DNA of 64,000 nucleotides, from NCBI GenBank assembly GCA_958295905.1, contig OY282382.1, positions 620,001-684,000 of the forward strand. The letters run 5' to 3'. The first letter of the stretch is position 1. Each line of letters begins with the position of its first letter. Positions 1 through 64,000 of this stretch are shown one piece after another. The notes beneath the pieces were generated by a model that was not told where the DNA came from, made no database searches, and saw only the letters and a program-made list of their open reading frames with translations. Position numbers and translations under genes: made by a program. The DNA comes from an uncultured Vicinamibacterales bacterium (GTDB taxonomy: Bacteria; Acidobacteriota; Vicinamibacteria; Vicinamibacterales; UBA8438).

Positions 1-2
1 GG

Positions 3-83
3 ACGAGCCGCCACCGGGGCGCCCTGCTCCATCTCGACGCCGCGTCGACCCGTTTCGGCGTCGGCGTCTCGTGGTGGCCGTAG
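3..83 (+). CDS. possible C-terminal end of an upstream gene (partial)
   Basis: The window opens in an uninterrupted frame that ends in TAG at 81-83. The 26 visible residues end in FGVGVSWWP, with alternating hydrophobic and aromatic residues as in the last strand of an outer-membrane beta-barrel. Nothing more can be said because the rest lies outside the window. It may equally be chance coding potential in high-GC DNA. Confidence 0.25.
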   Translation, partial: TSRHRGALLHLDAASTRFGVGVSWWP

Positions 84-759
84 CCCGTTGGAAGCCGCAG
101 TCGTCGAGGCTGCGGCGGCACATCGGCCGGACCGCCGGGTGGAGCTGCCCGCGGGGCGTCACCTTGCAACCCGGAGAAGCACCGGTCGGGCTTGACAAGC
201 TATCGGCCATAACGTCCCGTTCTGGTCGGGCACGGGAGTGCCGCGGTTCAGTCGGCGACCGAGATCAGACTCGTGACCGCCATCGACTTCACGCTGCCGA
301 GCGGCCGCCGGTCACACTTTCGCGGCTGGTGAGGGCGAACTCATGCTCATCTCGGTGCCGGATTCCGGTAGTGTAGGGTCCGCGCCGCGAATAGCGAATA
401 AAGGACGACGCGCAACCGATCGCCACGGTCACCGTGTTCGGCGTGGACGGAGTGCCCGATCTCCATCCGGGCGCGGTCCACGTTGGGGTCGGTGTCGACC
501 TGGCCAGTGTGCCCCATTGCGGGCTGGGTGAGATCGACGTTGGGGTCGGTGGAGACCCGGTCACCTTCCAGGCGTCGATGCCGTTTGAGATCGCAGTGCC
601 GGGGATCGTCATAGCCGACCCGGCAGCAGCGGCGCTGCGGGCGGTCGTCGAAGAGCGCTTCCGTCGTCGGAGATGCGCTATGATGCGTCCTGACTTGCAG
701 GTAGCATGTGAAGAGCCTCCGGCGAGGCCGGAGGCAGGCCAAGACACCATCAGGACACC
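84..759. other. intergenic stretch with no recognised gene
   Basis: About 680 bases separate the first stop from the gene at 760. Several short frames are open on both strands, as expected at this GC content, but none has a ribosome binding site or a recognisable motif. A phrase reading acgttggggtcggtg occurs twice (about 479 and 537). I see no gene here; a decayed gene is possible. Confidence 0.5.
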
Positions 760-1647
760 ATGCGACAGACGGGACCGCCGGTGGCCGCCCTCGCGGCCTT
801 CATCGCGCTGGGCTCGGCGGAGCCGGCGGCGCAGCGGGCGTCGGAGCGGCGGGTGGCCAACCCCGGCGAGACGCAGTTCGAGGTCCAGTTGCTGCGGCCG
901 TCGGGCGGCCCCGTGGTGCCGATCTTCGAGGGGTGGTACCGGAATCCCGACGGGACCTTCGAGCTGTCGTTCGGCTACTTCAACGTGAACACCGAGGAGA
1001 CGCTGGAGATTCCCCTGGGACCCGAGAACTTCATCGAGCCGCCCGAGCTCGACGGCCGCCAGCCCACCCGGTTCGAGCCCGTCCCCGAGAGCGACCGGCG
1101 CCACTGGGGCGCGTTCACGGTGACCGTGCCGGCCGACTTCGGCGACCGCGACGTGGTGTGGACGCTGCACGCGCGAGGGCAGACCCTCTCGGTGCCGGGG
1201 CGGCTGACCAGCTCCGCCTACGAGCTGGCGGGCTGGGAGTTTCCGGGACGCTCGAGCAGGTCGCCGCTGCTGCGCTGGACGGTGGAGGGACCGGCGGGGC
1301 GCGGACCGCGCGGGATCACCGGCGAGAGGCGGCACGCAAAGGTGGGCGTGCCGCTCGATCTCGACGCGTGGGTGGCCCGCGACGCCGGGGCCGGCGGCGA
1401 CGAGCGTCCCATCAACATCAAGTGGTTCAAGCACCAGGGGCCCGGCGACGCCGCGTTCACCGAGCGGACGGCCAGCGTCGAGTGGGACGCCTGGGCGCAG
1501 GAGGGCGGGGCGAAGGTGGCCACCACGGTGACCTTCTCGGAGCCCGGCGACTACCTGCTGCGGCTGCTCGCGTTCAACGTGATCCGGGAGTTCGAGTTCC
1601 AGTGCTGCTGGACCAACGGGTTCGTGACGGTCACGGCCGCGCCGTGA
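760..1647 (+). CDS. secreted protein of unknown function
   Basis: This 295-residue protein starts with a short hydrophobic segment (residues about 7-25) ending near an AQR site, so it is probably exported. The remainder is rich in beta-type sequence and prolines (VPADFGDRDVVWTLHARG), suggesting immunoglobulin-like or jelly-roll folds. The C-terminal motif FEFQCCWTNGFV has two adjacent cysteines. No catalytic motif is visible and I do not recognise a named family. The 3' end of the gene (1579-1643) is duplicated twice immediately downstream. It is followed by the cytochrome c-like gene at 1826, so the two may be cotranscribed. Confidence 0.75.
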   Translation: MRQTGPPVAALAAFIALGSAEPAAQRASERRVANPGETQFEVQLLRPSGGPVVPIFEGWYRNPDGTFELSFGYFNVNTEETLEIPLGPENFIEPPELDGRQPTRFEPVPESDRRHWGAFTVTVPADFGDRDVVWTLHARGQTLSVPGRLTSSAYELAGWEFPGRSSRSPLLRWTVEGPAGRGPRGITGERRHAKVGVPLDLDAWVARDAGAGGDERPINIKWFKHQGPGDAAFTERTASVEWDAWAQEGGAKVATTVTFSEPGDYLLRLLAFNVIREFEFQCCWTNGFVTVTAAP

Positions 1648-1776
1648 TCCAGGAGTTCGAGTTCCAGTGCTGCCGGACCAACGGGTTCATGCCGCGCACG
1701 GCCGCGCCGTGACCGTGATCCGGGGAGTTCCAGTGCTGCCGGACCAACGGGTTCATGCCGCGCACGGCCGCGCCGT
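1579..1776 (+). repeat. three tandem copies of a gene 3' end (about 65 bp each)
   Basis: The last 65 bases of the preceding gene recur at 1644-1708 and, slightly shortened, at 1715-1776. All copies share gagttcgagttccagtgctg or its close variant gagttccagtgctgccggac. The second and third copies are more like each other (both read ttcatgccgcgcacg) than the first, which suggests stepwise tandem duplication. They fill most of the gap before the next ribosome binding site. Confidence 0.9.
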
Positions 1777-1825
1777 GACCGGCGATCGGGACCGGCTGAG
1801 AGACCGGCCGGGGGAGAGGAAGAAC

Positions 1826-3280
1826 ATGGCCAAGGCGGACAGGTTCGTTGGCGGGTGTCGGAGCCGGGCAGCGGGAGACGAAAGCCAGGCCGGGAGGTTC
1901 TGCCCTGGACTGCCGCTGGCCGTCGCGGGACTCGCCGCGGCGCTGCTGACGGCGGGCGCGGGCGGGGCCCTGGCTCAGAGCGGCGCCGCTGAAGCGCCCG
2001 AGGCGGCCGGCGCGGCGCCCACGTTCAGCCGGGACGTCGCGCCGATCCTGCAGCAATCGTGTCAGCACTGTCACCGGCCCACCGGCATCGCACCGATGTC
2101 GCTGCTGAACTATCGCGAGACCCGTCCCTGGGCGCGCAGCATCCGCGATCGGGTCGAGCGGCGCCTGATGCCCCCCTGGCACCTCGACACGACGGTGGGC
2201 ATCCAGGACTACAAGAACGACATCTCGCTGACGCCGGACGAGATCGACACCGTCGTCCGGTGGGTGGACGCGGGCGCCCCGGAGGGCGACCCCGCCGATC
2301 TGCCCGAGCCGCTGGCGTTCCCCCGCGCCGACGCCTGGGAGGTGGAGGCGATGCTCGGCCGGCCGCCCGACTTCGTCGTCCGCTCGACCCCCTACCACGT
2401 GGTCGCCAACGGACAGGACCAGTGGTGGAACCCGGAGGTCGAGTTCGAGGGCTTCGACGCGCCCCGCTACATTCGCGCGGCCGAGTTCAAGCCGTCCTAC
2501 CCCATCGGGATCAAGGTCACCCACCACGGGCACGCCACGCTGCGGGGGACGGAAGCGGCCGAGGGCGAACGGCCGCCGTCGGTGCATCTGGTCGGCATGG
2601 GCATCGGCAAGCGCTGGGACCTGCTGCCCGAGGGGCTCGGCAAGCTGCTGCCGCCGGGCCCGGCCACGCTCCGCTTCAGCCTCCACTACTTCCCGGTGGG
2701 CGAGGAGGTGACGGAGGTCGCCGAGGTCGGCGTATGGCTCTATCCCGAGGGCGAGGCACCGGACAAGGTGACGGCCGGCGAGCGGCAGTTCTACGTCGAC
2801 GGCACCCATCGCGAGCGGCTGCGGGCCAGCGACATCCTCATCCCGCCGCACGGGCACCTGGTGCTCGAGGACCAGTACGTCATGGACCGGCCGGCCCTGC
2901 TCCAGAGCTTCCGGCCCCACATGCACATGCGGGGCACCGAGATGTCGATGACCGCGCTCTATCCCGACGGCCGCCGCGAACTGCTCAGCAACGTCAACCG
3001 CTACGACCACAACTGGCAGATCGCGTACATCTACGACGACGACGCGCAGCCGCTGCTGCCGAAGGGCACGGTGCTGATGCTGCGCGCGAAGTGGGACAAC
3101 ACCGCGGCGAACCGCATCAACCCCGACCCCGACCAGTGGGTGGTCTTCGGCGCGCGGGGCGTCGATGAGATGTCGCACGCCTGGATCGGCATCACCTATC
3201 TCGACGACGCCGAGTACGAGGCGCTGGCGGCAGCCCGCGCAGGAAACGCCGCCGAGCCCACCGGGGACGGGGCGCAGTAG
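1826..3280 (+). CDS. monoheme cytochrome c / ascorbate-type copper monooxygenase-like protein
   Basis: This 484-residue exported protein starts at ATG 1826 behind gggggagagg; a hydrophobic signal lies at residues about 28-50. A class I cytochrome c motif CQHCH sits at residues 79-83 inside a domain of about 100 residues (SRDVAPILQQ to VDAGAPEGDP). The C-terminal two thirds resembles the fold of copper type II ascorbate-dependent monooxygenases, including a FRPHMHMRGTEM segment whose HxH and Met could bind copper. Proteins with this two-part layout are common in Acidobacteriota and their substrate is unknown. I infer a periplasmic redox role; copper binding is not proven. It may share a transcript with the secreted protein upstream. 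Confidence 0.75.
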   Translation: MAKADRFVGGCRSRAAGDESQAGRFCPGLPLAVAGLAAALLTAGAGGALAQSGAAEAPEAAGAAPTFSRDVAPILQQSCQHCHRPTGIAPMSLLNYRETRPWARSIRDRVERRLMPPWHLDTTVGIQDYKNDISLTPDEIDTVVRWVDAGAPEGDPADLPEPLAFPRADAWEVEAMLGRPPDFVVRSTPYHVVANGQDQWWNPEVEFEGFDAPRYIRAAEFKPSYPIGIKVTHHGHATLRGTEAAEGERPPSVHLVGMGIGKRWDLLPEGLGKLLPPGPATLRFSLHYFPVGEEVTEVAEVGVWLYPEGEAPDKVTAGERQFYVDGTHRERLRASDILIPPHGHLVLEDQYVMDRPALLQSFRPHMHMRGTEMSMTALYPDGRRELLSNVNRYDHNWQIAYIYDDDAQPLLPKGTVLMLRAKWDNTAANRINPDPDQWVVFGARGVDEMSHAWIGITYLDDAEYEALAAARAGNAAEPTGDGAQ

Positions 3281-3296
3281 GGGGCCCTGCGCCGAC

Positions 3297-3569
3297 TCAC
3301 CGCCCCTGCGCCGGGAGAACGACGCGCTCGATGGTCAGAAGCCTCTGGTCGACCTTGCCGAAGGCGATCTCGACGTTGCGCAGCCGTTCATCGAGGCCGT
3401 CCAGACGCGCCTCGATCCGGTCCATCCGGGTGTCGAGGCGGTCCATCCGGGTGTCGAGGCGGTCCATTCGGACGTTGACGACCGCGAAGCCGGCGTCGAC
3501 GCGCCAGACCACGAGCCCGGCGAGCACAACCATCGTCCCGATGACCCACTGGATATCGCGGTTCGGCAT
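3297..3569 (-). CDS. small membrane-anchored coiled-coil protein
   Basis: This 90-residue protein starts at ATG 3567-3569 (minus strand). Residues about 9-25 (VIGTMVVLAGLVVW) form one transmembrane segment. The rest is a heptad-repeat coiled coil with near-identical units RMDRLDT repeated twice, then RIEARLDGLDERLRNVE. Short proteins of this design are widespread and mostly uncharacterised; they probably oligomerise at the inner membrane. No clear ribosome site precedes the start, and a longer form beginning with MVLFRRPPAEVV upstream is possible. It is convergent with the cytochrome-like gene, with only 16 bases between the two stops. Confidence 0.7.
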   Translation of the reverse strand: MPNRDIQWVIGTMVVLAGLVVWRVDAGFAVVNVRMDRLDTRMDRLDTRMDRIEARLDGLDERLRNVEIAFGKVDQRLLTIERVVLPAQGR

Positions 3570-3626
3570 TGAAAACCAGTCTATCACGCCGGCCTCGGCG
3601 ACCACTTCCGCAGGCGGCCGCCGGAA

Positions 3627-3812
3627 CAGGACCATCCCACGCTCCGCCACCGCCGTGCGCAGGCAGAATCGTGGCGGGTCCTGGGGCTCCGGACGTGCGG
3701 AATCGTGGGTCTTGCGCGGCGCCGGACCGGTCGGCAAGACGGTGGCGACCCCTCGAATCGGGGGCGGGCCGTCACGCGAAGTCGGCGTGGGATGCCCCTG
3801 GCCGCCGGACGG
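3627..3812. repeat. dispersed repeat R, copy 1 (about 180 bp)
   Basis: This stretch, running from ccatcccacgctccgcca to gcgtgggatg, recurs in the same orientation at 31035-31218, with long identical blocks such as cccctcgaatcgggggcggg. It can fold: a GACGG...CCGTC outer stem encloses CCCC-TCGAATC-GGGG. Both copies begin 58-87 bases upstream of a minus-strand start codon. It could be a structured leader RNA or a decayed mobile element. Confidence 0.8.
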
Positions 3813-3942
3813 GCTGGTGTCGAGGGCAACCGCCCCCTGACCATCGGCGGGCGGGGCGCGGCGGGAGAACCCCCGCCGCTCAGCGAGCCGACCGCGCGCA
3901 CGGGGCACGCCGCCTGCGGCTCCATCTGTTGCTGGAAGGCGA

Positions 3943-4024
3943 GGCGCTCCCCCGCGAGCGGCGGTAGATCCGCCGAGCAAGGCGCAAGACGCTGCCCCGC
4001 AAGCGGCGGCAGGACCGCCGAGTG
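3943..4024 (+). repeat. short tandem repeat (2 x about 38 bp)
   Basis: Two copies (3943-3980 and 3987-4024) share the core agcggcggnagnnccgccgag, each able to form a small hairpin. The second copy runs into the ribosome binding site of the PD40 gene. Confidence 0.7.
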
Positions 4025-4036
4025 AGGAGAACAGAC

Positions 4037-5002
4037 ATGACGAGACGGATGACCGGCGCGGCGTGGGGGATCGGAATCGTCGTCGGCGGCCTGACCGCGG
4101 CGGCCCCCGCGGCCGCGCAGGAGAGCTGGGTCGAGCGCGCCGTGCACAACTTCGGCGAGCCGATCAACACGCTGTGGGCCGAGGGCGAGTTGACGTTCGC
4201 GGGCGACGGCACCATGGTCTACTGCAGCGCCCGGGAAGACCTCGGCGCGGCCCCCGGCGACGCCAAGGACCTCTACATCGCGACGTTCGACGACGACGCC
4301 GGACGCTGGAACACCCCGGTCAACATGGGGCAGCCGGTCAACGCCGCCCCCGCCACCGACGTCGACCCGCTTCGGCTCGGCGACGACCGGGAGCCGTGGA
4401 TCACCGCCGACGGCAACACCATCTACTTCAAGTCGGACCGGCTGGCGACCAGCACCCCCCGGAACGCCAGCGATCTGTTCGTCACCCGGAAGGTCAACGG
4501 CGTGTGGACGACGCCCGAGCTGCTCGGCCACCCGATCAGCACCGACGCCGGCAACGAGCACTGTCCGGCCATCCTCGCCGACGGCGAGACCCTGTGCTTC
4601 GCCTCGAGGCGGGAGGGCGGCTACGGCGGGTCGGACATCTGGTGCTCGCGGCAGGACGCCGACGGCGTCTGGCAGGAGCCGGTGAACCAGGGCCCCAACA
4701 TCAACACCGCGGCCGAGGAGTTCCACTTCTCGCAGGACGCCGACGGCCGGGTCTACTTCACCTCGGCCCGTCCCGGCGGCCGGGGCGGCATGGACATCTG
4801 GTCGGCGATGCAGACGGGACCGAACAGTTGGGGGCCCGCGGTGAACCTCGGCCCCCAAGTGAACACCGCGGCCGCCGACATGTGTCCGGCCCTCCCGCCG
4901 GACGCCACCACCTTCACCTGGTTCTCGAACCGCGACGACAACAGCCTCGGGGGCATCGACATCTTCTGGACCAACAAGTCCAACCTGGCCACCGGGCCGT
5001 AG
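4037..5002 (+). CDS. PD40 (TolB-like) beta-propeller protein, secreted
   Basis: This 321-residue protein starts at ATG 4037, seven bases after GAGGAGA. A signal peptide (residues about 8-28) ends with AAAQE. The mature part is built of repeated blades with the PD40 signature, for example DLYIATFDDD, ADGNTIYFKSDR, DIWCSRQDADG and GRVYFTSARPGG. Such propellers bind proteins or peptidoglycan-linked ligands and often accompany OmpA/Pal systems, but no OmpA domain is fused here and the binding partner is unknown. The length and complete blade series suggest an intact gene. It stands between repeat R1 and the HupE-like gene. Confidence 0.8.
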   Translation: MTRRMTGAAWGIGIVVGGLTAAAPAAAQESWVERAVHNFGEPINTLWAEGELTFAGDGTMVYCSAREDLGAAPGDAKDLYIATFDDDAGRWNTPVNMGQPVNAAPATDVDPLRLGDDREPWITADGNTIYFKSDRLATSTPRNASDLFVTRKVNGVWTTPELLGHPISTDAGNEHCPAILADGETLCFASRREGGYGGSDIWCSRQDADGVWQEPVNQGPNINTAAEEFHFSQDADGRVYFTSARPGGRGGMDIWSAMQTGPNSWGPAVNLGPQVNTAAADMCPALPPDATTFTWFSNRDDNSLGGIDIFWTNKSNLATGP

Positions 5003-5085
5003 CGCCAGGTGTCGGCGCCGCCCGGGCGGGTACGGCGCGGCGCCCATGACGGGAGGCACTCGGCTTGTCGCGACGAGGTGGAAGG

Positions 5086-6219
5086 GTGAGCCCGCCGCGC
5101 CTTCCGGGGCGGCGCCGCCGCTGGCTGACCGGCGTGGCGGCCGCCGCGGTGGTCTGGGGCGCGTCGGGCGGGGTGGCGGGGACGCACGAGCTCGAGCTGA
5201 CCGAGGTGCACGTCACCTTCTCCAGCGACGGGACGTTCCGCATCGAAGTGATGAACGATCCCGGCTGGCTGCTCATGCGCGTGGAGCCGTTCTCCGGCCT
5301 GGGGCTCTCCGGACGGCTCGACCCCCCGGCGCGGGATCGGCGGCTGGCCGAGATGGAGCCGACCTTCGCAGAGTGGGTGCACCTGTACTTCGACGGGGAG
5401 CGGGCCGCGACCTCCGCTACCTATCTGCCGCCCGCCGAGGACGGTCCCACCGCGCCCGACGGCACCGCGCTGGGGGTGATGCGGCTCGACGGCCGGGCGC
5501 CGCCCGGGGCCGAGGCCTTCAGCTTCGCCTACGGGCTCATCATGGATCCTTATCCGCTGTTGATCCGTGACCGGAGCGGCGAGGTCATCACCTACTGGAA
5601 CGTCGGCGAGTACGAGACCGAGCCGATGCTCCTGGGCGAGCTCACACCGCCGACCCGGCGGCAGGTCGTGGGCACCTACCTCCAGCTCGGGTTCACCCAC
5701 ATCGTCCCCAAGGGGCTCGACCACATCCTCTTCGTCACCGGCATCTTCCTGCTCGGCACCCGTCTGACGCCGATGCTGGCGCAGGTGACCACCTTCACCG
5801 TCGCGCACACCATCACCCTCGGGCTCACCATGTTCGGGGTGCTCTCGCTGCCGTCCCGCGTGGTCGAGCCGCTGATCGCCCTCTCGATCGCCTACATCGC
5901 CATCGAGAACATCGTCACCAGCGAACTCAAGCCGTGGCGGCTGGCCCTGGTCTTCGGGTTCGGACTCCTGCACGGGATGGGGTTCGCCGGGGTGCTCGCC
6001 GAACTGGGGCTCCCCCGCGGCGAGTTCGCCTCGGCGTTGATGAGCTTCAACCTCGGGGTCGAGGGCGGGCAGTTGGCGGTGATCGCGGGGCTGTTCGCGG
6101 CCCTGGGCTGGGCCCGCCATGCCCCGTGGTATCGCCGCGCCGCGGTGATCCCGCTGTCGCTGGGCATCGCGGCCGTCGGCGTGTACTGGACCGTCACCCG
6201 GACCCTGGGCAGCCTCTGA
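5086..6219 (+). CDS. HupE/UreJ-family membrane protein with exported N-terminal domain
   Basis: The likely start is GTG 5086, preceded by gaggtggaagg; a TTG at 5065 would add seven residues. The 377-residue product has a signal segment, an extracytoplasmic domain of about 170 residues, then about seven transmembrane helices. The helical half carries the HupE/UreJ signatures LQLGFTHIVPKGLDHILF, VAHTITLGL and GLLHGMGFAG, with conserved histidines that could carry nickel or cobalt. Family members are secondary metal permeases linked to urease or hydrogenase, yet no such enzyme lies nearby, so the substrate is uncertain. The fused N-terminal domain is typical of the longer HupE-like proteins of Acidobacteriota. 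Confidence 0.8.
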   Translation: MSPPRLPGRRRRWLTGVAAAAVVWGASGGVAGTHELELTEVHVTFSSDGTFRIEVMNDPGWLLMRVEPFSGLGLSGRLDPPARDRRLAEMEPTFAEWVHLYFDGERAATSATYLPPAEDGPTAPDGTALGVMRLDGRAPPGAEAFSFAYGLIMDPYPLLIRDRSGEVITYWNVGEYETEPMLLGELTPPTRRQVVGTYLQLGFTHIVPKGLDHILFVTGIFLLGTRLTPMLAQVTTFTVAHTITLGLTMFGVLSLPSRVVEPLIALSIAYIAIENIVTSELKPWRLALVFGFGLLHGMGFAGVLAELGLPRGEFASALMSFNLGVEGGQLAVIAGLFAALGWARHAPWYRRAAVIPLSLGIAAVGVYWTVTRTLGSL

Positions 6220-6551
6220 AGCACGCCATCGTCGGACGAGACGGAAAGGGACGAGACGGCAGGGGCATGACGCTGACCCACCAGGCGTCCCGGGCGGCGG
6301 TTCCTGCGGTTCCGTCCACGATGCCGGGAACAGCCGGGGCGGGGACCACGCCGACCGCCCGGCTTTCTTGACGTGCACCCCCGCGCGCGTTCGGGTTTGA
6401 CGATCGCCCCTCGTGTCGATATCGTGGGGCAGATTCGGCGCAACACGCCCCCCGGGGCGAATCCGCGTGAGGACGACCGGTAGGCCGCCCTGTTCGAGGC
6501 GGCGGCATACCGGGGTTTCCAAGGGGGGCGGAATGACCGGGAGGGGGCAAC
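6220..6551. other. intergenic region
   Basis: These 330 bases hold no convincing gene. Purine-rich direct repeats (gacgagacgg) occur near 6236-6260. A strong ribosome binding site, gggagggggcaac, ends it, just before ATG 6552. Confidence 0.5.
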
Positions 6552-7484
6552 ATGACCGGGAAGCGCGCTAACACGGACCGTCGTCTACGAATCGGGCCGG
6601 CCCGTCGTTGGCCGGGGGCCGGCCCCGCAGAAGTTTCGCATCAGCGAGACTTCCAACCCGACCGCAGGGTCGCGATCGAGCGCTCCCGCCGTCTCGCCCG
6701 GAGCGCCGGCGTCCTGACCAGCCTGCTCCTGGTCGGGTGCGGGCCGAGTCCGAACTTCGAGAGCGCCGGGATCGGCCGAACCGGCGTCACCGGAGCGGGG
6801 GAGGTGTCGATCCCGGTGCCGCCGGGGGAGAACGGGAGTGGGGATCTCCTCGTGGCGATCCTCGGCGCCCCGGGGAATCCGAATACCTCCGGGCCCGAGG
6901 GATGGACCTCGGTACCCGGCTTCGGTGGCTTCAACGGCGCCTTGTGTCAGTCGGATGGACAGGGGACCGCGTGTCAACTGACCGTCTTCTACAAAATCGC
7001 CGACGGATCGGAATCCACCGCCTCCTTCTCGTGGGGCGGCAGGCGGCAGGCGGCCGCTGCCGTGGTGCGGTTCTCGAACGTCGATGTGAACGAGCCGATC
7101 GGCGCGGTGGGCCAGCAGCGCGGGTCGTCGGATACGCCGCGGGCGCCGACGATCGACACCACCCGGGACGGGTCCCGCGCACTGCGGATCGCCGTCGGCG
7201 AGCTGGACGAAGCGGGCCGGTTTCTCCGCGGGGCGGTGGCGCTGGCTGACGAACCTCCCTCGTCACGGCTGAGCATCGTCTCGTTTCCCCCCGCCGCAGA
7301 CGATCCAACGAACGGCTGTGGCCCGCCGCTGGCCTCGTGCGACCAGATCGAGCGCGCCGTAGGGCTGGCGGTGTCGGACACCCGTCACGCGTCGACCGGT
7401 CCCTCCGGTCCCGTCTCGTGGGAGCTCGGCGGCGGCGACCAGTGGCTCACCGCCACGATAGAGATCAAGCGGCCGGCCGGGTAG
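6552..7484 (+). CDS. probable lipoprotein with an extended N-terminus
   Basis: ATG 6552 follows a very good ribosome site (gggagggggcaac), giving 310 residues. A lipobox LLLVGC with Cys63 ends a hydrophobic run, but lipoprotein signals normally sit within the first 20-30 residues. Here about 45 polar residues come first, and part of them (codons 26-41) is encoded by a copy of repeat B. No ATG, GTG or TTG lies between the repeat and the signal. The mature part has the pattern GDLLVAIL...GWTSVP...FYKIADGSE found in tandem-domain surface proteins of bacteria; the family is not named by me. Function unknown. Either the repeat entered the 5' end, or a rare start codon is used downstream. Confidence 0.6.
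   Translation: MTGKRANTDRRLRIGPARRWPGAGPAEVSHQRDFQPDRRVAIERSRRLARSAGVLTSLLLVGCGPSPNFESAGIGRTGVTGAGEVSIPVPPGENGSGDLLVAILGAPGNPNTSGPEGWTSVPGFGGFNGALCQSDGQGTACQLTVFYKIADGSESTASFSWGGRRQAAAAVVRFSNVDVNEPIGAVGQQRGSSDTPRAPTIDTTRDGSRALRIAVGELDEAGRFLRGAVALADEPPSSRLSIVSFPPAADDPTNGCGPPLASCDQIERAVGLAVSDTRHASTGPSGPVSWELGGGDQWLTATIEIKRPAG
6627..6674 (+). repeat. palindromic repeat B, copy B1
   Basis: The sequence gcagaagtttcgcatcagcg leads a first hairpin (GAAGTTTCGC / GCGAGACTTC) followed by a second (CGACC-GCAG-GGTCG). It belongs to the same family as 23384-23432 and 29679-29892 and here lies inside the frame of the lipoprotein gene. Confidence 0.85.
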
Positions 7485-7569
7485 GCGCGCCGACACCTCG
7501 CGCGCCGGGCGCGACCCGGGTAGCTGGCCGCGCCGCACGGTCCTGGCTCGATATTCGCATGTGGCACAG

Positions 7570-7675
7570 CGCTAGGAGTCTGCGCCCCAGGAAATTATGA
7601 CCACCATATGCGATTGACCGCTGCATATGGTGTCTAATCGGACCCAAAACCGTTCTGCGGCGCAGACTCCTAGCG
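7570..7675. repeat. MITE-like inverted-repeat element (about 106 bp)
   Basis: A 17-base sequence cgctaggagtctgcgcc (7570-7586) is repeated in perfect inverse at 7659-7675. Between them lies a second inverted repeat, caccatatgc ... gcatatggtg (7602-7631), in unusually AT-rich DNA. The arm shares its core with the head of repeat families A and B. The insertion sequence begins on the next base, so this element was its target. Confidence 0.8.
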
Positions 7676-10106
7676 CTGCCCTTGCCCCAGAACTTTTCAC
7701 TGGACTTCATGAGGCCACTTCGCTACCGTGGCGGGCATGAAGATTCAGAATCAAGTCATGCGGAGGCTGCGGGACAACCTCGCCCGCCTGCGCGATGTGC
7801 TGGGGAGCGCGGTGGCGCAGGGCATCGGCAGCCGCGGGCAGGTCGCCGACCGCGTGTGTGAAGCGTTCGATTTCCGCGATGGGCGTGGCCGGTGGCAGCG
7901 CGCGAGCTGCGCCTCGGCGTTGGCCGCCCTCGAGGCGGCGGGCCAAGTCGCGCTCCCGCCGGGTCGCCCCGCGGGCGGCGGTGGACGCCGCCCGCGGGTG
8001 CTCCCGCACCCGGTCGCGCCGGCCGTGGACGTGCCCGGCACGGTCGATGAGGTTCGGGAACTGACCCTGGTGCTGGTGGAGACCGACGAACACCGCCGCG
8101 TGTGGAATACGCTGATGGCGGACGAGCACCCGCGCGGCGCCGGACCCTTTGTCGGCCCTCAACTGCGGTATCTGGTGGGTTCCGGGCACGGCTGGCTGGG
8201 CGGCGTCGGGTTCGCCGCGAGTGCGCGGCGCCTGCGGGCCCGCGACGCCTGGATCGGCTGGGACGAGAAGCGCCGGGGCGACTACCTGCACCGGGTGCTG
8301 GGACTGTGCCGGCTGCTGGTGCGCCCCGGCCTCTCGTGCCGCAACTTGGCCTCCCACGTGCTGGGCCGGGTCACCCGGGTGGTCGGCGACGACTTCGAGC
8401 GCCTCCACGGCTATCGGCCCTGGCTGCTGGAGACGTTCGTCGACGAGACCGAACATCCGGGCACGAGCGTGCGGGCGGCGAACTGGATGCGGGTGGGTGA
8501 GACCTGCGGGCGCGGGCGGCAGGACCGCACCTGCGCGGCCCCCGAAACGCGCAAAGCCGTGTATATGTACGCGTTGGAGCCGGGGGCGCGCGCCCGGCTC
8601 GCGTCGCCGCCGCCGGACGTGTCGCCGCTCGCGGTCGGCGACGGGCTCGACGCCGAGTCCTGGGCGGGCCACGAGTTCGGCGGGGCGCGGCTGGGCGACG
8701 CGCGCCGGAGCGCGCGCCTGGTTCTGAGCGCGCAGCAGATGGCCGAGTCTCCGATGCGCGCCATCACCGGGGCCGCGAACGGATTGAGAGCCTTGGTCAA
8801 GGGCCATTACCGGCTGATCGACCAACCCGCCGAAAGCGCGGTGACGGTCGAGAACATTCTCGAGCCCCACCGCGGGCGCACGCTGCGCCGGATGCGCGGG
8901 CACGACACGGTGTTGTGCATCCAGGACGGCACCAGCCTGAACTTCACCCGGCACAGCCGGACGGAGGGCCTGGGGGCCCTCGGCTCGAATCAGACCGGCG
9001 CGGTGGCCCGCGGCCTGGAGTTGCACACGACCCTGGCCGTCAATCCCGACGGGGTGGCCCTGGGCGTCCTGCGGGCCGCGTTCGACGCGCCCGAGTTCCG
9101 GAATCCCGGGGAGAAAGGCAAGCCGAAGCCGCGAGAGGAACGGAAGTCGTTCCGCTGGGTCGAGGGGCTGCGCGACTGCGCGGCGGCGGCCGAACGCCTG
9201 CCGGAGACCCGCGTGGTGTGCACGATGGACCGCGAGGCCGACTTCCTGGACCTGTTCATCGAGCGCCGGACGCACGCCCCGCAGGTCGAACTGCTGGTCC
9301 GCGCGAAGGTCGACCGGGTCCTCGGCAAGGAGGAGACCGCCGACGGGCGGACGGTCTCCCGCCACCTGTTCGAGGAGGTGCGCAACGCGCCGGCCCGCGG
9401 CGCCGCCACCGTCGAGGTGCGGCGGCTGAGCGCGCGGGTGAAGGCCAGCAAACAGGCCCGCAAGGACCGCCGTGCGGCCCGCGACGCCGACGTGACCCTG
9501 CGCTACCAGCCGGTGGCGCTGCCGTGCTCCGGCGCCGAGCCGGTCAACCTGTTCGTCGTCCATGCGCGCGAGGAACAGCCGCCGCCCGGGGTCAAGCCGC
9601 TGGAGTGGTTCGTGCTGACCACGCTGCCCGTGACCGGCACGGCCGACGCCGTGCGGGTCCTGCACTGGTATGCGCTGCGCTGGCGCATCGAAGAGTACTT
9701 CCGGGTCCTCAAGTCCGGCTGCAAGGTCGAGGAGCTGCAGCACCACAAAGCCGAGCGGCTCGAACGGGCCATGGCGATCAAGATGGTCATCGGGTGGCGG
9801 ATCCAGTTGATGGTCCAGCTCGGGCGCGAGGTGCCCGACCTGCCGGGCGACCTGCTGTTCTCCGACGACGAGTTGCGTGTGCTCGCGGTCTTCGCCCACT
9901 CGCGCCAGCTGCCGCCCCCGACCCGCCTCGGCGACGCCGTCGAACTGGTCGGGCGCCTCGGCGGCTGGCTCGGGCGCCGCCGCGCCCCGCCCGGCGCGCA
10001 ACTCCTGTGGCACGGCTACACCCAGCTCGCCGCCATGGTCTTCGCCTTCGAACTGAGGGACGAATACGGGTGATCTTTCAGCCGGAGAGATCTGGGGCAA
10101 GGGCAG
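7676..10106 (+). mobile_element. complete IS4/Tn5-type insertion sequence
   Basis: Perfect 16-bp terminal inverted repeats, ctgcccttgccccaga at 7676-7691 and its complement at 10091-10106, enclose one transposase gene. The flanks carry an 8-bp direct repeat, tcctagcg, at 7668-7675 and 10107-10114, which is the target duplication. The duplicated bases contain the stop codon of the minus-strand NHL gene, so the element landed exactly at that gene's end without damaging it. Intact ends and target duplication suggest a recent insertion. Confidence 0.92.
7737..10073 (+). CDS. IS4-family transposase with fused DruA-like (DUF4338) N-terminal region
   Basis: About 778 residues from ATG 7737 (GTG 7728 is an alternative). 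Residues about 80-240 match the DUF4338/DruA family: GPQLRYLVGSGHGWLGGVGF, ARDAWIGWD, NLASHVLGRV, YRPWLLETFVD and RAANWMRVGET. The rest is a Tn5-like transposase with the DDE residues D397 (CIQDGTS), D498 (CTMDREAD) and E652, the latter within a perfect Y-x2-R-x3-E-x6-K motif (YALRWRIEEYFRVLK). Tn5 transposase itself has about 480 residues; the extra 300 are the DruA-like part. All catalytic residues are present, so it is probably active. What the DruA-like region does in transposition is unknown. Confidence 0.9.
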   Translation: MKIQNQVMRRLRDNLARLRDVLGSAVAQGIGSRGQVADRVCEAFDFRDGRGRWQRASCASALAALEAAGQVALPPGRPAGGGGRRPRVLPHPVAPAVDVPGTVDEVRELTLVLVETDEHRRVWNTLMADEHPRGAGPFVGPQLRYLVGSGHGWLGGVGFAASARRLRARDAWIGWDEKRRGDYLHRVLGLCRLLVRPGLSCRNLASHVLGRVTRVVGDDFERLHGYRPWLLETFVDETEHPGTSVRAANWMRVGETCGRGRQDRTCAAPETRKAVYMYALEPGARARLASPPPDVSPLAVGDGLDAESWAGHEFGGARLGDARRSARLVLSAQQMAESPMRAITGAANGLRALVKGHYRLIDQPAESAVTVENILEPHRGRTLRRMRGHDTVLCIQDGTSLNFTRHSRTEGLGALGSNQTGAVARGLELHTTLAVNPDGVALGVLRAAFDAPEFRNPGEKGKPKPREERKSFRWVEGLRDCAAAAERLPETRVVCTMDREADFLDLFIERRTHAPQVELLVRAKVDRVLGKEETADGRTVSRHLFEEVRNAPARGAATVEVRRLSARVKASKQARKDRRAARDADVTLRYQPVALPCSGAEPVNLFVVHAREEQPPPGVKPLEWFVLTTLPVTGTADAVRVLHWYALRWRIEEYFRVLKSGCKVEELQHHKAERLERAMAIKMVIGWRIQLMVQLGREVPDLPGDLLFSDDELRVLAVFAHSRQLPPPTRLGDAVELVGRLGGWLGRRRAPPGAQLLWHGYTQLAAMVFAFELRDEYG

Positions 10107-10108
10107 TC

Positions 10109-11200
10109 CTAGCGGGCGACGGGCACGAACTTCTGCACGCGCTGGCCGTACGTGTCGGCCGCGTAGACCGCCCCCCGGGTGTCCACGGCCATGCCGTGGA
10201 CCCAGTCGAACTGCCCGGGCCCGCGGCCGGGCTCTCCCCAGGTGGCGAGAATCCGACCGTCGGCGAGCGCGATCTTGTGGACCCGCTCGCCGGCATGGTC
10301 GGCGACGAAGGCGACGCCGTCGTCGCCGCGGCGCGAAATGGCGATGTCCCAGGGGTTCCACCCCGCGTTGGCGAATTCGCGGACGTAGTTCAGCCGGTTG
10401 TCGAACACCTGGACCCGCCGGTTCTCCCGGTCGATCAGGTAGAGGTTGTCGTCGGCGTCGACCGCGCCCTGATGCGGCAGGTCCCACTCTCCGGGTCCGG
10501 CGCCCTTGTCCTCCGGCCCCCCGCGCCCCCGGGCTACCTGCTTGATGAAGGTGCCGTCCGGCCGATAGAGCACCACCCGGTTGTTGCCGTAGCCGTCGGT
10601 GACGACGATGTTGCCCCCGCGGGTGAACAGGATGCCGGACGGGCTGTTGAGATGGGTGGCGTCGTTCCCGGGCTCTCCCGTCACGCCGATCTGCATCAGG
10701 GCCCGTTCCAGCGTCGGGTCGAACTTGAGAATGCGGTGGTTCATGCGCTCGACCACCCACACGTTGCCGTCCCAGTCGACCTCGCCCGAGTGCAGCCAGC
10801 CCCCGGCCACCGGCTCGCCGTGCATGTCGCGCTCGGCCCCGGCCCGCACGAGGCGCCCCTCGCGGTCGAAGACCATGACGGTCTGCCCGCCCCGGTTGAA
10901 GACGTAGATGTGGTCGTTCTCGTCGATGGCGATGCCGGAGATCCCCTGCCCGTAGATCGGGGGCGCCGCCGCCCGAGCGCCGCCCCGTCCTCCACCGCCG
11001 GCCGCGCGCCGGGCCGCCGCGGCGGCGGCGCGGGCCGCTTGGTCGGGCCAGCCGCGCTGCTGTCCGAAGAAGGTCCCGGGGGGGAGTGTCGGCCAGTCGG
11101 CCACCAGCCGGTAGGCGGAGTCCTGGGCCCGCCCGACCTCGGGGGGAAGCATGCCGACGGCCGCGCCGGCGGCGGCGAATACCGTGAGGAGAATCCGCAT
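10109..11200 (-). CDS. NHL-repeat six-bladed beta-propeller, secreted
   Basis: The start is ATG 11198-11200 (minus) behind agaagag; upstream codons in the frame lack a ribosome site. The 363-residue protein has a signal peptide (MRILLTVFAAAG to GRAQ), an Ala/Gly/Arg-rich linker (ARAAAAAARRAAGGGG) and then NHL blades such as GISGIAIDENDHIYVFNRGG, GEVDWDGNVWVVER and PHQGAVDADDNLYLIDR. NHL propellers bind proteins, RNA or small ligands; a few are peptidyl-alpha-hydroxyglycine lyases. No enzyme can be assigned. The stop codon lies within the target duplication of the adjacent insertion sequence, which left the protein unchanged. A related propeller lies at 13627. Confidence 0.82.
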   Translation of the reverse strand: MRILLTVFAAAGAAVGMLPPEVGRAQDSAYRLVADWPTLPPGTFFGQQRGWPDQAARAAAAAARRAAGGGGRGGARAAAPPIYGQGISGIAIDENDHIYVFNRGGQTVMVFDREGRLVRAGAERDMHGEPVAGGWLHSGEVDWDGNVWVVERMNHRILKFDPTLERALMQIGVTGEPGNDATHLNSPSGILFTRGGNIVVTDGYGNNRVVLYRPDGTFIKQVARGRGGPEDKGAGPGEWDLPHQGAVDADDNLYLIDRENRRVQVFDNRLNYVREFANAGWNPWDIAISRRGDDGVAFVADHAGERVHKIALADGRILATWGEPGRGPGQFDWVHGMAVDTRGAVYAADTYGQRVQKFVPVAR

Positions 11201-11622
11201 CACGCTCTTCTTTCGTGTGTCGCCCGCCGCAGCGGGCCGGGGTACGACCGGAGTCACGGACACCTTAAGGCCGTGCTGCGGAGAGGTCAAGCGGGGGGAA
11301 CCGGCCCCTGGATTTTGCGGTATGCGCATTTCGGCATCGGCGCGGCGGTTCGAAGGAGGGGTCGCCGGCGGTCCCGCCCCGCCACATCTGAGCTTGACCT
11401 CGAGGCGTCTCGAGCCCGTCGACTCCTTCGAGTCAAGCGTCGACGCGGCCGTGTCAAGAAGGCAGGCGCTCGACGCGGGAGCGGCTGGGCGCATCGCCGC
11501 CAACGTCCGGCCGGAGAAACGCCGTGCCTGAGCCTGCGGACACGGGAGATCAGAGGCGGCGCCGGGCCGGCGGCGGCCCGCCGGCCCCCAGCAACGTCCG
11601 TCGCGGGTCGCCCGGATGGCGG
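11201..11622. other. intergenic region upstream of the NHL gene
   Basis: About 420 bases without a gene I can support. The 11390-11450 part contains overlapping short inverted repeats (ctcgaggcgtctcgag, gtcgactccttcgagtc). The promoter of the minus-strand NHL gene should lie at its left end. Confidence 0.45.
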
Positions 11623-13383
11623 TCAGCGGGCGATCACGTCGAGCAGCGCCTGACGTCGCTGCCGCCGCACCACGTCGAGGGCCCGCGCCAGCGCGGCGGG
11701 CAGCTGGGCGGGGTCGTCGACCCGCTCGCCGTACCCGCCGCCCGCCTCGCAGATCGCGTCATAGGCCGGGGGAGGCGCCAGATCGCACAGCGGCATCGAC
11801 GGGCTCCGGGCCGCCCAGCCGTCCGGGGCGTAGCCGAGCGTGGCCCGGCGGGTGCGTTCCCAGCCGGCGTTGTTGCAGATCACGAACAGCACCGGCAGGT
11901 CGCAGGCGCGGGCGGTGAGGTGGGTCGCCGTCGGCACCCCGAAGACGTGGCTGCCGTCGCCCACCGCGCAGACCACGGTGCGGTCGGGGTGCGCGAGCCT
12001 CGCCCCGAGCGCGGCTCCCGGGCCCCAGCCGAGCACCGCCGAGTGGGCGTGGTTGAAGAACGTGCCGGGACGGGTGAGGCAGGCCTGCGTGGGGTCGAGC
12101 ACGATCTCGGTGACGACGACGTCCCGGGGGTCGAGCACGTCGCCGAGGCATTTCGAGATCCAGGCGTAGTCCAGCGGCGTCGCGTCCCGCGCCGCATCGC
12201 CGGCCCTCCGCCAGGCCTCGCGCCGCCGGCCGTGCGCGGCCGCCCACCGGCGGCGCCGGGCCGCGAACGCGGACTTGTCGAGGGGGAGCCGATCGAGCTC
12301 CGCGGCCAGGGCCCGCAGCGTGCTCCCGGCGTGCCCGGCCAGGCCGATGTCGGTCGCGAATCCCCGGATCGGATAGGTCGCGTAGAGCGGGTCGTCGTCG
12401 ATCTGAATGACGACGGCACCGGGGGGCGGCTCGGCGAGAGCCGGAAACCACGGGGTGTCCGATTCGATCGCCACGATGACGTCCGCCTCGCCGACGAGGG
12501 TCCCGGCGTCGAAACCCTGGTGCATCGGATGATCCCGCGGGAAGTTGAGATGGGTCGGCCAAGTCTCGGCCACCGGCAGCCCCAGGCGGTCGGCGAGGTC
12601 GACCAGCGCCGCGGGCGCCGTCGGGTCCCGTCCCAGCGACGACGTGATCGCCAGCGGGTTGGCCGCCCCCGCGAGCGTCTCGGCGGCCCGGCGCAGCGCG
12701 GCCGGGACGGGCCGGGACGGACAGGACGGCCGGAGGCGGGGGGAGGCGCTGACGGTCAGCGGGGGCATCGGTGCGCCGATGACGTCGAGCGGGAGCGTCA
12801 GGTAGACGGGGCCGGCCGGGGGACTGCATGCGATCGCGAGGGCCCGGTCGACCACCGTTTCGAGCTGATCGCCCCGGCGCAGCTCGTAGTCCCACTTCAC
12901 GAACTCCCGCAGCAGTCCCGCCTGGTCGAACGACTCCTGGGCCCAGTGGATGCCCTGGCTGCGCGAGGTCGGCAGGCCGCGTTCGGTGATGGCGGTCCGT
13001 CCCGCCAGCAGCAGCATCGGGACCCGGGCGCGCGCCGCGTTGATCACGCCGCCGACGGCGTTGGCGGTGCCCGGCAGCGTGTGCACCATCACCGCCTGCG
13101 GCTCGCCGGTGACCATGGCGTAGCCGTGGGCCATCGCCACCGCCGTGATCTCGTGGGCCACGGTGATCGGCCGCAGGCCGCCGGACCGCCCCAGAGCCTG
13201 CCGCTTGGCGAACGCTTCGATGACCGGGGGGAAGTCGGTGCCGGCGCCGCCCCCGAAGAAACACCGGACCCCGCGCGACTCCAGGAGCTCGAGCAGCCCC
13301 TCGGCCACAATCTCGACGTCCAGACGTCGCGTCGACATGGTCGTGTCGGCCTCGTGCGGGTCCGCCGCCGGCCCGACCCGCAT
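11623..13383 (-). CDS. thiamine-diphosphate-dependent decarboxylase/synthase (acetolactate synthase-like)
   Basis: This 586-residue protein has the three-domain layout of the acetolactate synthase family. The N-terminal PYR domain holds the cofactor-activating glutamate E78 in VAHEITAVAMAHGYA; the central domain is shorter and variable; the C-terminal PP domain has the GDGS motif at 475-478 followed by VLFVICNN, the metal- and diphosphate-binding signature. Substrate (pyruvate, benzoylformate, phosphonopyruvate or an oxalyl type) cannot be decided. A second start at M16 (13338) would remove a poorly conserved leader. No regulatory ilvN-type gene is adjacent, so biosynthetic acetolactate synthase is unlikely. 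Confidence 0.82.
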   Translation of the reverse strand: MRVGPAADPHEADTTMSTRRLDVEIVAEGLLELLESRGVRCFFGGGAGTDFPPVIEAFAKRQALGRSGGLRPITVAHEITAVAMAHGYAMVTGEPQAVMVHTLPGTANAVGGVINAARARVPMLLLAGRTAITERGLPTSRSQGIHWAQESFDQAGLLREFVKWDYELRRGDQLETVVDRALAIACSPPAGPVYLTLPLDVIGAPMPPLTVSASPRLRPSCPSRPVPAALRRAAETLAGAANPLAITSSLGRDPTAPAALVDLADRLGLPVAETWPTHLNFPRDHPMHQGFDAGTLVGEADVIVAIESDTPWFPALAEPPPGAVVIQIDDDPLYATYPIRGFATDIGLAGHAGSTLRALAAELDRLPLDKSAFAARRRRWAAAHGRRREAWRRAGDAARDATPLDYAWISKCLGDVLDPRDVVVTEIVLDPTQACLTRPGTFFNHAHSAVLGWGPGAALGARLAHPDRTVVCAVGDGSHVFGVPTATHLTARACDLPVLFVICNNAGWERTRRATLGYAPDGWAARSPSMPLCDLAPPPAYDAICEAGGGYGERVDDPAQLPAALARALDVVRRQRRQALLDVIAR

Positions 13384-13626
13384 GGCCCAGGCCGACCCGT
13401 CACCGGTGTTCGGCCCCTATTACGTAGCCCGGGGGCGGATGCGCGGGGCGCCGACGCCGCATCCCGCCGCGGCGTGACCGCGCCACCGGTGAACGGGCTC
13501 GACCGGCCGCCGCGCCGGGACGCGCTCATCGGTTCGAGCCGGCTGGTGACGTGTCGGAAGTATACTCGGGCGTTCCAGTTACGCAGCGGAGTCCATCGTC
13601 TGTAACGCGTGGCCAAGGAGGCGGTC

Positions 13627-14709
13627 ATGATGCGGAATCGATCCCGGCCGGCGGTGCTCGTCGTCGCGGCGGCGGTCGGGATGGCGTGGGACGGACCGTC
13701 GATCGCGGAGGCCCAGGACACCTACACGCTCGACGAGAACTGGCCGCGGTACCCCGGCGACATGACGTTCGAGATGGGCACCGGCATCGCGGCGGACGCC
13801 GACGGGGTCATCTACACGGTTTCCCGCGACATCGACCACTGGGCCGGGCACCCGCTGGCGATGAGCCGCTACAAGGGCAAGGGCACGGTCGCGAGGTGGG
13901 ACAGCTCGGGCCGGTTCCTGGGCACGTTCGGCGACGATCAGGAGTTCATCGGACCGCACTCGATGTACGTCGATTCCCGGGGGTTCGTCTGGGTCGTCGA
14001 CCGGGAGGGCCACCAGGTCGTGAAGCTCACGCCCGACGGCGATGCGGTGATGAAGCTGGGCGAGTACGGGGTGTTCGGCGACGATGAGGGTCACTTCAAC
14101 GGGCCCACCGGCGTGGCCTTCCTCCCCGACGGCCGCGTCGTGGTCTCCGACGGCTACTGGAACTCCAGGCTGGTCTGGTTCGACGAGGACGGCAACTACC
14201 TGAAGGAGGTCGGCGGTTTCGGGACCGGCCCGGGCCAACTGGCGGCGCCGCATGCCATCGCGCTCGACCCGGCCGGCCGCCTCATCGTGGGCAACGTGTG
14301 CGGCACGGCCCTGCACCCGTATGTGACGGCGCCGGGCCAGATCGCTCCCGAACGTCGACGACCGATGCCCGGCTGCGTGAACCGTTTCGAGGTGTTCACC
14401 CGGGACGGGGAGTACGTGGGCCCATGGGACGGGGTGCCGGAGCCGGGACTCCCGTTGAGCATCGCGACCCATGGCGACCGGATCTACGCCGGCGTGACCG
14501 GGTCGCAGCGGGGGCGGCAGGATCTCGTGGTGGTCGACGCCGAGACCGATGACGAGATCTTCCGGATTCCGAACGCCAACGTCTATGTTCACCAGATGGC
14601 GATGGCGCCCAACGGCGACATCTACGTGGCGTCGGTCTACCCCGAGCACGGCGGCGGGGCGCGCGGCATCGAAGGGCCGTCCTTCGTGCGGTGGGCGTCG
14701 GATCGATAG
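13627..14709 (+). CDS. NHL-repeat beta-propeller, secreted
   Basis: ATG 13627 follows a strong AAGGAGG, so the earlier GTG at 13609 is rejected. The 360-residue product starts with a signal peptide ending IAEAQ. NHL blades follow: PHSMYVDSRGFVWVVDREGH, GPTGVAFLPDGRVVVSDGYW and PHAIALDPAGRLIVGN. A cysteine-containing insertion (GNVCGTALHPY ... PMPGCVNRFEVF) interrupts the blade series. It resembles the propeller encoded at 10109-11200 and faces away from the thiamine enzyme gene, with which it may share a divergent promoter region. Ligand unknown. Confidence 0.8.
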   Translation: MMRNRSRPAVLVVAAAVGMAWDGPSIAEAQDTYTLDENWPRYPGDMTFEMGTGIAADADGVIYTVSRDIDHWAGHPLAMSRYKGKGTVARWDSSGRFLGTFGDDQEFIGPHSMYVDSRGFVWVVDREGHQVVKLTPDGDAVMKLGEYGVFGDDEGHFNGPTGVAFLPDGRVVVSDGYWNSRLVWFDEDGNYLKEVGGFGTGPGQLAAPHAIALDPAGRLIVGNVCGTALHPYVTAPGQIAPERRRPMPGCVNRFEVFTRDGEYVGPWDGVPEPGLPLSIATHGDRIYAGVTGSQRGRQDLVVVDAETDDEIFRIPNANVYVHQMAMAPNGDIYVASVYPEHGGGARGIEGPSFVRWASDR

Positions 14710-14809
14710 GCGGACCGACGACACGTCGGGTTACCGGGCCGCCGCCTCACCGCGCCGGCGGCCTTTCCGTTGTGGGGCGGGACACTCGATTCGACCAACG
14801 TCGTCCAAT

Positions 14810-16162
14810 ATGACGAGCCGGCAGCCCGACGCGTCCTCCGAACCCGGTGCGCCGGCGCCGCTCACGCCGTCCGATCTCGATCCGGCCGCGCGGCGCCGGA
14901 TGTGGCTGCGGGCGCTCGCGGCATCGACCATCGGCACCACCATCGAGTGGTACGATTTCTTCCTCTACGGTATCGTCGCGGCGCTGGTGTTCCCCCGGCT
15001 GTTCTTTCCCGAGTCGGACCCCTTCACCGGCACCCTGCTCGCCTTCTCGACCTACTTCGTCGGGTTCGCCACGCGGCCGCTGGGAGGAATCATCTTCGGG
15101 CACGTGGGCGACCGGCTCGGGCGCAAGGCGTCGCTGGTAGCCACGATGCTGCTCATGGGGGCGGCCACCGTCGGCATCGGTCTCGTGCCGGGCTACGACG
15201 CCATCGGCATCTGGGGCGGCGTGCTGCTGGTGGCCGGCCGCACGCTGCAGGGGATTGGCCTCGGCGGCGAGTGGGGCGGGTCGATTCTGCTGGCCGGCGA
15301 GTGGACCGATCCCGGCCGGCGCGGCTTCGCCATGAGCTGGCCGCAGTGGGGCGGGCCGGCCGGGCTGCTCCTCGCGAACGGCGCCCTCGGGCTGATGGCC
15401 GGGCTCACCACCGGGGAGCAGTTCGCCGCGTGGGGTTGGCGCGTCCCGTTCCTCGCGAGCGTCGCCCTGATCGCGGTCGGGCTCTACATCCGGATGGGTA
15501 TCCTCGAGACCCCCGTCTTCGCCCGGCTCCGGACGCGCGGCAAGGTGGGGAAGTCGCCGGTGGTGGCGGTGGTCCGGCACAACTGGCGCGAGATCCTGCT
15601 GGTGGCGTTCATGCGGACCGGCCAGATGGCGCCGTTCTACATCTTCGTCACCTACATCCTCGTGTACGGCACCCAGCAGCTCGGTCTCACCCGCGGCGCC
15701 CTGCTCAACCTCGTGATGCTGAACGCGGTCGGGTCGCTGTTCGCCGTGCCGCTGTGGGGGCGCCTCTCGGATCTCTACGGACGCCGCCGGCTGATCAGGC
15801 TGGGTTGTGGCGTCATGGTCCTGTATCCGTTCGTGTACTTCGCGATGGTCGACAGCGGCGTGTTCGCGCTGCTGGCGGCGGCGATCATCCTCTCGGGGCC
15901 GGTGCACGACCTGCAGTTCGCCCCCCAGGCGGCGTTCATCGCCGAGACGTTCCCGGGGTCGCGCCGGTACAGCGGCGTGTCGCTGGGGTACCAGCTCGCG
16001 TCGATCACCGCCGGTGGACCCGCGCCGATCATCGCCCTCTACCTGTTCGAGACGTTCCGGACGTCGACGGCGATCGCGGCGTTCATGTCGGTCAGCGCCC
16101 TCATCAGCCTCGCCGCGCTGTCCGCGATGCGGGACAAGGCGGGGGAACTGGACCAGCACTAG
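14810..16162 (+). CDS. MFS transporter, metabolite:H+ symporter (ProP/ShiA-like) type
   Basis: The 450-residue protein has twelve predicted membrane spans. The opening TIGTTIEWYDFFLYG is the hallmark of the metabolite:H+ symporter subfamily, and the loop 2-3 motif is GHVGDRLGRKAS. Family members move dicarboxylates, shikimate, osmolytes or aromatic acids with protons; the substrate here is unknown. ATG 14810 begins a protein of typical family length. It follows the NHL gene by 100 bases in the same orientation. Confidence 0.85.
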   Translation: MTSRQPDASSEPGAPAPLTPSDLDPAARRRMWLRALAASTIGTTIEWYDFFLYGIVAALVFPRLFFPESDPFTGTLLAFSTYFVGFATRPLGGIIFGHVGDRLGRKASLVATMLLMGAATVGIGLVPGYDAIGIWGGVLLVAGRTLQGIGLGGEWGGSILLAGEWTDPGRRGFAMSWPQWGGPAGLLLANGALGLMAGLTTGEQFAAWGWRVPFLASVALIAVGLYIRMGILETPVFARLRTRGKVGKSPVVAVVRHNWREILLVAFMRTGQMAPFYIFVTYILVYGTQQLGLTRGALLNLVMLNAVGSLFAVPLWGRLSDLYGRRRLIRLGCGVMVLYPFVYFAMVDSGVFALLAAAIILSGPVHDLQFAPQAAFIAETFPGSRRYSGVSLGYQLASITAGGPAPIIALYLFETFRTSTAIAAFMSVSALISLAALSAMRDKAGELDQH

Positions 16163-16229
16163 AACCAGTGCATCGACACGACTAAAAATAGGGTTTCCGG
16201 GGCACTCACCTCGAACCGCAAGGAGTCCT

Positions 16230-16286
16230 ATGCAGAAGAAATACGTCGTTCGACCCAAGTCCGTCTATCCGAAACTTATGACGTGA
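16230..16286 (+). CDS. possible 18-residue leader-like ORF
   Basis: An AAGGAG sits seven bases before ATG 16230, which starts the peptide MQKKYVVRPKSVYPKLMT, ending in TGA. It is basic and hydrophilic, with no downstream gene on the same strand for it to regulate. The surrounding DNA (16163-16280) is less GC-rich than its neighbours. It could be a remnant of a longer gene. Very uncertain. Confidence 0.2.
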   Translation: MQKKYVVRPKSVYPKLMT

Positions 16287-16406
16287 CGGGCCACTAGTCG
16301 ACGCCGTAGATATGGTCGCCGATGATGATCGGCCGTGTTCTGCGAAGGGAGCGCCGCCGTCGACCGGGCGCAGCGCCGGCCGCCGCGAGCTTCCGGCCGG
16401 GAGTCC

Positions 16407-17690
16407 TCAGCGATCGGAGGCCCGCGGCGGGTCGTTCCGGTAGACGCGTCCCGCGCGCATCACGAAGACGACCCGGCCCAGCGCGGCGGGGTCGGCGAGG
16501 GGATCGCCGTCGAGGGCGATGACGTCGGCCTCGAACCCGGCCGCGATCGTGCCGATCCGGTCCTCCAGGCCCAGCGACTCGGCCGCGAGGGAAGTGGCCG
16601 AGACCACCGCGTCCATCGGGTCCTGACCGCCCTGCTCGACGTAGGCCACCAGCTCGTCGGTGTTCGCGCCGTGGCTGCCGGCGTTGGCGTCGGTGCTGTA
16701 GACGATGCGCACGCCGGGGGTGGCCGCCGCCTGCCGGAAAAATGCCAGGGCCCCCGGCCGGGCCGCCTGGAGGTTGGCAAAACCCTCCATCGTGTATCCG
16801 CCGACCCCGGCGTAGCGGTCGCCGCGCTCGGCGTAGTTGCGGAAGAGCAGGTCGATCTGATTGCCGAGGTACATGCCGCTCTCGACGAACACGTCGACAT
16901 CCCCGGGTTCGAGCATCCAGCCGTGCTCCACCTGGGCGCATCCCGCGGCGGCGGTGAGCCGCAACGCGTCGGACCGGTGCAGGTGGACGACCGACCGCAG
17001 CCCCTGGGCGCGCGCTTCTCCGCAGGCGGCCTCGAGCTGGGCGGCCGACAGGTTGGTGACCCCGCCGAACCGGATGCTCGTCGACGCGAAGACCTTGATG
17101 ACGTCGGCCCCCGCCGCAGCCCGGCCGCGGACGTACGCCCGAATCTCGTCCGGCGTGCCGGTGTCCCCGCGCACCGCCCCGAGCGACGACAGGAGCCGCG
17201 GGCCCGGAACCTCGCCGCGGTCGATCCACGCCATGAGCTCGGCATCCCGCGGCGAGCCCAGGCTCTGCGCCGTGGTGATTCCGTTCATCAGGGTGCGGTA
17301 CGCGTTCTCGGTGCCGTGCAGCGTCATGTGGGCGACGCCGGGGTCGTTCTCGGGCCGGTGCACCCGGCCGTCGTCGTCGAAGTGGTTCCCGATGTGCACG
17401 TGGGTGTCGATGTAACCCGGCAGCACCGTCAGCGCGGTCAGGTCGTAGATCCGGTCCCCGACGCCGGCGCCGCGCGGGACGATCTCGGCGATCCGCCCGT
17501 CGCGCGCCACCAGATCGCGGTCCTCCAGCACCCCGCCGCGCCCGTCGAGGATGCGGGTCGCGCGGAGCACCGTCGTCCCGCCCGCGGGCTGGCCCAGCGC
17601 CGGAGCGCCCGCCCCGGCGGCGCAGAGGATGGCCAGCAGCACGCCGGCCGAGGACCGCGGGAGGGTGACGGAAGCGATTCGATGACACAT
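16407..17690 (-). CDS. amidohydrolase family protein, secreted
   Basis: Start ATG 17688-17690 (minus) gives 427 residues with a signal peptide ending near GQPAGG. The metal-dependent hydrolase motifs are in order: DTHVHIG (H97, H99), the lysine in VIKVFAS that may be carboxylated, VVHLHR, VEHGW and the aspartate in YSTDANAGSHG. The edge segments RILDGRGG and EADVIALDGDPL form the usual beta-sandwich. This matches the imidazolonepropionase/prolidase-like branch often seen in Acidobacteriota; the substrate may be a dipeptide or cyclic amide. Two relatives lie at 20695 and 23498. Confidence 0.85.
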   Translation of the reverse strand: MCHRIASVTLPRSSAGVLLAILCAAGAGAPALGQPAGGTTVLRATRILDGRGGVLEDRDLVARDGRIAEIVPRGAGVGDRIYDLTALTVLPGYIDTHVHIGNHFDDDGRVHRPENDPGVAHMTLHGTENAYRTLMNGITTAQSLGSPRDAELMAWIDRGEVPGPRLLSSLGAVRGDTGTPDEIRAYVRGRAAAGADVIKVFASTSIRFGGVTNLSAAQLEAACGEARAQGLRSVVHLHRSDALRLTAAAGCAQVEHGWMLEPGDVDVFVESGMYLGNQIDLLFRNYAERGDRYAGVGGYTMEGFANLQAARPGALAFFRQAAATPGVRIVYSTDANAGSHGANTDELVAYVEQGGQDPMDAVVSATSLAAESLGLEDRIGTIAAGFEADVIALDGDPLADPAALGRVVFVMRAGRVYRNDPPRASDR

Positions 17691-18094
17691 GGGCGCGCTC
17701 CAAGTCGACGGGCGGGTCGACGGTGGGATGAGGCGGCATTCTAACCTCCCGTCACCCGGCGTGCAGGATGCCGCGGCGGAGCGCCACGTGTACCGCCACC
17801 GTCCGCTCCTGGATGCCCGGCTTCGCGAAGAGGTTTCCCTGACGGGCCCCCCACCGGTCCTCACGCATACGACATGACGACGACGACGTGACGACGCTCC
17901 ACCACCAGGGGCGGGCGTTCGTTCGCCCGGCGCCGATGGCAGTGGTTACCCGGGATGGCCCGTTCGACGAATCGAAGTTCGAGCTGTCGACGTCGGCATC
18001 GACCCCGGCGAACCCCGGGGGGTACGGACGGATGATCGGGTTGTGGCGAGAGGAGCGTCGCAAGCTCGGGATCGTTCTGCCCGCGGATCTCCAG
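17691..18094. other. intergenic region
   Basis: About 400 bases without a supported gene. Short frames on both strands lack ribosome sites. The run gacgacgacgacgtgacgacg near 17876-17896 is a simple trinucleotide repeat. Confidence 0.45.
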
Positions 18095-20011
18095 CTAACC
18101 CGGCGTCACCGTCACCAGCGGGAGCACCACGTGGGACGGATAGGCCCTCTCATGGTGGATGGAGTTGTCTGCGGGCACCGTGCGCCGGTGCCGTCCCAGG
18201 GGCTCGCCGGTGTTGGGGTTGACGTCGAAGCGCGGGAAGTTGCTGCTCGAGACGTCGATGCGGATCCGGTGCCCGGCCTTGAACCGGTTCGCCGTGGGAT
18301 AGGGCTCGATGGCGAGCTCGTAGACCTCTCCCGGCGTCATCGGCTGCGGCCGGCTCGGGTCGTTGCGGTACCGCGCGCGCAGGATGCCGTCGGTAAGGTT
18401 CATCTCGAACCCGGTCGGAAAGTCCTCGGACGGGGGATAGACGTCGATCAGCTTCACCGTGAAGTCGGTGTCGACGGCGGTCGAGGACGCGTACAGGGTG
18501 ACGCGGATGGGGCCGACGACCTCGACCGGGGCCTCGAGCGGCTCGGTCTGGAACACGACCACGTCGGACCGCGTCTTCAGCGGCAGGTACGGGGGCCGCG
18601 AGCCGAAGAAGCCGTTCTCCGAGCCGCCCTCCAGGCGCTTGAACTCCCGCTCGCGCTGGTCGTAGGGGCCGCGCTTCAGCACCCCCGAGAACGACCCGCC
18701 GATCGTCGGCACCGGGTGCTCGGGATCGTAGGTGTAGGTGGTCGGCGGCGCGTCGGCCGGCCCGCGCGGGCTCAGGGTCCCGTCGGCGTGGAAGTAGTAG
18801 GGCGTCGGCTCGGCCTCGGGCAGGGGCCAGGCCGAGGCCTCCCGCCAGTAGCCGCCGTGGTAGAGCCGGCCGGCGGCGTCGCGGCGGCCGTCGCCGCTGC
18901 CCATGACGAAGAGGCGTATCGGCGGCCAGTCGTCGACCCCGGTGGGGATGCGCTTGAGGTGGCGGTCGAACCACTGCCGGTGCAGCCCGGTCGCGAAGTC
19001 GGGCATCGCCGCGTCGGGCCCGAACTCGACGTCGCCCGCGTGCGACCGCGCGTTGGCGCCGTGGGTCCAGGGGCCGACGAGGAGATGGATGGGCGAGGTC
19101 TTGGTCCGGGACAGCCCGACGAAGTTCTCGAACATGCTGCCGCAGTACGGGTCGTACCAGCCGGCGACGTGCAGCATCGGGACGTCGGCGGTGCGGCCGT
19201 AATAGGCGCTCCAGTTCACGCCGAGGCGCGTCCAGTGCCGGACGTCGGCGTCCGGCGGGTCGTGGTCCGCACGGGTGAGCTGGGTCAGCACGTAGTCCTC
19301 GAACGCGGGCGCCGCCGCGAGCGGGCTGAGGCCCCGCCGGAGGGGCATCGCGGCGAACCAGTCGGCCACCTCCTCGGCCTCGAAGGCGGCCCGCACGACC
19401 GGATCGGGCGAGAGGCGGAGCTGGTCGAAGGCCCATCCCAGTTGCTGCCCCAGCTCGAACGCGCCGTGGTTGCGCACCTTGTGCGACCAGGGGTCGGAGA
19501 TGCCTCCCTGGTTCAGCAGCAGGGCCTTCAGGTGCGGCGGGTTCATCTTGGCCGCGTCGGCCTGGGTGTGGGCTCCGTAGGACGTGCCGAACATGCCGAC
19601 GTCGCCGGTCGTGTAGGGCAGCGCGGCGATCCACTCGACGGTGTCGAAGCCGTCCGTCGCGTCGAAGTCGTGATACTTCGAGAATCCGCCTTCCGACTCG
19701 TAGCGGCCCCGCGTGTCCTGCAGCACGACGACATAACCGTGCCCGACGAACCAGCCGGCGCGATCGACGAGCCCGCGCCCCTCCTTGCCGTAGGGGGTGC
19801 GCTGCAGCAGGACCGGGAACGGGGTCTCGACGGGGGCGCCCCCGCGGGCCGGCCGGTAGACGTCGGTGGCGAGCCGGATGCCGTCGCGCATCGGCACCAT
19901 GACGTCACCGGCGTGCAGCACGACGTCGTAAGGGTCCGGGATCTGCGCGGGCGCGCCGGCCGCCAGCGCCAGCGCGGCCAGCGCCGCCATCCCGAGCGTG
20001 CGTGTCTTCAT
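18095..20011 (-). CDS. CocE/NonD (S15) family alpha/beta hydrolase, secreted
   Basis: ATG 20009-20011 (minus) follows AGGAG and opens a signal peptide ending APAQ. The 638-residue protein has the family order: an alpha/beta-hydrolase domain with the nucleophile Ser144 in GTSYGA, then GPWTHGAN with the probable catalytic histidine, and a C-terminal jelly roll (GPIRVTLYASSTAVDTDF, RIRIDVSSSNFPRFD). Such enzymes are cocaine-esterase, glutaryl-acylase or Xaa-Pro dipeptidyl-peptidase types. The fingerprint MRDGIRLATDVYRP is typical. It acts outside the cytoplasm on esters or N-terminal dipeptides; the exact substrate is unknown. Full length for the family. Confidence 0.88.
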   Translation of the reverse strand: MKTRTLGMAALAALALAAGAPAQIPDPYDVVLHAGDVMVPMRDGIRLATDVYRPARGGAPVETPFPVLLQRTPYGKEGRGLVDRAGWFVGHGYVVVLQDTRGRYESEGGFSKYHDFDATDGFDTVEWIAALPYTTGDVGMFGTSYGAHTQADAAKMNPPHLKALLLNQGGISDPWSHKVRNHGAFELGQQLGWAFDQLRLSPDPVVRAAFEAEEVADWFAAMPLRRGLSPLAAAPAFEDYVLTQLTRADHDPPDADVRHWTRLGVNWSAYYGRTADVPMLHVAGWYDPYCGSMFENFVGLSRTKTSPIHLLVGPWTHGANARSHAGDVEFGPDAAMPDFATGLHRQWFDRHLKRIPTGVDDWPPIRLFVMGSGDGRRDAAGRLYHGGYWREASAWPLPEAEPTPYYFHADGTLSPRGPADAPPTTYTYDPEHPVPTIGGSFSGVLKRGPYDQREREFKRLEGGSENGFFGSRPPYLPLKTRSDVVVFQTEPLEAPVEVVGPIRVTLYASSTAVDTDFTVKLIDVYPPSEDFPTGFEMNLTDGILRARYRNDPSRPQPMTPGEVYELAIEPYPTANRFKAGHRIRIDVSSSNFPRFDVNPNTGEPLGRHRRTVPADNSIHHERAYPSHVVLPLVTVTPG

Positions 20012-20694
20012 CGTGGTCACTCCTGTGCCGGGGGCCGCGCCGCGCGGTCCCTTCCGGTCGCTGCGTTCGGGGCCGACAACCCGCCGTCGAGCATCCTGTG
20101 TCCGTGGCCGCCTGTGTCGGTGGCCGCGCCACGGTCTTTCCCGGAAGCCCGCACTGAAACGCGCTGCCCCGAGACCGTCGCGGCGCCTGGGTGACCGATC
20201 GCATGCAGCCGGGCCTGTCGCCACCGGCTCCCCGCCCGCCGCACCCTCGACCCTCCGAAGCTGCTCGATGAGCACCGGGGCGTTCACCAGTCGCCACCGG
20301 CTCCCCGCCCGCCGCACCCCTCGACCGATTCGGGGTGGCTGCGCGCGTCGGCTTCACCGGCGCGGAGATACAGAGCCCTACGAGCACACCGCGGCGGATA
20401 TCGCGCGACGCCAGGGTGAGCGATGCGTCGGGGTTACGGACGAAGAGCCCCTACGAGCACACCGCGGCGGATATCGCGCGGGCAACTTCAGCCTGCGATC
20501 CTACGACGGCGGACTGAGAGCCCTACGAGCACACCGCGGCGGATATCGCGCGGCATCGCCGGCGACGACACCCGTGGACACGTCCTCACGACGTCCCCCG
20601 TGGTGGACGCCTCGGACATGATCGAGCCGCCACCGGCTCCCCGCCCGCCGCCGCACCTTCACGAGGTCCCCGTCCCCGCGCACCGCCGCACCCC
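20012..20694. other. 680-bp repeat-rich intergenic region
   Basis: It holds duplicated GC-rich blocks (gccaccggctccccgcccgc at about 20219, 20289 and 20628) and a spaced repeat array at 20370-20550, annotated separately. No gene is supported. Confidence 0.6.
20370..20550 (+). repeat. three spaced direct repeats with CRISPR-like geometry
   Basis: A 36-37-bp unit, ending accgcggcggatatcgcgcg, occurs at 20370-20405, 20442-20478 and 20515-20550. The two intervals are both 36 bases (20406-20441 and 20479-20514) and unlike each other. The middle unit has one extra C. This spacing resembles a minimal CRISPR array, but no cas gene is in the window and the array has only three units. A minisatellite is the alternative. 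Confidence 0.55.
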
Positions 20695-22089
20695 TCACGG
20701 CGTGTAGACCCGGCCGTCCTTCACCACCGTGACCACGTGCCGCAGGTCCCGCATGCTCAGCAGCGGATTGCCGTCGACCACGATCAGGTCGGCGAGCTTG
20801 CCCCGGGTGACGGTGCCCAGCTCGTCGCCGCGGCCCAGATACTCGGCGTTGCGCCGGGTCGCCATGGCGAGCACCTCCATCGGGAAGAAGCCGTACGACA
20901 CCATGAGGTCCATTTCCTGCCACATCGCGTCGGTGTGGAAGTTGAGCGGCGTGCCGGAGTCGGTGCCGACGAGCACCCGGACTCCGGCGTCCCGGAGCTG
21001 GCGCAGCTTCGCCCCCATCTCGTCGATGCGCCGCACCCGCAGGCTGCCGCCGAAGTACCCGAACCGCCTCGGATTCTCGATGCTGCGCCGGATGTCGGCC
21101 CAGATCGCCGGCGGCGTCAGGGCGCGGACCCGCGGGTTGTCCCGCCAGTCCGGCCACTCGACCGCCCGGCCCTGGATCGTCGTCTGGATCAGGGTGGGGA
21201 TGACCCAGGTCCGGTGGTCCACCAGGCCCTGGAGCACTTCGGGCGCGATGGCGGGGCTGGAGCCGGCCCCGAGGGACAGGTGCTCGATGCCGTCCTGGCC
21301 CGCGCGAATCCGCATGAGGAGGTCGTCGCGCGTCCCGACGTGGCCGGTGATGCGGAGGCCCCGGGCGTCGGCCTCCTCGCCGACGGCCCGGAGCTGGGCT
21401 TCGGTCAGCCCCGTGTGCACCTTGATGATCCCGGCGCCCTGCGCGATCGCGGTCCGGGCCGCGGCGCGCGCCTCGTCCACCGTACGCACGTTGACGGTGT
21501 GCGACCGGCGGTGATGCCGGGCCACCTGCTCGTCGGACCAGTTCGTGATCCACCCCATGCTGGCGACCACCCGGGGCCCCGGCAGGTCGCCGCTCTCGAT
21601 ACGGTCCTTGAGCGGCCCGAGGGCCTCCGGCTGGCCGGCCAGATCGACCACCGTGGTGACGCCGCTCATGAGGAGCTGCCGGGTCGAGATCTCCATGATC
21701 TCGGCGTAGCGGCCGTCGCGGTACCGGCCATGCCAGTGCTGGTAGTCGGAGTGGCCGAGAATGTCCAGATGCACGTGCGCGTCGATGAGCCCGGGCAGGA
21801 TCGTCATGCCGCGGGCGTCGACGACCTCGACGCCGTCCGGCACCGTCAACTCGTCCCGGCTGCCGACGGCGACGATGCGGTTGTCCTCCACGAGCACGAC
21901 CGCGCCCGGCAGCGGCGGCCCCTCGTGCCCGTCGATCAGCAGTCCGCCGACGATGGCGAGGTCGACCTCCGCCGGCTGGGGGTCGCGCTGGCCGTCGAAG
22001 GTCTGCGCGCCCGGCAGGGCGGCGGCGACGGCGACCAGCACCGCCGCGAGGGGGAATCGGAGGCGCGTGCGGAGACGGGTCGTGATCAT
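20695..22089 (-). CDS. amidohydrolase family protein, secreted
   Basis: The 464-residue protein starts at ATG 22087-22089 (minus) behind a purine run agagagag. A signal peptide ends near LPGAQ. Catalytic motifs: DAHVHLD, the lysine of IIKVHTG, ITGHVGT, EHLSLG and GTDSGTP, all in the expected order for a binuclear or mononuclear metal amidohydrolase. The C-terminal GKLADLIVVDGNPLL strand is intact. It probably hydrolyses a peptide-like or cyclic amide in the periplasm. It belongs to the same broad group as 16407 and 23498, yet the three differ enough to suggest different substrates. Confidence 0.85.
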   Translation of the reverse strand: MITTRLRTRLRFPLAAVLVAVAAALPGAQTFDGQRDPQPAEVDLAIVGGLLIDGHEGPPLPGAVVLVEDNRIVAVGSRDELTVPDGVEVVDARGMTILPGLIDAHVHLDILGHSDYQHWHGRYRDGRYAEIMEISTRQLLMSGVTTVVDLAGQPEALGPLKDRIESGDLPGPRVVASMGWITNWSDEQVARHHRRSHTVNVRTVDEARAAARTAIAQGAGIIKVHTGLTEAQLRAVGEEADARGLRITGHVGTRDDLLMRIRAGQDGIEHLSLGAGSSPAIAPEVLQGLVDHRTWVIPTLIQTTIQGRAVEWPDWRDNPRVRALTPPAIWADIRRSIENPRRFGYFGGSLRVRRIDEMGAKLRQLRDAGVRVLVGTDSGTPLNFHTDAMWQEMDLMVSYGFFPMEVLAMATRRNAEYLGRGDELGTVTRGKLADLIVVDGNPLLSMRDLRHVVTVVKDGRVYTP

Positions 22090-22141
22090 GACGTCGCTCT
22101 CTCTGTCTTCCTGTCTTCGGCGTGCCTGAGACGATACCATC

Positions 22142-22489
22142 GCACCGGCCGCGGGGGGCCTCGGCCCCGGAACCCGCCGGCGCCGGCGCCGGCAAGACCG
22201 CGGGCGTCGGCGCGGGCGTCGCACCGGCCGCGGGGGGGCCTCGGTCCCGAACCCGCCGGCGCCGCGGGGTGGCGGGGGCGGGCCGGGAGGCGGGCGGCGG
22301 TCCTGGCCACCCACGGCGGGCGGCACAGGAACGGGTGTATAAACCGCGGGCGTCGGTGCGGGCGTCGCACCGGCCGCGGGGGGGCCTCGGTCCCGAACCC
22401 GCCGGCGCCGCGGGGTGGCGGGGCGGACCGGGAGGCGGGCGGCGGTCCTGGCCACCCGTGGCGGGCGGCGCAGGAACAGGTGTATAACA
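22142..22489. repeat. tandem repeat of about 146 bp (2.4 copies)
   Basis: Full units lie at 22198-22343 and 22344-22489, preceded by a partial one at 22142-22197. Each unit ends in an AT-rich gtgtataa. The units differ at few positions, so the duplication is fairly recent. No coding function is seen. Confidence 0.85.
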
Positions 22490-22561
22490 GCCCGTGGCGA
22501 AAGTCCGCGCTGCATTCGAGCGGCGATGCATCCCGTCTGACGGCGTTGTTCGTCGGTTCCC
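22488..22561 (+). repeat. dispersed repeat C, copy 1
   Basis: The core cgagcggcgatgcatcccg followed by gttgttcgtcgg is shared with 50642-50717 and 53776-53848, all in the same orientation. Confidence 0.85.
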
Positions 22562-22578
22562 TTATCTATATGCTGTGG

Positions 22579-22670
22579 AAACAAGTCCCCGACGTTTCGT
22601 GGCGTTGGGGTGAAACAAGTCCCCGACGTTTCGTGGCGTTGGGGTGAAAACAAGTCCCCGATCATGACGG
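22579..22670. repeat. 34-bp tandem repeat F
   Basis: The unit aaacaagtccccgacgtttc, continuing gtggcgttggggtg, occurs at 22579-22612 and 22613-22646 with a partial third copy to 22670. A diverged copy lies in inverse orientation at about 53891-53938. In both places it is just downstream of a repeat C copy. Confidence 0.85.
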
Positions 22671-22805
22671 TTTGGGACCGAGCCAGGCGGCCGGCAGGAG
22701 GCATATCCCCGGCAACCGGCGCCGCCGCGGGCAGCGTGTCCCGGACGTACAGCAGGCCGGACGGAGCGCCGCCGTCCCGGGGAGTATCGCCGGAGGAGGT
22801 TGAGC

Positions 22806-23372
22806 ATGAGCGCACAGTCACGGGCCGCCGGCAGGTCATCGAAGTCCGTCCGGCAGATCGTCCTCGGCGCCGCGGCCGCGCTGGGGTTGGTAGTGGTGGC
22901 CGGGGGCGTCGCCTGGACCATGAGCTGTCCCTGCGAAGGCACCCCGGGCTTCGTGCTGCTGGGCGACGCCCACGACGAGCCGGTCGACGACTGGAGCTTC
23001 GCGAACGACGTCTCGCTGTGCCAGATCCAGATCGGCATCTGGATGAGGCCGCATTCGGTGAACGTCAACTGCATGGCGACGCCGGAGGGCGAGCTCTTCA
23101 TCAGTTGCTCGGTCGGCGCGAACAAGTACTGGTGTCCACGGGTGGGCCAGGACCACTCGGGACGCCTCCGGCTCGACGGCGTCGTCTACCCCGTCGTCCT
23201 CAACCGCGAGATGGACCAAGCCACGCTCGATCGGGTCTGGGCGGCACGGATCCGGAAGCTCCAGAAGCCGGCCGTTCAGGCGCGGCAGCCGGGGGGCGGA
23301 GGCGAGCCGCCGCCGCTCGATACGCCGCGGCCGGAAAGCTGGTGGACGTTCCGCGTGGAGTCGCGCGGCTAG
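22806..23372 (+). CDS. membrane-anchored split-barrel-like protein of unknown function
   Basis: ATG 22806 follows GGAGGAGG. The 188-residue product has one N-terminal membrane span (VLGAAAALGLVVVAGGVAW) and then a soluble domain with PVDDWSFANDVSLCQIQ, PHSVNVNCMA, KYWCPRVG and RLRLDGVVYPV. The order of segments resembles nitroreductase/deazaflavin-dependent split barrels that bind flavin-type cofactors. The protein at 29132 is a paralogue. Several cysteines (SCPC, SCS, YWC) could bind metal or form disulfides. The stop codon is part of the head of a palindromic repeat. Function unknown. Confidence 0.7.
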   Translation: MSAQSRAAGRSSKSVRQIVLGAAAALGLVVVAGGVAWTMSCPCEGTPGFVLLGDAHDEPVDDWSFANDVSLCQIQIGIWMRPHSVNVNCMATPEGELFISCSVGANKYWCPRVGQDHSGRLRLDGVVYPVVLNREMDQATLDRVWAARIRKLQKPAVQARQPGGGGEPPPLDTPRPESWWTFRVESRG

Positions 23373-23432
23373 GAGTCTGCGCCGTAGAAGTTTCGCGCGA
23401 GCGGAGCTTCCAACGCGACCGCAAGGTCGCGC
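23367..23432 (+). repeat. palindromic repeat: A-type head joined to B body (B2)
   Basis: It begins ggctaggagtctgcgccgta, as in family A, and passes into the B sequence gaagtttcgcgcgagcgg. Two hairpins are possible: GAAGTTTCGC/GCGGAGCTTC (two G-U pairs as RNA) and GCGACC-GCAA-GGTCGC. It lies between the stop codon of one gene and the ribosome site of the next. Confidence 0.85.
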
Positions 23433-23497
23433 CGGGCCGCGTCGCAGCCGCTTCGGTCGCGACTGCGTCCACCCGCGAACGGCCGGAGGAGAGCGAC

Positions 23498-24907
23498 ATG
23501 CTCGATAAATCTTGCGGGACCCGGCGTCGTGCCATCCTCTTGGTGGTGCTCGTGCTGTTGACGGGCATCGCGCGCGGTGCAGACGGCCAGCCGCCGGATC
23601 CCGCCGCCTCGACCCCGGCCGTCCAGTTGTTCACCGGCGCGCGCGTCATCGTGGGGGACGGCCGCGTCATCGACGACGCCGCGTTCCTCGTGCGCGGCAA
23701 TCTGATCGTGCGGGTCGGGAGCGCCGGCGAGGTGACGGCGCCGCCGCGGGCGGGCGTCGTCGACCTGACCGGGCGCACGGTAATGCCGGCGCTTGTCAAC
23801 ACCCATGCCCATCTCGGCTGGGAGCGGTACACGACCTGGGGTTCCGAGAACTTCACCCGCGACAACCTCGTCGACCACCTCCACCGCCACGCCTACTACG
23901 GCGTCTCCACGATCATCTCCACCGGCAGCGACCTCGAGGAGATCGCCCTCGAGGTCCGGCAGGCGCAACGGGTGGGCGAAGTCGGAGGTGCCCGCTACCT
24001 GGTGTCGCCCGGTCTCGGGACGCCCGGCGGCGGACCGAACCCCCGGTTCACGAACGACGCCGGATGGTGGGGACTTCACGGGGTGACGACCCCCGCCGAG
24101 GCGCGCGAGGTCGTGCGGGCCGAGGCCGCGCGCGGCATCCGGATCCTGAAGATCTGGGTGGATGCGCGTGACGAGCGGCGGGGCGCGCGGGTGAAGCTCC
24201 ATCCGGACATCTATGCGGCCGCCCTCGACGAGGCCCAGGTGCAAGACATCCGGGTGATCACGCACGCGACCACGCTCGAGGACCACAAGCGGTTGCTCGC
24301 GGCCGGCACCCGGCGCTTCATCCATATGCCTTACGACACGGCCGTCGACGACGAGTACCTCGCGCTCGTCGCGGCGCGCAACGCGTTCATCGTGCCGACC
24401 CTCGGCATGGTCACGCGGGGCGAGCCGTTCCGGCGGCCGGTGTACGAGGACCCCTTCTTCCAGGAGCAGGTCCCGGAGGCGGTCGTCGCGATGCTGCGGG
24501 ACGCCGGCGGCGGCGACTCCGGCGCCGCCGGCCCTCGAACCGCGGCGGCCGAAGCGCGGGCCCGGGTAATCCGGGACAACTTCATGCGGCTGCGCGACCG
24601 CGTCATCCTCGGTACCGACGCCGGCGCAGTGGGCGACTTCTTCGGCTACGCCGATCATCTGGAGCTGGAGCTCTTCGTGCGGCTGGGAATGACGCCGGCG
24701 GAGGCGATAGTGGCCGCCACGACCCGGGCGGCGCGGGCGTTCGGGCTGACCGAGACCGGGGCCATCGAGGCCGGACGGAGCGCCGACTTCCTGGTGCTCG
24801 ACGCCAACCCCCTCGACGACATCCTGCATACGCGGCAGATCGCCGCCGTGTATCTCCGAGGCGTCGAGGTCGACCGCGATGCCTTGCGCGCGCGTTGGAC
24901 GGACTGA
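23498..24907 (+). CDS. amidohydrolase family protein, secreted
   Basis: ATG 23498 lies seven bases after GGAGGAG; the product has 469 residues with a signal peptide (ILLVVLVLLTGIARGADG). Motifs are NTHAHLG, ILKIWVD (lysine), ITHATT, HMPYD and the terminal aspartate LGTDAGA, then the sandwich strand SADFLVLDANPL. The second histidine region reads FIHMPYD, unlike the EH found in its two relatives, which hints at a different metal arrangement. A periplasmic amide or ester hydrolase is likely. Repeat B2 occupies the 5' leader region. Confidence 0.83.
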   Translation: MLDKSCGTRRRAILLVVLVLLTGIARGADGQPPDPAASTPAVQLFTGARVIVGDGRVIDDAAFLVRGNLIVRVGSAGEVTAPPRAGVVDLTGRTVMPALVNTHAHLGWERYTTWGSENFTRDNLVDHLHRHAYYGVSTIISTGSDLEEIALEVRQAQRVGEVGGARYLVSPGLGTPGGGPNPRFTNDAGWWGLHGVTTPAEAREVVRAEAARGIRILKIWVDARDERRGARVKLHPDIYAAALDEAQVQDIRVITHATTLEDHKRLLAAGTRRFIHMPYDTAVDDEYLALVAARNAFIVPTLGMVTRGEPFRRPVYEDPFFQEQVPEAVVAMLRDAGGGDSGAAGPRTAAAEARARVIRDNFMRLRDRVILGTDAGAVGDFFGYADHLELELFVRLGMTPAEAIVAATTRAARAFGLTETGAIEAGRSADFLVLDANPLDDILHTRQIAAVYLRGVEVDRDALRARWTD

Positions 24908-25020
24908 TCCCGGAGAACGGTGTCCGGGTCGTATCTCCTGCATGTGGGGGCTCTTCTTGGTTCGAGGTGAGTTCCCCGACGGCCCTAATATTTAATAGTG
25001 CCGAAGCGCTAGGATGAAAA

Positions 25021-25998
25021 ATGGCAAGTACGGCGAGGCAGATCCTGACGATTGTTGCCCTGCTCTCGGTCGCCCCGGCGGGGGTTGGCGCGCAGGAAGA
25101 GAACGAGCTGGACCGCTTCATGGCGCGGGTGCTGGAACAGCAGGGGCGGAACGTCGCGCGCGGTTTGCAGTACGTGCTGGACGAACGGGCGGAGGTTCGT
25201 CTTGCGGGGCCGGATCGCGAGTTGCTGGTCCAGGGCGACTACACATGGTACGCGCGCGACGGTGTCTTCGTGCGTAGTCCGCTACGCGTCGACGGCGTCA
25301 CGATCGGGGCGGAGGAACGGAGAGCGTACGAAGCCGAGTGGTTGGAACGTGAGGGCCAGCGGCGCACGCGCCGCGCGCAGGCCGGCGAGGAAGATGCCGC
25401 GGAATCCGTCGCCGCCGATGATGCCCTGATGATGAACTGGTTGTTCGCCGGCTTGGCGGAGGAAACGGCGCAGGCGGCTTCCGACCCGGGCGACGACGAG
25501 ACGGAGCCGCGTTTCGTTGCCGACGCCTACGCTTTCGTGGATGTTCTGTTCGAATCCGGAAACTACTATCTGGTGGGGCGCGAGGTCGTGGATGGCCAGG
25601 ACGTTTTGCGCATCGAATACTACCCTGAACGGCTCGCACCGCATTCCGGCGACGATGCCGAGTCGGAGCGCGATGCCGAAATCGATTCGGCATTGAGCAA
25701 GACGCTGCTCCTGACCCTGTGGGTCGACCCGGCCCGGCACCAGATTGTGCGCTACTCGTTCGACAACCTCGGCTTCGCGTTTCTGCCGGGACGCTGGCTG
25801 GCTAGGCTGGAGGACGTCACCGCGTCGATGTCGATGCGACAGCCGTTTGCCGGTGTCTGGCTTCCCGCGCAGATTGAAATGCGGGCGGTGCTGTGGCTGG
25901 CCACGGGAAGGTACGAACTGCGCCTGGCAAGGACATTCACCAACTACCGGGAGGCGGTGACCGGCGGGCGTCTTCGCGCGGTCCCCGAGCTGCGATGA
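25021..25998 (+). CDS. exported protein of unknown function, LolA-like strands
   Basis: This 325-residue protein has a signal peptide ending GVGAQ. It contains repeated beta-type segments (VLRIEYYPE, LTLWVDPARHQIVRYSFDN, WLPAQIEMRAVLWL) that recall the outer-membrane lipoprotein-sorting fold, with an acidic linker in the middle (GDDETEP). Similarity is weak and the name is only descriptive. The stop codon overlaps the next start (ATGA), so it is translationally coupled to an Omp85-type barrel. An AT-rich stretch (cctaatatttaatagtg, 24984-25000) probably contains the promoter. Confidence 0.7.
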   Translation: MASTARQILTIVALLSVAPAGVGAQEENELDRFMARVLEQQGRNVARGLQYVLDERAEVRLAGPDRELLVQGDYTWYARDGVFVRSPLRVDGVTIGAEERRAYEAEWLEREGQRRTRRAQAGEEDAAESVAADDALMMNWLFAGLAEETAQAASDPGDDETEPRFVADAYAFVDVLFESGNYYLVGREVVDGQDVLRIEYYPERLAPHSGDDAESERDAEIDSALSKTLLLTLWVDPARHQIVRYSFDNLGFAFLPGRWLARLEDVTASMSMRQPFAGVWLPAQIEMRAVLWLATGRYELRLARTFTNYREAVTGGRLRAVPELR

Positions 25999-27227
25999 TG
26001 CCGCTTCTCGCGACACTGCGGCGCGTACGTGCCGGCGTACTCGGTGCGGCGCTGTCGCTTGGCGCGGCTGCCTACGCGACGGCGGCGACGGAGACGATTG
26101 CCGAGATTCGGATACATGGCAACCACTCCATACCGGACGACGAGGTGGTGGAGCTCGCCGGCGTCGCGGTGGGCGACGTCGTTGGCCCAAAGTTGTTGGA
26201 TGCCGTTGACCGCCGACTGACGGACAGCGGTCGCTTCGAGACGGTCGAGGTACACAAGCGTTATCGGTCGCTGACCGCAACAGACCGGATCGCGTTGGTT
26301 ATCGTGGTTCGCGAGAGACCGCCTGCACGGTTCGCCGACTGGTTGTTCCTGCCCATCCTGCGCTACGAGGAGGGGTACGGCACTTCCTACGGCATGCGCT
26401 TCAGCCTCGTTGACGTTCCCGGACCGGACGGTCGGTTCTCCGTTCCGGTGACGTGGGGAGGCGACCGTCGTACGGCGTTCGAGGTGGAGAATCCACTCGG
26501 AGACGGGGCGCTCGGCCGTCTGCGCGGCGGCGGGTCGTCCGGTCGGCGGATGCATCCGTACTTCGAGATCGAGGATCGCCGATCACGGGTGTGGGGCGGT
26601 CTCAATCACGATCTCGTCTCCGGCGTGCGCGTCGACGTGGAGGCAGCCTGGGAGGAGGTCGTCTTCGGGGAGTGGGCGCACCGGCTGAGGCGGATGGCCG
26701 TCGGCTTGGAGTACGACAGCCTTTCCAGCAATTTCCCACGCGACGACGTGAAGCTGCGCGCCGCGGTGGAGCGGCTGTCGGGCGATGGACATCCGGCTGC
26801 CATCTTCCGCCCGCAGGTTGACGTGCAGGCGTTCAAGGGCATGGGCGGACAGGTGGTACTGGCTGCGCGCGTGCTGTACGAGGGCGCCTCGGCACCGCTG
26901 CAGCCGTACGAGCAGTCGCTGCTCGGCGGTGTCGGCACACTGCGCGGGTGGAAGTTCGGCTCGCGGGTGGGTGACCGCCTGCTGGCCACGTCGGTTGAGC
27001 TGCGTCTGCCGATGAATTCTCCGTTCGCGGCGGGCAAGACGGGACTCCGCCTCTTTTACGACACGGGGGCCGTCTGGAACGTCGGAGCCGTGCGCGGCCC
27101 GTTGCTGGAAGGCGTCGGCATAGGCGTGTTTCTGTCCATTCCGATATTCGGCACCGTGCAGTTCGACGTCGGACACGACCTCCGCGGCGGCGTGGTGGTG
27201 CACAGTACGGCCGGGTTCGGCTTCTGA
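25995..27227 (+). CDS. Omp85/BamA-family outer-membrane barrel with one POTRA domain
   Basis: The 410-residue protein begins at ATG 25995, overlapping the previous stop. After a signal peptide comes one POTRA domain (ETIAEIRIHGNHSIPDDEVV to LVIVVRERP). The barrel follows with the surface-antigen signature LLGGVGTLRGW, then VELRLPM and a last strand ending HSTAGFGF, whose terminal Phe suits BAM recognition. Essential BamA has five POTRA domains and is twice as long; this short form resembles TamA/FhaC-like or patatin-associated barrels. The coupled upstream protein may be its periplasmic partner or cargo. Confidence 0.82.
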   Translation: MMPLLATLRRVRAGVLGAALSLGAAAYATAATETIAEIRIHGNHSIPDDEVVELAGVAVGDVVGPKLLDAVDRRLTDSGRFETVEVHKRYRSLTATDRIALVIVVRERPPARFADWLFLPILRYEEGYGTSYGMRFSLVDVPGPDGRFSVPVTWGGDRRTAFEVENPLGDGALGRLRGGGSSGRRMHPYFEIEDRRSRVWGGLNHDLVSGVRVDVEAAWEEVVFGEWAHRLRRMAVGLEYDSLSSNFPRDDVKLRAAVERLSGDGHPAAIFRPQVDVQAFKGMGGQVVLAARVLYEGASAPLQPYEQSLLGGVGTLRGWKFGSRVGDRLLATSVELRLPMNSPFAAGKTGLRLFYDTGAVWNVGAVRGPLLEGVGIGVFLSIPIFGTVQFDVGHDLRGGVVVHSTAGFGF

Positions 27228-27595
27228 AGCGGATGCGCGTGGACCGTCTCGGCATCTGTATCGCCGCGGCAGGGGCATCTGGATCCGTGGTCATGCGGCG
27301 TTCGGGCTTCGCCCCGCGCTCATGAACGTTGAGAGTGTTCCCAATCCCCGGCGCGTCCCAGCGGCCCGTCACATTATAATTTTCGCATAGACGGACTTGA
27401 GTCGAATGATGTAGTGCTCCGTGCGAAGGCGCCATTCCTCAGCAGGTGCCGCCCGGCAAACTGTCGCTCCAGCCGGTAGCAGTCGGAGCGGACGATGGAG
27501 GCAACGACATCGCCGGAAGCACGATGACCCCAATATTTATTCGTGACGCCGCACTCGACGGCCCCGAGTGGCCGGCCTCACGGAAGGAGATCGTC
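27228..27595. other. intergenic region with AT-rich islands
   Basis: It contains a small hairpin gggcttcgcccc (about 27305-27316) that could end the preceding operon, and AT-rich patches cattataattttcgcatag (27372-27391) and ccaatatttattcgtgac (27531-27548) that stand out in this GC-rich DNA and may hold promoters for the gene at 27596. The last bases are a good ribosome site, aaggagatcgtc. Confidence 0.45.
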
Positions 27596-28078
27596 ATGAA
27601 GCGGGCGCAAAAGATCGGCGGCGGCGTGCTGTTCGTCGCCGCGGTGGGACTCGGGGGGCTGCTCGGCGCCACCGGGACCGGTCGAGCGGCGGACCCCGCG
27701 TCGCTGACGGCCCTCGATCCGACGTTCGCGGGTCCGGCGCGCGCCGCGCAGGACCGTGGTGCAGGGGACCCGGAACGGGTGGTCTTCCGCTGGGTGGGGA
27801 CCACCGCGCACGCTTGGGGAGCCTGGGTCACGGCCGGGGCCTCCGTCGAGGACTGGGTCGAGCAGGCCATCGCGCTGTGCGCCGGGGAGGAGTTCTGCGA
27901 GGTCAACATCTTCGAGGGGCCCGAGCACGCGACGCACGAGATTCCGGTGCCCGAGGCGAACCGGGACGGCCTGAAATGGGTCCTGCGATACCGGCGCCGC
28001 GAGACGCCCCGCGTCGTGGTCGAAGAGGCGCAGGCCGAGCCGGGACGCGAGCTCCGCACGTGGACCTTCGATCGATGA
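27596..28078 (+). CDS. small secreted protein of unknown function
   Basis: ATG 27596 follows aaggaga. The 160-residue product has an N-terminal hydrophobic segment (GGGVLFVAAVGLGGLLGA). The mature part includes VFRWVGTTAHAWGAWVTAG, a pair of cysteines (ALCAGEEFCEVNIFE) that could form a disulfide, and a basic C-terminus. No family is recognised. It stands alone between an AT-rich upstream region and a convergent gene. Confidence 0.65.
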   Translation: MKRAQKIGGGVLFVAAVGLGGLLGATGTGRAADPASLTALDPTFAGPARAAQDRGAGDPERVVFRWVGTTAHAWGAWVTAGASVEDWVEQAIALCAGEEFCEVNIFEGPEHATHEIPVPEANRDGLKWVLRYRRRETPRVVVEEAQAEPGRELRTWTFDR

Positions 28079-28092
28079 GCGCGGGGCCTCCC

Positions 28093-28106
28093 GCCCCGTC
28101 AGGGGC
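28093..28106 (+). terminator. possible terminator hairpin
   Basis: GCCCC-GTCA-GGGGC forms a perfect five-base stem 14 bases after the stop codon. It is the same stem-loop as the second hairpin of repeat B. There is no T-run, so intrinsic termination is uncertain. Confidence 0.35.
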
Positions 28107-28219
28107 ACGAGCTCCTTGAGCGGCTCCTCACGTCGCAGGTGTTCGGACGGGTCGCCCAGGCGACGCGACATCACCGGCCGGAACCGGGGCGCGCGGATCA
28201 AAGGAAGAGCTGCCAAGGG

Positions 28220-28585
28220 TCACGTGCCCCGCCGCCGCGGGCCGCGACGGACCTTCGCGTTCTTCTCGACACGGAGCTTCCACGCGGTGCGAAGCGCGCC
28301 CGCCAGGGTCTCCTCGTCGGCGGCGGCGAGGCGGATGTGGGTCATGCCCATGCGTCCCCAGCCGCCGGCGATCGGCACGAAGACGTCGGGCGCCTCGCCG
28401 ACGAACATCGCCTGGACCTCCGGCGTGAGCACGAGGTTGCCGTAGCCCTGCGCCTCGGAGGCGAGGGTGGCGAAGATCCGGCCGCCGACGCGGAAGTCCG
28501 GCGCGCCCATGTGCGAGCGCTCCTCGGCCCCGTCGAGGCCGAGCGCGATCCGGCGGAAGTCGTCGGCGGTCGTCACGGCGCCCAT
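28220..28585 (-). CDS. MmcQ/YjbR-family protein
   Basis: This 121-residue cytoplasmic protein starts at ATG 28583-28585 (minus). It shows the family pattern: FRRIALGLDGAEERSHMG, FRVGGRIFATL, LTPEVQAMFVG and a WGRMGMTHIRL strand before the C-terminal helix (ETLAGALRTAWKLR). YjbR proteins adopt a CyaY-like fold with DNA- or protein-binding proposals but no proven role. Length is typical. Two copies of repeat A lie 56 bases upstream of the start. Confidence 0.82.
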   Translation of the reverse strand: MGAVTTADDFRRIALGLDGAEERSHMGAPDFRVGGRIFATLASEAQGYGNLVLTPEVQAMFVGEAPDVFVPIAGGWGRMGMTHIRLAAADEETLAGALRTAWKLRVEKNAKVRRGPRRRGT

Positions 28586-28640
28586 CCCCGCAGGTTGGCG
28601 GCGGCTCGTCCGGGCCTCACCGCGCGTCCGGCGAAGGCCA

Positions 28641-28810
28641 AGGCGTCTGCGCCGTAGAACGGCGCGGATTCCTGGAGGGTGGGTTGGGGCGGCAATCGGA
28701 GCCGCAGGCGACGATTTCCGGGCCAGGCGTCTGCGCCGTAGAACGGCGCGGACTCCTGGAGGGTTGGTTGGGCGGTGAGCGGAGCCGCAGGCGACGCTCT
28801 CCGGGCTAGG
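28641..28810 (+). repeat. palindromic repeat A, two tandem copies (A1, A2)
   Basis: Copies at 28641-28724 and 28725-28810 share gtctgcgccgtagaacggcg, continuing cggattcctgg or cggactcctgg, then ggttgg and gcaggcgacg. GTCTGCGCCG-TAGAA-CGGCGCGGAT/C forms a near-perfect hairpin. Other copies are at 31445, 32829 and 61832, all in the same orientation. Confidence 0.9.
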
Positions 28811-29131
28811 CGGACGGCCTCCGCCTCGGCCGAGCAGATCGTCGTCATGACCCCCACCGACGGGTATTCCAGGCGGCGACAACGCGGACGGGGATGGCGG
28901 GCGCGCTCGATCTGGCGCGCTTCTTCGCCGCGCGGCCCCGGCGGGATCGGCCGCGCACCATCAAGTTTCATCACGGCGGTCCCCCTCCGGTCCGATCACG
29001 CCGCCGGCCGCCGTTGACGAAACGTCACGCCTGTCGGCGTATGATCTGGCAGGTCGAGGCACCCGGATCTTCGAGTCTGTCCGGGGGGCCCGGCGGTTGC
29101 CTGGTCCGTATCCGACCCTGACGAGGGCTGC
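28811..29131. other. intergenic region
   Basis: About 320 bases with no gene I can support; frames on both strands read as low-complexity arginine- and proline-rich sequence. The end provides a weak ribosome site (gagggctgc) for the gene at 29132. Confidence 0.45.
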
Positions 29132-29626
29132 ATGTCGAAGAAGACGACGCTGTATTTCGTTCTCGGTGTGGTGGTCGGCTTGGCGGCGGCGGCATACGCC
29201 GCCACGGCGCCCTACGAGCGATTCCCCGGCGTGGTGATAGGCGGCGAACTGACGCCGCCGCCCGCGGACTGGAACACCGTCAACGACCACGGCGTGGTGT
29301 TCCTCAAGCTCGCCGGGTTCCCGCCGTTCGTCATCCGCATCGTGTACTCGACCGACGACGGCGGGATCATCACGGCCACCCGGCCCGACGGCGGCTACTG
29401 GGCCGGGCGGGTGCGGGGCGGGCGGCGGGACGGGTGGATCCGTCTCGGCGACGAGACCTATGCGCTCACCGCGACCGAGATCGCCGGCGACGAGCGGATC
29501 CCCTATCTCGAGAACTACGGCGCGAAGAACGGCATGCGCATGGGGTACGACTTCGACGGCGAGATCGTCCCCAGCGTCAACGAGCCGCTCCACACGTGGG
29601 AAGTGTTCTACTGGACGCCCAGGTAG
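29132..29626 (+). CDS. membrane-anchored split-barrel-like protein (paralogue of 22806)
   Basis: The 164-residue protein begins with one membrane span (LYFVLGVVVGLAAAAYAA). Its soluble part parallels the protein at 22806-23372: PGVVIGGELTPPPADWNTVND, a beta segment VIRIVYSTDDGGIITAT, GGYWAGRVRG, then WIRLGDETYALTATEI. The cysteines of the paralogue are absent here. A split-barrel fold with a cofactor-binding role is plausible but unproven. Three repeat B units follow the stop codon. Confidence 0.7.
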   Translation: MSKKTTLYFVLGVVVGLAAAAYAATAPYERFPGVVIGGELTPPPADWNTVNDHGVVFLKLAGFPPFVIRIVYSTDDGGIITATRPDGGYWAGRVRGGRRDGWIRLGDETYALTATEIAGDERIPYLENYGAKNGMRMGYDFDGEIVPSVNEPLHTWEVFYWTPR

Positions 29627-29678
29627 CCTGCCCCGCCGGACGCCCGGCCCCCGCCGACCCGGGCTGGGACCTGTGTCG

Positions 29679-29892
29679 GCAGAAAAGTTCGCGCAAAGCA
29701 AAACTTCCCACGCGCCCCGTCAGGGGCGCAACGCCGCTGCGCTCCGCGTCGGCATCCTGGAACCCCGCCGGCCCGGCTGGGGCCTCGCAACGCAGAAGTT
29801 TCGCGCGGGCGAAACCGCCAACACGCCCCGTCAACAGGATCCCCCGCGCAGAAGTTTCGCGCCAGCGAAACTTCCAACGCGCCCCGTCAGGG
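29679..29892 (+). repeat. palindromic repeat B, copies B3, B4 and B5
   Basis: B3 is at 29679-29730, B4 at 29791-29834 and B5 at 29848-29892. B5 gives the clearest folding: GAAGTTTCGC-GCCA-GCGAAACTTC and then GCGCCCC-GTCA-GGGGCGC. B3 keeps the second stem; B4 has lost it. B5 overlaps the stop codon of the convergent minus-strand gene. Confidence 0.9.
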
Positions 29893-30948
29893 GCGCGCCG
29901 CCGCCTCCTGGAGCTCGATGTTGCGATAGACCTCCTGGATGTGCCGGATGTCGTGGTTGCCCTCGTGGCAGGCGTACTCGTACATCGGCCCCTCGGTGGA
30001 CATCAACGGAATCTCGGCGCTCCACGGCCGGTCCCAGGTGGCCGGGTCCTCCACCGTGAACGTGAAGTGGATCTGGTCGTCGGCCACCCGGGTGAACCGC
30101 TCCACCACCTTGAGGCCGCGGCTCGAGCCCTGCCACGCGGACTTGTCGTTGAAGTTGGAGGTCTCGACGACGAGGGTGTCGCCCTCCCAGCGCCCGCGCG
30201 AGTCGCCCGGCCAGAGACGGATGTCCTCCGGAATGGGCGGCCGCCCGTCGACCGGGATGATGCGCGGCGGGTTGTTGTTCTGCTCGGTGAAGATGACGAC
30301 GTGCGTCGGCGTCTGGAAGATCTGGTGGATGTCGTTGTAGGACGGCGGCTGCAGCGGCGGCCCGTTGTAGCCGTAGTAGATGCAGCGCTCGCTGAGGGGG
30401 CGAAGCTCGTAGCCGTCGAAGGGCCCCCGGTCGCCGCGCGCCGCGCGCCGCGCCGCCGCCCGCGCCCGGGCTTCCTCGGTGCGCGGGGGAATCCGGCCGT
30501 TCGGCGGGTCGACGATCAGCGACGTGCGCCGGGTCGACAACCCCTTCGGCACCCGGGTGGCGAGCCAGATGGCATTGTCGTAGTGGACGTAGGACTCGTC
30601 GCGGTGGGTCTGGTCGAGTACCCGCTCGCGCTCCTCGGGATCGGCGATCTCGATGACGAAGCGGGCCAGCGGGTCGGCCCCGTCGACCGTCAACTGCGAC
30701 TGGAGCTGCGCGAACTCTTCCTCGGTGTAGAAGGCCTTGTCGCCCAGATATTCCGGGCGCTCCATCGGCGTGAAGGTCTGGGTGGTCCAGTAGCCCTGCA
30801 GGTCGGGCTGGCCGTCCGCCAGACGAGGCACCTCCCAGTCCGCATCCGCGTCCGGGGCGCTCTGCGACTGGCTCTGGGCGAAGGCCGGCCCCGACGCGAG
30901 CAGGGCGACCGCGAGCACTGTGGCGACCGTTCGGAGACGATAGTCCAT
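29887..30948 (-). CDS. secreted protein of the GDTLVVET family
   Basis: ATG 30946-30948 (minus) follows aggaaggg. The 353-residue protein has a signal peptide ending AFAQS. Conserved stretches are PDLQGYWTTQTFTPMERP, RRTSLIVDPPNGRIPP, SRGRWEGDTLVVETSNFND, FTRVADDQIHFTFTVEDPAT and a last motif YEYACHEGNHDI. The paralogue at 49273-50301 shares all of these. The family is abundant in Acidobacteriota and I know no experimentally proven role; the beta-rich sequence suggests a lipocalin- or jelly-roll-like binding protein. The stop codon falls inside repeat B5. Confidence 0.75.
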   Translation of the reverse strand: MDYRLRTVATVLAVALLASGPAFAQSQSQSAPDADADWEVPRLADGQPDLQGYWTTQTFTPMERPEYLGDKAFYTEEEFAQLQSQLTVDGADPLARFVIEIADPEERERVLDQTHRDESYVHYDNAIWLATRVPKGLSTRRTSLIVDPPNGRIPPRTEEARARAAARRAARGDRGPFDGYELRPLSERCIYYGYNGPPLQPPSYNDIHQIFQTPTHVVIFTEQNNNPPRIIPVDGRPPIPEDIRLWPGDSRGRWEGDTLVVETSNFNDKSAWQGSSRGLKVVERFTRVADDQIHFTFTVEDPATWDRPWSAEIPLMSTEGPMYEYACHEGNHDIRHIQEVYRNIELQEAAARP

Positions 30949-31034
30949 CTGAAACCCTTCCTGGAAAGGCACCGTCGTTTATCGGGTACGCGCCCATGAT
31001 CGCTCAGGTCCCCGCCGTGCGCAAGCCCCCGGCC

Positions 31035-31218
31035 CAGGACCATCCCACGCTCCGCCAGAGCCGGGCGCAGGCGGCATCGTGGCGGGTCCCAGAGCTCCGG
31101 ACGGGCGGAATCGTGGATCTCACGCGACGCCGGCCGGTCGGCAAGACGGTGGCGTCCCCTCGAATCGGGGGCGGGCCGTCACGCGCCGTCAGCGTGGGAT
31201 GTTCCTGCCCCGGCCGCC
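31035..31218. repeat. dispersed repeat R, copy 2
   Basis: Second copy of the element at 3627-3812, same orientation, with matching blocks catcccacgctccgcca, cggtcggcaagacggtggcg and cccctcgaatcgggggcggg. It begins 87 bases upstream of the minus-strand start at 30948. Confidence 0.8.
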
Positions 31219-31444
31219 CCGCGGTCCCTCGGGATGGGCCCCGCGTTGCGGCGAGCCGTCCGGGAGCCCAACGGGCGGCAGGGCGCCGGCGGGCTGACGG
31301 ACGCCCGTGCGAACAAGGCGTGACGCGAAAGCCTGTGTTGGGGGCCGCAACTTGCCGGAGCAAGAACCCCGCTTGGGCGAACCGCGCAGTCCGGCCGGAT
31401 GCAGGCGCGGTCGAATGCAGCGGCGGAGCCTTCCGCCGGGGCGC

Positions 31445-31529
31445 CAGGCGTCTGCGCCATAGAACGGCGCGGACTCCTGGAGGTTGGTTGGACGGCAATC
31501 GGAGCCGCCGTCGACGATTTCCGGGCTAA
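31445..31529 (+). repeat. palindromic repeat A, copy A3
   Basis: It reads aggcgtctgcgccatagaac, continuing ggcgcggactcctgg, and ends 33 bases before the start codon of the hydrolase gene at 31563. Confidence 0.88.
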
Positions 31530-31562
31530 GATCGGCAATCACGCAGCGACAGGAGACGACCC

Positions 31563-32594
31563 ATGACCATTGAACGCCCCACCCCTTTCGCGCGCATCGC
31601 GCTGACACTGGCGGCCGTGCTGGCCCTCGCGCCGACGGGCGCGGTCTCGGCGCAGTCCCATCGCCCACCGCCCGAGCCGCCGGCCGAGTGGGGACCGATC
31701 TCGATCAACCTCGAGGGGTACGAGTACCCGCACCCGGTCGAGTTCATGAACTTCCGGGTCTTCGGCCAGGACGTGCGCATCGCCTACATGGACGTCGCGC
31801 CGACGGGGCCGGCGAACGGCCGCGCCGTCGTCCTCCACCACGGCGGCAGCTACTACGGCTGGTACTGGGAGAGCCAGATCGAGGCCCTCGCCGCCGTCGG
31901 CTACCGGGTCGTGGTGAAGGACCGGCTCGGCTGGGGGAAGTCGTCGAAGCCCATCCTGCCGTACAGCATGAGCCTGCACGCCTCGAACACGGCCCGGCTC
32001 ATGGAGCACCTCGGCATCGCCGAGGCGGCCATCGTCGGGCACTCCATCGGGGGGCAGATGGCGACCCGGTTCGCCTTCCTCTATCCGGAGAAGACGACGC
32101 ATCTGGTGACCGTCAACCAGATCGGCCTGACCGACCGGCGCGCGGGGCGCGGGTTCCGTCCGTTCGACGGCGGGATCGACGCCGACCCGGACCTGCAGGC
32201 CGCCTACGAGGCGGACGTCCGGACCGACACGCGGCGCTACGTGGAGTGGAAGCCCGAATTCATCGACCACCTCCGGATCCGCCACGGCCAGCGGCTGAGC
32301 GGCGACTGGCCGCGGCTGGCATACGTGCGCCGGCTCGGCGGCAACCTGCGCTCGATGGACACGGTGGTCAACGACTGGCCCCACATCCAGACCAGGACGC
32401 TGATCCTCGGCGGCGAAGTCGACGGACCTGACTTCCCCGACAACGCGCGGCGGGCGGCCGAAATCCTGCCCAACGGCGAGGTCTTTCTCATCCCCGACGT
32501 TGGCCACAACCCCCACGAGGAGGTGCCCGACATCGTCAACGCCGAGCTGATCCGCTTTCTCGGCACCGACCCCGCCACGACGGAGGGGCAATGA
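31563..32594 (+). CDS. secreted alpha/beta hydrolase
   Basis: ATG 31563 follows acaggaga. The 343-residue enzyme has a signal peptide ending AVSAQ, then an alpha/beta-hydrolase fold: oxyanion motif LHHGGSYYG, DRLGWGKSSKP, nucleophile elbow VGHSIGG with Ser161, and a C-terminal GGEVDG and DVGHNPHEE supplying the acid and histidine. All triad positions look intact. It resembles carboxylic-ester or C-C bond hydrolases; the substrate is unknown. Repeat A3 occupies its leader. It is the last ordinary gene before the defence island. Confidence 0.85.
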   Translation: MTIERPTPFARIALTLAAVLALAPTGAVSAQSHRPPPEPPAEWGPISINLEGYEYPHPVEFMNFRVFGQDVRIAYMDVAPTGPANGRAVVLHHGGSYYGWYWESQIEALAAVGYRVVVKDRLGWGKSSKPILPYSMSLHASNTARLMEHLGIAEAAIVGHSIGGQMATRFAFLYPEKTTHLVTVNQIGLTDRRAGRGFRPFDGGIDADPDLQAAYEADVRTDTRRYVEWKPEFIDHLRIRHGQRLSGDWPRLAYVRRLGGNLRSMDTVVNDWPHIQTRTLILGGEVDGPDFPDNARRAAEILPNGEVFLIPDVGHNPHEEVPDIVNAELIRFLGTDPATTEGQ

Positions 32595-32687
32595 GGGACG
32601 CGGCGTGAGACACCCCCGTTGAACGAAGATCCATTGCTCAACCCTACGCCCCGAGAGTGAAGGGGGCCGACTACACGTACCCCCGAG

Positions 32688-32785
32688 CACCGGCGACGCG
32701 CGGACTCGACGGACGTCTCGATGAGGGTGCTGGCGACCTACAACCTACGTGCCCGCCGAACACCGCCGACGCGCGGACTCGACGG
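32688..32785 (+). repeat. 25-bp direct repeat pair
   Basis: The sequence gacgcgcggactcgacgg and its left flank occur at 32688-32712 and 32761-32785 with one mismatch. They lie upstream of the defence island, next to repeat A4. Confidence 0.8.
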
Positions 32786-32828
32786 GTCTTGGCGAACGGC
32801 GGTCGGTCAGCCCCCAGGCTGCGCCGGC

Positions 32829-32915
32829 CAGGAGTCTGCGCCGTAGAACGGCGCGGACTCCTGGCGGGTTGGTTGGGCGGCCATCGGAGCCGTAGGCGAC
32901 GATCTCCGGGCCAGG
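32829..32915 (+). repeat. palindromic repeat A, copy A4
   Basis: It starts ccaggagtctgcgccgtaga and has the full hairpin GAGTCTGCGCCG-TAGAA-CGGCGCGGACTC. It lies 92 bases upstream of brxF and may mark the left edge of the island. Confidence 0.9.
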
Positions 32916-33006
32916 CTGCGCCGGGATGAGGGCGGAATCGTCAACCACGGCAACGACTTCCAGCCCAGCCGCATAGATAGAGCCGCCCAAGCCCGGCTTG
33001 AGAGCC

Positions 33007-33492
33007 ATGTCCGATGGTCTTTCCCAGAAGGTGCTTGCCCGAATCGACGGCGCCGGGGCGCTGTATCACCGGCTGATCCTCGTTGCCGCCCCGAGCGGAT
33101 CGGGCAAGACCGAGGCTCTGCGGGAAGTTGCGGAGAGCACGGGGGCACGCCTGGTCAACGTCAACCTGGAGCTGTCGCGCCGGCTCCTCGAGCTCACCGA
33201 GCGCGAGCGGGCGCTTCGGTTGCCTGACCTGCTCGACGAGGTCGTGGGCAGGAACGAGCCGCTGGTGCTGCTCGACAACATCGAAATCCTGTTCGACGCC
33301 TCGTTCGGGCAGGATCCGCTTCGCCTCCTGCAAGGCGCGTCCCGGAACCGCACCCTCGTGGCGACCTGGAACGGGACGCTGGAGAACGACTACCTGAGCT
33401 ACGCGGCGCCGGAACACACCGAGTACCGGCGGTACTCGCGCGATGCGCGCGGCGATCTGCTGATCGTCTGTCCAGACGCCGTGAGCCCATGA
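33007..33492 (+). CDS. brxF: BREX-3-type P-loop protein BrxF
   Basis: This 161-residue protein has a Walker A motif PSGSGKT (residues about 29-35) and a Walker B-like strand [13 protein letters not shown]. Its small size, the text [19 protein letters not shown] and its place at the head of a brxC-pglX-pglZ operon fit BrxF of BREX type 3 systems, whose role in defence is not settled. The stop codon overlaps a possible start of brxC (ATGA), showing translational coupling. No strong ribosome site is visible. Upstream lie repeat A4 and a direct repeat pair. Confidence 0.78.
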
Positions 33493-36400
33493 GGTTGGGG
33501 CATCGTGGCCGCACGAGAGCCAAGATGAGATACGGCGACCTGATCCACTTCGAGCCGATCGAGACCGTGGTCCAGCTTCGGGACGCCGACCGCGGGTCGG
33601 AAGCCCGTCAGCTTGTAAGGACCTATGTCGTAAGCCCGGAAATGGCGGAGAGGCTCGCGGAGGTCGTGATCCCGCAGATCCAGATCGACGAGCCGGCCGA
33701 CAACAAGGGCTTCCTGGTCGTGGGGAACTACGGAACCGGCAAGTCCCATCTGATGTCGGTGCTCTCGGCCATCGCCGAGCGGGCGGATCTCGCCGACTCG
33801 GTCGACCCGCGGCTCGCCAGCCCGGCGCAGCGCATCGCCGGCCGGTTCCAGGTCGCGCGTACCGAGCTCGGCGCCACGACGATGGACTTCCGCACGTTCG
33901 TCTGCTCGCAACTCGAGGAAGCGCTGGCGCGCTGGGGCATCGACTACCGCTTCCCGGCCCGGGACACCATCCCGAACCACAAGCGGGCCTTCGAGGACAT
34001 GATGGCGGCGTTCCACGCGCGGTACGCCGACCAGGGGCTGCTGCTCGTCGTCGACGAGCTGCTCGACTACCTCAAGAGCCGGAAGGACCAGGAACTGGTC
34101 ATCGACCTGAACTTTCTGCGCGAGGTGGGAGAGGTCTCGAAGGACCTGCGATTCCGCTTCGTCGCCGGCGTGCAGGAGGCGATCTTCGACAGTCCCCGCT
34201 TCCATCACGTGGCCGACAGCCTGCGCCGGGTGAAGGACCGCTTCGAGCAGATTCGCATTGCGCGGACCGACGTCAAGCACGTCGTGGCCGAGCGGCTGTT
34301 CAGGAAGACGGGCGGGCAGCAGACGCGAATCCGGGAGTACCTGACGCCGTTCACCCGGTTCTACGGGAACATGAACGAGCGGCTGGATGAGTTCGTCCGG
34401 CTCTTCCCGGTGCATCCGGACTTCATCGACACCTTCGAGCGGATCGCGGTGGTCGAGAAACGCGAGGTGCTGAAGACCTTCTCGCTCGCCATGAACCGCA
34501 TCATCGATCGCGAGCCGCCGGCCGACCGTCCCGGCCTCGTCGCCTACGACTCGTACTGGCGCACGCTGCGGGAGAACCCTTCGTTCCGCGCCGTCCCGGA
34601 GATCAGAGCGGTCATCGAGTGCAGCCAAGTGCTTGAGGCGCGCATCGCGCAGGCGTTCACCCGTCCGGCGTACAGGCCGATGGCGCTGCGCATCGTGCAC
34701 GCGCTGTCGGTGCACCGCCTCACCCACAACGACATCCACGCGCCGCTCGGCGCCACGCCGGACGAGCTCCGCGACGCCCTCTGCCTCTACCAGCCGGGCA
34801 TCGACGACCTCGGCGGCGAGCCGGCCGACGACCTGCTTTCCCAAGTCGAGACGGTGCTGCACGAGATTCACCGGACGGTCAGCGGCCAGTTCATCTCGTC
34901 GAACCGGGACAACCGCCAGCACTACCTCGACCTGAAGAAGACGGAGGACTACGACGCGCACATCGAGAAACGCGCCGAATCGCTGGACGACGCGCAGCTC
35001 GACCGCTACTACTACGAGGCGCTGACCCGCGTCCTGGAATGCGCCGAGACCACGTACGTCACCGGCTACCGCATCTGGGAGCACGAGCTCGAGTGGCGCG
35101 AGCGCCACGCCCCGCGGCAGGGCTACCTCTTCTTCGGCGCCCCCAACGAGCGGTCGACGGCGGTGCCGGCGCGCGACTTCTACCTCTACTTCATCCAGCC
35201 GTACGAGCCGCCCCGCTTCCGCGACGAGAAGAAGGCGGACGAGGTGTTCTTCCGGCTCACGGGCCGGGACGACGCCTTCCACGCGGCGCTCAAGGGCTGC
35301 GCCGCGGCGCTCGACCTCGCTTCGCGCGCGTCGGGGCACGCGAAGGCGGTCTACCAGGGGAAGGCGGACGACTTCCTGCGCGGCCTGACGGCGTGGCTCC
35401 AGGCGCACATGACCACCGAGATCGAGGTGACGCACCAGGGCCGCAAGAAGCCGCTTGCCGGGTGGGTGACGGGGAATCCGGGGAGCGGGGGCGCGCCGGT
35501 CAACGTCCGCGACGTCGTGAACGCGGTCGGCTCCGCCGCGCTGGCGGCGCGCTTCGAGGACGAAGCGCCGGAATACCCCGTCTTTCCCAGCTACTGGACC
35601 AGCAAGAGCCGCCCCCTGGCCGCGCAGGACGCGCTGCATTCAATCGCCGGCCCGCGCCGGACGCAGCAGGGCAGCCGGGTCCTCGACGCGCTGGAGCTCC
35701 TCGACGGCGACCGGCTCGACCCCACGCGGTCACGCTATGCACGGCACGTCGTCGATCTGCTGGGGCAAAAGGGACAGGGACAGGTCCTCGACCGCGGCGA
35801 GCTCATCCAGGCGGTGCACGACGTCGAGTACATGGCGCCCGGCGCCTATCGCCTGGAGCCCGAGTGGGTCGTCGTCGTGCTGGCGAGCCTCGTCTACTCG
35901 GGCCACGTGGTGCTGGCGGTCCCCGGCCGCAAGTTCGACGCGACCGACGTCGCGGCGCTGGCCGCCGCGCCGCTCGCGGACCTCGTCGACCTCAGGCACC
36001 TCGAGCGGCCGAAGGCGTGGGACGTCCCGGCGCTGGCCGCGCTCTTCGAGCTGCTGGAGCTGACGCCGGGCATGGCGCAGCTCGTGGCCCAGGGCAAGGA
36101 CGAGCCGGTCCGCGAACTGCAGAAGGCCGTTGACGCTCGGGTGAACCGGCTCGTGACGGCGCGGCAGGCCCTCGCGGAAGGGCTGCACTTCTGGGGCCGC
36201 GGGCTCCTCGACGAGCGGGCCACCGCCGACCTGCGGGGGAAGCTGGACGCCGCCAAGGACTTCATCGAATCGCTGCAGGCCTTCTCGTCTCCCGGCGCGC
36301 TGAAGCACTTCCGCCACGGCCGCTCGCAGGTCGAGGCGCAGCGCGCCGGCCTCGACGCCCTGCGAGAGGTCGAAGCCCTCCGCGCGCTGGTCGGGAACTT

Positions 36401-37232
36401 CGCGAACGCCGCGTCGTACTTCCCCGCCGCCGAGGCCGCGCTGCCCCCGGAGCACGAGTGGATCGAAGGGCTGAGAGCGGTTCGGGAAGATCTCCTCGCC
36501 CAGATCGTCGATCCGGCGGCGCGGTCGGGGTCCGACTTCCGCCGGCGGGCGCAGGGGAGGCTCGCGGACCTGAAGCGCACTTACGTCGAGACGTACCTGG
36601 CGCTGCACACGCGGGCCAGGCTCGGCGTCGACGAGGACAGGCGCAAGAGCCGGCTTCTCGCTGACGGCCGGCTGCAGCAGGCCAAGGCGCTGGCGACGAT
36701 CGACCTGCTGCCCCGGCAGCAACTCGACGACTTTCTTGAGCGCGTGACCGCCCTGAAGAGCTGTCCGGCGCTGACCGAGCACGATCTGGACGCCGCCGCC
36801 GAATGTCCGCACTGCGCCTTCCGGCCGTCCGCCGAGCGTGTCCAGGCCGCGGCCGGCGCCCGGCTGGCGGGACTGGACGGCGAGCTCGACGCGCTGCTCT
36901 CGACGTGGACCGGCATCCTGCTGTCCAACCTCGACGATCCGGCCTCGCACGGCAAGCTGGATCTGCTGCAACCCGGCCAGCGTGCTCCGGTGCAGGCCTT
37001 CGTGGCGTCCCGTCTGCTCCCTACCCAGCCGGGCCGCGACTTCATCGACGCGGTCGCCCAGGTGCTGTCCGGCCTCTCGAAGGTGATCGTCACCGCCGAC
37101 GACCTGCGCCGCGCGCTTTTCCCCGGCGGATCGCCGGCGACGCCCGGCGAGCTGAAGCAGCGCTTCGGCGACTACCTCGACGAGAAAGCGAAAGGGCTTG
37201 ACGAGGCGCAGGTACGGATCGTGATCGAGTGA
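33489..37232 (+). CDS. brxC: BREX ATPase BrxC (DUF6079-like)
   Basis: The 1247-residue protein has a Walker A motif GNYGTGKS (79-86) and Walker [13 protein letters not shown] with D189-E190, an AAA-type ATPase head. A long helical body follows, with a probable zinc finger near the C-terminus (C1092, then CPHC at about 1106-1109). BREX BrxC/PglY proteins are large ATPases that act with PglX and PglZ in self-marking and phage exclusion. ATG 33489 overlaps the brxF stop; M13 (33525), starting [13 protein letters not shown], is the alternative and looks like the conserved family N-terminus. The length is typical and the gene intact. Confidence 0.8.
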
Positions 37233-37301
37233 CCCGGCCAAGCAATGGACCAACCGGTGGCAGCTTCGAGAACCCGTAGCGTGGATCAGGTCGGGGTAGC
37301 G

Positions 37302-39215
37302 ATGAACCGGAACGAACTCGTCGATCGCATCAAGAATTACGAGTGGTCGGATGTCGAGTTCAAGGAGGCTCGCAACCAGGCGCCGAGATCCGCGTACCAG
37401 ACGGTTTCGGCATTCGCCAATACGGCCGGCGGGTGGCTCGTGTTCGGCGTCCGGGACAACGGGGACGTCTTCGATATCGTCGGCGTCATCGAAGTGGACA
37501 AGGTGCAGGGAGAGTTCCTGAGCACGCTCCGATCCGGCGGGAAGGTCAACCGCGCGATCGCCGTTCAGGAGGACGTGATCGAGACCGACGGCCGGACGCT
37601 GCTGGTGTTCCACATTCCGGAATCCCCGCGCAGCGAGAAGCCGATCTATCTCGATGGCGACATCCGCCGATCGTTCATCCGGCGCGGCGGTTGCGATGAA
37701 CGTTGCACCTCCGACGAGATCGAGCGGTTCCTGCGCGACGCGTCCACGGATCGGCTCGACGAGCGGCCTCTCGACGGCCTTGATGCCGGCGATTTCTTCG
37801 ACCCGCCTTCCGTGCGCTGGTTTCGGCGCATGTTCGACGACCGGAACCCCGGCAGAGGCCAGGAGTTGTCCGACGACGAGTTCCTGCAGGAATGGGGATT
37901 CGTGGTGGACAACGGGAATCGCCTCGCGCCGACCCGAGCGGCGGTGCTGCTCGTCGGCCGTCCACGTCACGTCCGCCGCGCGGTCGGCCGCCCCCTCGTC
38001 GACTACCAGTTCATCAACGCCGACGCCGATTCCTGGACCACCGACCAGCGCTGGAGCGATCGTGTTCTGGTGGAGGAGAATCTCGTCCAAGCGTGGCTCA
38101 TGGTCTCGGAAGCCTACACGCGGCATGCGGAGCGTCCCTTCCGCCTGGACGCGGCGACCCTCCGGAGGAACGACGATCCGCCCGACTACACGGCGTTCCG
38201 CGAGGCGGCCATCAACCTGCTCGTTCACCAGGACTACGGGGACCGCCACCGGACGGCGTTCATCCGGTCCTTCCGCGATCGAACCGTATTCTGGAACCCA
38301 GGCGACGCTTTCGCCACCGCCGGCGAGTTGCTGGATCCGATCGCCAAGCACCTGCGGAACCCGGCGATCGTCACCGCGTTCAGGCGCATCGGGCTGAGCG
38401 AACAGGCCGGCACCGGCATGCGTGCGATCTTCAGGAACTGGCAGAGCCTGGGGCACGTCCCGCCCGTCATCGAGAACGACAAGACGCGAAAGGCGTTCGA
38501 ACTCCGCCTCTTACGCCACGAGTTGCTCAGCGACGAACAGCAGCAGTTCCAGGCTCAGCTCGGCGTGCGACTCGACGACGAACGGGCGCGAGTTCTCGCG
38601 TTCGCTTGCCGAAACAGTCGGGTTTCGCTGACGGATACCAAGGCGATCACCGGCCGGACAGCGCCCGAGGCCCGCGAAGTGCTCAGCGGGCTCGTCGTCG
38701 GGAACCTGTTGCGGCCGCTGGATAACGGAACCCGGTACGGCCTCGCCGAGCACCTTCAGCACAGGTTGGACGCGGCTGGACGGGGTCCGGCGGCCGGTGA
38801 CCCAGTCACCGGGAAGTCGCGAAACATGGTCACTGACCATGTCGGTGCTGGATCAGAGCGAAACATGGTCACTCAACGAAACATGGTCAGTGACCATGTT
38901 GGCGGTATGCCGAAGCCGAACATGGTCAGTGACCATGTCATCCGCAAGCTCACCGCACAGCAGCAGCGAATCGTTGCCGCCTGCGACGTGCCCCGGAGCG
39001 TGCCCGATCTGATGGAGAGCGCCGGCGTGAAACATCGAACCCATTTCCGCCGCACGCACCTCTTGCCGCTCGTGCGCGCCGGCATCGTCACCATGACGAA
39101 CCCCGAAAACCCGCGGGCCGTGAACCAGCGGTACATCCTGACCGACGCCGGCGTTGCGCTTCGGGCCACCCGCATCTCCAAGAAGAAGGAGGATGAACGT
39201 GGCGGCGCAGGGTGA
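37302..39215 (+). CDS. AlbA/Schlafen-type ATP-binding protein inside the BREX operon
   Basis: The start chosen is ATG 37302 (MNRNELVDRIKNYEW); ATG 37245 adds 19 residues. The 637-residue protein has an N-terminal AlbA_2 (Schlafen-like) domain with SDVEFKEA and NTAGGWLVFGVRDNG, a central GHKL-type ATPase module (INLLVHQDYG, GLSEQAGTGM) and winged-helix-like ends. Between them is a linker with repeated NMVTDHV or NMVSDHV units. Related proteins with TDQV-type linkers are putative transcription regulators, while Schlafen-like domains can be RNA nucleases. It is not a standard BREX-3 member, so it is either a regulator or an added effector. It overlaps the methylase start by 23 bases. Confidence 0.75.
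   Translation: MNRNELVDRIKNYEWSDVEFKEARNQAPRSAYQTVSAFANTAGGWLVFGVRDNGDVFDIVGVIEVDKVQGEFLSTLRSGGKVNRAIAVQEDVIETDGRTLLVFHIPESPRSEKPIYLDGDIRRSFIRRGGCDERCTSDEIERFLRDASTDRLDERPLDGLDAGDFFDPPSVRWFRRMFDDRNPGRGQELSDDEFLQEWGFVVDNGNRLAPTRAAVLLVGRPRHVRRAVGRPLVDYQFINADADSWTTDQRWSDRVLVEENLVQAWLMVSEAYTRHAERPFRLDAATLRRNDDPPDYTAFREAAINLLVHQDYGDRHRTAFIRSFRDRTVFWNPGDAFATAGELLDPIAKHLRNPAIVTAFRRIGLSEQAGTGMRAIFRNWQSLGHVPPVIENDKTRKAFELRLLRHELLSDEQQQFQAQLGVRLDDERARVLAFACRNSRVSLTDTKAITGRTAPEAREVLSGLVVGNLLRPLDNGTRYGLAEHLQHRLDAAGRGPAAGDPVTGKSRNMVTDHVGAGSERNMVTQRNMVSDHVGGMPKPNMVSDHVIRKLTAQQQRIVAACDVPRSVPDLMESAGVKHRTHFRRTHLLPLVRAGIVTMTNPENPRAVNQRYILTDAGVALRATRISKKKEDERGGAG
38824..38938. promoter_or_regulatory. three perfect 19-bp palindromes and one half site, intragenic
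   Basis: acatggtcactgaccatgt at 38824-38842, and acatggtcagtgaccatgt at 38881-38899 and 38920-38938, are perfect 9-1-9 palindromes. A half site acatggtcact lies at about 38863. They encode the NMVTDHV/NMVSDHV linker of the AlbA protein and lie 255-370 bases upstream of the methylase start. They could be operators or protein-binding sites, or a by-product of repeat expansion. Confidence 0.6.
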
Positions 39216-41976
39216 CCCCGACCCCGGACTGTTCCCCGAATCCGCCGCGGCGCAGGACTCGACGCCGGTGGAGTGCCTGGGGATGAGCTTCGAGTCGGAG
39301 GAGGCGCGCCGGGTGTATTTCCTCGCACGGCTGAAGGAGAAGCTCCCCGAGCTTCGGCAGCGGCCCGACTTCCCCGTGGCCGACGACGAGGACATCCTGC
39401 GGCTCTCCGACCCGCCGCACTACACCGCGTGCCTCAACCCGTTCCTGACCGAGTTCGTCGAGCGCCACGGCCGGCCGTATGACGCCGACGAGCCGTATCA
39501 CCGCGAGCCCTTCGCCGTCGACGTCAGCGCCGGCAAGACCGATCCGCTCTACCGCGCGCACGGCTACCACACCAAGGTGCCGCACCTGGCGATAGTCCCG
39601 TCCATCCTCCACTACACGCGACCCGGCGACGTCGTTCTCGACGGCTTCTGCGGCTCGGGCATGACCGGCGTCGCCGCCCAGTGGTGCGGTGCGGCGCCGC
39701 CCGCCTACCGCCGGACGCTGGAAAAGCGTTGGAGGGCGGAAGAACGCGACCCGCCGGCGTGGGGCGCCCGCCGGGCGGTCCTCGGCGACCTCTCCCCGGC
39801 CGCCACCTTCATCGCCGCCAACTACAACATCCCGTTCGACGTCGGCGCGTTCCAGGCAGCCGCCGACCGACTCCTAGAGGAGGTCGAGGCCGACGTCGGC
39901 TGGATGTACGAGACGCGCCACACCGACGGGCGGACAGGGCGCATCAACTACACCGTGTGGAGCGAGGTCTTTTCCTGTCCCGACTGCACGGGCGAGGTCG
40001 TGTTCCTGAACGAGGCGTTCGACAAGGCCACCCGCCGCACGCGGATCCAGTTCCCCTGCCCCCACTGCGCGGTCACGCTCGCCAAGGCCAACCTCGTACG
40101 GTCGTTCGAGACGCTCTCCGATCCTGCGTCGGGCAAACCCTGGAAGCGCATTCGCCTCCGGGCGGTTCTGATCGACTACACCGTGGACGATGCCCGCTGC
40201 CAGAAACCACCCGACGCCGCCGATCTCAAGGTTCTCGATCGCGTCGCCGGTCTGCCGTTGCCGCCGGAGGTGCCAACCAACGCCTTCCCCATCGACGAGA
40301 TGTACCACGGCTCGCGCCTCGCGCCGAAGGGGTTCACGCACGTGCACCACCTGTTCCTGCCCCGGGCAGCGCAGGCCCTGGCGGCGCTGTGGCGGCGGGC
40401 CGACGCATGCGGCGACGCGCGGCTGCGGAGCGCGCTGCTGTTCTTCGTCGAGCAGGCGATCTGGGGCATGTCGGTACTCGCACGGTACGCACCAACACAT
40501 TATTCCCAGGTCAATCAGTACCTGACCGGCGTGTTCTACGTGGGTTCCCAGATCGTCGACGTGTCACCACGATACATCCTCGGCGGAAAATTGCGCCGTC
40601 TCGCGAGCGCTTTCGCGCCGGCACCTTCCGGTCGCGGCAGCGCGATGATCGCGACCGGTGACTGCGGCACCCATAGCGGCCTACCCGCCGACTCCATCGA
40701 CTACGTGTTCACCGATCCGCCCTTCGGAGAGAACATCTTCTACGCAGACCTCAACTACGTCGTCGAATCCTGGCACCGCGCGTGCACACGCAGCGACACC
40801 GAGGCCATCGTCGACCGGCCCAAAGGCAAGGAGATTGCCGACTACCAGCGCCTGATGCAACGTTGCTTCGAGGCGTACCGCCGCGTCCTCAAGCCCGGCC
40901 GCTGGATCACCGTCGTCTTCCACAACTCCCGGAACGCCATCTGGAACGCCATCCAGGAGGCCATGCTCGCCGCCGGCTTCGTCGTCGCCGACGTCCGCAC
41001 GCTCGACAAGCAGCAGGGCTCGTACCGGCAGGTCACGAGCACCGCCGTCAAGCAGGACCTCGTGATCTCCGCCTACAAGCCCAACGGTGGGCTGGAAGAC
41101 CGCTTCCGCCTGCAGGCCGGCACCGAAGACGGCGCCTGGGACTTCGTCCGCACCCACCTGCGGCGCCTCCCCGTGTTCGTCGGCACGGACGGCCGCGCCG
41201 AGGTGATCGCCGAACGCCAGAGCTACCTGCTCTTCGACCGCATGGTCGCCTTCCACGTGCAACGCGGCGTCACCGTCCCCCTCTCCGCCGCCGAGTTCCA
41301 CACCGGGCTCCGCCAACGCTTTCCCGAACGCGACGGCATGTTCTTCCTGCCAGAGCAGGTCGTCGAGTACGACCCCCGGCGGCTGGCCGCGCGCGAGTTC
41401 GTCCAGCTCGAGCTCTTCGTCCGCGACGAGGAGACCGCCATCCAGTGGTTGCGACAGCAGCTCGAGCGGAAGCCGCAGACCTTCCAGGAGATCCACCCGC
41501 AGTTCATCCGCGAGCTCGCCGGCTGGCTGAAGCACGAGCGCATGATCGATCTGTCGGAGTTCCTGGCGCAGAACTTCCTCCGCTACGACGGCAGGGGCGA
41601 GGTGCCGAGCCCGATCCACACCTACCTTTCCACGAACTTCAAGGAGCTCCGCAAACTGCCCAAGGACGACCACGCGCTCCGCGTCAAGGCCAAGGACCGC
41701 TGGTACGTCCCCGATCCCCGCAAGGCCACCGATCTCGCCGAGCTCCGCACCCGGGGCCTGCTCCGCGAGTTCGCCGAGTACCGCGACTCCCCGCAGCGCC
41801 GCCTGAAGCGGTTCCGCTTGGAGGCCGTCCGCGCCGGCTTCCGCCAGGCATGGCAGGCCAAGGAGTACGCCGCAATCCTCGAGGTGGCCCGCAAGATCCC
41901 CGAGGGCGTCCTCCACGAAGACCCGAAACTGTTGATGTGGTACGATCAGGCCCAGACCCGACAACGACGCGGATAA
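39193..41976 (+). CDS. pglX: BREX adenine-type DNA methylase (PglX slot) with zinc ribbons
   Basis: ATG 39193 is preceded by AAGAAGGAGG. The 927-residue protein has the methyltransferase SAM motif LDGFCGSGMTG (about 150-158) and the catalytic motif IV TDPPF with D508, in the order I then IV. Between them are two CxxC zinc-ribbon knuckles (CPDCTGEVVF, FPCPHC). A long C-terminal region, probably for target recognition, is rich in helices. In BREX, PglX marks host DNA at one adenine of a non-palindromic site and this blocks exclusion. It looks intact and typical in length for the type 3 enzyme, though I cannot confirm the DUF1156 subdomain. Confidence 0.72.
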   Translation: MNVAAQGDPDPGLFPESAAAQDSTPVECLGMSFESEEARRVYFLARLKEKLPELRQRPDFPVADDEDILRLSDPPHYTACLNPFLTEFVERHGRPYDADEPYHREPFAVDVSAGKTDPLYRAHGYHTKVPHLAIVPSILHYTRPGDVVLDGFCGSGMTGVAAQWCGAAPPAYRRTLEKRWRAEERDPPAWGARRAVLGDLSPAATFIAANYNIPFDVGAFQAAADRLLEEVEADVGWMYETRHTDGRTGRINYTVWSEVFSCPDCTGEVVFLNEAFDKATRRTRIQFPCPHCAVTLAKANLVRSFETLSDPASGKPWKRIRLRAVLIDYTVDDARCQKPPDAADLKVLDRVAGLPLPPEVPTNAFPIDEMYHGSRLAPKGFTHVHHLFLPRAAQALAALWRRADACGDARLRSALLFFVEQAIWGMSVLARYAPTHYSQVNQYLTGVFYVGSQIVDVSPRYILGGKLRRLASAFAPAPSGRGSAMIATGDCGTHSGLPADSIDYVFTDPPFGENIFYADLNYVVESWHRACTRSDTEAIVDRPKGKEIADYQRLMQRCFEAYRRVLKPGRWITVVFHNSRNAIWNAIQEAMLAAGFVVADVRTLDKQQGSYRQVTSTAVKQDLVISAYKPNGGLEDRFRLQAGTEDGAWDFVRTHLRRLPVFVGTDGRAEVIAERQSYLLFDRMVAFHVQRGVTVPLSAAEFHTGLRQRFPERDGMFFLPEQVVEYDPRRLAAREFVQLELFVRDEETAIQWLRQQLERKPQTFQEIHPQFIRELAGWLKHERMIDLSEFLAQNFLRYDGRGEVPSPIHTYLSTNFKELRKLPKDDHALRVKAKDRWYVPDPRKATDLAELRTRGLLREFAEYRDSPQRRLKRFRLEAVRAGFRQAWQAKEYAAILEVARKIPEGVLHEDPKLLMWYDQAQTRQRRG

Positions 41977-41982
41977 CGACGA

Positions 41983-42876
41983 ATGAACTGGTCGCAGCCT
42001 CACTACAATCTCATTTGCCACGGCCGCTCCGATCTTGAGGTCTTCCGGAGCAAGTCTGGAACCGGCCGCTTTCCCAGGACCAGGCTGTTCGAACATACGA
42101 ATGCTCAGGTCGCCCAGCACTACAGCAGTGACTTGTCAAGGCTGGCTGAACTTCCGACTCTGGTTGTCGCTGAGGCATTACCGAACGGAAACGCTAAAAC
42201 GCCGGCGTTCTTGAGCCGCCTGAACCGTGTTTATGAGTGGAGCAGCGAGATCGCATTTGACTTTCAACACCTATATGGCCACATGAGTTCCGAGGACGTT
42301 TTCGGTTTGGCGGGCCTCCATTTCGATCTGTGGGAGCATTCGCGTACACATTGGGCGGTGAAGGAGGGTGATCTGCTTAGAGAGCTGTTCGGTTACATCG
42401 ATGGCAGGTTCAACAGGTCCCGCCCAAAGTTCTTTACTGTTGCCGAATGGCCCCTTTCTTCTCTGGACCATGTGGCCGTGATGATGCCGTTCAAGCAAGA
42501 GTTTGATGCGGTTCACGAAACGATCAAGGCCGCTTGTGGTGACCTGGGTCTTACGACACGTCGCGTCGACGATATTTATGGACCCCGGAAGATCGTGGAT
42601 GACATTTACGCAACCATAGCTCAGAGCCAAGCAGTGGTGAGCGATCTCACCGGACGGAATCCCAACGTACTCTACGAAACTGGTCTTGCTCACGCTTTGG
42701 ATCGCGATGTCGTGGCGATAGTACAGAACGATGATGACGTTCCCTTCAACCTGAAACATGTACGTTTCGTAAAGTACCTGCAGAATGCCGAGGGTTTGGA
42801 CAAACTCAGGATGGAATTGCAACGATCGCTACAGGAGGTCCTGCGACCGCAACGCGGTGAAGGATCTGGGGCGTGA
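41983..42876 (+). CDS. nucleoside-deoxyribosyltransferase/TIR-like effector candidate
   Basis: This 297-residue gene has clearly lower GC (about 52 percent in a sampled line) than its neighbours. Residues 1-160 are not recognised. Residues about 165-290 form an NDT/TIR-like Rossmann domain: AVMMPFKQEFDAVHETIKAA, SQAVVSDLTGRNPNVLYETG with Glu232, then HALDRDVVAIVQNDDDVPF. In this fold the glutamate attacks N-glycosidic bonds of nucleosides or NAD. Related domains act as abortive-infection effectors. It fills the place where brxHII normally stands in BREX-3. Its composition and the broken toxin gene next to its 3' end indicate recent acquisition. Confidence 0.72.
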   Translation: MNWSQPHYNLICHGRSDLEVFRSKSGTGRFPRTRLFEHTNAQVAQHYSSDLSRLAELPTLVVAEALPNGNAKTPAFLSRLNRVYEWSSEIAFDFQHLYGHMSSEDVFGLAGLHFDLWEHSRTHWAVKEGDLLRELFGYIDGRFNRSRPKFFTVAEWPLSSLDHVAVMMPFKQEFDAVHETIKAACGDLGLTTRRVDDIYGPRKIVDDIYATIAQSQAVVSDLTGRNPNVLYETGLAHALDRDVVAIVQNDDDVPFNLKHVRFVKYLQNAEGLDKLRMELQRSLQEVLRPQRGEGSGA

Positions 42877-42912
42877 CCGACCTACCACGCAGGCGTCGGC
42901 CGTCAGCGTCAT
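42829..42912 (-). pseudogene. truncated VapC/FitB-like toxin start
   Basis: ATG 42910-42912 (minus) overlaps the antitoxin stop as ATGA, the usual arrangement for a fitAB pair. The frame begins MTLTADACVV, which fits the PIN-domain opening with its first aspartate, but continues as unrelated sequence and ends after 27 codons. The PIN-like part ends near 42883, seven bases beyond the stop of the convergent low-GC gene. The toxin was evidently replaced at this point. The assignment rests on about ten residues plus gene order. Confidence 0.5.
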
Positions 42913-43145
42913 CTGTCGCGATCCGCACGCAGGAGGATGGCGCTGTCCGTTTGCGGGAGGCCGGCGGTCGCAGATGCCAGCTCGCGCGTACGCTCTCGAA
43001 ACTGGGCGATACGGAACCGACGATCTACCCGCCCGGTCAACATGTGCCGAATCTCTCCTTCCAGTGAACGCTCGTTTTCGCGGGCCTGCGCCTTGAGACG
43101 CTCGATCACACGATCGTCGAGATTTCGGATGGTCAGTGTGCCCAT
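42909..43145 (-). CDS. FitA-like ribbon-helix-helix antitoxin
   Basis: This 78-residue protein starts at ATG 43143-43145 on the strand opposite the BREX operon. MGTLTIRNLDDRVIERLKAQ is the ribbon-helix-helix DNA-binding part; EIRHMLTGRV follows and the tail LPQTDSAILLRADRDR matches the toxin-binding end of FitA/VapB proteins. Its partner toxin gene is truncated, so it is an orphan. It may still bind its own promoter, which would lie just upstream of pglZ, and could thus affect pglZ expression. Residue quality suggests the antitoxin is intact. Confidence 0.75.
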   Translation of the reverse strand: MGTLTIRNLDDRVIERLKAQARENERSLEGEIRHMLTGRVDRRFRIAQFRERTRELASATAGLPQTDSAILLRADRDR

Positions 43146-43244
43146 TCCGAGAATGTCTCCCGGATCTCGGCTGCTGTCAATGCGCCGGCGCCCAGAGCGA
43201 TCTTGGACAACCGAGCCGGTCGGCAGGATGAGGGTCGTTGGGAC

Positions 43245-45356
43245 GTGAACGGGCCGCACGGATCGACGGGAACAGCGGCGGCGGGCTGGCGCGGCGAGAT
43301 CCTGCGCGGGTTCACGCCCGGCGTCGCCCGCCTCACCGTCGTGGACGATCCCGACGGCCTGCTCGCGGAGGCGGGCATCGTCGAGGCGCTCCGGGCCCGC
43401 GGCTTCGAGGTGGTTCCGCTGGATGACCGCATCGCGTTCCGCTTCTTCTACGAGTCGCGCTACAGATCGCGCCGCGACCGTAGCGACCTCGCGGACGTGG
43501 TCGCCGTGTTCACCACTGGAGAGGCGCACGAGCAGGTCGTTCCCTACGACGTGTGGCGGGCCGGCCGCCAGTTGTCGTTCAGCCTCGGCGCTCTGTTCCC
43601 CCAGCTGAGCTGGCCGGTCGTCAACGCGTTGGACCGGAGCGATTTCGACGCCCTGTATGCGGCCCAGGCCCGGGAGCCGCCCGCGGGGCCGCTCGGCGAG
43701 TCGGCGACCCGGAGGTTCGCGCTCCGCCACGTGTTCGGGATCGCGCCCGAGACGATAACGCAGGCGTCCAACCTGCTCCGCGTCCTGCTGCGCCTCCACT
43801 ACCGCCGACTGCGCCTGCCGTGGCACCTGGAGCGCCATCTCGTCGCGACGCTTCGGCGGAAGCCCGTGTTCAGGCCGTGGCCCCTGGCGCAGATCGTTCC
43901 CGACCGCGACGCGTTCTTCGCGTTCCTGCAGGAACGGTGGCCGATCTTCCTGGACCGCCTGACGTCCGGGGCGGCCGCGGTGCGCGAGACGCCGCCGGGC
44001 TACGCGCCGGCGTTCTCCGGCCCGGCCGAGATGCCGTTCGACCACCCCGACGTACGGGTCTACGTCGACAACCTCTTTCTGGAAGGCGCGCTGCGGCCGA
44101 CGGCGCATCCGCGCGGACGGGAGGTCGTCGACTCATGGGCGCGGGCCGGCGTCGAGATCGACCCGCGGGCGGACCGGCGGCGCCGGCTCGACGGGCTGCT
44201 CGAGTCGGTCGAGGGGTCGCTGCCCGGCGACGGGGCGCGGCACCACGACTGGCTGGCCTTCGCGCCGCGGTGGGCGCAGGTGAACGCGCTGGTCTTCAAC
44301 GCCGACGAGGACGCCGACGACGAGGACGCACGGGCGCGGTACGAGAGCATCCGCGACCGCATCGACGAGCGGTTCACCGCGTGGCTTCGCCGACGCTTCG
44401 AGGCGTTGCACAATCTGCCCCCCTCGACGCCGGTGATGATTCATCACGTTCCCCGGTCGCTCGCGCGGCGCGCGCACGAGTCGGCTGACCGCAAGGTCGC
44501 GCTGGTCGTGATGGACGGCCTCGCCCTCGACCAGTGGGTGGTGGTCCGCGCGGTGCTCGCGGAGCAGCGTCCCGGGTTGCGGTTTCGCGAGGACAGCCTG
44601 TTCGCCTGGATCCCCACGCTGACCACGGTTTCGCGGCAGGCCTGTTTCGCGGGGCGGCTGCCGCGGTACTTCCCGACGAGCATCGACTCCACCGCCCGGG
44701 AACCGGCGGCGTGGAAACGGTTCTGGGGAGACGAGGGACTGGACGCAGCACGGGTGGTCTACGCGAAGAACCTGCGCGAGTCGTCGGACCTGGAGACGGT
44801 CGTGGAGCTCGTGTCGCGCCCCAAGGTCCGCGTGGCGGGGCTGGTGGTCGACGCGGTGGATCGGATCATGCACGGCATGGAGCTCGGAAGCGCGGGAATG
44901 CACAATCAGGTCCGCCAGTGGACGCGCGGGGGCGTGCTCGCCTCGCTGCTCGACACCCTCTTCGACCGCGGATTCGAGGTCTTCCTGACCTCGGACCACG
45001 GGAACGTCGAGACCACCGGGTGCGGCGCGCCCCAGGAGGGTTCGATCACGGACCTGCCCGGACGGCGCGTGCGCGTCTTCTCCGACCCGGCTTTGCGGGC
45101 ACGCGTCGCGAAACGGTTTCCCGGCGCGCTGGAGTGGCCCGCGAGCGGGCTGCCCGAGAACTACCTGGCCCTGCTGGCCCCCGCGCGCCGGTCGTTCGTT
45201 CGCGGGTCGGAGCGGCCGGTGGCCCACGGGGGCGTCACGCTGGAGGAAGTCGTGGTTCCCTTCGTCGAGATCGGGCGGTCCGGGTCGACCGCCGTGGCCG
45301 CGTCCGCCGGCCCCGAGGAAGCCGTCGAACCTTCTGTCGAGATCGGGCGGAAGTGA
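43245..45356 (+). CDS. pglZ: BREX-3-type phosphatase-like protein PglZ
   Basis: About 703 residues from GTG 43245; TTG 43203 would add 14 residues that look non-conserved. The N-terminal half begins VARLTVVDDPDGLL as in BREX PglZ. The alkaline-phosphatase superfamily core has VVMDGLALDQW (Asp about 424), the nucleophile region IPTLTTVSRQACFAG, LTSDHGNVE (Asp584, His585) and AHGGVTLEEVVVPFVEI (His661). PglZ is essential in BREX and binds or cleaves nucleotides with metal help; its exact role is unsettled. All metal ligands appear present. The stop overlaps the next start (TGATG). Confidence 0.82.
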   Translation: MNGPHGSTGTAAAGWRGEILRGFTPGVARLTVVDDPDGLLAEAGIVEALRARGFEVVPLDDRIAFRFFYESRYRSRRDRSDLADVVAVFTTGEAHEQVVPYDVWRAGRQLSFSLGALFPQLSWPVVNALDRSDFDALYAAQAREPPAGPLGESATRRFALRHVFGIAPETITQASNLLRVLLRLHYRRLRLPWHLERHLVATLRRKPVFRPWPLAQIVPDRDAFFAFLQERWPIFLDRLTSGAAAVRETPPGYAPAFSGPAEMPFDHPDVRVYVDNLFLEGALRPTAHPRGREVVDSWARAGVEIDPRADRRRRLDGLLESVEGSLPGDGARHHDWLAFAPRWAQVNALVFNADEDADDEDARARYESIRDRIDERFTAWLRRRFEALHNLPPSTPVMIHHVPRSLARRAHESADRKVALVVMDGLALDQWVVVRAVLAEQRPGLRFREDSLFAWIPTLTTVSRQACFAGRLPRYFPTSIDSTAREPAAWKRFWGDEGLDAARVVYAKNLRESSDLETVVELVSRPKVRVAGLVVDAVDRIMHGMELGSAGMHNQVRQWTRGGVLASLLDTLFDRGFEVFLTSDHGNVETTGCGAPQEGSITDLPGRRVRVFSDPALRARVAKRFPGALEWPASGLPENYLALLAPARRSFVRGSERPVAHGGVTLEEVVVPFVEIGRSGSTAVAASAGPEEAVEPSVEIGRK

Positions 45357-46090
45357 TGCCTGCCGAAACGCGCGGCATCATCGGGTTCGACCGGAAGATC
45401 AGCCTGCGCTGGCTGGACGCGACGGCCGAGTGGACCGCGCAGGGACTCGCCGCACCTGCGATCCGGGGGCAACTCGAACGACTGCTCGCCGGACAAGTCG
45501 CCGGCGAAGGTTCCCACAGCGCGCGCGGGAAGACGATGACCGTGCTGCTGCACGTCTGGACCGCCGTGCCCGATGCGGTCGCGCCGCTCCGCGACGACGG
45601 GCTCGTCCTGCTGCGCGGCCGCGGCGGGCGCGACCGGCTGCCGCTGCACTGGGGCATGTGCCTGGCGACCTATCCGTTCTTCCGCGACGTGGCGGCGGCC
45701 ACCGGCCGGCTACTCGCCTTGCAGGGGTCGGCGGCGAGGGCGCAGATCGTCCGGCGCACGGCCGAGTCGTGGGGTGAGCGGACCACGGCGACGCGCGCCG
45801 CGCAGCGCATCGTCCGCTCCTTCGTCGAGTGGGGGGTCCTGGTGGAGACCGGCGACCGGGGAACGTACGCCCCCGCGGCCAAGATTCCCGTCGCCGGGGT
45901 CGGCCCGTGGCTGTTGGAGGCCGGCCTCGTGAGCAGCGGCCGGCGCGAGTACCCCTTCCGCGCTCTCGCGGCCGGCGCCGCCTTCTATCCGTTCGACATG
46001 GCCCTGTCCGGACAGAACGTCAGCGGCAACCCCCGGCTGGAAATCTGCCGGCAGGGGCTCGACGAGGACGTGGTGATGCTGAACCGGTAG
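45356..46090 (+). CDS. BREX protein in the BrxA position
   Basis: This 244-residue protein starts within the pglZ stop (TGATG). It has helical segments LHWGMCLATYPFFRDVAAAT, then AESWGERTTATRAAQRIVRS and FVEWGVLVE, which look like two winged-helix units. BREX-3 operons end in brxA (DUF1819), a small DNA-binding protein with two winged helices, so size, place and predicted fold agree. Sequence similarity to BrxA as I know it is weak, so this is a position-based call. It closes the operon; the next gene has its own leader. Confidence 0.55.
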   Translation: MPAETRGIIGFDRKISLRWLDATAEWTAQGLAAPAIRGQLERLLAGQVAGEGSHSARGKTMTVLLHVWTAVPDAVAPLRDDGLVLLRGRGGRDRLPLHWGMCLATYPFFRDVAAATGRLLALQGSAARAQIVRRTAESWGERTTATRAAQRIVRSFVEWGVLVETGDRGTYAPAAKIPVAGVGPWLLEAGLVSSGRREYPFRALAAGAAFYPFDMALSGQNVSGNPRLEICRQGLDEDVVMLNR

Positions 46091-46202
46091 GTCGCCGCCG
46101 GGCGGCGCCGGCCACCCGCCTGGACCAAGACGAGCCGTGGGGTATGCTACACGGAGCGTCCAATGGCGGTAGCCCGCCACACCGAGACAGGAGCGCATCG
46201 CC

Positions 46203-47318
46203 TTGGTTGATCCCGGCTACACCTGCATCGAGGACCCTGCCGCCTCCGCACCGCCCTCCCGGCGCCGCTTCCTCGGCCTAACCGCCGCCGCGCTCGCCGC
46301 GGCACCGTTCGTCCGGCCGCCGACCCTGCTGGGGCAGCCGGCGGTGCGGCCGGCGCCGGGCATGCCGGCGCCGCACTTCGTGACCGCCAACGGCATCCGG
46401 ATGGCGGTGTACGAACGGGGCGAAGGTCTGCCGGTCGTGTTCGCGCACGGCTTTCCCGAGCTCGCCTACTCGTGGCGCCACCAGCTCCGCTCGTATCCCG
46501 CCGCGGGCCTGCGGGCCATCGCGCCCGACATGCGCGGTTACGGGCTGACCGACCGGCCGGAGGACGTGGCGGGCTACGCGATTCCGAACCTCTGCGCGGA
46601 CCTGGTCGGGCTGCTCGACGCGCTCGACATCGAGCGGGCCCTCTTCTGCGGGCACGACTGGGGCGGGGCGGCGGTGTGGGCGATGCCGCGGCTCCACCCC
46701 GACCGCGTCCTCGGCGTCATCGGCGTGAACACGCCCGCGTCGGGCGGGCCGCCGCCGAGCGAGCCGCCGGAGGAGCCGCTGATCGTCTTCACCGAGAACT
46801 ACTACGCCGCGACGTTCCTCGAGCCGGGCCGCGCCGAAGCGGTCTTCTCGCGCGACGTGCGGCGGGCGCTCGAGATGATCTTCCGGCGGGGATGGTACTG
46901 GAACGTCGAGAACATGCGCCGGTACCCGCCCGACTCGGCCGAGAAGACGATGGACATGCTGCGGATGATCGAGGAGGGCGACTACCAGGGCGAGTTGATC
47001 ATGCCCGCCGACGTCCTCGCCTACTGGGTGGAAACGTTCGAGGCGACCGGGTTCACCGGCGGCTTCAACTACTACCGGGCGAACATGGGCGGCGGCGCGC
47101 CGCCGCCGATGGGCGGCATCGAGGTGCCGTGCCTCTACGTCGGGGCCGAGAACGACACTATCCTGCGGCCGTCCTCGTCCGACGGCATGCCGTCGTTCAT
47201 CCCCGACCTCGAGCGCCACGTCATCGCCGACTCCGGCCACTGGACGCAGCAGGAGAAGCCGGAAGAGTTCGACCGCGTGACGCTCGACTGGATCCGCCGG
47301 AAGTTCCAGGACGCCTGA
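46203..47318 (+). CDS. Tat-exported epoxide-hydrolase-like alpha/beta hydrolase
   Basis: The start is TTG 46203 behind acaggagcg; no ATG or GTG fits better. The 371-residue product has a twin-arginine signal SRRRFLGLTAAALAAAPF. The enzyme shows HGFPELAYSWRHQ (oxyanion hole), GHDWGG with Asp152 as nucleophile, and a histidine in DSGHWTQQEKP. An Asp nucleophile with a lid of the MIEEGDYQGEL type is the epoxide hydrolase pattern rather than esterase. Tat export implies folding in the cytoplasm. Substrate unknown. Confidence 0.85.
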   Translation: MVDPGYTCIEDPAASAPPSRRRFLGLTAAALAAAPFVRPPTLLGQPAVRPAPGMPAPHFVTANGIRMAVYERGEGLPVVFAHGFPELAYSWRHQLRSYPAAGLRAIAPDMRGYGLTDRPEDVAGYAIPNLCADLVGLLDALDIERALFCGHDWGGAAVWAMPRLHPDRVLGVIGVNTPASGGPPPSEPPEEPLIVFTENYYAATFLEPGRAEAVFSRDVRRALEMIFRRGWYWNVENMRRYPPDSAEKTMDMLRMIEEGDYQGELIMPADVLAYWVETFEATGFTGGFNYYRANMGGGAPPPMGGIEVPCLYVGAENDTILRPSSSDGMPSFIPDLERHVIADSGHWTQQEKPEEFDRVTLDWIRRKFQDA

Positions 47319-47508
47319 CGGCGCCGCAGCGCTCGCCGGCAGGCACCGGCGCTTCGGGTAGACGGCACGTGCGCCGCGGCCCGGCCCGGATCCGGCGATG
47401 CCGGGCCGCGGACGTCGGGCGCTCGGTGATGACCGCGCGGGTGTCTGTCGTCCGGCTCGACCAACACGTCGTTCTCCGGCGGCCCCTCGAGCCGGCACGC
47501 GCGCCCTT

Positions 47509-47617
47509 GGAGACGCGGTTCAATGCCGTCTCGGCCAGCCGGGGCGCGCGGCGGCGACCGCGGCCGGCGGGATCGCGGGCTGGAGACGGCGGTTCATGCC
47601 GTCTCGGCCAGCCGGGC
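47509..47617. repeat. 36-bp direct repeat including a gene 3' end
   Basis: atgccgtctcggccagccgg with flanks occurs at 47509-47544 and again at 47582-47617; the second copy contains the last codons of the Uma2 gene (minus strand). The first is a downstream duplicate. Confidence 0.85.
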
Positions 47618-48319
47618 CCTGAACTGGCGGTGTTCGGCGGAGTCGATGCCGTTTTGAAGTTCCTCGAGAGCGCCGGCGAGTTCTCCGGCCAGCAGCGCGC
47701 CTGCGGCGAGGCGCAGGCCGGGGAAGACCCAGCTGTGGATGACCCCGTGGTCATCGGGCGGCAGGGACCGGTAGTCGCCGTCCATCAGCTCGAACCCGTC
47801 GATGCGCGGCTCCCGGATCCGCCAGACGACGTACTCCTGCACGCCGTTGCGCCGGTACGCGCGCAGCTTGTCGTGGAGGTCGATCGACGCGCTGCCGGCG
47901 GCGACTTCCACGATCAGTTCCGGCGCCCCCTCCAAATACGCGTCGCTCACCCGGGATCGCCCGCCGGCGTGGGGTTCGATGCGCAGCAGGACGTCGGGTT
48001 GGGGTTCGTTGTCGAGGTCGAGACGAACCGTGGCATTGTCGGCCACGCGAACCCCGGCGGTGAAAGCCGCGTACACGGTGAGCACGCTCTGAATCGCGGC
48101 GTGCGCTTCGGCGTGGACGAGACTGACGGGCGACGGCATGTAGACGATTCCCTCGATCAGTTGCGCCTTCTTGATCTCCGGCCGCACGGCATACCGGCGC
48201 TCGAACTCGCACCGCGTGAGCCGGTCGCCGTTCTCCAGGGTCGGGGTCGGCGTCGCGGCTTGCGGTTGTCCGGCCCCACCGGACGCTCCAAGGCTTGACG
48301 TGACGTCGAGTTCAGCCAT
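47594..48319 (-). CDS. Uma2-family (DUF820) putative endonuclease
   Basis: The 241-residue protein starts at ATG 48317-48319 (minus) with ggagg some distance upstream. It has the Uma2 PD-(D/E)xK-like core: LIEGIVYMPSPVSLVHAEAH, ATVRLDLDNEPQPDVLL with the metal-binding aspartate, PELIVEVAAGSASIDLHDKL, and RNGVQEYVVWRI. Uma2 proteins are multiplied in many genomes, with unknown role; nuclease activity is presumed from the fold. The catalytic segment (D, E-V-A, K) appears intact. A duplicate of its 3' end lies downstream. Confidence 0.85.
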   Translation of the reverse strand: MAELDVTSSLGASGGAGQPQAATPTPTLENGDRLTRCEFERRYAVRPEIKKAQLIEGIVYMPSPVSLVHAEAHAAIQSVLTVYAAFTAGVRVADNATVRLDLDNEPQPDVLLRIEPHAGGRSRVSDAYLEGAPELIVEVAAGSASIDLHDKLRAYRRNGVQEYVVWRIREPRIDGFELMDGDYRSLPPDDHGVIHSWVFPGLRLAAGALLAGELAGALEELQNGIDSAEHRQFRARLAETA

Positions 48320-48634
48320 GCGGGGTGATGCCTCCAGCCGTCGGCTCACGGTTCATGATGCCACACCGGCGAGAGCAGGACACCGCCCCGCGGCCGGTCG
48401 TTGCTGGAGCCAGGAACAGGAGGGCAGGTCGGCGACGACGCGGTGCGGGCCGAGACCGGGAACGCCGCCGGGAGCCACTTCACCGGACCGGACCGGGCGC
48501 TCCAGACACCGCCCCGCCAGCCCCACCGAGGCTCTCCCCGCGCGCCACCGGCGCACCGGCCAAGCGCGCAGGGAGTCGTCGATCCACGCTGTTTCGTTCC
48601 GTCCCGTATTCCGGTCAGCCGGCCGCAGGCGGAT
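48320..48634. other. intergenic region
   Basis: About 315 bases without a supported gene. A block reading accgcc...caccggacc shows weak internal repetition. Nothing further is seen. Confidence 0.45.
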
Positions 48635-49219
48635 CTACAGCCCCCGGATGAGCACGTTGCGGAACTTCACGACGCCCGCGCCGTACTGCAGGGCGATGGG
48701 CCCCTCGGCGAACTGCGAATCCTCGACGTCGACCATCTGCTCGCCGTTCAGCCACACCCGCAGCCGGGGACCCTCGGCGATGATCTCGTAGGTGTTCCAG
48801 CGGCCGGGGCTGTCGACGTGGCTGGCCGGCGCGGCGAGGTGGACGATGCCGCCGGTGCGGTAGGTCTGGTCGGCGCGGGTGTCGTAGATGTTGACCTCGT
48901 ACGCGTTGCGGTCGTTGACGCTCATGGCGTCGGCGCAACGGATGAAGATACCGCTGTTCGCGGGCTCGTCCACCCAGTACTGCACGACCATCTCGAAGTC
49001 GCCGTAGGACTCCGGCGTGACGAGGAAGCCGGAACCGCTGTCGGCCTGCGCGGCGCCGTCGGCGAGCTCCCAGTTGGCGTTGCCGATCTGGTTCCAGCCG
49101 TCGAGGGTGGAGCCGTCGAGCAGGGTCGTCCAGCCGGCGTCCTGGGCCGGGGCCGCGGCGGGGGCGAGCCCGAGGGCGGCGGTGACGAGGGCGGCGGCGA
49201 AGAGGGAAGTGCGTCTCAT
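48635..49219 (-). CDS. DUF1080 (3-keto-disaccharide hydrolase-like) secreted protein
   Basis: The 194-residue protein has a signal peptide ending APAQD and then the DUF1080 jelly roll: TLLDGSTLDGWNQIG, FEMVVQYWVDEPANSGIFIR, the YEVNIYDTRAD segment and WNTYEIIAEGPRLRVWLNGE. Enzymes of this fold remove 3-keto-glucosides, others only bind sugars. The conserved NSGIF and EVNIYD stretches support a carbohydrate-binding cleft. Start ATG 49217-49219 (minus). It lies downstream of the GDTLVVET-family gene on the same strand with 53 bases between them, so they may form an operon. Confidence 0.88.
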   Translation of the reverse strand: MRRTSLFAAALVTAALGLAPAAAPAQDAGWTTLLDGSTLDGWNQIGNANWELADGAAQADSGSGFLVTPESYGDFEMVVQYWVDEPANSGIFIRCADAMSVNDRNAYEVNIYDTRADQTYRTGGIVHLAAPASHVDSPGRWNTYEIIAEGPRLRVWLNGEQMVDVEDSQFAEGPIALQYGAGVVKFRNVLIRGL

Positions 49220-49272
49220 TGAATGGGGTCTCCTGTTGACGGTTTGCGGCGGCCCGGACGGGACGCCTTTCG

Positions 49273-50301
49273 CTACTGCTGCTCCGATGCGGCCAGCTCT
49301 TCCGCGCGGGCGCCCGACAGCAGGTTCTGCATGCCGTAGTTGCCCTCGTGGCAGGCGTACTCGAACATCGCGGACCCGCGCTTCATCGGCAGCGCCGCCG
49401 TGAACGGCCGGGTGAAGGTGGCCGGGTCGTCGACGGTGAACTCGTAGAGCAGCGTATCGGCGTCGATGCGGCTGAACCGCTCGATCAGGTTCAACGTCTC
49501 GCCCGAGCCGATGGCCCCCACGACGGACGGGCTGAAGCTGGCGGTGTTGGCGGTGAAGTTGGTGGTCTCGACGACGAGGGTGTCGCCCTCCCAGCGTCCG
49601 CGCGAGCTGCCCAGCCACTGGCGCAGGTCGCCGGGGAGCGGCGCGCGCCCGTCGAGCGGCACGATGCGCGAGTCGTGCACCATCTCGTTCAGGATGACCA
49701 CGTGGTCCGCGGTCTGGAAGATCTGGATGTTCTGGTTGTAGCCGCCGGGCACGATGGGCGGTCCGGTGTTGAACCCGAGCAGGCACCGCTCGGCGATGCC
49801 GCGATCCTCGGGACCGTCGGCGCCGATGCCGCCGACGCGGAACCGGACCGGCCGGGTCGACTCGGCGCCGGGGCCCTGCCGGTCGACGCCCGGCTGCGGC
49901 GCCGGCACCCGGCCGTCGGGGGGATCGACGATGAGCGACGTCCGGCGGTCGTCCACGATCCCCGCCCCCCGGTCGAACCAGAAGTTGTTGTAGGCGCCCA
50001 CGTCGCCGCCCGCCGGCAGCGGCTCGGTGCGGACCTCGCTCGGCCGGTCCGCCTCCGCCGCCCGCTGCACCGCTGCGGCCTCGAGCTCGGCCGCCTCCTC
50101 CGCCGTCAGCGCCGCTTGGTCGGCCCGGTCCTCGGGGCGCTGCAACGGGGTCAGGGTCCGGAAGTCCCAGACGCCCTGCAGGTCGGGGGCGCCGCCCGGC
50201 AGGCGGGGCACGCCGGACGCCGGCTGGGCCCCGGCGGGAACGGACAGGACCACGGCCAGCGCGGTCAGCACCAGCACGGCGCCGAAAGATCGTCTCTGCA
50301 T
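49273..50301 (-). CDS. secreted protein of the GDTLVVET family
   Basis: ATG 50299-50301 (minus) lies behind AGGAG; the product has 342 residues with a signal peptide ending PAGAQ. It shares with the protein at 29887 the segments PDLQGVWDFRTLTPLQRP, RRTSLIVDPPDGRVPA, SSRGRWEGDTLVVETTNFT, FSRIDADTLLYEFTVDDPAT and FEYACHEGNYGM. Function is unknown. Here it precedes a DUF1080 gene, a pairing that suggests a carbohydrate- or glycoside-related role; this is inference from context. Confidence 0.75.
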   Translation of the reverse strand: MQRRSFGAVLVLTALAVVLSVPAGAQPASGVPRLPGGAPDLQGVWDFRTLTPLQRPEDRADQAALTAEEAAELEAAAVQRAAEADRPSEVRTEPLPAGGDVGAYNNFWFDRGAGIVDDRRTSLIVDPPDGRVPAPQPGVDRQGPGAESTRPVRFRVGGIGADGPEDRGIAERCLLGFNTGPPIVPGGYNQNIQIFQTADHVVILNEMVHDSRIVPLDGRAPLPGDLRQWLGSSRGRWEGDTLVVETTNFTANTASFSPSVVGAIGSGETLNLIERFSRIDADTLLYEFTVDDPATFTRPFTAALPMKRGSAMFEYACHEGNYGMQNLLSGARAEELAASEQQ

Positions 50302-50432
50302 CTCGTACACTCCTGATTGCCTCTTCTTCTCCCCGCCGAACGCCGTCCATCGACACCCCGCCGCCGAAACCAGGCCGGGAATCGCCGCCTGCGGCTCCGC
50401 CCGCCGCCCGATGAACCCTGCCGGGGCGCTTC

Positions 50433-50576
50433 GGTCCGGCACGACGCCCGCGAAGCTCTCGGCCGCATCATGCTGCGACCGCCGGTGCGCCGCCCCACCT
50501 GCGGGCGGGGCAAGCGGTCATGTGCGCGCCATCCCGACATCGACCAGCTTCGAAGCGACCATCCGATCCGGCACCA
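50433..50576 (-). pseudogene. decayed duplicate of the tannase-like gene 3' end
   Basis: On the minus strand it reads PDRMVASKLVDVGMART, close to PDRMVASKVVDGRVTRT of the intact gene. The DNA aligns with 50840-50994 over about 140 bases, with scattered substitutions and a lost stop codon. It is an ancient tandem duplicate left downstream of the functional gene. Confidence 0.8.
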
Positions 50577-50641
50577 GCCAAGCCGGGAATCGTCGCCGGC
50601 AGCTCCGCTTGCCGCCCGACCAACCCCGCCGGCGTGCCTCA

Positions 50642-50717
50642 GCAGCCCGTGGCGAAGATCCCCGCCGCATTCGAGCGGCGATGCATCCCGCCTGACTGCG
50701 TTGTTCGTCGGTTGCCC
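50642..50717 (+). repeat. dispersed repeat C, copy 2
   Basis: It shares agcccgtggcgaa, tcgagcggcgatgcatcccg and gttgttcgtcggt with copies at 22488 and 53776. Confidence 0.85.
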
Positions 50718-50843
50718 ATGTCCAATAGGCGGCCCTCCTCACGCCTGGTCAGGCACGGGCGTTCTTTGCCCGCGGGCACTCTCACTTCAGCCCGCGGGCG
50801 CCCTCGCCGCGCTCGGGGCGGCGCGGGGTTTCACCACCGGCTG

Positions 50844-52481
50844 TCAGTCCGGCGCGACGCACGCGAAGTTCGCGGCGTCGTCGATGCTGCCGCGGCCGGT
50901 GTGCCGCGCCACCTGCGGATAGGGGCAGAGCGGCCGCGTGCGCGTCACCCTGCCGTCGACCACCTTCGAAGCGACCATCCGATCCGGCGCCACGCCGTCC
51001 TCGACCCACCGTTCGAGCGCGGTCACCGCATCGAACCGATCGGGCCCAGGACCGCCGCGGCAGTGGGCGACCCCCGGCGCCATGAAGAGCCGGTAGAAGT
51101 CGGCCGTCGCATCCAGGCCGCCCTGCTCGGCGACCACGCTCTCGTAGTACTCGACCGCGTAGGAGCCGGGGATCAGCGCGTCGGCCCAGCCGTGGTAGCT
51201 GATCAGCTTGCCCCCGCGGGCCTTGAACGCCGACAAGTCGGGATCCGTGGCGTTCAGGGCCGATCCAAGGGTGTCGTCGGTGCCCGCCCCGAGCGGCCGG
51301 GTGTTGGCGAGCACCCAGTCGTCGTCGAAGTCGAACTGCGTGAGCTCGTGGTCCGGGTCCTCGAACACACTGTAGCGCATGAAGTCGGCGGTGCTGCCGC
51401 CGGGCCGGGTGATGCCCGACCAGTACCGCCCCCAACCGCCCCGGCCGTCGGGCGCCTCGAACCACTCGCTGCCCGGCGGATAGCCGGGGAACAACTGCTC
51501 GCCGGTGCTCGGGCGCACCGGCCCCGCGTAGATGGCGCGGGCCGCCGCGATCTGTCCCGCAGTCAGGCAGTCGGCGCCGTCCGCCCCCGCGCACGCCAGC
51601 ACGCCGGGATCGAAGTCGCAGGCCCGGGGATCGTCGATCAGTCCGTCCTCAAGGCCGTCGACGGCGTCGCAGGCGTCGAGGACGGCGGCCCCGAGCAGCG
51701 GCAGCTTCTCGCGCGGCAGGTCCTGCGCGGGGTCCTTCGTCGTGGCGAGCCCCGCCCACAGCTCGCCGGTCATCAGGCCGATCCAGTAGTTGGCGGGGGC
51801 GCCGGCGACGATGCCGTCGTAGTCGTCGGGATACCGCTGCGCCTCCATCAGCGCGTGGTGGCCGCCCTGCGAGCAGCCGACGAAGTAGGCATAATCGGCG
51901 GGGCGGCCGTAGTAGGCGCCGGTCACCGCCTTGCCCGCGACGGTCGCCTCGTGCTGCGCCCGGTAGCCGAAGTCGACGAGCCGGACGGGATGCCCCAGCG
52001 ACCAGCTCCCGTCGAAGCCGCTGGTGCTCGTGTGGCCGTTGTCGGTGGCCACCGCCGCGTAGCCGTTCCGCACCGCCGCCGCGAGCTGCGGGTAGCGGAT
52101 GGCCCCGGCCGAGCCGCCGGAGCCGATGCCCTGGAACCGTCCGTTCCAGGCGTCGGCCGGCGGCAGCCACACCTCGAACCGGATCTCCGAGCCGGCCTCC
52201 GGACGCGACGTCCCCGCGACCCGGCAGAACGACACGTCGTCGACGATGAAACCGCGCGACGAGAAGGTCTCGGGTGGGGTGAACGGCGGGGTGACCGCCT
52301 CGGCGACGGTGACCGTGGTGTGCGGCAGGCCGAGCTGCGCCTCGGCGATGCGGGCGCACGCGCCGGCGGCCTGGATCGGGCGCGCGGCGGGCGCGCCGCC
52401 GGCCGCTTCGGGGCGGCTGGCGCCGGCGAGCGCGGCGGCAGTCCCCGCCGCCAGCAATGCGCAGAGAAATCGAGTGGTCAT
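50844..52481 (-). CDS. tannase/feruloyl esterase family protein, secreted
   Basis: The 545-residue protein starts at ATG 52479-52481 (minus), with a signal peptide ending ALAGAS. The alpha/beta-hydrolase nucleophile is Ser204 in VGCSQGGHHALMEAQ, the family fingerprint. Further conserved features are RFQGIGSGGSAGA, ATDNGHTS, the DACDAVDGLEDGLIDDPRAC segment (calcium-binding loop with a cysteine pair) and APGVAHCRGG for the catalytic histidine with its linked cysteine. It cleaves gallate or hydroxycinnamate esters. It looks intact; a decayed copy of its 3' end follows. Confidence 0.9.
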   Translation of the reverse strand: MTTRFLCALLAAGTAAALAGASRPEAAGGAPAARPIQAAGACARIAEAQLGLPHTTVTVAEAVTPPFTPPETFSSRGFIVDDVSFCRVAGTSRPEAGSEIRFEVWLPPADAWNGRFQGIGSGGSAGAIRYPQLAAAVRNGYAAVATDNGHTSTSGFDGSWSLGHPVRLVDFGYRAQHEATVAGKAVTGAYYGRPADYAYFVGCSQGGHHALMEAQRYPDDYDGIVAGAPANYWIGLMTGELWAGLATTKDPAQDLPREKLPLLGAAVLDACDAVDGLEDGLIDDPRACDFDPGVLACAGADGADCLTAGQIAAARAIYAGPVRPSTGEQLFPGYPPGSEWFEAPDGRGGWGRYWSGITRPGGSTADFMRYSVFEDPDHELTQFDFDDDWVLANTRPLGAGTDDTLGSALNATDPDLSAFKARGGKLISYHGWADALIPGSYAVEYYESVVAEQGGLDATADFYRLFMAPGVAHCRGGPGPDRFDAVTALERWVEDGVAPDRMVASKVVDGRVTRTRPLCPYPQVARHTGRGSIDDAANFACVAPD

Positions 52482-52758
52482 GGGTCTCCAAGGATACCGC
52501 ACGCGGGGCCGGGCCGCGACCGCCCAGGGCGGGCAGCGCCGCCGCCGTCCAGCCCGTCCATCACTCGGCCGCGACTCCGGGGGGTGCGCGGCGCCGGCCG
52601 GGCCGGCCCGTTGGTCGGACCCCCGACGCCGGGCGCGCGTGCGGCGCCGCCGGCCCTGGCCGCGACTCCAGGAAGGCGCGCGGCGTCGCCGACCGGCCCT
52701 CACTGGCCGCAACGCCGGGAGTAGTGCGTGCGGTGCCGCCGTCGGCCGGCGCCGTCCC
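52482..52758. repeat. degenerate GC-rich tandem repeats
   Basis: Three to four imperfect units of about 60 bases, each with ggccgcgactcc or ggccgcaacgcc followed by gcgcggcg, lie between the tannase gene and the dehydrogenase gene. No gene is seen. Confidence 0.6.
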
Positions 52759-53658
52759 TCACTCGGCCGCGGCGGGCGGACCGGCCGCCGCGCCGCCCAT
52801 CTCCTCGATCACGGCGATCAGCGCCGACAGATCGTCGCGGCCCCGATCCCGCCCCATGAGGGCATTGACGAACTGCATCGTCAGGGACGCGGCGGGCAGG
52901 GCGGCGCCGCGGTCGTGGGCGAGCCGGAGGACGATGTCGAGGTCCTTGTGATACAGCCGCGACTCGATGCCGGCGGCGAAGTCGCGCGACGCCATGCGGG
53001 CGCCGAACACGTCGAGCACCCGGCTCGACGCCATCCCGCCCATCATCACCTGGCGCACGCGCTCGACGTCGAGCCCGCAGCGGCCGGCGAGGGCCAGCGC
53101 CTCGGCCGCCCCCTGGGCCGTCACCAGCAGCGCCAACTGATGGCACGCCTTGGTGGTCTGGCCGGCGCCGGACCCGCCGAGATGGATGACGGTCGGCCCC
53201 AGCCGCGCGAACAGCGGCTTCGCGCGCTCGACCGCCGCCGCCGGCCCCCCCACCATCATGGTGAGCTTCGCATCGCGGGCGCCCTGCGGCCCCCCGGACA
53301 CCGGGGCGTCCAGCATGTCCACGTCCCGCTCGGCGAGCCGGGCCGCGATGGCCCGGGCGGCGGCGGGGTCGATGGTGCTCATGTCGATGACGAGCGTCCC
53401 GCGGGGGGCGCCGTGGATGATGCCGTCGGGGCCCAGCACGACCTGCTCGACGTCGCGGGTTCCGGTGACCATCGTGAAGATCACTTCGCTCCGCTCGGCC
53501 ACCGCGGCGGGATTGACGCAGACGGCGGCGCCGGCGGCGGCAAGGGGGCGGGCCGACTCGGGGCGGCGGGCGAACACCGCCATGTCGTGGCCGCCGTCCA
53601 TCAGGTGGCGCGCCATCGGGCGCCCCATGGTCCCGAGTCCGATGAAGCCGAGTCGCAT
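52759..53658 (-). CDS. 3-hydroxyisobutyrate dehydrogenase family / tartronate semialdehyde reductase-like
   Basis: The 299-residue enzyme has the N-terminal NAD(P)-binding motif GFIGLGTMGRPM (residues 4-15), the substrate-binding DAPVSGG (118-124), and the catalytic lysine K170 in GAGQTTKACHQL. These identify the beta-hydroxyacid dehydrogenase family, which includes 3-hydroxyisobutyrate dehydrogenase and 2-hydroxy-3-oxopropionate reductase. The precise substrate cannot be told. Length is typical. Start ATG 53656-53658 (minus). Confidence 0.88.
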   Translation of the reverse strand: MRLGFIGLGTMGRPMARHLMDGGHDMAVFARRPESARPLAAAGAAVCVNPAAVAERSEVIFTMVTGTRDVEQVVLGPDGIIHGAPRGTLVIDMSTIDPAAARAIAARLAERDVDMLDAPVSGGPQGARDAKLTMMVGGPAAAVERAKPLFARLGPTVIHLGGSGAGQTTKACHQLALLVTAQGAAEALALAGRCGLDVERVRQVMMGGMASSRVLDVFGARMASRDFAAGIESRLYHKDLDIVLRLAHDRGAALPAASLTMQFVNALMGRDRGRDDLSALIAVIEEMGGAAAGPPAAAE

Positions 53659-53775
53659 GTGTCGTCCGCCTGTCCGGCGCGCGGCGTCCGGAGGGCCGTT
53701 TCCTGCCGGGGGTTCTGCCGCCGGCCGCCGTTGTTGTCCGCCCGCCGCGACACCGCGCGGGGCGGGCGCTCCTAC

Positions 53776-53938
53776 CCGCCGGTGGCGACAGTCCCCGCCG
53801 CCTTCGAGCGGCGATGCATCCCGCCGGGCTGCGTTGTTCGTCGGACCGCTTGCAGTCCGCGGTTGCGATATGCCGAACCGTCATGATCGGGGACGCCGAT
53901 CATTCCGGCGCCGCGAAACGTCGGGACCTGTTTCACAG
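53776..53938. repeat. repeat C copy 3 followed by an inverted repeat F copy
   Basis: Repeat C occupies 53776-53848. At 53891-53938 the sequence cgcgaaacgtcgggacctgt is the diverged reverse of repeat F at 22579. The pairing of C and F at two distant places suggests they were one element. Confidence 0.75.
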
Positions 53939-54036
53939 CAGCAACAGGCGCCCCTCCTCACGCCGCCCGCGGGCGCTCTTCAGCCCGCCGGCGCCCGCGC
54001 CGCCTCGCGGGGCGACGCGGGGTCCGCCGCGGGCCG

Positions 54037-54960
54037 CTACCGCGCGCTCAGGCCCTGTTTCTTCCAGTAGCGCGCCAGTCCGAGCCAGCACATCGAGAAC
54101 GGGGCGGCCATGTCGTAGAGCGCCGCGGTCGCTTCCGGCATGTACCGCTGCAGATAGCGGTGGGTCTCGGCGACGAACCGATCGGCGCGTTCCCCGCCGG
54201 GGACATCCTGCTCGACGATGGTCCGCGCCAGGGCCGCCAATCCGTCCAGATGCTCGGTCAGGCCCGCCAGTTGGCCGGCGGCGTCCTCGTGCGGGCCGAA
54301 GTGGGTGATGAACAACGTGTCCGCCTGCCAGGCCTCGATCTGCCTGATGCTCGACTTCCACGTCTCGAGGTCGATGTCGGGCGGAGGCGTCGGCGGCAGG
54401 GCGAAGCGCTCGGGGCCGATCCGCACCCCCGCGGTGTCCCCCACGAACGCCACCCCGCTCGCCCGATCGAAGAAGCTGACGTGATGGGACGCATGCCCCG
54501 GCGTGTAGGCGACCTCCAGCTCGCGGCCGCCGACCGCGAGGCGCTCGCCGCCGCCGAGGACGTGCACGTTCCGCTCGGGCACGGGCAGGAACTCGCCCCA
54601 GAGGCGGTCCATGTCGTCGCCGTAGAGCCGCGCCGCGCTGCTCAGCAGCTTCCCGGGGTCGACCATGTGCGGCGCCCCCCGCTCGTGCACGTACACCTGG
54701 ATGTCGGGGTTCTCGCGGACCAGGGTGCCCGTCGCCCCCGCGTGGTCGAGGTGGATGTGGGTGAGGAGAATCGTCCGCACGTCGGCCGGCGCGATGCCCT
54801 GCCCGCGCAGCGACGAGCGCAGGGTGTCGAGACACGTCGACGGTCCCGGGTCCACGAGGGTGGCCCCCCCGGCGTCCTGGAGGACGGCGGTGGCGATGAC
54901 CCGGGGCTGGCCGAGGAACATCAGGTCGGCATAGGTGATGCCGCGCGCAATCGTTGGCAT
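54037..54960 (-). CDS. MBL-fold metallo-hydrolase
   Basis: The 307-residue cytoplasmic protein has the metal-binding motif LTHIHLDHAG (His68, His70, Asp72, His73), then a histidine in YTPGHASHHV and an aspartate in FVGDTAG, with the last histidine in ITHFGPHED. All ligands of a dinuclear zinc site are present. The C-terminal 80 residues are helical. Substrates of this branch include lactones, thioesters and phosphate esters; none can be picked. ATG 54958-54960 (minus) starts it with no signal peptide. Confidence 0.87.
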   Translation of the reverse strand: MPTIARGITYADLMFLGQPRVIATAVLQDAGGATLVDPGPSTCLDTLRSSLRGQGIAPADVRTILLTHIHLDHAGATGTLVRENPDIQVYVHERGAPHMVDPGKLLSSAARLYGDDMDRLWGEFLPVPERNVHVLGGGERLAVGGRELEVAYTPGHASHHVSFFDRASGVAFVGDTAGVRIGPERFALPPTPPPDIDLETWKSSIRQIEAWQADTLFITHFGPHEDAAGQLAGLTEHLDGLAALARTIVEQDVPGGERADRFVAETHRYLQRYMPEATAALYDMAAPFSMCWLGLARYWKKQGLSAR

Positions 54961-55011
54961 GGGAGCGGAATTTTACTATGCCCGCGGCCGGGGGCCCGCG
55001 GCGCCGCGCCC

Positions 55012-55175
55012 GGCAGCAACCCGCGGCGAAACTCCGCGGCGCGCCGGAACGGGCCGGCGGCGGCGCGGAAACGGCCCGGATCGCTCGGATTCCGCGATTT
55101 CGACCGCTGCACGACACGTTCTTGGGCTGAATACGGCCCCGGCCGGAGGCAGCGCAACGTCTGCCACGAACTGAC
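55012..55175 (+). repeat. dispersed repeat G, copy 1 (about 160 bp)
   Basis: It includes cggcgcgccggaacgggccg and cgctgcacgacacgttcttg and matches 61625-61817 in the same orientation with a few indels. It lies upstream of clpS, after the divergent MBL gene. Confidence 0.88.
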
Positions 55176-55303
55176 AGGCCCCCGTCACGCCATCGCCGGG
55201 CGGGCGTCTGCCGGTCTCGGCGCAAAGCGGGGTTCACCGGGGGTTCCCCGACCGCCGTCCCGCCTTGACGCCGCCGCCGTCTCCATAGTCTGATCGCAAG
55301 GGT

Positions 55304-55615
55304 ATGGCGCACGATCCACGTACCGGCCACGGCGTGCTCGACGAGACCCGCCAGAAGACCCGGGAGCCGATCCGCTACCAGGTCACGCTGCTGAACGACG
55401 ACTACACGACGATGGAGTTCGTCGTCCAGGTGTTGGAGTCGGTCTTCGACAAGTCCCCGGCGGAGGCCTACGGCATCATGATGCGGGTCCACACCGAGGG
55501 ACGCGGGCGGTGCGGAGCCTACACCCACGAGATCGCCGAGACCAAGGTCGCGGCCACGCGGGCCCTCGCCGCGCGCGCCGGGTTCCCCCTGCAGGCGATC
55601 CTCGAAGAAGAGTGA
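55304..55615 (+). CDS. clpS: ATP-dependent Clp protease adaptor ClpS
   Basis: This 103-residue protein starts at ATG 55304 behind gcaaggg. It has the N-degron-binding pattern YQVTLLNDDYTTMEFVVQVL, the central MMRVHTEGRGRCGAYTHEIA and the helix ETKVAATRALAARAG. ClpS hands proteins with N-terminal Leu, Phe, Tyr or Trp to ClpA for degradation by ClpP, and blocks SsrA substrates. The clpA gene follows after 12 bases, confirming the pair. Length matches the family. Confidence 0.95.
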   Translation: MAHDPRTGHGVLDETRQKTREPIRYQVTLLNDDYTTMEFVVQVLESVFDKSPAEAYGIMMRVHTEGRGRCGAYTHEIAETKVAATRALAARAGFPLQAILEEE

Positions 55616-55627
55616 CGGGATCCGCCC

Positions 55628-58063
55628 ATGTTCAGCGCCGCCATTGAGCTGATCCTGAACGTCGCCTACCGCGAGGCGACGGTTCGCCGGCACACCCACC
55701 TGACCATCGAGCACCTGTTGTACGTGCTGGCGCATGACCCGGATGGGGAGAAGATTCTCACCGCCTGCGGCAGCGACCTGCCGGCCCTGCGGCAAGCGCT
55801 CGACACGTTCCTCGACAACCTCGAGCAGAGCAGGAAGAGCCGGCAGCGCGAGCCGCAGCAGACCCTGGCGTTCCAGCGCGTCCTGCAGACCGCGGTGCTC
55901 CACGTGCAGAGCGCGGGGAAAGACGAGGTCCGTTTCGGCGACGTGCTGGCCGCCATCCTGCAGCAGCCGAACTCCTACGCGGCCGAGCTGCTGCAGTCGC
56001 AGGACGTCACCCGGCTCGACGTCCTGAACTACATCTCGCACGGCATCACGAAGACGCCGGCGGGGTCGGGCGACCCGCGTCCGGAGGAGCCCGCGCCGGC
56101 GGGACAGACCGGGGACGGACCCGCCCCGGCCCGCGATCCGCTCGCCGCCTTCGCCGTCAACCTGACCGAGCGCGCCCGGCAGGGCCGGCTCGACCCCCTG
56201 ATCGGACGCCGGAACGAGCTGCGGCGCACCCTGCAGATCCTCTGCCGCCGGCGCAAGAACAACCCGGTCTTCGTCGGGGACGCCGGCGTCGGCAAGACCG
56301 CCCTCGCCGAGGGCCTGGCCGGCCGGCTGCTGGAGGACGACGTCCCCGCGCGCCTTGCAGGGGCCGAGATCTTCGCCCTCGACACGGCCGCGCTGCTCGC
56401 GGGCACGCGGTTCCGGGGCGACTTCGAGGAGCGTTTCAAGGCGGTCGTCGACGCCCTCGCCGCGCGCCCCATGCCCATTCTGTTCATCGACGAGGTGCAT
56501 GCGACGGTGGGGGCCGGCGCCACCACCGGGGGCACGATGGACCTCGCGATGCTGATCAAGCCCCTGCTCGCGGCCGGGGACCTCAGGCTGATCGGCTCGA
56601 CGACGTTCGACGAGTTCAAGCAGATCGAGCGGGACCGGGGGCTGGCGCGCCGCCTGCAGCGCGTCGTCCTCGAGGAGCCGAGCGTCGACGAGACGATCGA
56701 GATTCTCACCGGACTGCGGTCGCGCTACGAAGAGCATCACCGGGTGACGTTCACCGACCGCGCCCTGCAGGCGGCGGCGAAGCTGGCGCGGCGGCATCTG
56801 CGCGACTCGCGCCTGCCGGACAGCGCCATCGACGTGCTGGACGAAGCGGGCGCGGGCTTCACCGTCACCGGCGCCGCCGCGCCCGCGGCCGAAGCCACGC
56901 CCTCCGCCGGGGAAGCAGCGCCCGACGCGGGCCGCGTCACCGCGCCGGCCGAGGCCAAGGCGGCACCCGACGCAGAGGGGGTCACGGCGTCCGCGACGGC
57001 GGACACCGCGGCGGAGACGCCCGCGCCGCTCCCGCGCGTCACCGCGGCCGACATCGAGCGGGTGCTCGCGCGCATGGCGCGCATTCCCGAGAAGCAGGCC
57101 ACGGCGTCGGACAAGGAACGGCTGCGCACCCTCGACGAGGCCCTCCGCCGGGTGGTGTTCGGCCAGGACGACGCCGTCGCGGCGGTGGCGACCGCGATCA
57201 AGCGGGCGCGCGCGGGGCTCGGGCAGCCGGATCGCCCTGCCGGATGCTTCCTGTTCACCGGCCCCACCGGCGTCGGCAAGACCGAGCTCGCGAAGCAGCT
57301 CGCCATCCACCTCGGGAACGAGTTCCTTCGCTATGACATGAGCGAGTACATGGAGAAGCATGCGGTGGCGCGGCTCATCGGCGCCCCGCCGGGCTATGTC
57401 GGGTTCGAGCAGGGGGGCCTGCTCGTCGACGCCGTCCGGGCCCATCCCTACGCGGTGCTGCTGCTCGACGAGATCGAGAAGGCCCATCCCGACGTCTACA
57501 ACATCCTGCTGCAGGTGATGGACCACGCGACCCTGACCGACAACAACGGGCGCAAGGCGGACTTTCGGCAGGTCGTGGTCATCATGACGGCGAACGCCGG
57601 CTCGCGCGAGGCGAGCGCGGCGCCGATCGGGTTCAGCGAGGACCGGACGAACACCGGCAAGGGGCGCACGAAGGCCGCGATCGAACGCGCCTTCAGCCCC
57701 GAGTTCCGCAACCGGCTCGACGCCGTCGTCACCTTCGACAGCCTCGCCCCGGGCGTCGTGGAGACGATCGTCGAGAAGTTCGTCCTCCAGCTCGAGGCGC
57801 AGCTCGCCGAGCGCCGGGTGGCCATCACGCTGCAGCCGGACGCCCGGGTCTGGCTCGCCGGGAAGGGCTACGACCCCACCTACGGCGCCCGCCCGCTGGC
57901 CCGGCTCATCCAGACCGAGGTGCGCAACCCGCTGACCGACGAGATCCTGTTCGGCCGCCTGGAGCACGGCGGGACGGTGCGGATCGGTCTCGCCGGCGAC
58001 ACGCTGCAGTTCGAGGTCGAGCCGAGCCCCCCGGCGAGCGATGCGGACGAAGACGACGAGTAG
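55628..58063 (+). CDS. clpA: ATP-dependent Clp protease ATP-binding subunit ClpA
   Basis: The 811-residue AAA+ unfoldase has a Clp N-domain (residues about 1-150), AAA module 1 with Walker A from G217 (GDAGVGKT) and Walker B PILFIDEVH, and AAA module 2 with Walker A from G545 (GPTGVGKT) and Walker B VLLLDEIEKAHPD. The ClpP-docking loop IGF (SAAPIGFSED) is present. Between the modules lies an Ala/Pro/Glu-rich insert (about 409-470) of roughly fifty residues that normal ClpA lacks. No ClpP gene is in the window. The protein works with ClpS in N-end-rule degradation. Confidence 0.95.
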   Translation: MFSAAIELILNVAYREATVRRHTHLTIEHLLYVLAHDPDGEKILTACGSDLPALRQALDTFLDNLEQSRKSRQREPQQTLAFQRVLQTAVLHVQSAGKDEVRFGDVLAAILQQPNSYAAELLQSQDVTRLDVLNYISHGITKTPAGSGDPRPEEPAPAGQTGDGPAPARDPLAAFAVNLTERARQGRLDPLIGRRNELRRTLQILCRRRKNNPVFVGDAGVGKTALAEGLAGRLLEDDVPARLAGAEIFALDTAALLAGTRFRGDFEERFKAVVDALAARPMPILFIDEVHATVGAGATTGGTMDLAMLIKPLLAAGDLRLIGSTTFDEFKQIERDRGLARRLQRVVLEEPSVDETIEILTGLRSRYEEHHRVTFTDRALQAAAKLARRHLRDSRLPDSAIDVLDEAGAGFTVTGAAAPAAEATPSAGEAAPDAGRVTAPAEAKAAPDAEGVTASATADTAAETPAPLPRVTAADIERVLARMARIPEKQATASDKERLRTLDEALRRVVFGQDDAVAAVATAIKRARAGLGQPDRPAGCFLFTGPTGVGKTELAKQLAIHLGNEFLRYDMSEYMEKHAVARLIGAPPGYVGFEQGGLLVDAVRAHPYAVLLLDEIEKAHPDVYNILLQVMDHATLTDNNGRKADFRQVVVIMTANAGSREASAAPIGFSEDRTNTGKGRTKAAIERAFSPEFRNRLDAVVTFDSLAPGVVETIVEKFVLQLEAQLAERRVAITLQPDARVWLAGKGYDPTYGARPLARLIQTEVRNPLTDEILFGRLEHGGTVRIGLAGDTLQFEVEPSPPASDADEDDE

Positions 58064-58129
58064 GAGACGACTCACGGCGGCTTCCCGCATCCCCCACGCG
58101 GAACCCCGGTCGGCGGTTCGGTCGGCGGT

Positions 58130-58321
58130 TCAGTCGCCGGTCCCGCCCTCGAGGGCGAGCACGAGGTCCTGCAGGCGCTCGATCTCCATCTGCGCGGCAT
58201 GCAGGATCGCCCGGCGTTCCTGCAGCGTCGGGGACGACCAACCCTCGCCGTCGAGCTCGACCCGGCCGTCGGGGTCGTAATCGACGAGCACCGCGTCCAT
58301 CGTCTCTATGTGGAGGCGCAT
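58130..58321 (-). CDS. small protein of unknown function
   Basis: This 63-residue frame starts at ATG 58319-58321 (minus) behind gaagag. It begins MRLHIETMDAVLVDYDPDGR, with a beta-type first half, and ends in an amphipathic helix (TLQERRAILHAAQMEIERLQ). It fits neatly between convergent clpA and the ACT-domain gene upstream on its own strand. No family is recognised; it may be non-coding. Confidence 0.5.
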   Translation of the reverse strand: MRLHIETMDAVLVDYDPDGRVELDGEGWSSPTLQERRAILHAAQMEIERLQDLVLALEGGTGD

Positions 58322-58378
58322 CTCTTCAACCGCTCCCCGCGGCGCGCCGGGCGGCGGCGGCGCGGCCCGGCGCGGGGT

Positions 58379-58762
58379 TCACATGCCGGCGGCCGACGCG
58401 GCGCGCCGGGCGTCGTCGACGGCGACCACCACCGCCGTCATGTCGTGATCGGCGAGGGCCGACGCGAAGGCGTAGTCGACGTTGACGCCGGACGCGCTCA
58501 ACATCCCGGTGGCCGACGCCAACGCGCCGGGGCCGTTGGGCACCGTAACGTACAGCACGTCCCGCTGCTCGACCGCGTAGTCGCGGCCCCGCAGCAGACC
58601 GGCCGCGTGGACCGGATTGTCGGGCACGATGTGGAGAACGCCGGAGGGGTCGAGGCTCAGCGCGAGGATGTTGACCTTCTCGCCGCGCAGGGTCCGGCAC
58701 AGCCGCGCCAGCGACCCGGGCGTATTGCTCAACCGCAGGGTGAGTTCGGTACGAATCGCCAT
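58379..58762 (-). CDS. tandem ACT-domain protein
   Basis: The 127-residue protein contains two ACT-type units: MAIRTELTLRLSNTPGSLAR with VNILALSLDPS, then DVLYVTVPNGPGALASATGM with VNVDYAFAS. Such small double-ACT proteins bind amino acids and act as free sensors. The start ATG 58760-58762 lacks a clear ribosome site. The divergent neighbour is an M1 peptidase gene only 97 bases away, so amino-acid sensing and peptide breakdown may be linked. Confidence 0.82.
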   Translation of the reverse strand: MAIRTELTLRLSNTPGSLARLCRTLRGEKVNILALSLDPSGVLHIVPDNPVHAAGLLRGRDYAVEQRDVLYVTVPNGPGALASATGMLSASGVNVDYAFASALADHDMTAVVVAVDDARRAASAAGM

Positions 58763-58859
58763 GCCGGGGAGGATATCACCGCGATCGCCGCGCAGAAAGA
58801 TCGCCGGGGCCGGCTCCGGTGCGATTCGGATTAAGATGGGACGCGGGGGTGAACCAGCC

Positions 58860-61625
58860 ATGAACTTGTGTCGACTGCTCGGCGCGGCGGGCCTCCTGTT
58901 CCTCCTCCCGTATCCGGGCGGCGCCCAGCCGCTCGACGACGGCGGCGACCGGGCGACGGGGAACTACGACGCGCTGATCGACGCGCTCGAGGCGGCCATG
59001 CTGGCCGGCGACGCCGACGCCTACGCCGCCCTGGCGTCACCGTCGGCCGACCGCGCCGCCGCCGCGGCGTTCGCGGGCGCGCACGTGCGATCCGGCGTGG
59101 ACCGGGTCACCGTGACGCCTCGTTTCGACACCCCGCTCGACGACGCGGCCGAGGACGCCGGCCGGCGGGTCATGGTCGAGCTGTTTTCCGAGTCCGGGAC
59201 GCGGGGCCGTCTCGAGACGTGGCAACTCGACGTGGTCCGCGACGCGGCGGGCGGATGGCGTATTCTCGATCAGGACGCCGTCGACTCGATCGACAACCTG
59301 CGCCACCTGAGTCTCACCCCCACGACCCACTACGTCGCCGACAATCTGGTCGTCACGAGTGAAGACCTGACGTTGACGCTGACCGAGGGGTCGGTGTTCG
59401 TGGCCGAGACCGAGATCGGGGTCACCAGTCTCGTGCTCCTCGGCGACGGCATCATGCGCTTCGCCCCGCAGCCGGAGGCGGAACGCGGGCAGGTGGAGAT
59501 CTTCAGCGGCAGAGATGCGCTGGAGGCGGAGTTCGAAGCGGCGTTCATCCGGCTGCACCCGGACGCGTTCCGGACCCGGGTCTCGACCGGCGCGCTGCGG
59601 GCGCGCCGGGTGGACGGGGGAACCCTCGACGACGCCCGGGACGTGTTCGACGAATTCGTTCCGCTGTCGTTCACCCTGGATCTGTCGGACATCAGCGACC
59701 GGGTCTGGTCGTTCCCGCCGGGCCGCGGCGACTTTCTCGCCGAGGTCCGCACCGAACGGCACGGCACACTGACCTACGCGCAGTCGGTTCGGCAGCCGGA
59801 GGACATCACGCTGTTCGACCGGGCCGAGAACCAGATCATCTCTGTGTACCCGTCCGCCCGGAAACGAGCGACCCGGGGGCGCTACTTCGGGGACGACGAT
59901 TCGCTGTCGCTCGACATCCTGGACTACGAAATCACGGCATCGTTCGAGCCCCTGGAGTTCACCCAGCAGCGGCTCAGCGACGCCCGCGAGTTCATCGAAT
60001 GCCGCATCGTCGGCACCACCCGCCTCGCGGCGCGGGTGAAGGGGCTTCCGACCACCTCGTTCAGCCTGCGTCTGGCCGACGAGCTCGCGGTGCGGTCGGT
60101 CACCTCCAACGAGCTCGGCCCCCTGCTCTTCTTCCGCATGAACGGACAGAACAGCCTCGTGGTCAACCTACCCTCGGAGATTCCCGGGGGCGCCGAGTTC
60201 ACGGTGACGGTGACCTACGAGGGCGACCTCGCGGCCCAGGAGCTCGACGAGAACTGGATCGGCAGGCAGCGCCTCTACTTCGAGTCCGATGAAGCGTTGT
60301 TCGGCCTCGGAGAGCCCCGCTACGTCTACAGCAACCGCAGCTACTGGTACCCGCAGGGGCTGGTCAGCGACTACGCGACGGCGACGCTCGATCTGTCGGT
60401 TCCGGCCGGGTGGGGGGTCGTCGCGAGCGGGGTGCCGGCCCGCACGAACCCGCCGGTGGCCGGGGCCTCCGACGGGGACGGGGACCCGCGCCGATTCTCG
60501 TTCGCGGCGCTGCAGCCGGCCCGCTATCTGTCGGCGGTGATCTCCCGGTTCGAGGACCACCCCTCGCCGGTCCGGCGGGTCCAGCTCGACGCCCCCGCGT
60601 CCACGCCGTCAACGCCGGCCGGCGGCGGCGTCTTCTACGGCACCCTCGCGATAAGCGCCTACGGCTCGCCGCGAAGCGCGGACGAGATCGACGCCACGGC
60701 CGAGACGGCGGCGGACATCGCCTCGTTCTACGCGTCGATTCTCGGCGACATCCCGTATCCGTCGATGACCGTGGCCCTCACCGACAGCCGCCTTCCCGGC
60801 GGGCACAGCCCCGCGTACTTCGCCCTGCTCAACCACGAGCTTCCCCGGCTGCGGGGGGTCAACATCAGTTGGCAGACCGATCCGGTGAGCTTCAGCGGCT
60901 ATCCGTCCTTCTTTCTCGCCCACGAGGTCGCGCATCAGTGGTGGGGACAGGCGGTCGGCTGGAAGAACTACCACGAGCAGTGGCTGAGCGAAGGGCTCGC
61001 GCAGTACTTCGCCGCCCTCTACGCGGAGCACGACGAGGGGGCGGAGGTCTTTCAGGACATCGTCGAGCAGATGCGGCGCTGGGCGATGCGGCACTCCGAC
61101 GAGGGACCGATCTATCTCGGGTACCGCCTCGGACATCTGGAGCGCGAGCCGCGCGTCTTCCGGGCCCTGGTCTACAACAAAGGCGCCGTGGTGCTTCACA
61201 TGCTGCGCCGGCTGGTGGGAGACGACGCGTTCTTCGCGGGACTGCGCCGGTTCTACCACACGTGGCGGTTCCGGAAGGCGGGCACCGATGCGCTGCAGTT
61301 GGCGTTCGAGATCGAGGCGGGGCGGTCGTTGAGCCGGTTCTTCGACCGGTGGATTCACGAGGCCGCCCTGCCGGATGTGCGGTTCTCGTCGCGCACCGAG
61401 AGAACCGGCGGCGGAGAAGAGGTCCTGCTCCGGTTCGAGCAGCGGACCGAGCGGCTCTTCGATCTGCCGGTCACCGTCACCTTGCAGTACCGGTCGGGCG
61501 AGGAGGAATCCGTGGTGGTTCCCGTGACCGAGCGGGTGACTGAGCGGCGTCTGCCGGCGCGCGGGCGCCTGCGCCGCGTGTCGGTGAACCGCGACCGCAT
61601 GGCGCTGGCGGACATCGACCGGTAG
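58860..61625 (+). CDS. M1-family metallopeptidase (aminopeptidase N-like), secreted
   Basis: ATG 58860 starts 921 residues with a signal peptide ending GGAQP. The C-terminal half is an M1 peptidase: zinc motif HEVAHQWWG (H688, E689, H692), third ligand E711 in WLSEGLAQYFA, and the substrate-side stretch LPGGHSPAYFALLNHELP. The usual GxMEN exopeptidase motif is replaced by this, as in several bacterial M1 paralogues. The first 350 residues form beta-rich modules I do not recognise. It is probably periplasmic or surface bound and degrades peptides. Confidence 0.87.
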   Translation: MNLCRLLGAAGLLFLLPYPGGAQPLDDGGDRATGNYDALIDALEAAMLAGDADAYAALASPSADRAAAAAFAGAHVRSGVDRVTVTPRFDTPLDDAAEDAGRRVMVELFSESGTRGRLETWQLDVVRDAAGGWRILDQDAVDSIDNLRHLSLTPTTHYVADNLVVTSEDLTLTLTEGSVFVAETEIGVTSLVLLGDGIMRFAPQPEAERGQVEIFSGRDALEAEFEAAFIRLHPDAFRTRVSTGALRARRVDGGTLDDARDVFDEFVPLSFTLDLSDISDRVWSFPPGRGDFLAEVRTERHGTLTYAQSVRQPEDITLFDRAENQIISVYPSARKRATRGRYFGDDDSLSLDILDYEITASFEPLEFTQQRLSDAREFIECRIVGTTRLAARVKGLPTTSFSLRLADELAVRSVTSNELGPLLFFRMNGQNSLVVNLPSEIPGGAEFTVTVTYEGDLAAQELDENWIGRQRLYFESDEALFGLGEPRYVYSNRSYWYPQGLVSDYATATLDLSVPAGWGVVASGVPARTNPPVAGASDGDGDPRRFSFAALQPARYLSAVISRFEDHPSPVRRVQLDAPASTPSTPAGGGVFYGTLAISAYGSPRSADEIDATAETAADIASFYASILGDIPYPSMTVALTDSRLPGGHSPAYFALLNHELPRLRGVNISWQTDPVSFSGYPSFFLAHEVAHQWWGQAVGWKNYHEQWLSEGLAQYFAALYAEHDEGAEVFQDIVEQMRRWAMRHSDEGPIYLGYRLGHLEREPRVFRALVYNKGAVVLHMLRRLVGDDAFFAGLRRFYHTWRFRKAGTDALQLAFEIEAGRSLSRFFDRWIHEAALPDVRFSSRTERTGGGEEVLLRFEQRTERLFDLPVTVTLQYRSGEEESVVVPVTERVTERRLPARGRLRRVSVNRDRMALADIDR

Positions 61626-61817
61626 CAGCCCGTGGGGAGACTCCGCGGCGCGCCGGAACGGGCCGGCGGCGGCGCGGAAACGGCTCGGACCGGAACGGGC
61701 CGGCGGTGGCGCGGCTCGGACCGGCCGGATTTCGGCGATTCCGACCGCTGTGCGACACGTTCTTGAGCCGAGTGCGGCCCCGGCCGGATGCAGCGCGACT
61801 TCCGCCACGGGCTGGTG
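61625..61817 (+). repeat. dispersed repeat G, copy 2
   Basis: It overlaps the end of the peptidase gene and shares cggcgcgccggaacgggccg and gacacgttcttg with 55012-55175. It has an internal duplication (accggaacgggccggcgg) that copy 1 lacks. Confidence 0.87.
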
Positions 61818-61831
61818 GAGTCTGCGACCCG

Positions 61832-61918
61832 GGGAGTCTGCGCCGTAGGTAGAACGGCGCGGACTCCAGGCAGGGTTGGTTGGGGCGGCGACGCAGGCGA
61901 CGATTTGCGGGCCGGGGC
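61832..61918 (+). repeat. palindromic repeat A, copy A5
   Basis: It reads gggagtctgcgccgtaggta with the hairpin partner acggcgcggactcc, and ends 42 bases before the dsbD start. The loop is four bases longer (TAGGTAGAA) than in other copies. Confidence 0.87.
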
Positions 61919-61959
61919 GCTATGATGACGGCGCGCCCCGGGGCGCAAGGGAGGCAACC

Positions 61960-63723
61960 GTGAGATCGACAACCCCGTGCCGCGGATGGACGCGGACTTT
62001 CTGGACGCTGATGTTCTCCGGATGGTCGGCGTCCAGCCTGGCCCAGCCGCCCACCGTGGCGATCCACCCCGTCGGCGAGACCGACGCGGTCCATGCGGAC
62101 ACGACCGCCCGCGTGGGTCTCGATATCACCCTCGACCCCGGCTACCACGTCAATTCCAACACGCCGCTGGACGATCTCCTGATTCCGACGGTGTTGAGGC
62201 TCGACCCCCCCGAGGGGTTCGACCTCGAGGGGGTGGCGTTCCCGGAGGCGATCCTGCTCGATCAGGCCGGTGCGGAAGAGCCGCTCGCGGTGTTCGAGGA
62301 AGAGTTCGTGATCGGGGCGGCCCTGCGTGTCGATGCGTCCCTGGCTCCCGGCACCTATGCCATCCCCGGCACGCTGCGCTATCAGGCCTGCAACGACCGG
62401 ATGTGCTTCAACCCGACGAACGCCCCCATCCAGTTCGACGTGACGGTGGTCCCGGACAGTCAGCCGCTGGCGGCGGTGCGGGCGGACATGTTCGCGGGCC
62501 TGACGATGGCCGACCCCGACGGGAGCGCCCCGGCCCCGGCGTCGGCGGGCGCGCCGGTTCTCGACGATCTGTCGGTGATGACCGCGCTCGAGGACTTCGA
62601 GGTGCTCGGCAGCACCGGCGGCTACCTGGGCACCGAGGCGTTTCTCGGATTCATGGAGGCGGCCGAGTCGGGTGAGGGCGGGCGCGGCTGGTTCGAGGGC
62701 CGTGGACCGGTGGCGATCCTGCTCTTGATTCTGGTCGGCGGCCTCGCCCTGAATCTGACCCCCTGCGTGCTGCCGATGATTCCCATCAACCTGGCGATCA
62801 TCGGCGCCGGGGCCAGGGCGGGCTCCCGGACCCGGGGCTTCGCGCTCGGCGGGGCCTACGGCGCGGCGATGGCCCTCGTCTACGGCATTCTCGGGCTCGT
62901 GGTCATCCTGACGGCGGGCTCGTTCGGCACGATCAACGCGTCTCCGTGGTTCAACGTCGGGATCGCCGCGCTGTTCGTCGTCCTCGGGCTCGCGATGTTC
63001 GACGTCTTCGCCATCGACTTCTCGCGGCTGCAGTCCCGGCTCACGACGGGGACCAACCAGGGCGGGTCGTTCGTGGTCGCGTTCGGCATGGGCGCGGTCG
63101 CCGCCCTGCTGGCGGGGGCGTGCGTCGCGCCGGTGGTCATCCAGGTCATCGTGTTCTCGAGCAACCTGTACGGCACCGGCACGACCCTGGCCCTCGCGCT
63201 GCCGTTCGTCCTGGGAATCGGGATGGCCGTGCCGTGGCCGCTCGCGGGCGCCGGACTGTCGTGGATGCCGAAACCGGGGGCCTGGATGGTCCACGTCAAG
63301 CATGCGTTCGGCGTGTTCATTCTCGGCACCGCGCTGTACTACGGCTACCTGGGCTACGGGTTGTTCGCGCAGCGCTGGGTCGATCCCGAGGAGGTCGCCA
63401 GCAGCGCCCGGGCGCTGCTGGACGAAGGCTGGCACGCCTCGCTCGGCCGGGGCCTGGCGGCGGCGAGGGCGGAGAACAAGCTGGTCCTCGTCGACATGTG
63501 GGCGACGTGGTGCAAGAACTGCCTCACGATGGACCGCACCACCCTCAAGGCCGCGGCGGTCGAAGCGGGGCTGGAGGGGTACGTGAAGGTGAAGTTCCAG
63601 GCGGAGGATCTCGATGCCTCCCCCGCCCGGGACGTGCTGAAGCATCTCGACGGCGTCGGGTTGCCGACCTACGCCATTCTGCGCCCCGTATCGGACGCCC
63701 GGACCGCCGATGCCGGCTCCTGA
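61960..63723 (+). CDS. dsbD: DsbD-like thiol:disulfide interchange protein
   Basis: GTG 61960 follows AAGGGAGG, giving 587 residues. The three DsbD parts are present: a periplasmic alpha domain with cysteines C144 and C149 (ACNDRMCFNP), a membrane beta domain of about eight helices with C269 (LTPCVLPM) and C388 (GACVAPV), and a C-terminal thioredoxin gamma domain with CKNC (C518-C521). DsbD carries electrons from cytoplasmic thioredoxin to periplasmic proteins such as DsbC or cytochrome c maturation factors. All redox cysteine pairs are intact, so it should be active. Confidence 0.92.
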   Translation: MRSTTPCRGWTRTFWTLMFSGWSASSLAQPPTVAIHPVGETDAVHADTTARVGLDITLDPGYHVNSNTPLDDLLIPTVLRLDPPEGFDLEGVAFPEAILLDQAGAEEPLAVFEEEFVIGAALRVDASLAPGTYAIPGTLRYQACNDRMCFNPTNAPIQFDVTVVPDSQPLAAVRADMFAGLTMADPDGSAPAPASAGAPVLDDLSVMTALEDFEVLGSTGGYLGTEAFLGFMEAAESGEGGRGWFEGRGPVAILLLILVGGLALNLTPCVLPMIPINLAIIGAGARAGSRTRGFALGGAYGAAMALVYGILGLVVILTAGSFGTINASPWFNVGIAALFVVLGLAMFDVFAIDFSRLQSRLTTGTNQGGSFVVAFGMGAVAALLAGACVAPVVIQVIVFSSNLYGTGTTLALALPFVLGIGMAVPWPLAGAGLSWMPKPGAWMVHVKHAFGVFILGTALYYGYLGYGLFAQRWVDPEEVASSARALLDEGWHASLGRGLAAARAENKLVLVDMWATWCKNCLTMDRTTLKAAAVEAGLEGYVKVKFQAEDLDASPARDVLKHLDGVGLPTYAILRPVSDARTADAGS

Positions 63724-63777
63724 ACGGCGGGCTCCGGGCCGGTGCGGATGGCGGGGCCGTGAAGGGACAGAGCCGTG

Positions 63778-64000
63778 ATGAATCGTTTCCGGAACATGCT
63801 GCTGGTGGTGGTCCCGGTGCTGGCGGCGTGCGCCATGCAGCCGGGAGAGATCAACCTCGTGAGCTCGTTCGGGGAGCAGCTCGCGGCGGTCGACGGCGTG
63901 ACCGACTTCCAGCACGACGGCAACGAGCTGACCTTCACGGGCCCGGACGGCGGGGGCGGCTTCGCATCCTGGCGGGTGCGCATCGAGTCGACCGAGCTGG
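63778..64000 (+). CDS. lipoprotein of unknown function (3' end outside window)
   Basis: ATG 63778 follows gaaggga. The 74 visible residues have a lipoprotein signal (MLLVVVPVLAAC) with the acylated cysteine at residue 18, then EINLVSSFGEQLAAVDGVTD, a beta segment and FASWRVRIESTEL. The gene runs off the window. It may be cotranscribed with dsbD, 54 bases upstream. Confidence 0.7.
   Translation, partial: MNRFRNMLLVVVPVLAACAMQPGEINLVSSFGEQLAAVDGVTDFQHDGNELTFTGPDGGGGFASWRVRIESTEL

Follow-up and report, generated by a model that had tools for sequence, protein, structure and literature searches.

It has long been asked whether REP-like repeats serve as useful RNA at the ends of genes or are selfish DNA, and the question is raised here by family B, a repeat with five sites in a 64,000-nucleotide stretch of genome (the window). 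The initial annotation had reported that these copies form two hairpins in which both sides of the second stem changed together, and had read this as selection on structure, maybe as RNA. We examined the copies in the window, in the rest of this genome (G000), in two congeners (G001 and G002) and in further relatives. Genome context was read from 79 stretches of 20 kb centred on copies, with genes called by a simple purpose-written codon model and no standard gene finder.

Family B copies in the window

All five sites (B1-B5) are present in the sequence. B1, B2 and B5 form both hairpins and match the motif with three or fewer mismatches (0.00 matches expected from the shuffled window); the statement that all five copies do so was too generous, because stem 1 is broken in B3 and B4 lacks both stems. 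The copies and the genes around the B3-B5 cluster are as follows.

6620-6676, + strand: B1; stem 1 with one U.G pair; stem 2 CGACC-GCAG-GGTCG; fold z -4.2
23377-23433, + strand: B2; stem 1 with two U.G pairs; stem 2 GCGACC-GCAA-GGTCGC; fold z -3.0; R1 77.4 bits
29132-29626, + strand: gene with its 3' end towards the B3-B5 cluster; ORF of 164 aa, codon-model call
29679-29733, + strand: B3, decayed copy; stem 2 intact (GCGCCCC/GGGGCGC), stem 1 broken; fold z -2.1
29791-29838, + strand: B4, decayed copy; neither stem stable; fold z -0.2
29841-29899, + strand: B5, best copy; fold z -5.4; R1 66.3 bits
29851-29860 and 29865-29874: arms of B5 stem 1 (GAAGTTTCGC / GCGAAACTTC), loop GCCA
29878-29885 and 29890-29897: arms of B5 stem 2 (CGCGCCCC / GGGGCGCG), loop GTCA
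29887-30972, - strand: gene convergent with that at 29132-29626; ORF of 361 aa, codon-model call

The called stop of the convergent gene overlaps the second half of B5. B1 and B2 are each flanked by two + strand genes, and B2 starts 5 nt past the stop codon of the gene upstream (gene end 23372). The G-U pairs described in stem 1 of B1 and B2 were confirmed and, because both copies lie between + strand genes, the mismatches are G.U in the likely transcript. The variants of stem 2 also proved to be as described (GCGCCCC/GGGGCGC in B3 and B5, GCGACC/GGTCGC in B2, CGACC/GGTCG in B1); the switch between types combines a substitution with a 1-bp change in length. The initial observation was thus mostly right.

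Anatomy, range and covariation

The family B consensus reads TTGCGCCGYAG-NAGTTTCGC-GYCA-GCGAAACTN-CCAA-CGCGACC-GCAA-GGTCGCGC, with a first hairpin of about 24 nt and a second one unlike it in sequence. A covariance model recovers about 125 copies in the genome at E<=0.01; a DNA query gives 45 matches and a pattern search 84 (palindromes counted on both strands; reversed control 0). Among the relatives searched, the repeat is present in eleven genomes of the bacterium's own taxonomic family, spread over four genera; 32 genomes from elsewhere in the order, all of other families, gave no copy. An exact-pattern scan of public genomes matched solely gammaproteobacterial MAGs, mostly labelled Pseudomonadales. 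Family B has no Rfam match at the gathering score, and the literature searched holds no prior description of it.

Copies occur in three settings: alone (type I), in head-to-tail arrays with a spacing of about 57-66 nt, and as part of a composite about 145 nt long (type II), which is itself also repeated at about 133 nt. The repeat that hosts the module in these composites is found without it at 80 places, mostly with a 9-nt spacer, and with it at about 26 places, where the corresponding stretch is usually 59 nt; the 50-nt B module is thus present or absent at one exact point. This host repeat (GGAGTCTGCGCCGTAGAACGGCGCGGACTCC + GGTTGGTTGGGCGG) is a second repeat family in its own right, seen in the window at 28627-28811, 31432-31487, 32816-32916 and 61849-61916, and the genome stretches that were read contain at least 80 copies of it that lack the B module; at L077 2534-2949 it is repeated six times head to tail with an exact 83-nt period. 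Elsewhere in the window, positions 22140-22487 hold a tandem repeat of about 145 nt whose copies are 93-99% identical.

Turnover is high. Arrays grow and shrink between congeners, and a shared place is recognisable in only about 16 of 106 locus groups. B5 alone has a clean one-to-one orthologue between congeners, and clean pairs of empty and filled orthologous sites are lacking, because the intergenic regions are too volatile. B3 is not recognisable at the orthologous place in G001 or G002. In place of the intergenic space that holds B2 (window 23372-23544, compared with L219), G001 has over 1 kb of different sequence with a small gene in it. As most copies are unshared between congeners, any benefit at single loci must be weak.

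The initial annotation had, beforehand, staked its structural reading on covariation in a larger alignment, and such an alignment does contain significant stem pairs. Among 133 copies of G000, double-sided changes affect 10 of 17 stem pairs, with 80 double-sided cells against 33.9 after shuffling; the covariation score is 0.130, compared with 0.080 (sd 0.004) for the shuffled set. Copies from the two congeners agree with this (54 cells versus 18.0 shuffled). For 287 distinct copies from seven genomes, aligned by fitting to the model, we applied a tree-based null in a re-implementation of our own in R-scape style, which is not R-scape itself. Of 1540 column pairs, two reached significance, one per stem (12-33 for stem 1, 42-51 for stem 2), and the four with the highest covariation all belong to the stems. 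In the 105 ungapped copies taken alone, whose alignment cannot favour the structure, 42-51 again reaches significance and 12-33 comes next, with E 0.33 across all pairs. One-base deletions in stem 1 are, moreover, coupled between the two arms (odds ratio 7.2, p=2e-6). At the B5 locus a compensatory change can be seen in place: stem 1 reads GAAG..CTTC in G000 versus GGAG..CTCC in G001 and G002, an A-T pair against G-C, with stem 2 identical; in G002 the 3' arm is also short of one A.

Placement at gene ends and constraint on RNA or DNA

Family B is intergenic in 109 of 110 copies. Twenty-nine lie between convergent genes (15.9 expected) and 8 between divergent genes (30.7 expected), and the median distance to the facing stop codon is 83 nt compared with 178 in the null. 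Orientation tracks gene direction in G000 for type I copies (34:14), for type II composites (16:1) and for the host repeat without the B module (33:5), and the excess holds on both replication strands; single copies in relatives show no orientation bias (24:26 and 28:19). An intrinsic terminator was considered and rejected for want of a T tract, since TTTT occurs at the outer hairpin ends in just 3 of 314 copies, both strands considered.

We judge it rather probable, from these sequence patterns, that family B is a lineage-restricted REP-like element whose RNA hairpins act at mRNA 3' ends. A module of about 50-57 nt, made up of a degenerate GYAG, hairpin 1, a CAA linker and hairpin 2, would settle in the intergenic space right downstream of genes and would multiply singly, as short tandem arrays and within the longer composite repeat. 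Transcription of the neighbouring gene would presumably copy the module into the mRNA 3' end, where it would fold into two hairpins. The most likely effect would be protection of the 3' end against exonucleases, help in ending transcription, or both, as has been proposed for REPs. The narrower version, in which the element is independent of RAYT, is selected as RNA at mRNA 3' ends and is spread by another mobiliser, we put forward tentatively, at somewhat less than an even chance.

Selection on RNA can be told from constraint on DNA by sequence alone if G.U and A.C mismatches are compared on transcribed strands. We counted non-Watson-Crick stem cells in the transcript frame, that is, on the strand read by neighbouring genes. 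The ratio G.U:A.C is 57:25 in G000, 49:35 in G001 and G002 together, 17:6 in G005 and 17:13 in three further relatives; the excess is not significant in each relative taken alone. The pooled ratio is 140:79 (binomial p=4.5e-5), a value that none of 20000 by-locus permutations of orientation reached, and a stricter permutation within sub-families in G000 alone gives p=0.014. At unpaired positions, which served as the control, the ratio is 228:207 overall, with a tilt in the same direction in some relatives (83:60 and 62:47); stems and unpaired positions differ with p=0.006. Mutational strand bias was therefore rejected as the sole cause of the wobble asymmetry, with replication strand only partly separated: the bias in G000 is partly confounded with it, the stratified odds ratio for transcription being 3.35 (p=0.057). 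The excess of G.U over A.C in stems, compared with unpaired positions, suggests that the RNA form of family B is probably under selection.

The strongest rival takes family B as a DNA-only palindrome, in which template switching copies one arm onto the other (quasipalindrome correction) without selection, and the repeat spreads selfishly by tandem duplication or transposition. Such a process would account for the high turnover and the arrays, and for stems that are equally intact where no gene reads through them (intactness 0.913 between divergent genes versus 0.897-0.904 elsewhere). It is also favoured by four flawless palindromes of 17-19 bp (L070 15252-15318, L074 10745-10811, L099 9981-10047 and L128 10058-10138), where the right flank has become an exact reverse complement of the left one; the L070 copy has an inverted loop as well. 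These copies look like the products of templated hairpin correction or inversion. However, the DNA-only account predicts neither an excess of G.U over A.C on transcribed strands nor orientation along transcription on both replication strands, and as a full explanation we consider it unlikely, though deserving of serious weight. Probably the RNA level and the DNA level both contribute. The initial suggestion of selection on structure, maybe as RNA, is accordingly supported in part, by the stem covariation and the G.U excess, and is qualified by hairpin correction acting on DNA as well.

Relation to REP families

The GTAG-tagged REP superfamily includes the Pseudomonas and E. coli REPs (Di Nocera et al. 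2013, PMC3733652). Family B resembles it as a short intergenic palindrome of high copy number with tandem clusters. As in that superfamily, the stem measures 9-10 bp, with GYAG at one of its ends in part of the family B copies; sub-families use alternative complementary residues in it, G.T pairs are frequent, and the sites lie near stop codons, between unidirectional and convergent genes (PMC3733652). It also shows several of the features that define a GTAG-tagged REP, namely more than 100 copies, intergenic location, a palindrome of 20-40 bp and proximity to 3' ends. Unlike GTAG REPs, it has a second hairpin within the unit, a degenerate tag whose last G is paired within the stem, arrays that run head to tail in place of inverted dimers, and no RAYT.

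REPINs consist of two inverted REPs with a RAYT. Family B is like REPINs and BIMEs in being a composite palindromic mobile unit with several hairpins, but its two hairpins are unrelated and in fixed order, and no RAYT accompanies them. With the CGTC-tagged REPs, which are mainly alphaproteobacterial, it shares a REP-like form without a dedicated transposase (PMC3733652), but its hairpin edge carries no CGTC tag. An attC-like reading, judged by eye, was set aside, since CCAAC, the conserved box, departs from the RYYYAAC core.

Mobilisation as a classical GTAG REP, in which a RAYT, an HUH Y1 transposase, would move the GYAG-tagged hairpin as single-stranded DNA, accords with the REP-like location, with the clean insertion of the module in the host repeat, free of any sign of target duplication, and with the GYAG that precedes hairpin 1 in 78% of G000 copies. 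This tag is, however, kept in just 39% and 61% of copies in two sets of relatives, whereas GTAG-tagged REPs carry theirs at one end in >90% of units in most families (PMC3733652). Y1_Tnp (PF01797) was not found in G000 or in six other carriers tested (G001, G002, G003, G010, G012 and G017), which argues against RAYT linkage. G005 is the only tested carrier with Y1_Tnp, and there the RAYT gene (L188, about 1040-1900) has on its flanks a GTAG hairpin repeat of its own (GTAGGTACCGGTCCGCCGGCCTCCAGGCCGGC) and no family B copy; this locus is a classical REPtron unrelated to family B. Membership among RAYT-associated REPs or REPINs was likewise rejected, with no RAYT flanked by family B in the carriers tested and no inverted copies of the same REP. 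We regard RAYT mobilisation as quite improbable and, given the second hairpin, the degenerate tag and the absence of RAYT, describe family B as REP-like without filing it under RAYT-associated REPs or REPINs.

Least probable of all, and barely credible, are discrete trans-acting small RNA genes. The stability of both hairpins and their covariation would suit such genes, but more than 100 divergent copies sited by gene ends, the high turnover, the missing Rfam match and the near-absence of T runs would not. Family B is a dispersed, high-turnover REP-like element and no discrete small RNA gene, and the RNA reading plausibly fits an element of mRNA 3' ends, not a stand-alone sRNA.

The existence of such a family without the usual REP transposase raises the question of its mobiliser. 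On the older question of selfish DNA or useful RNA, the comparison of G.U with A.C points to constraint at the RNA level for family B. If this is true, an excess of G.U over A.C would be a direct evolutionary signature, applicable to any REP family.
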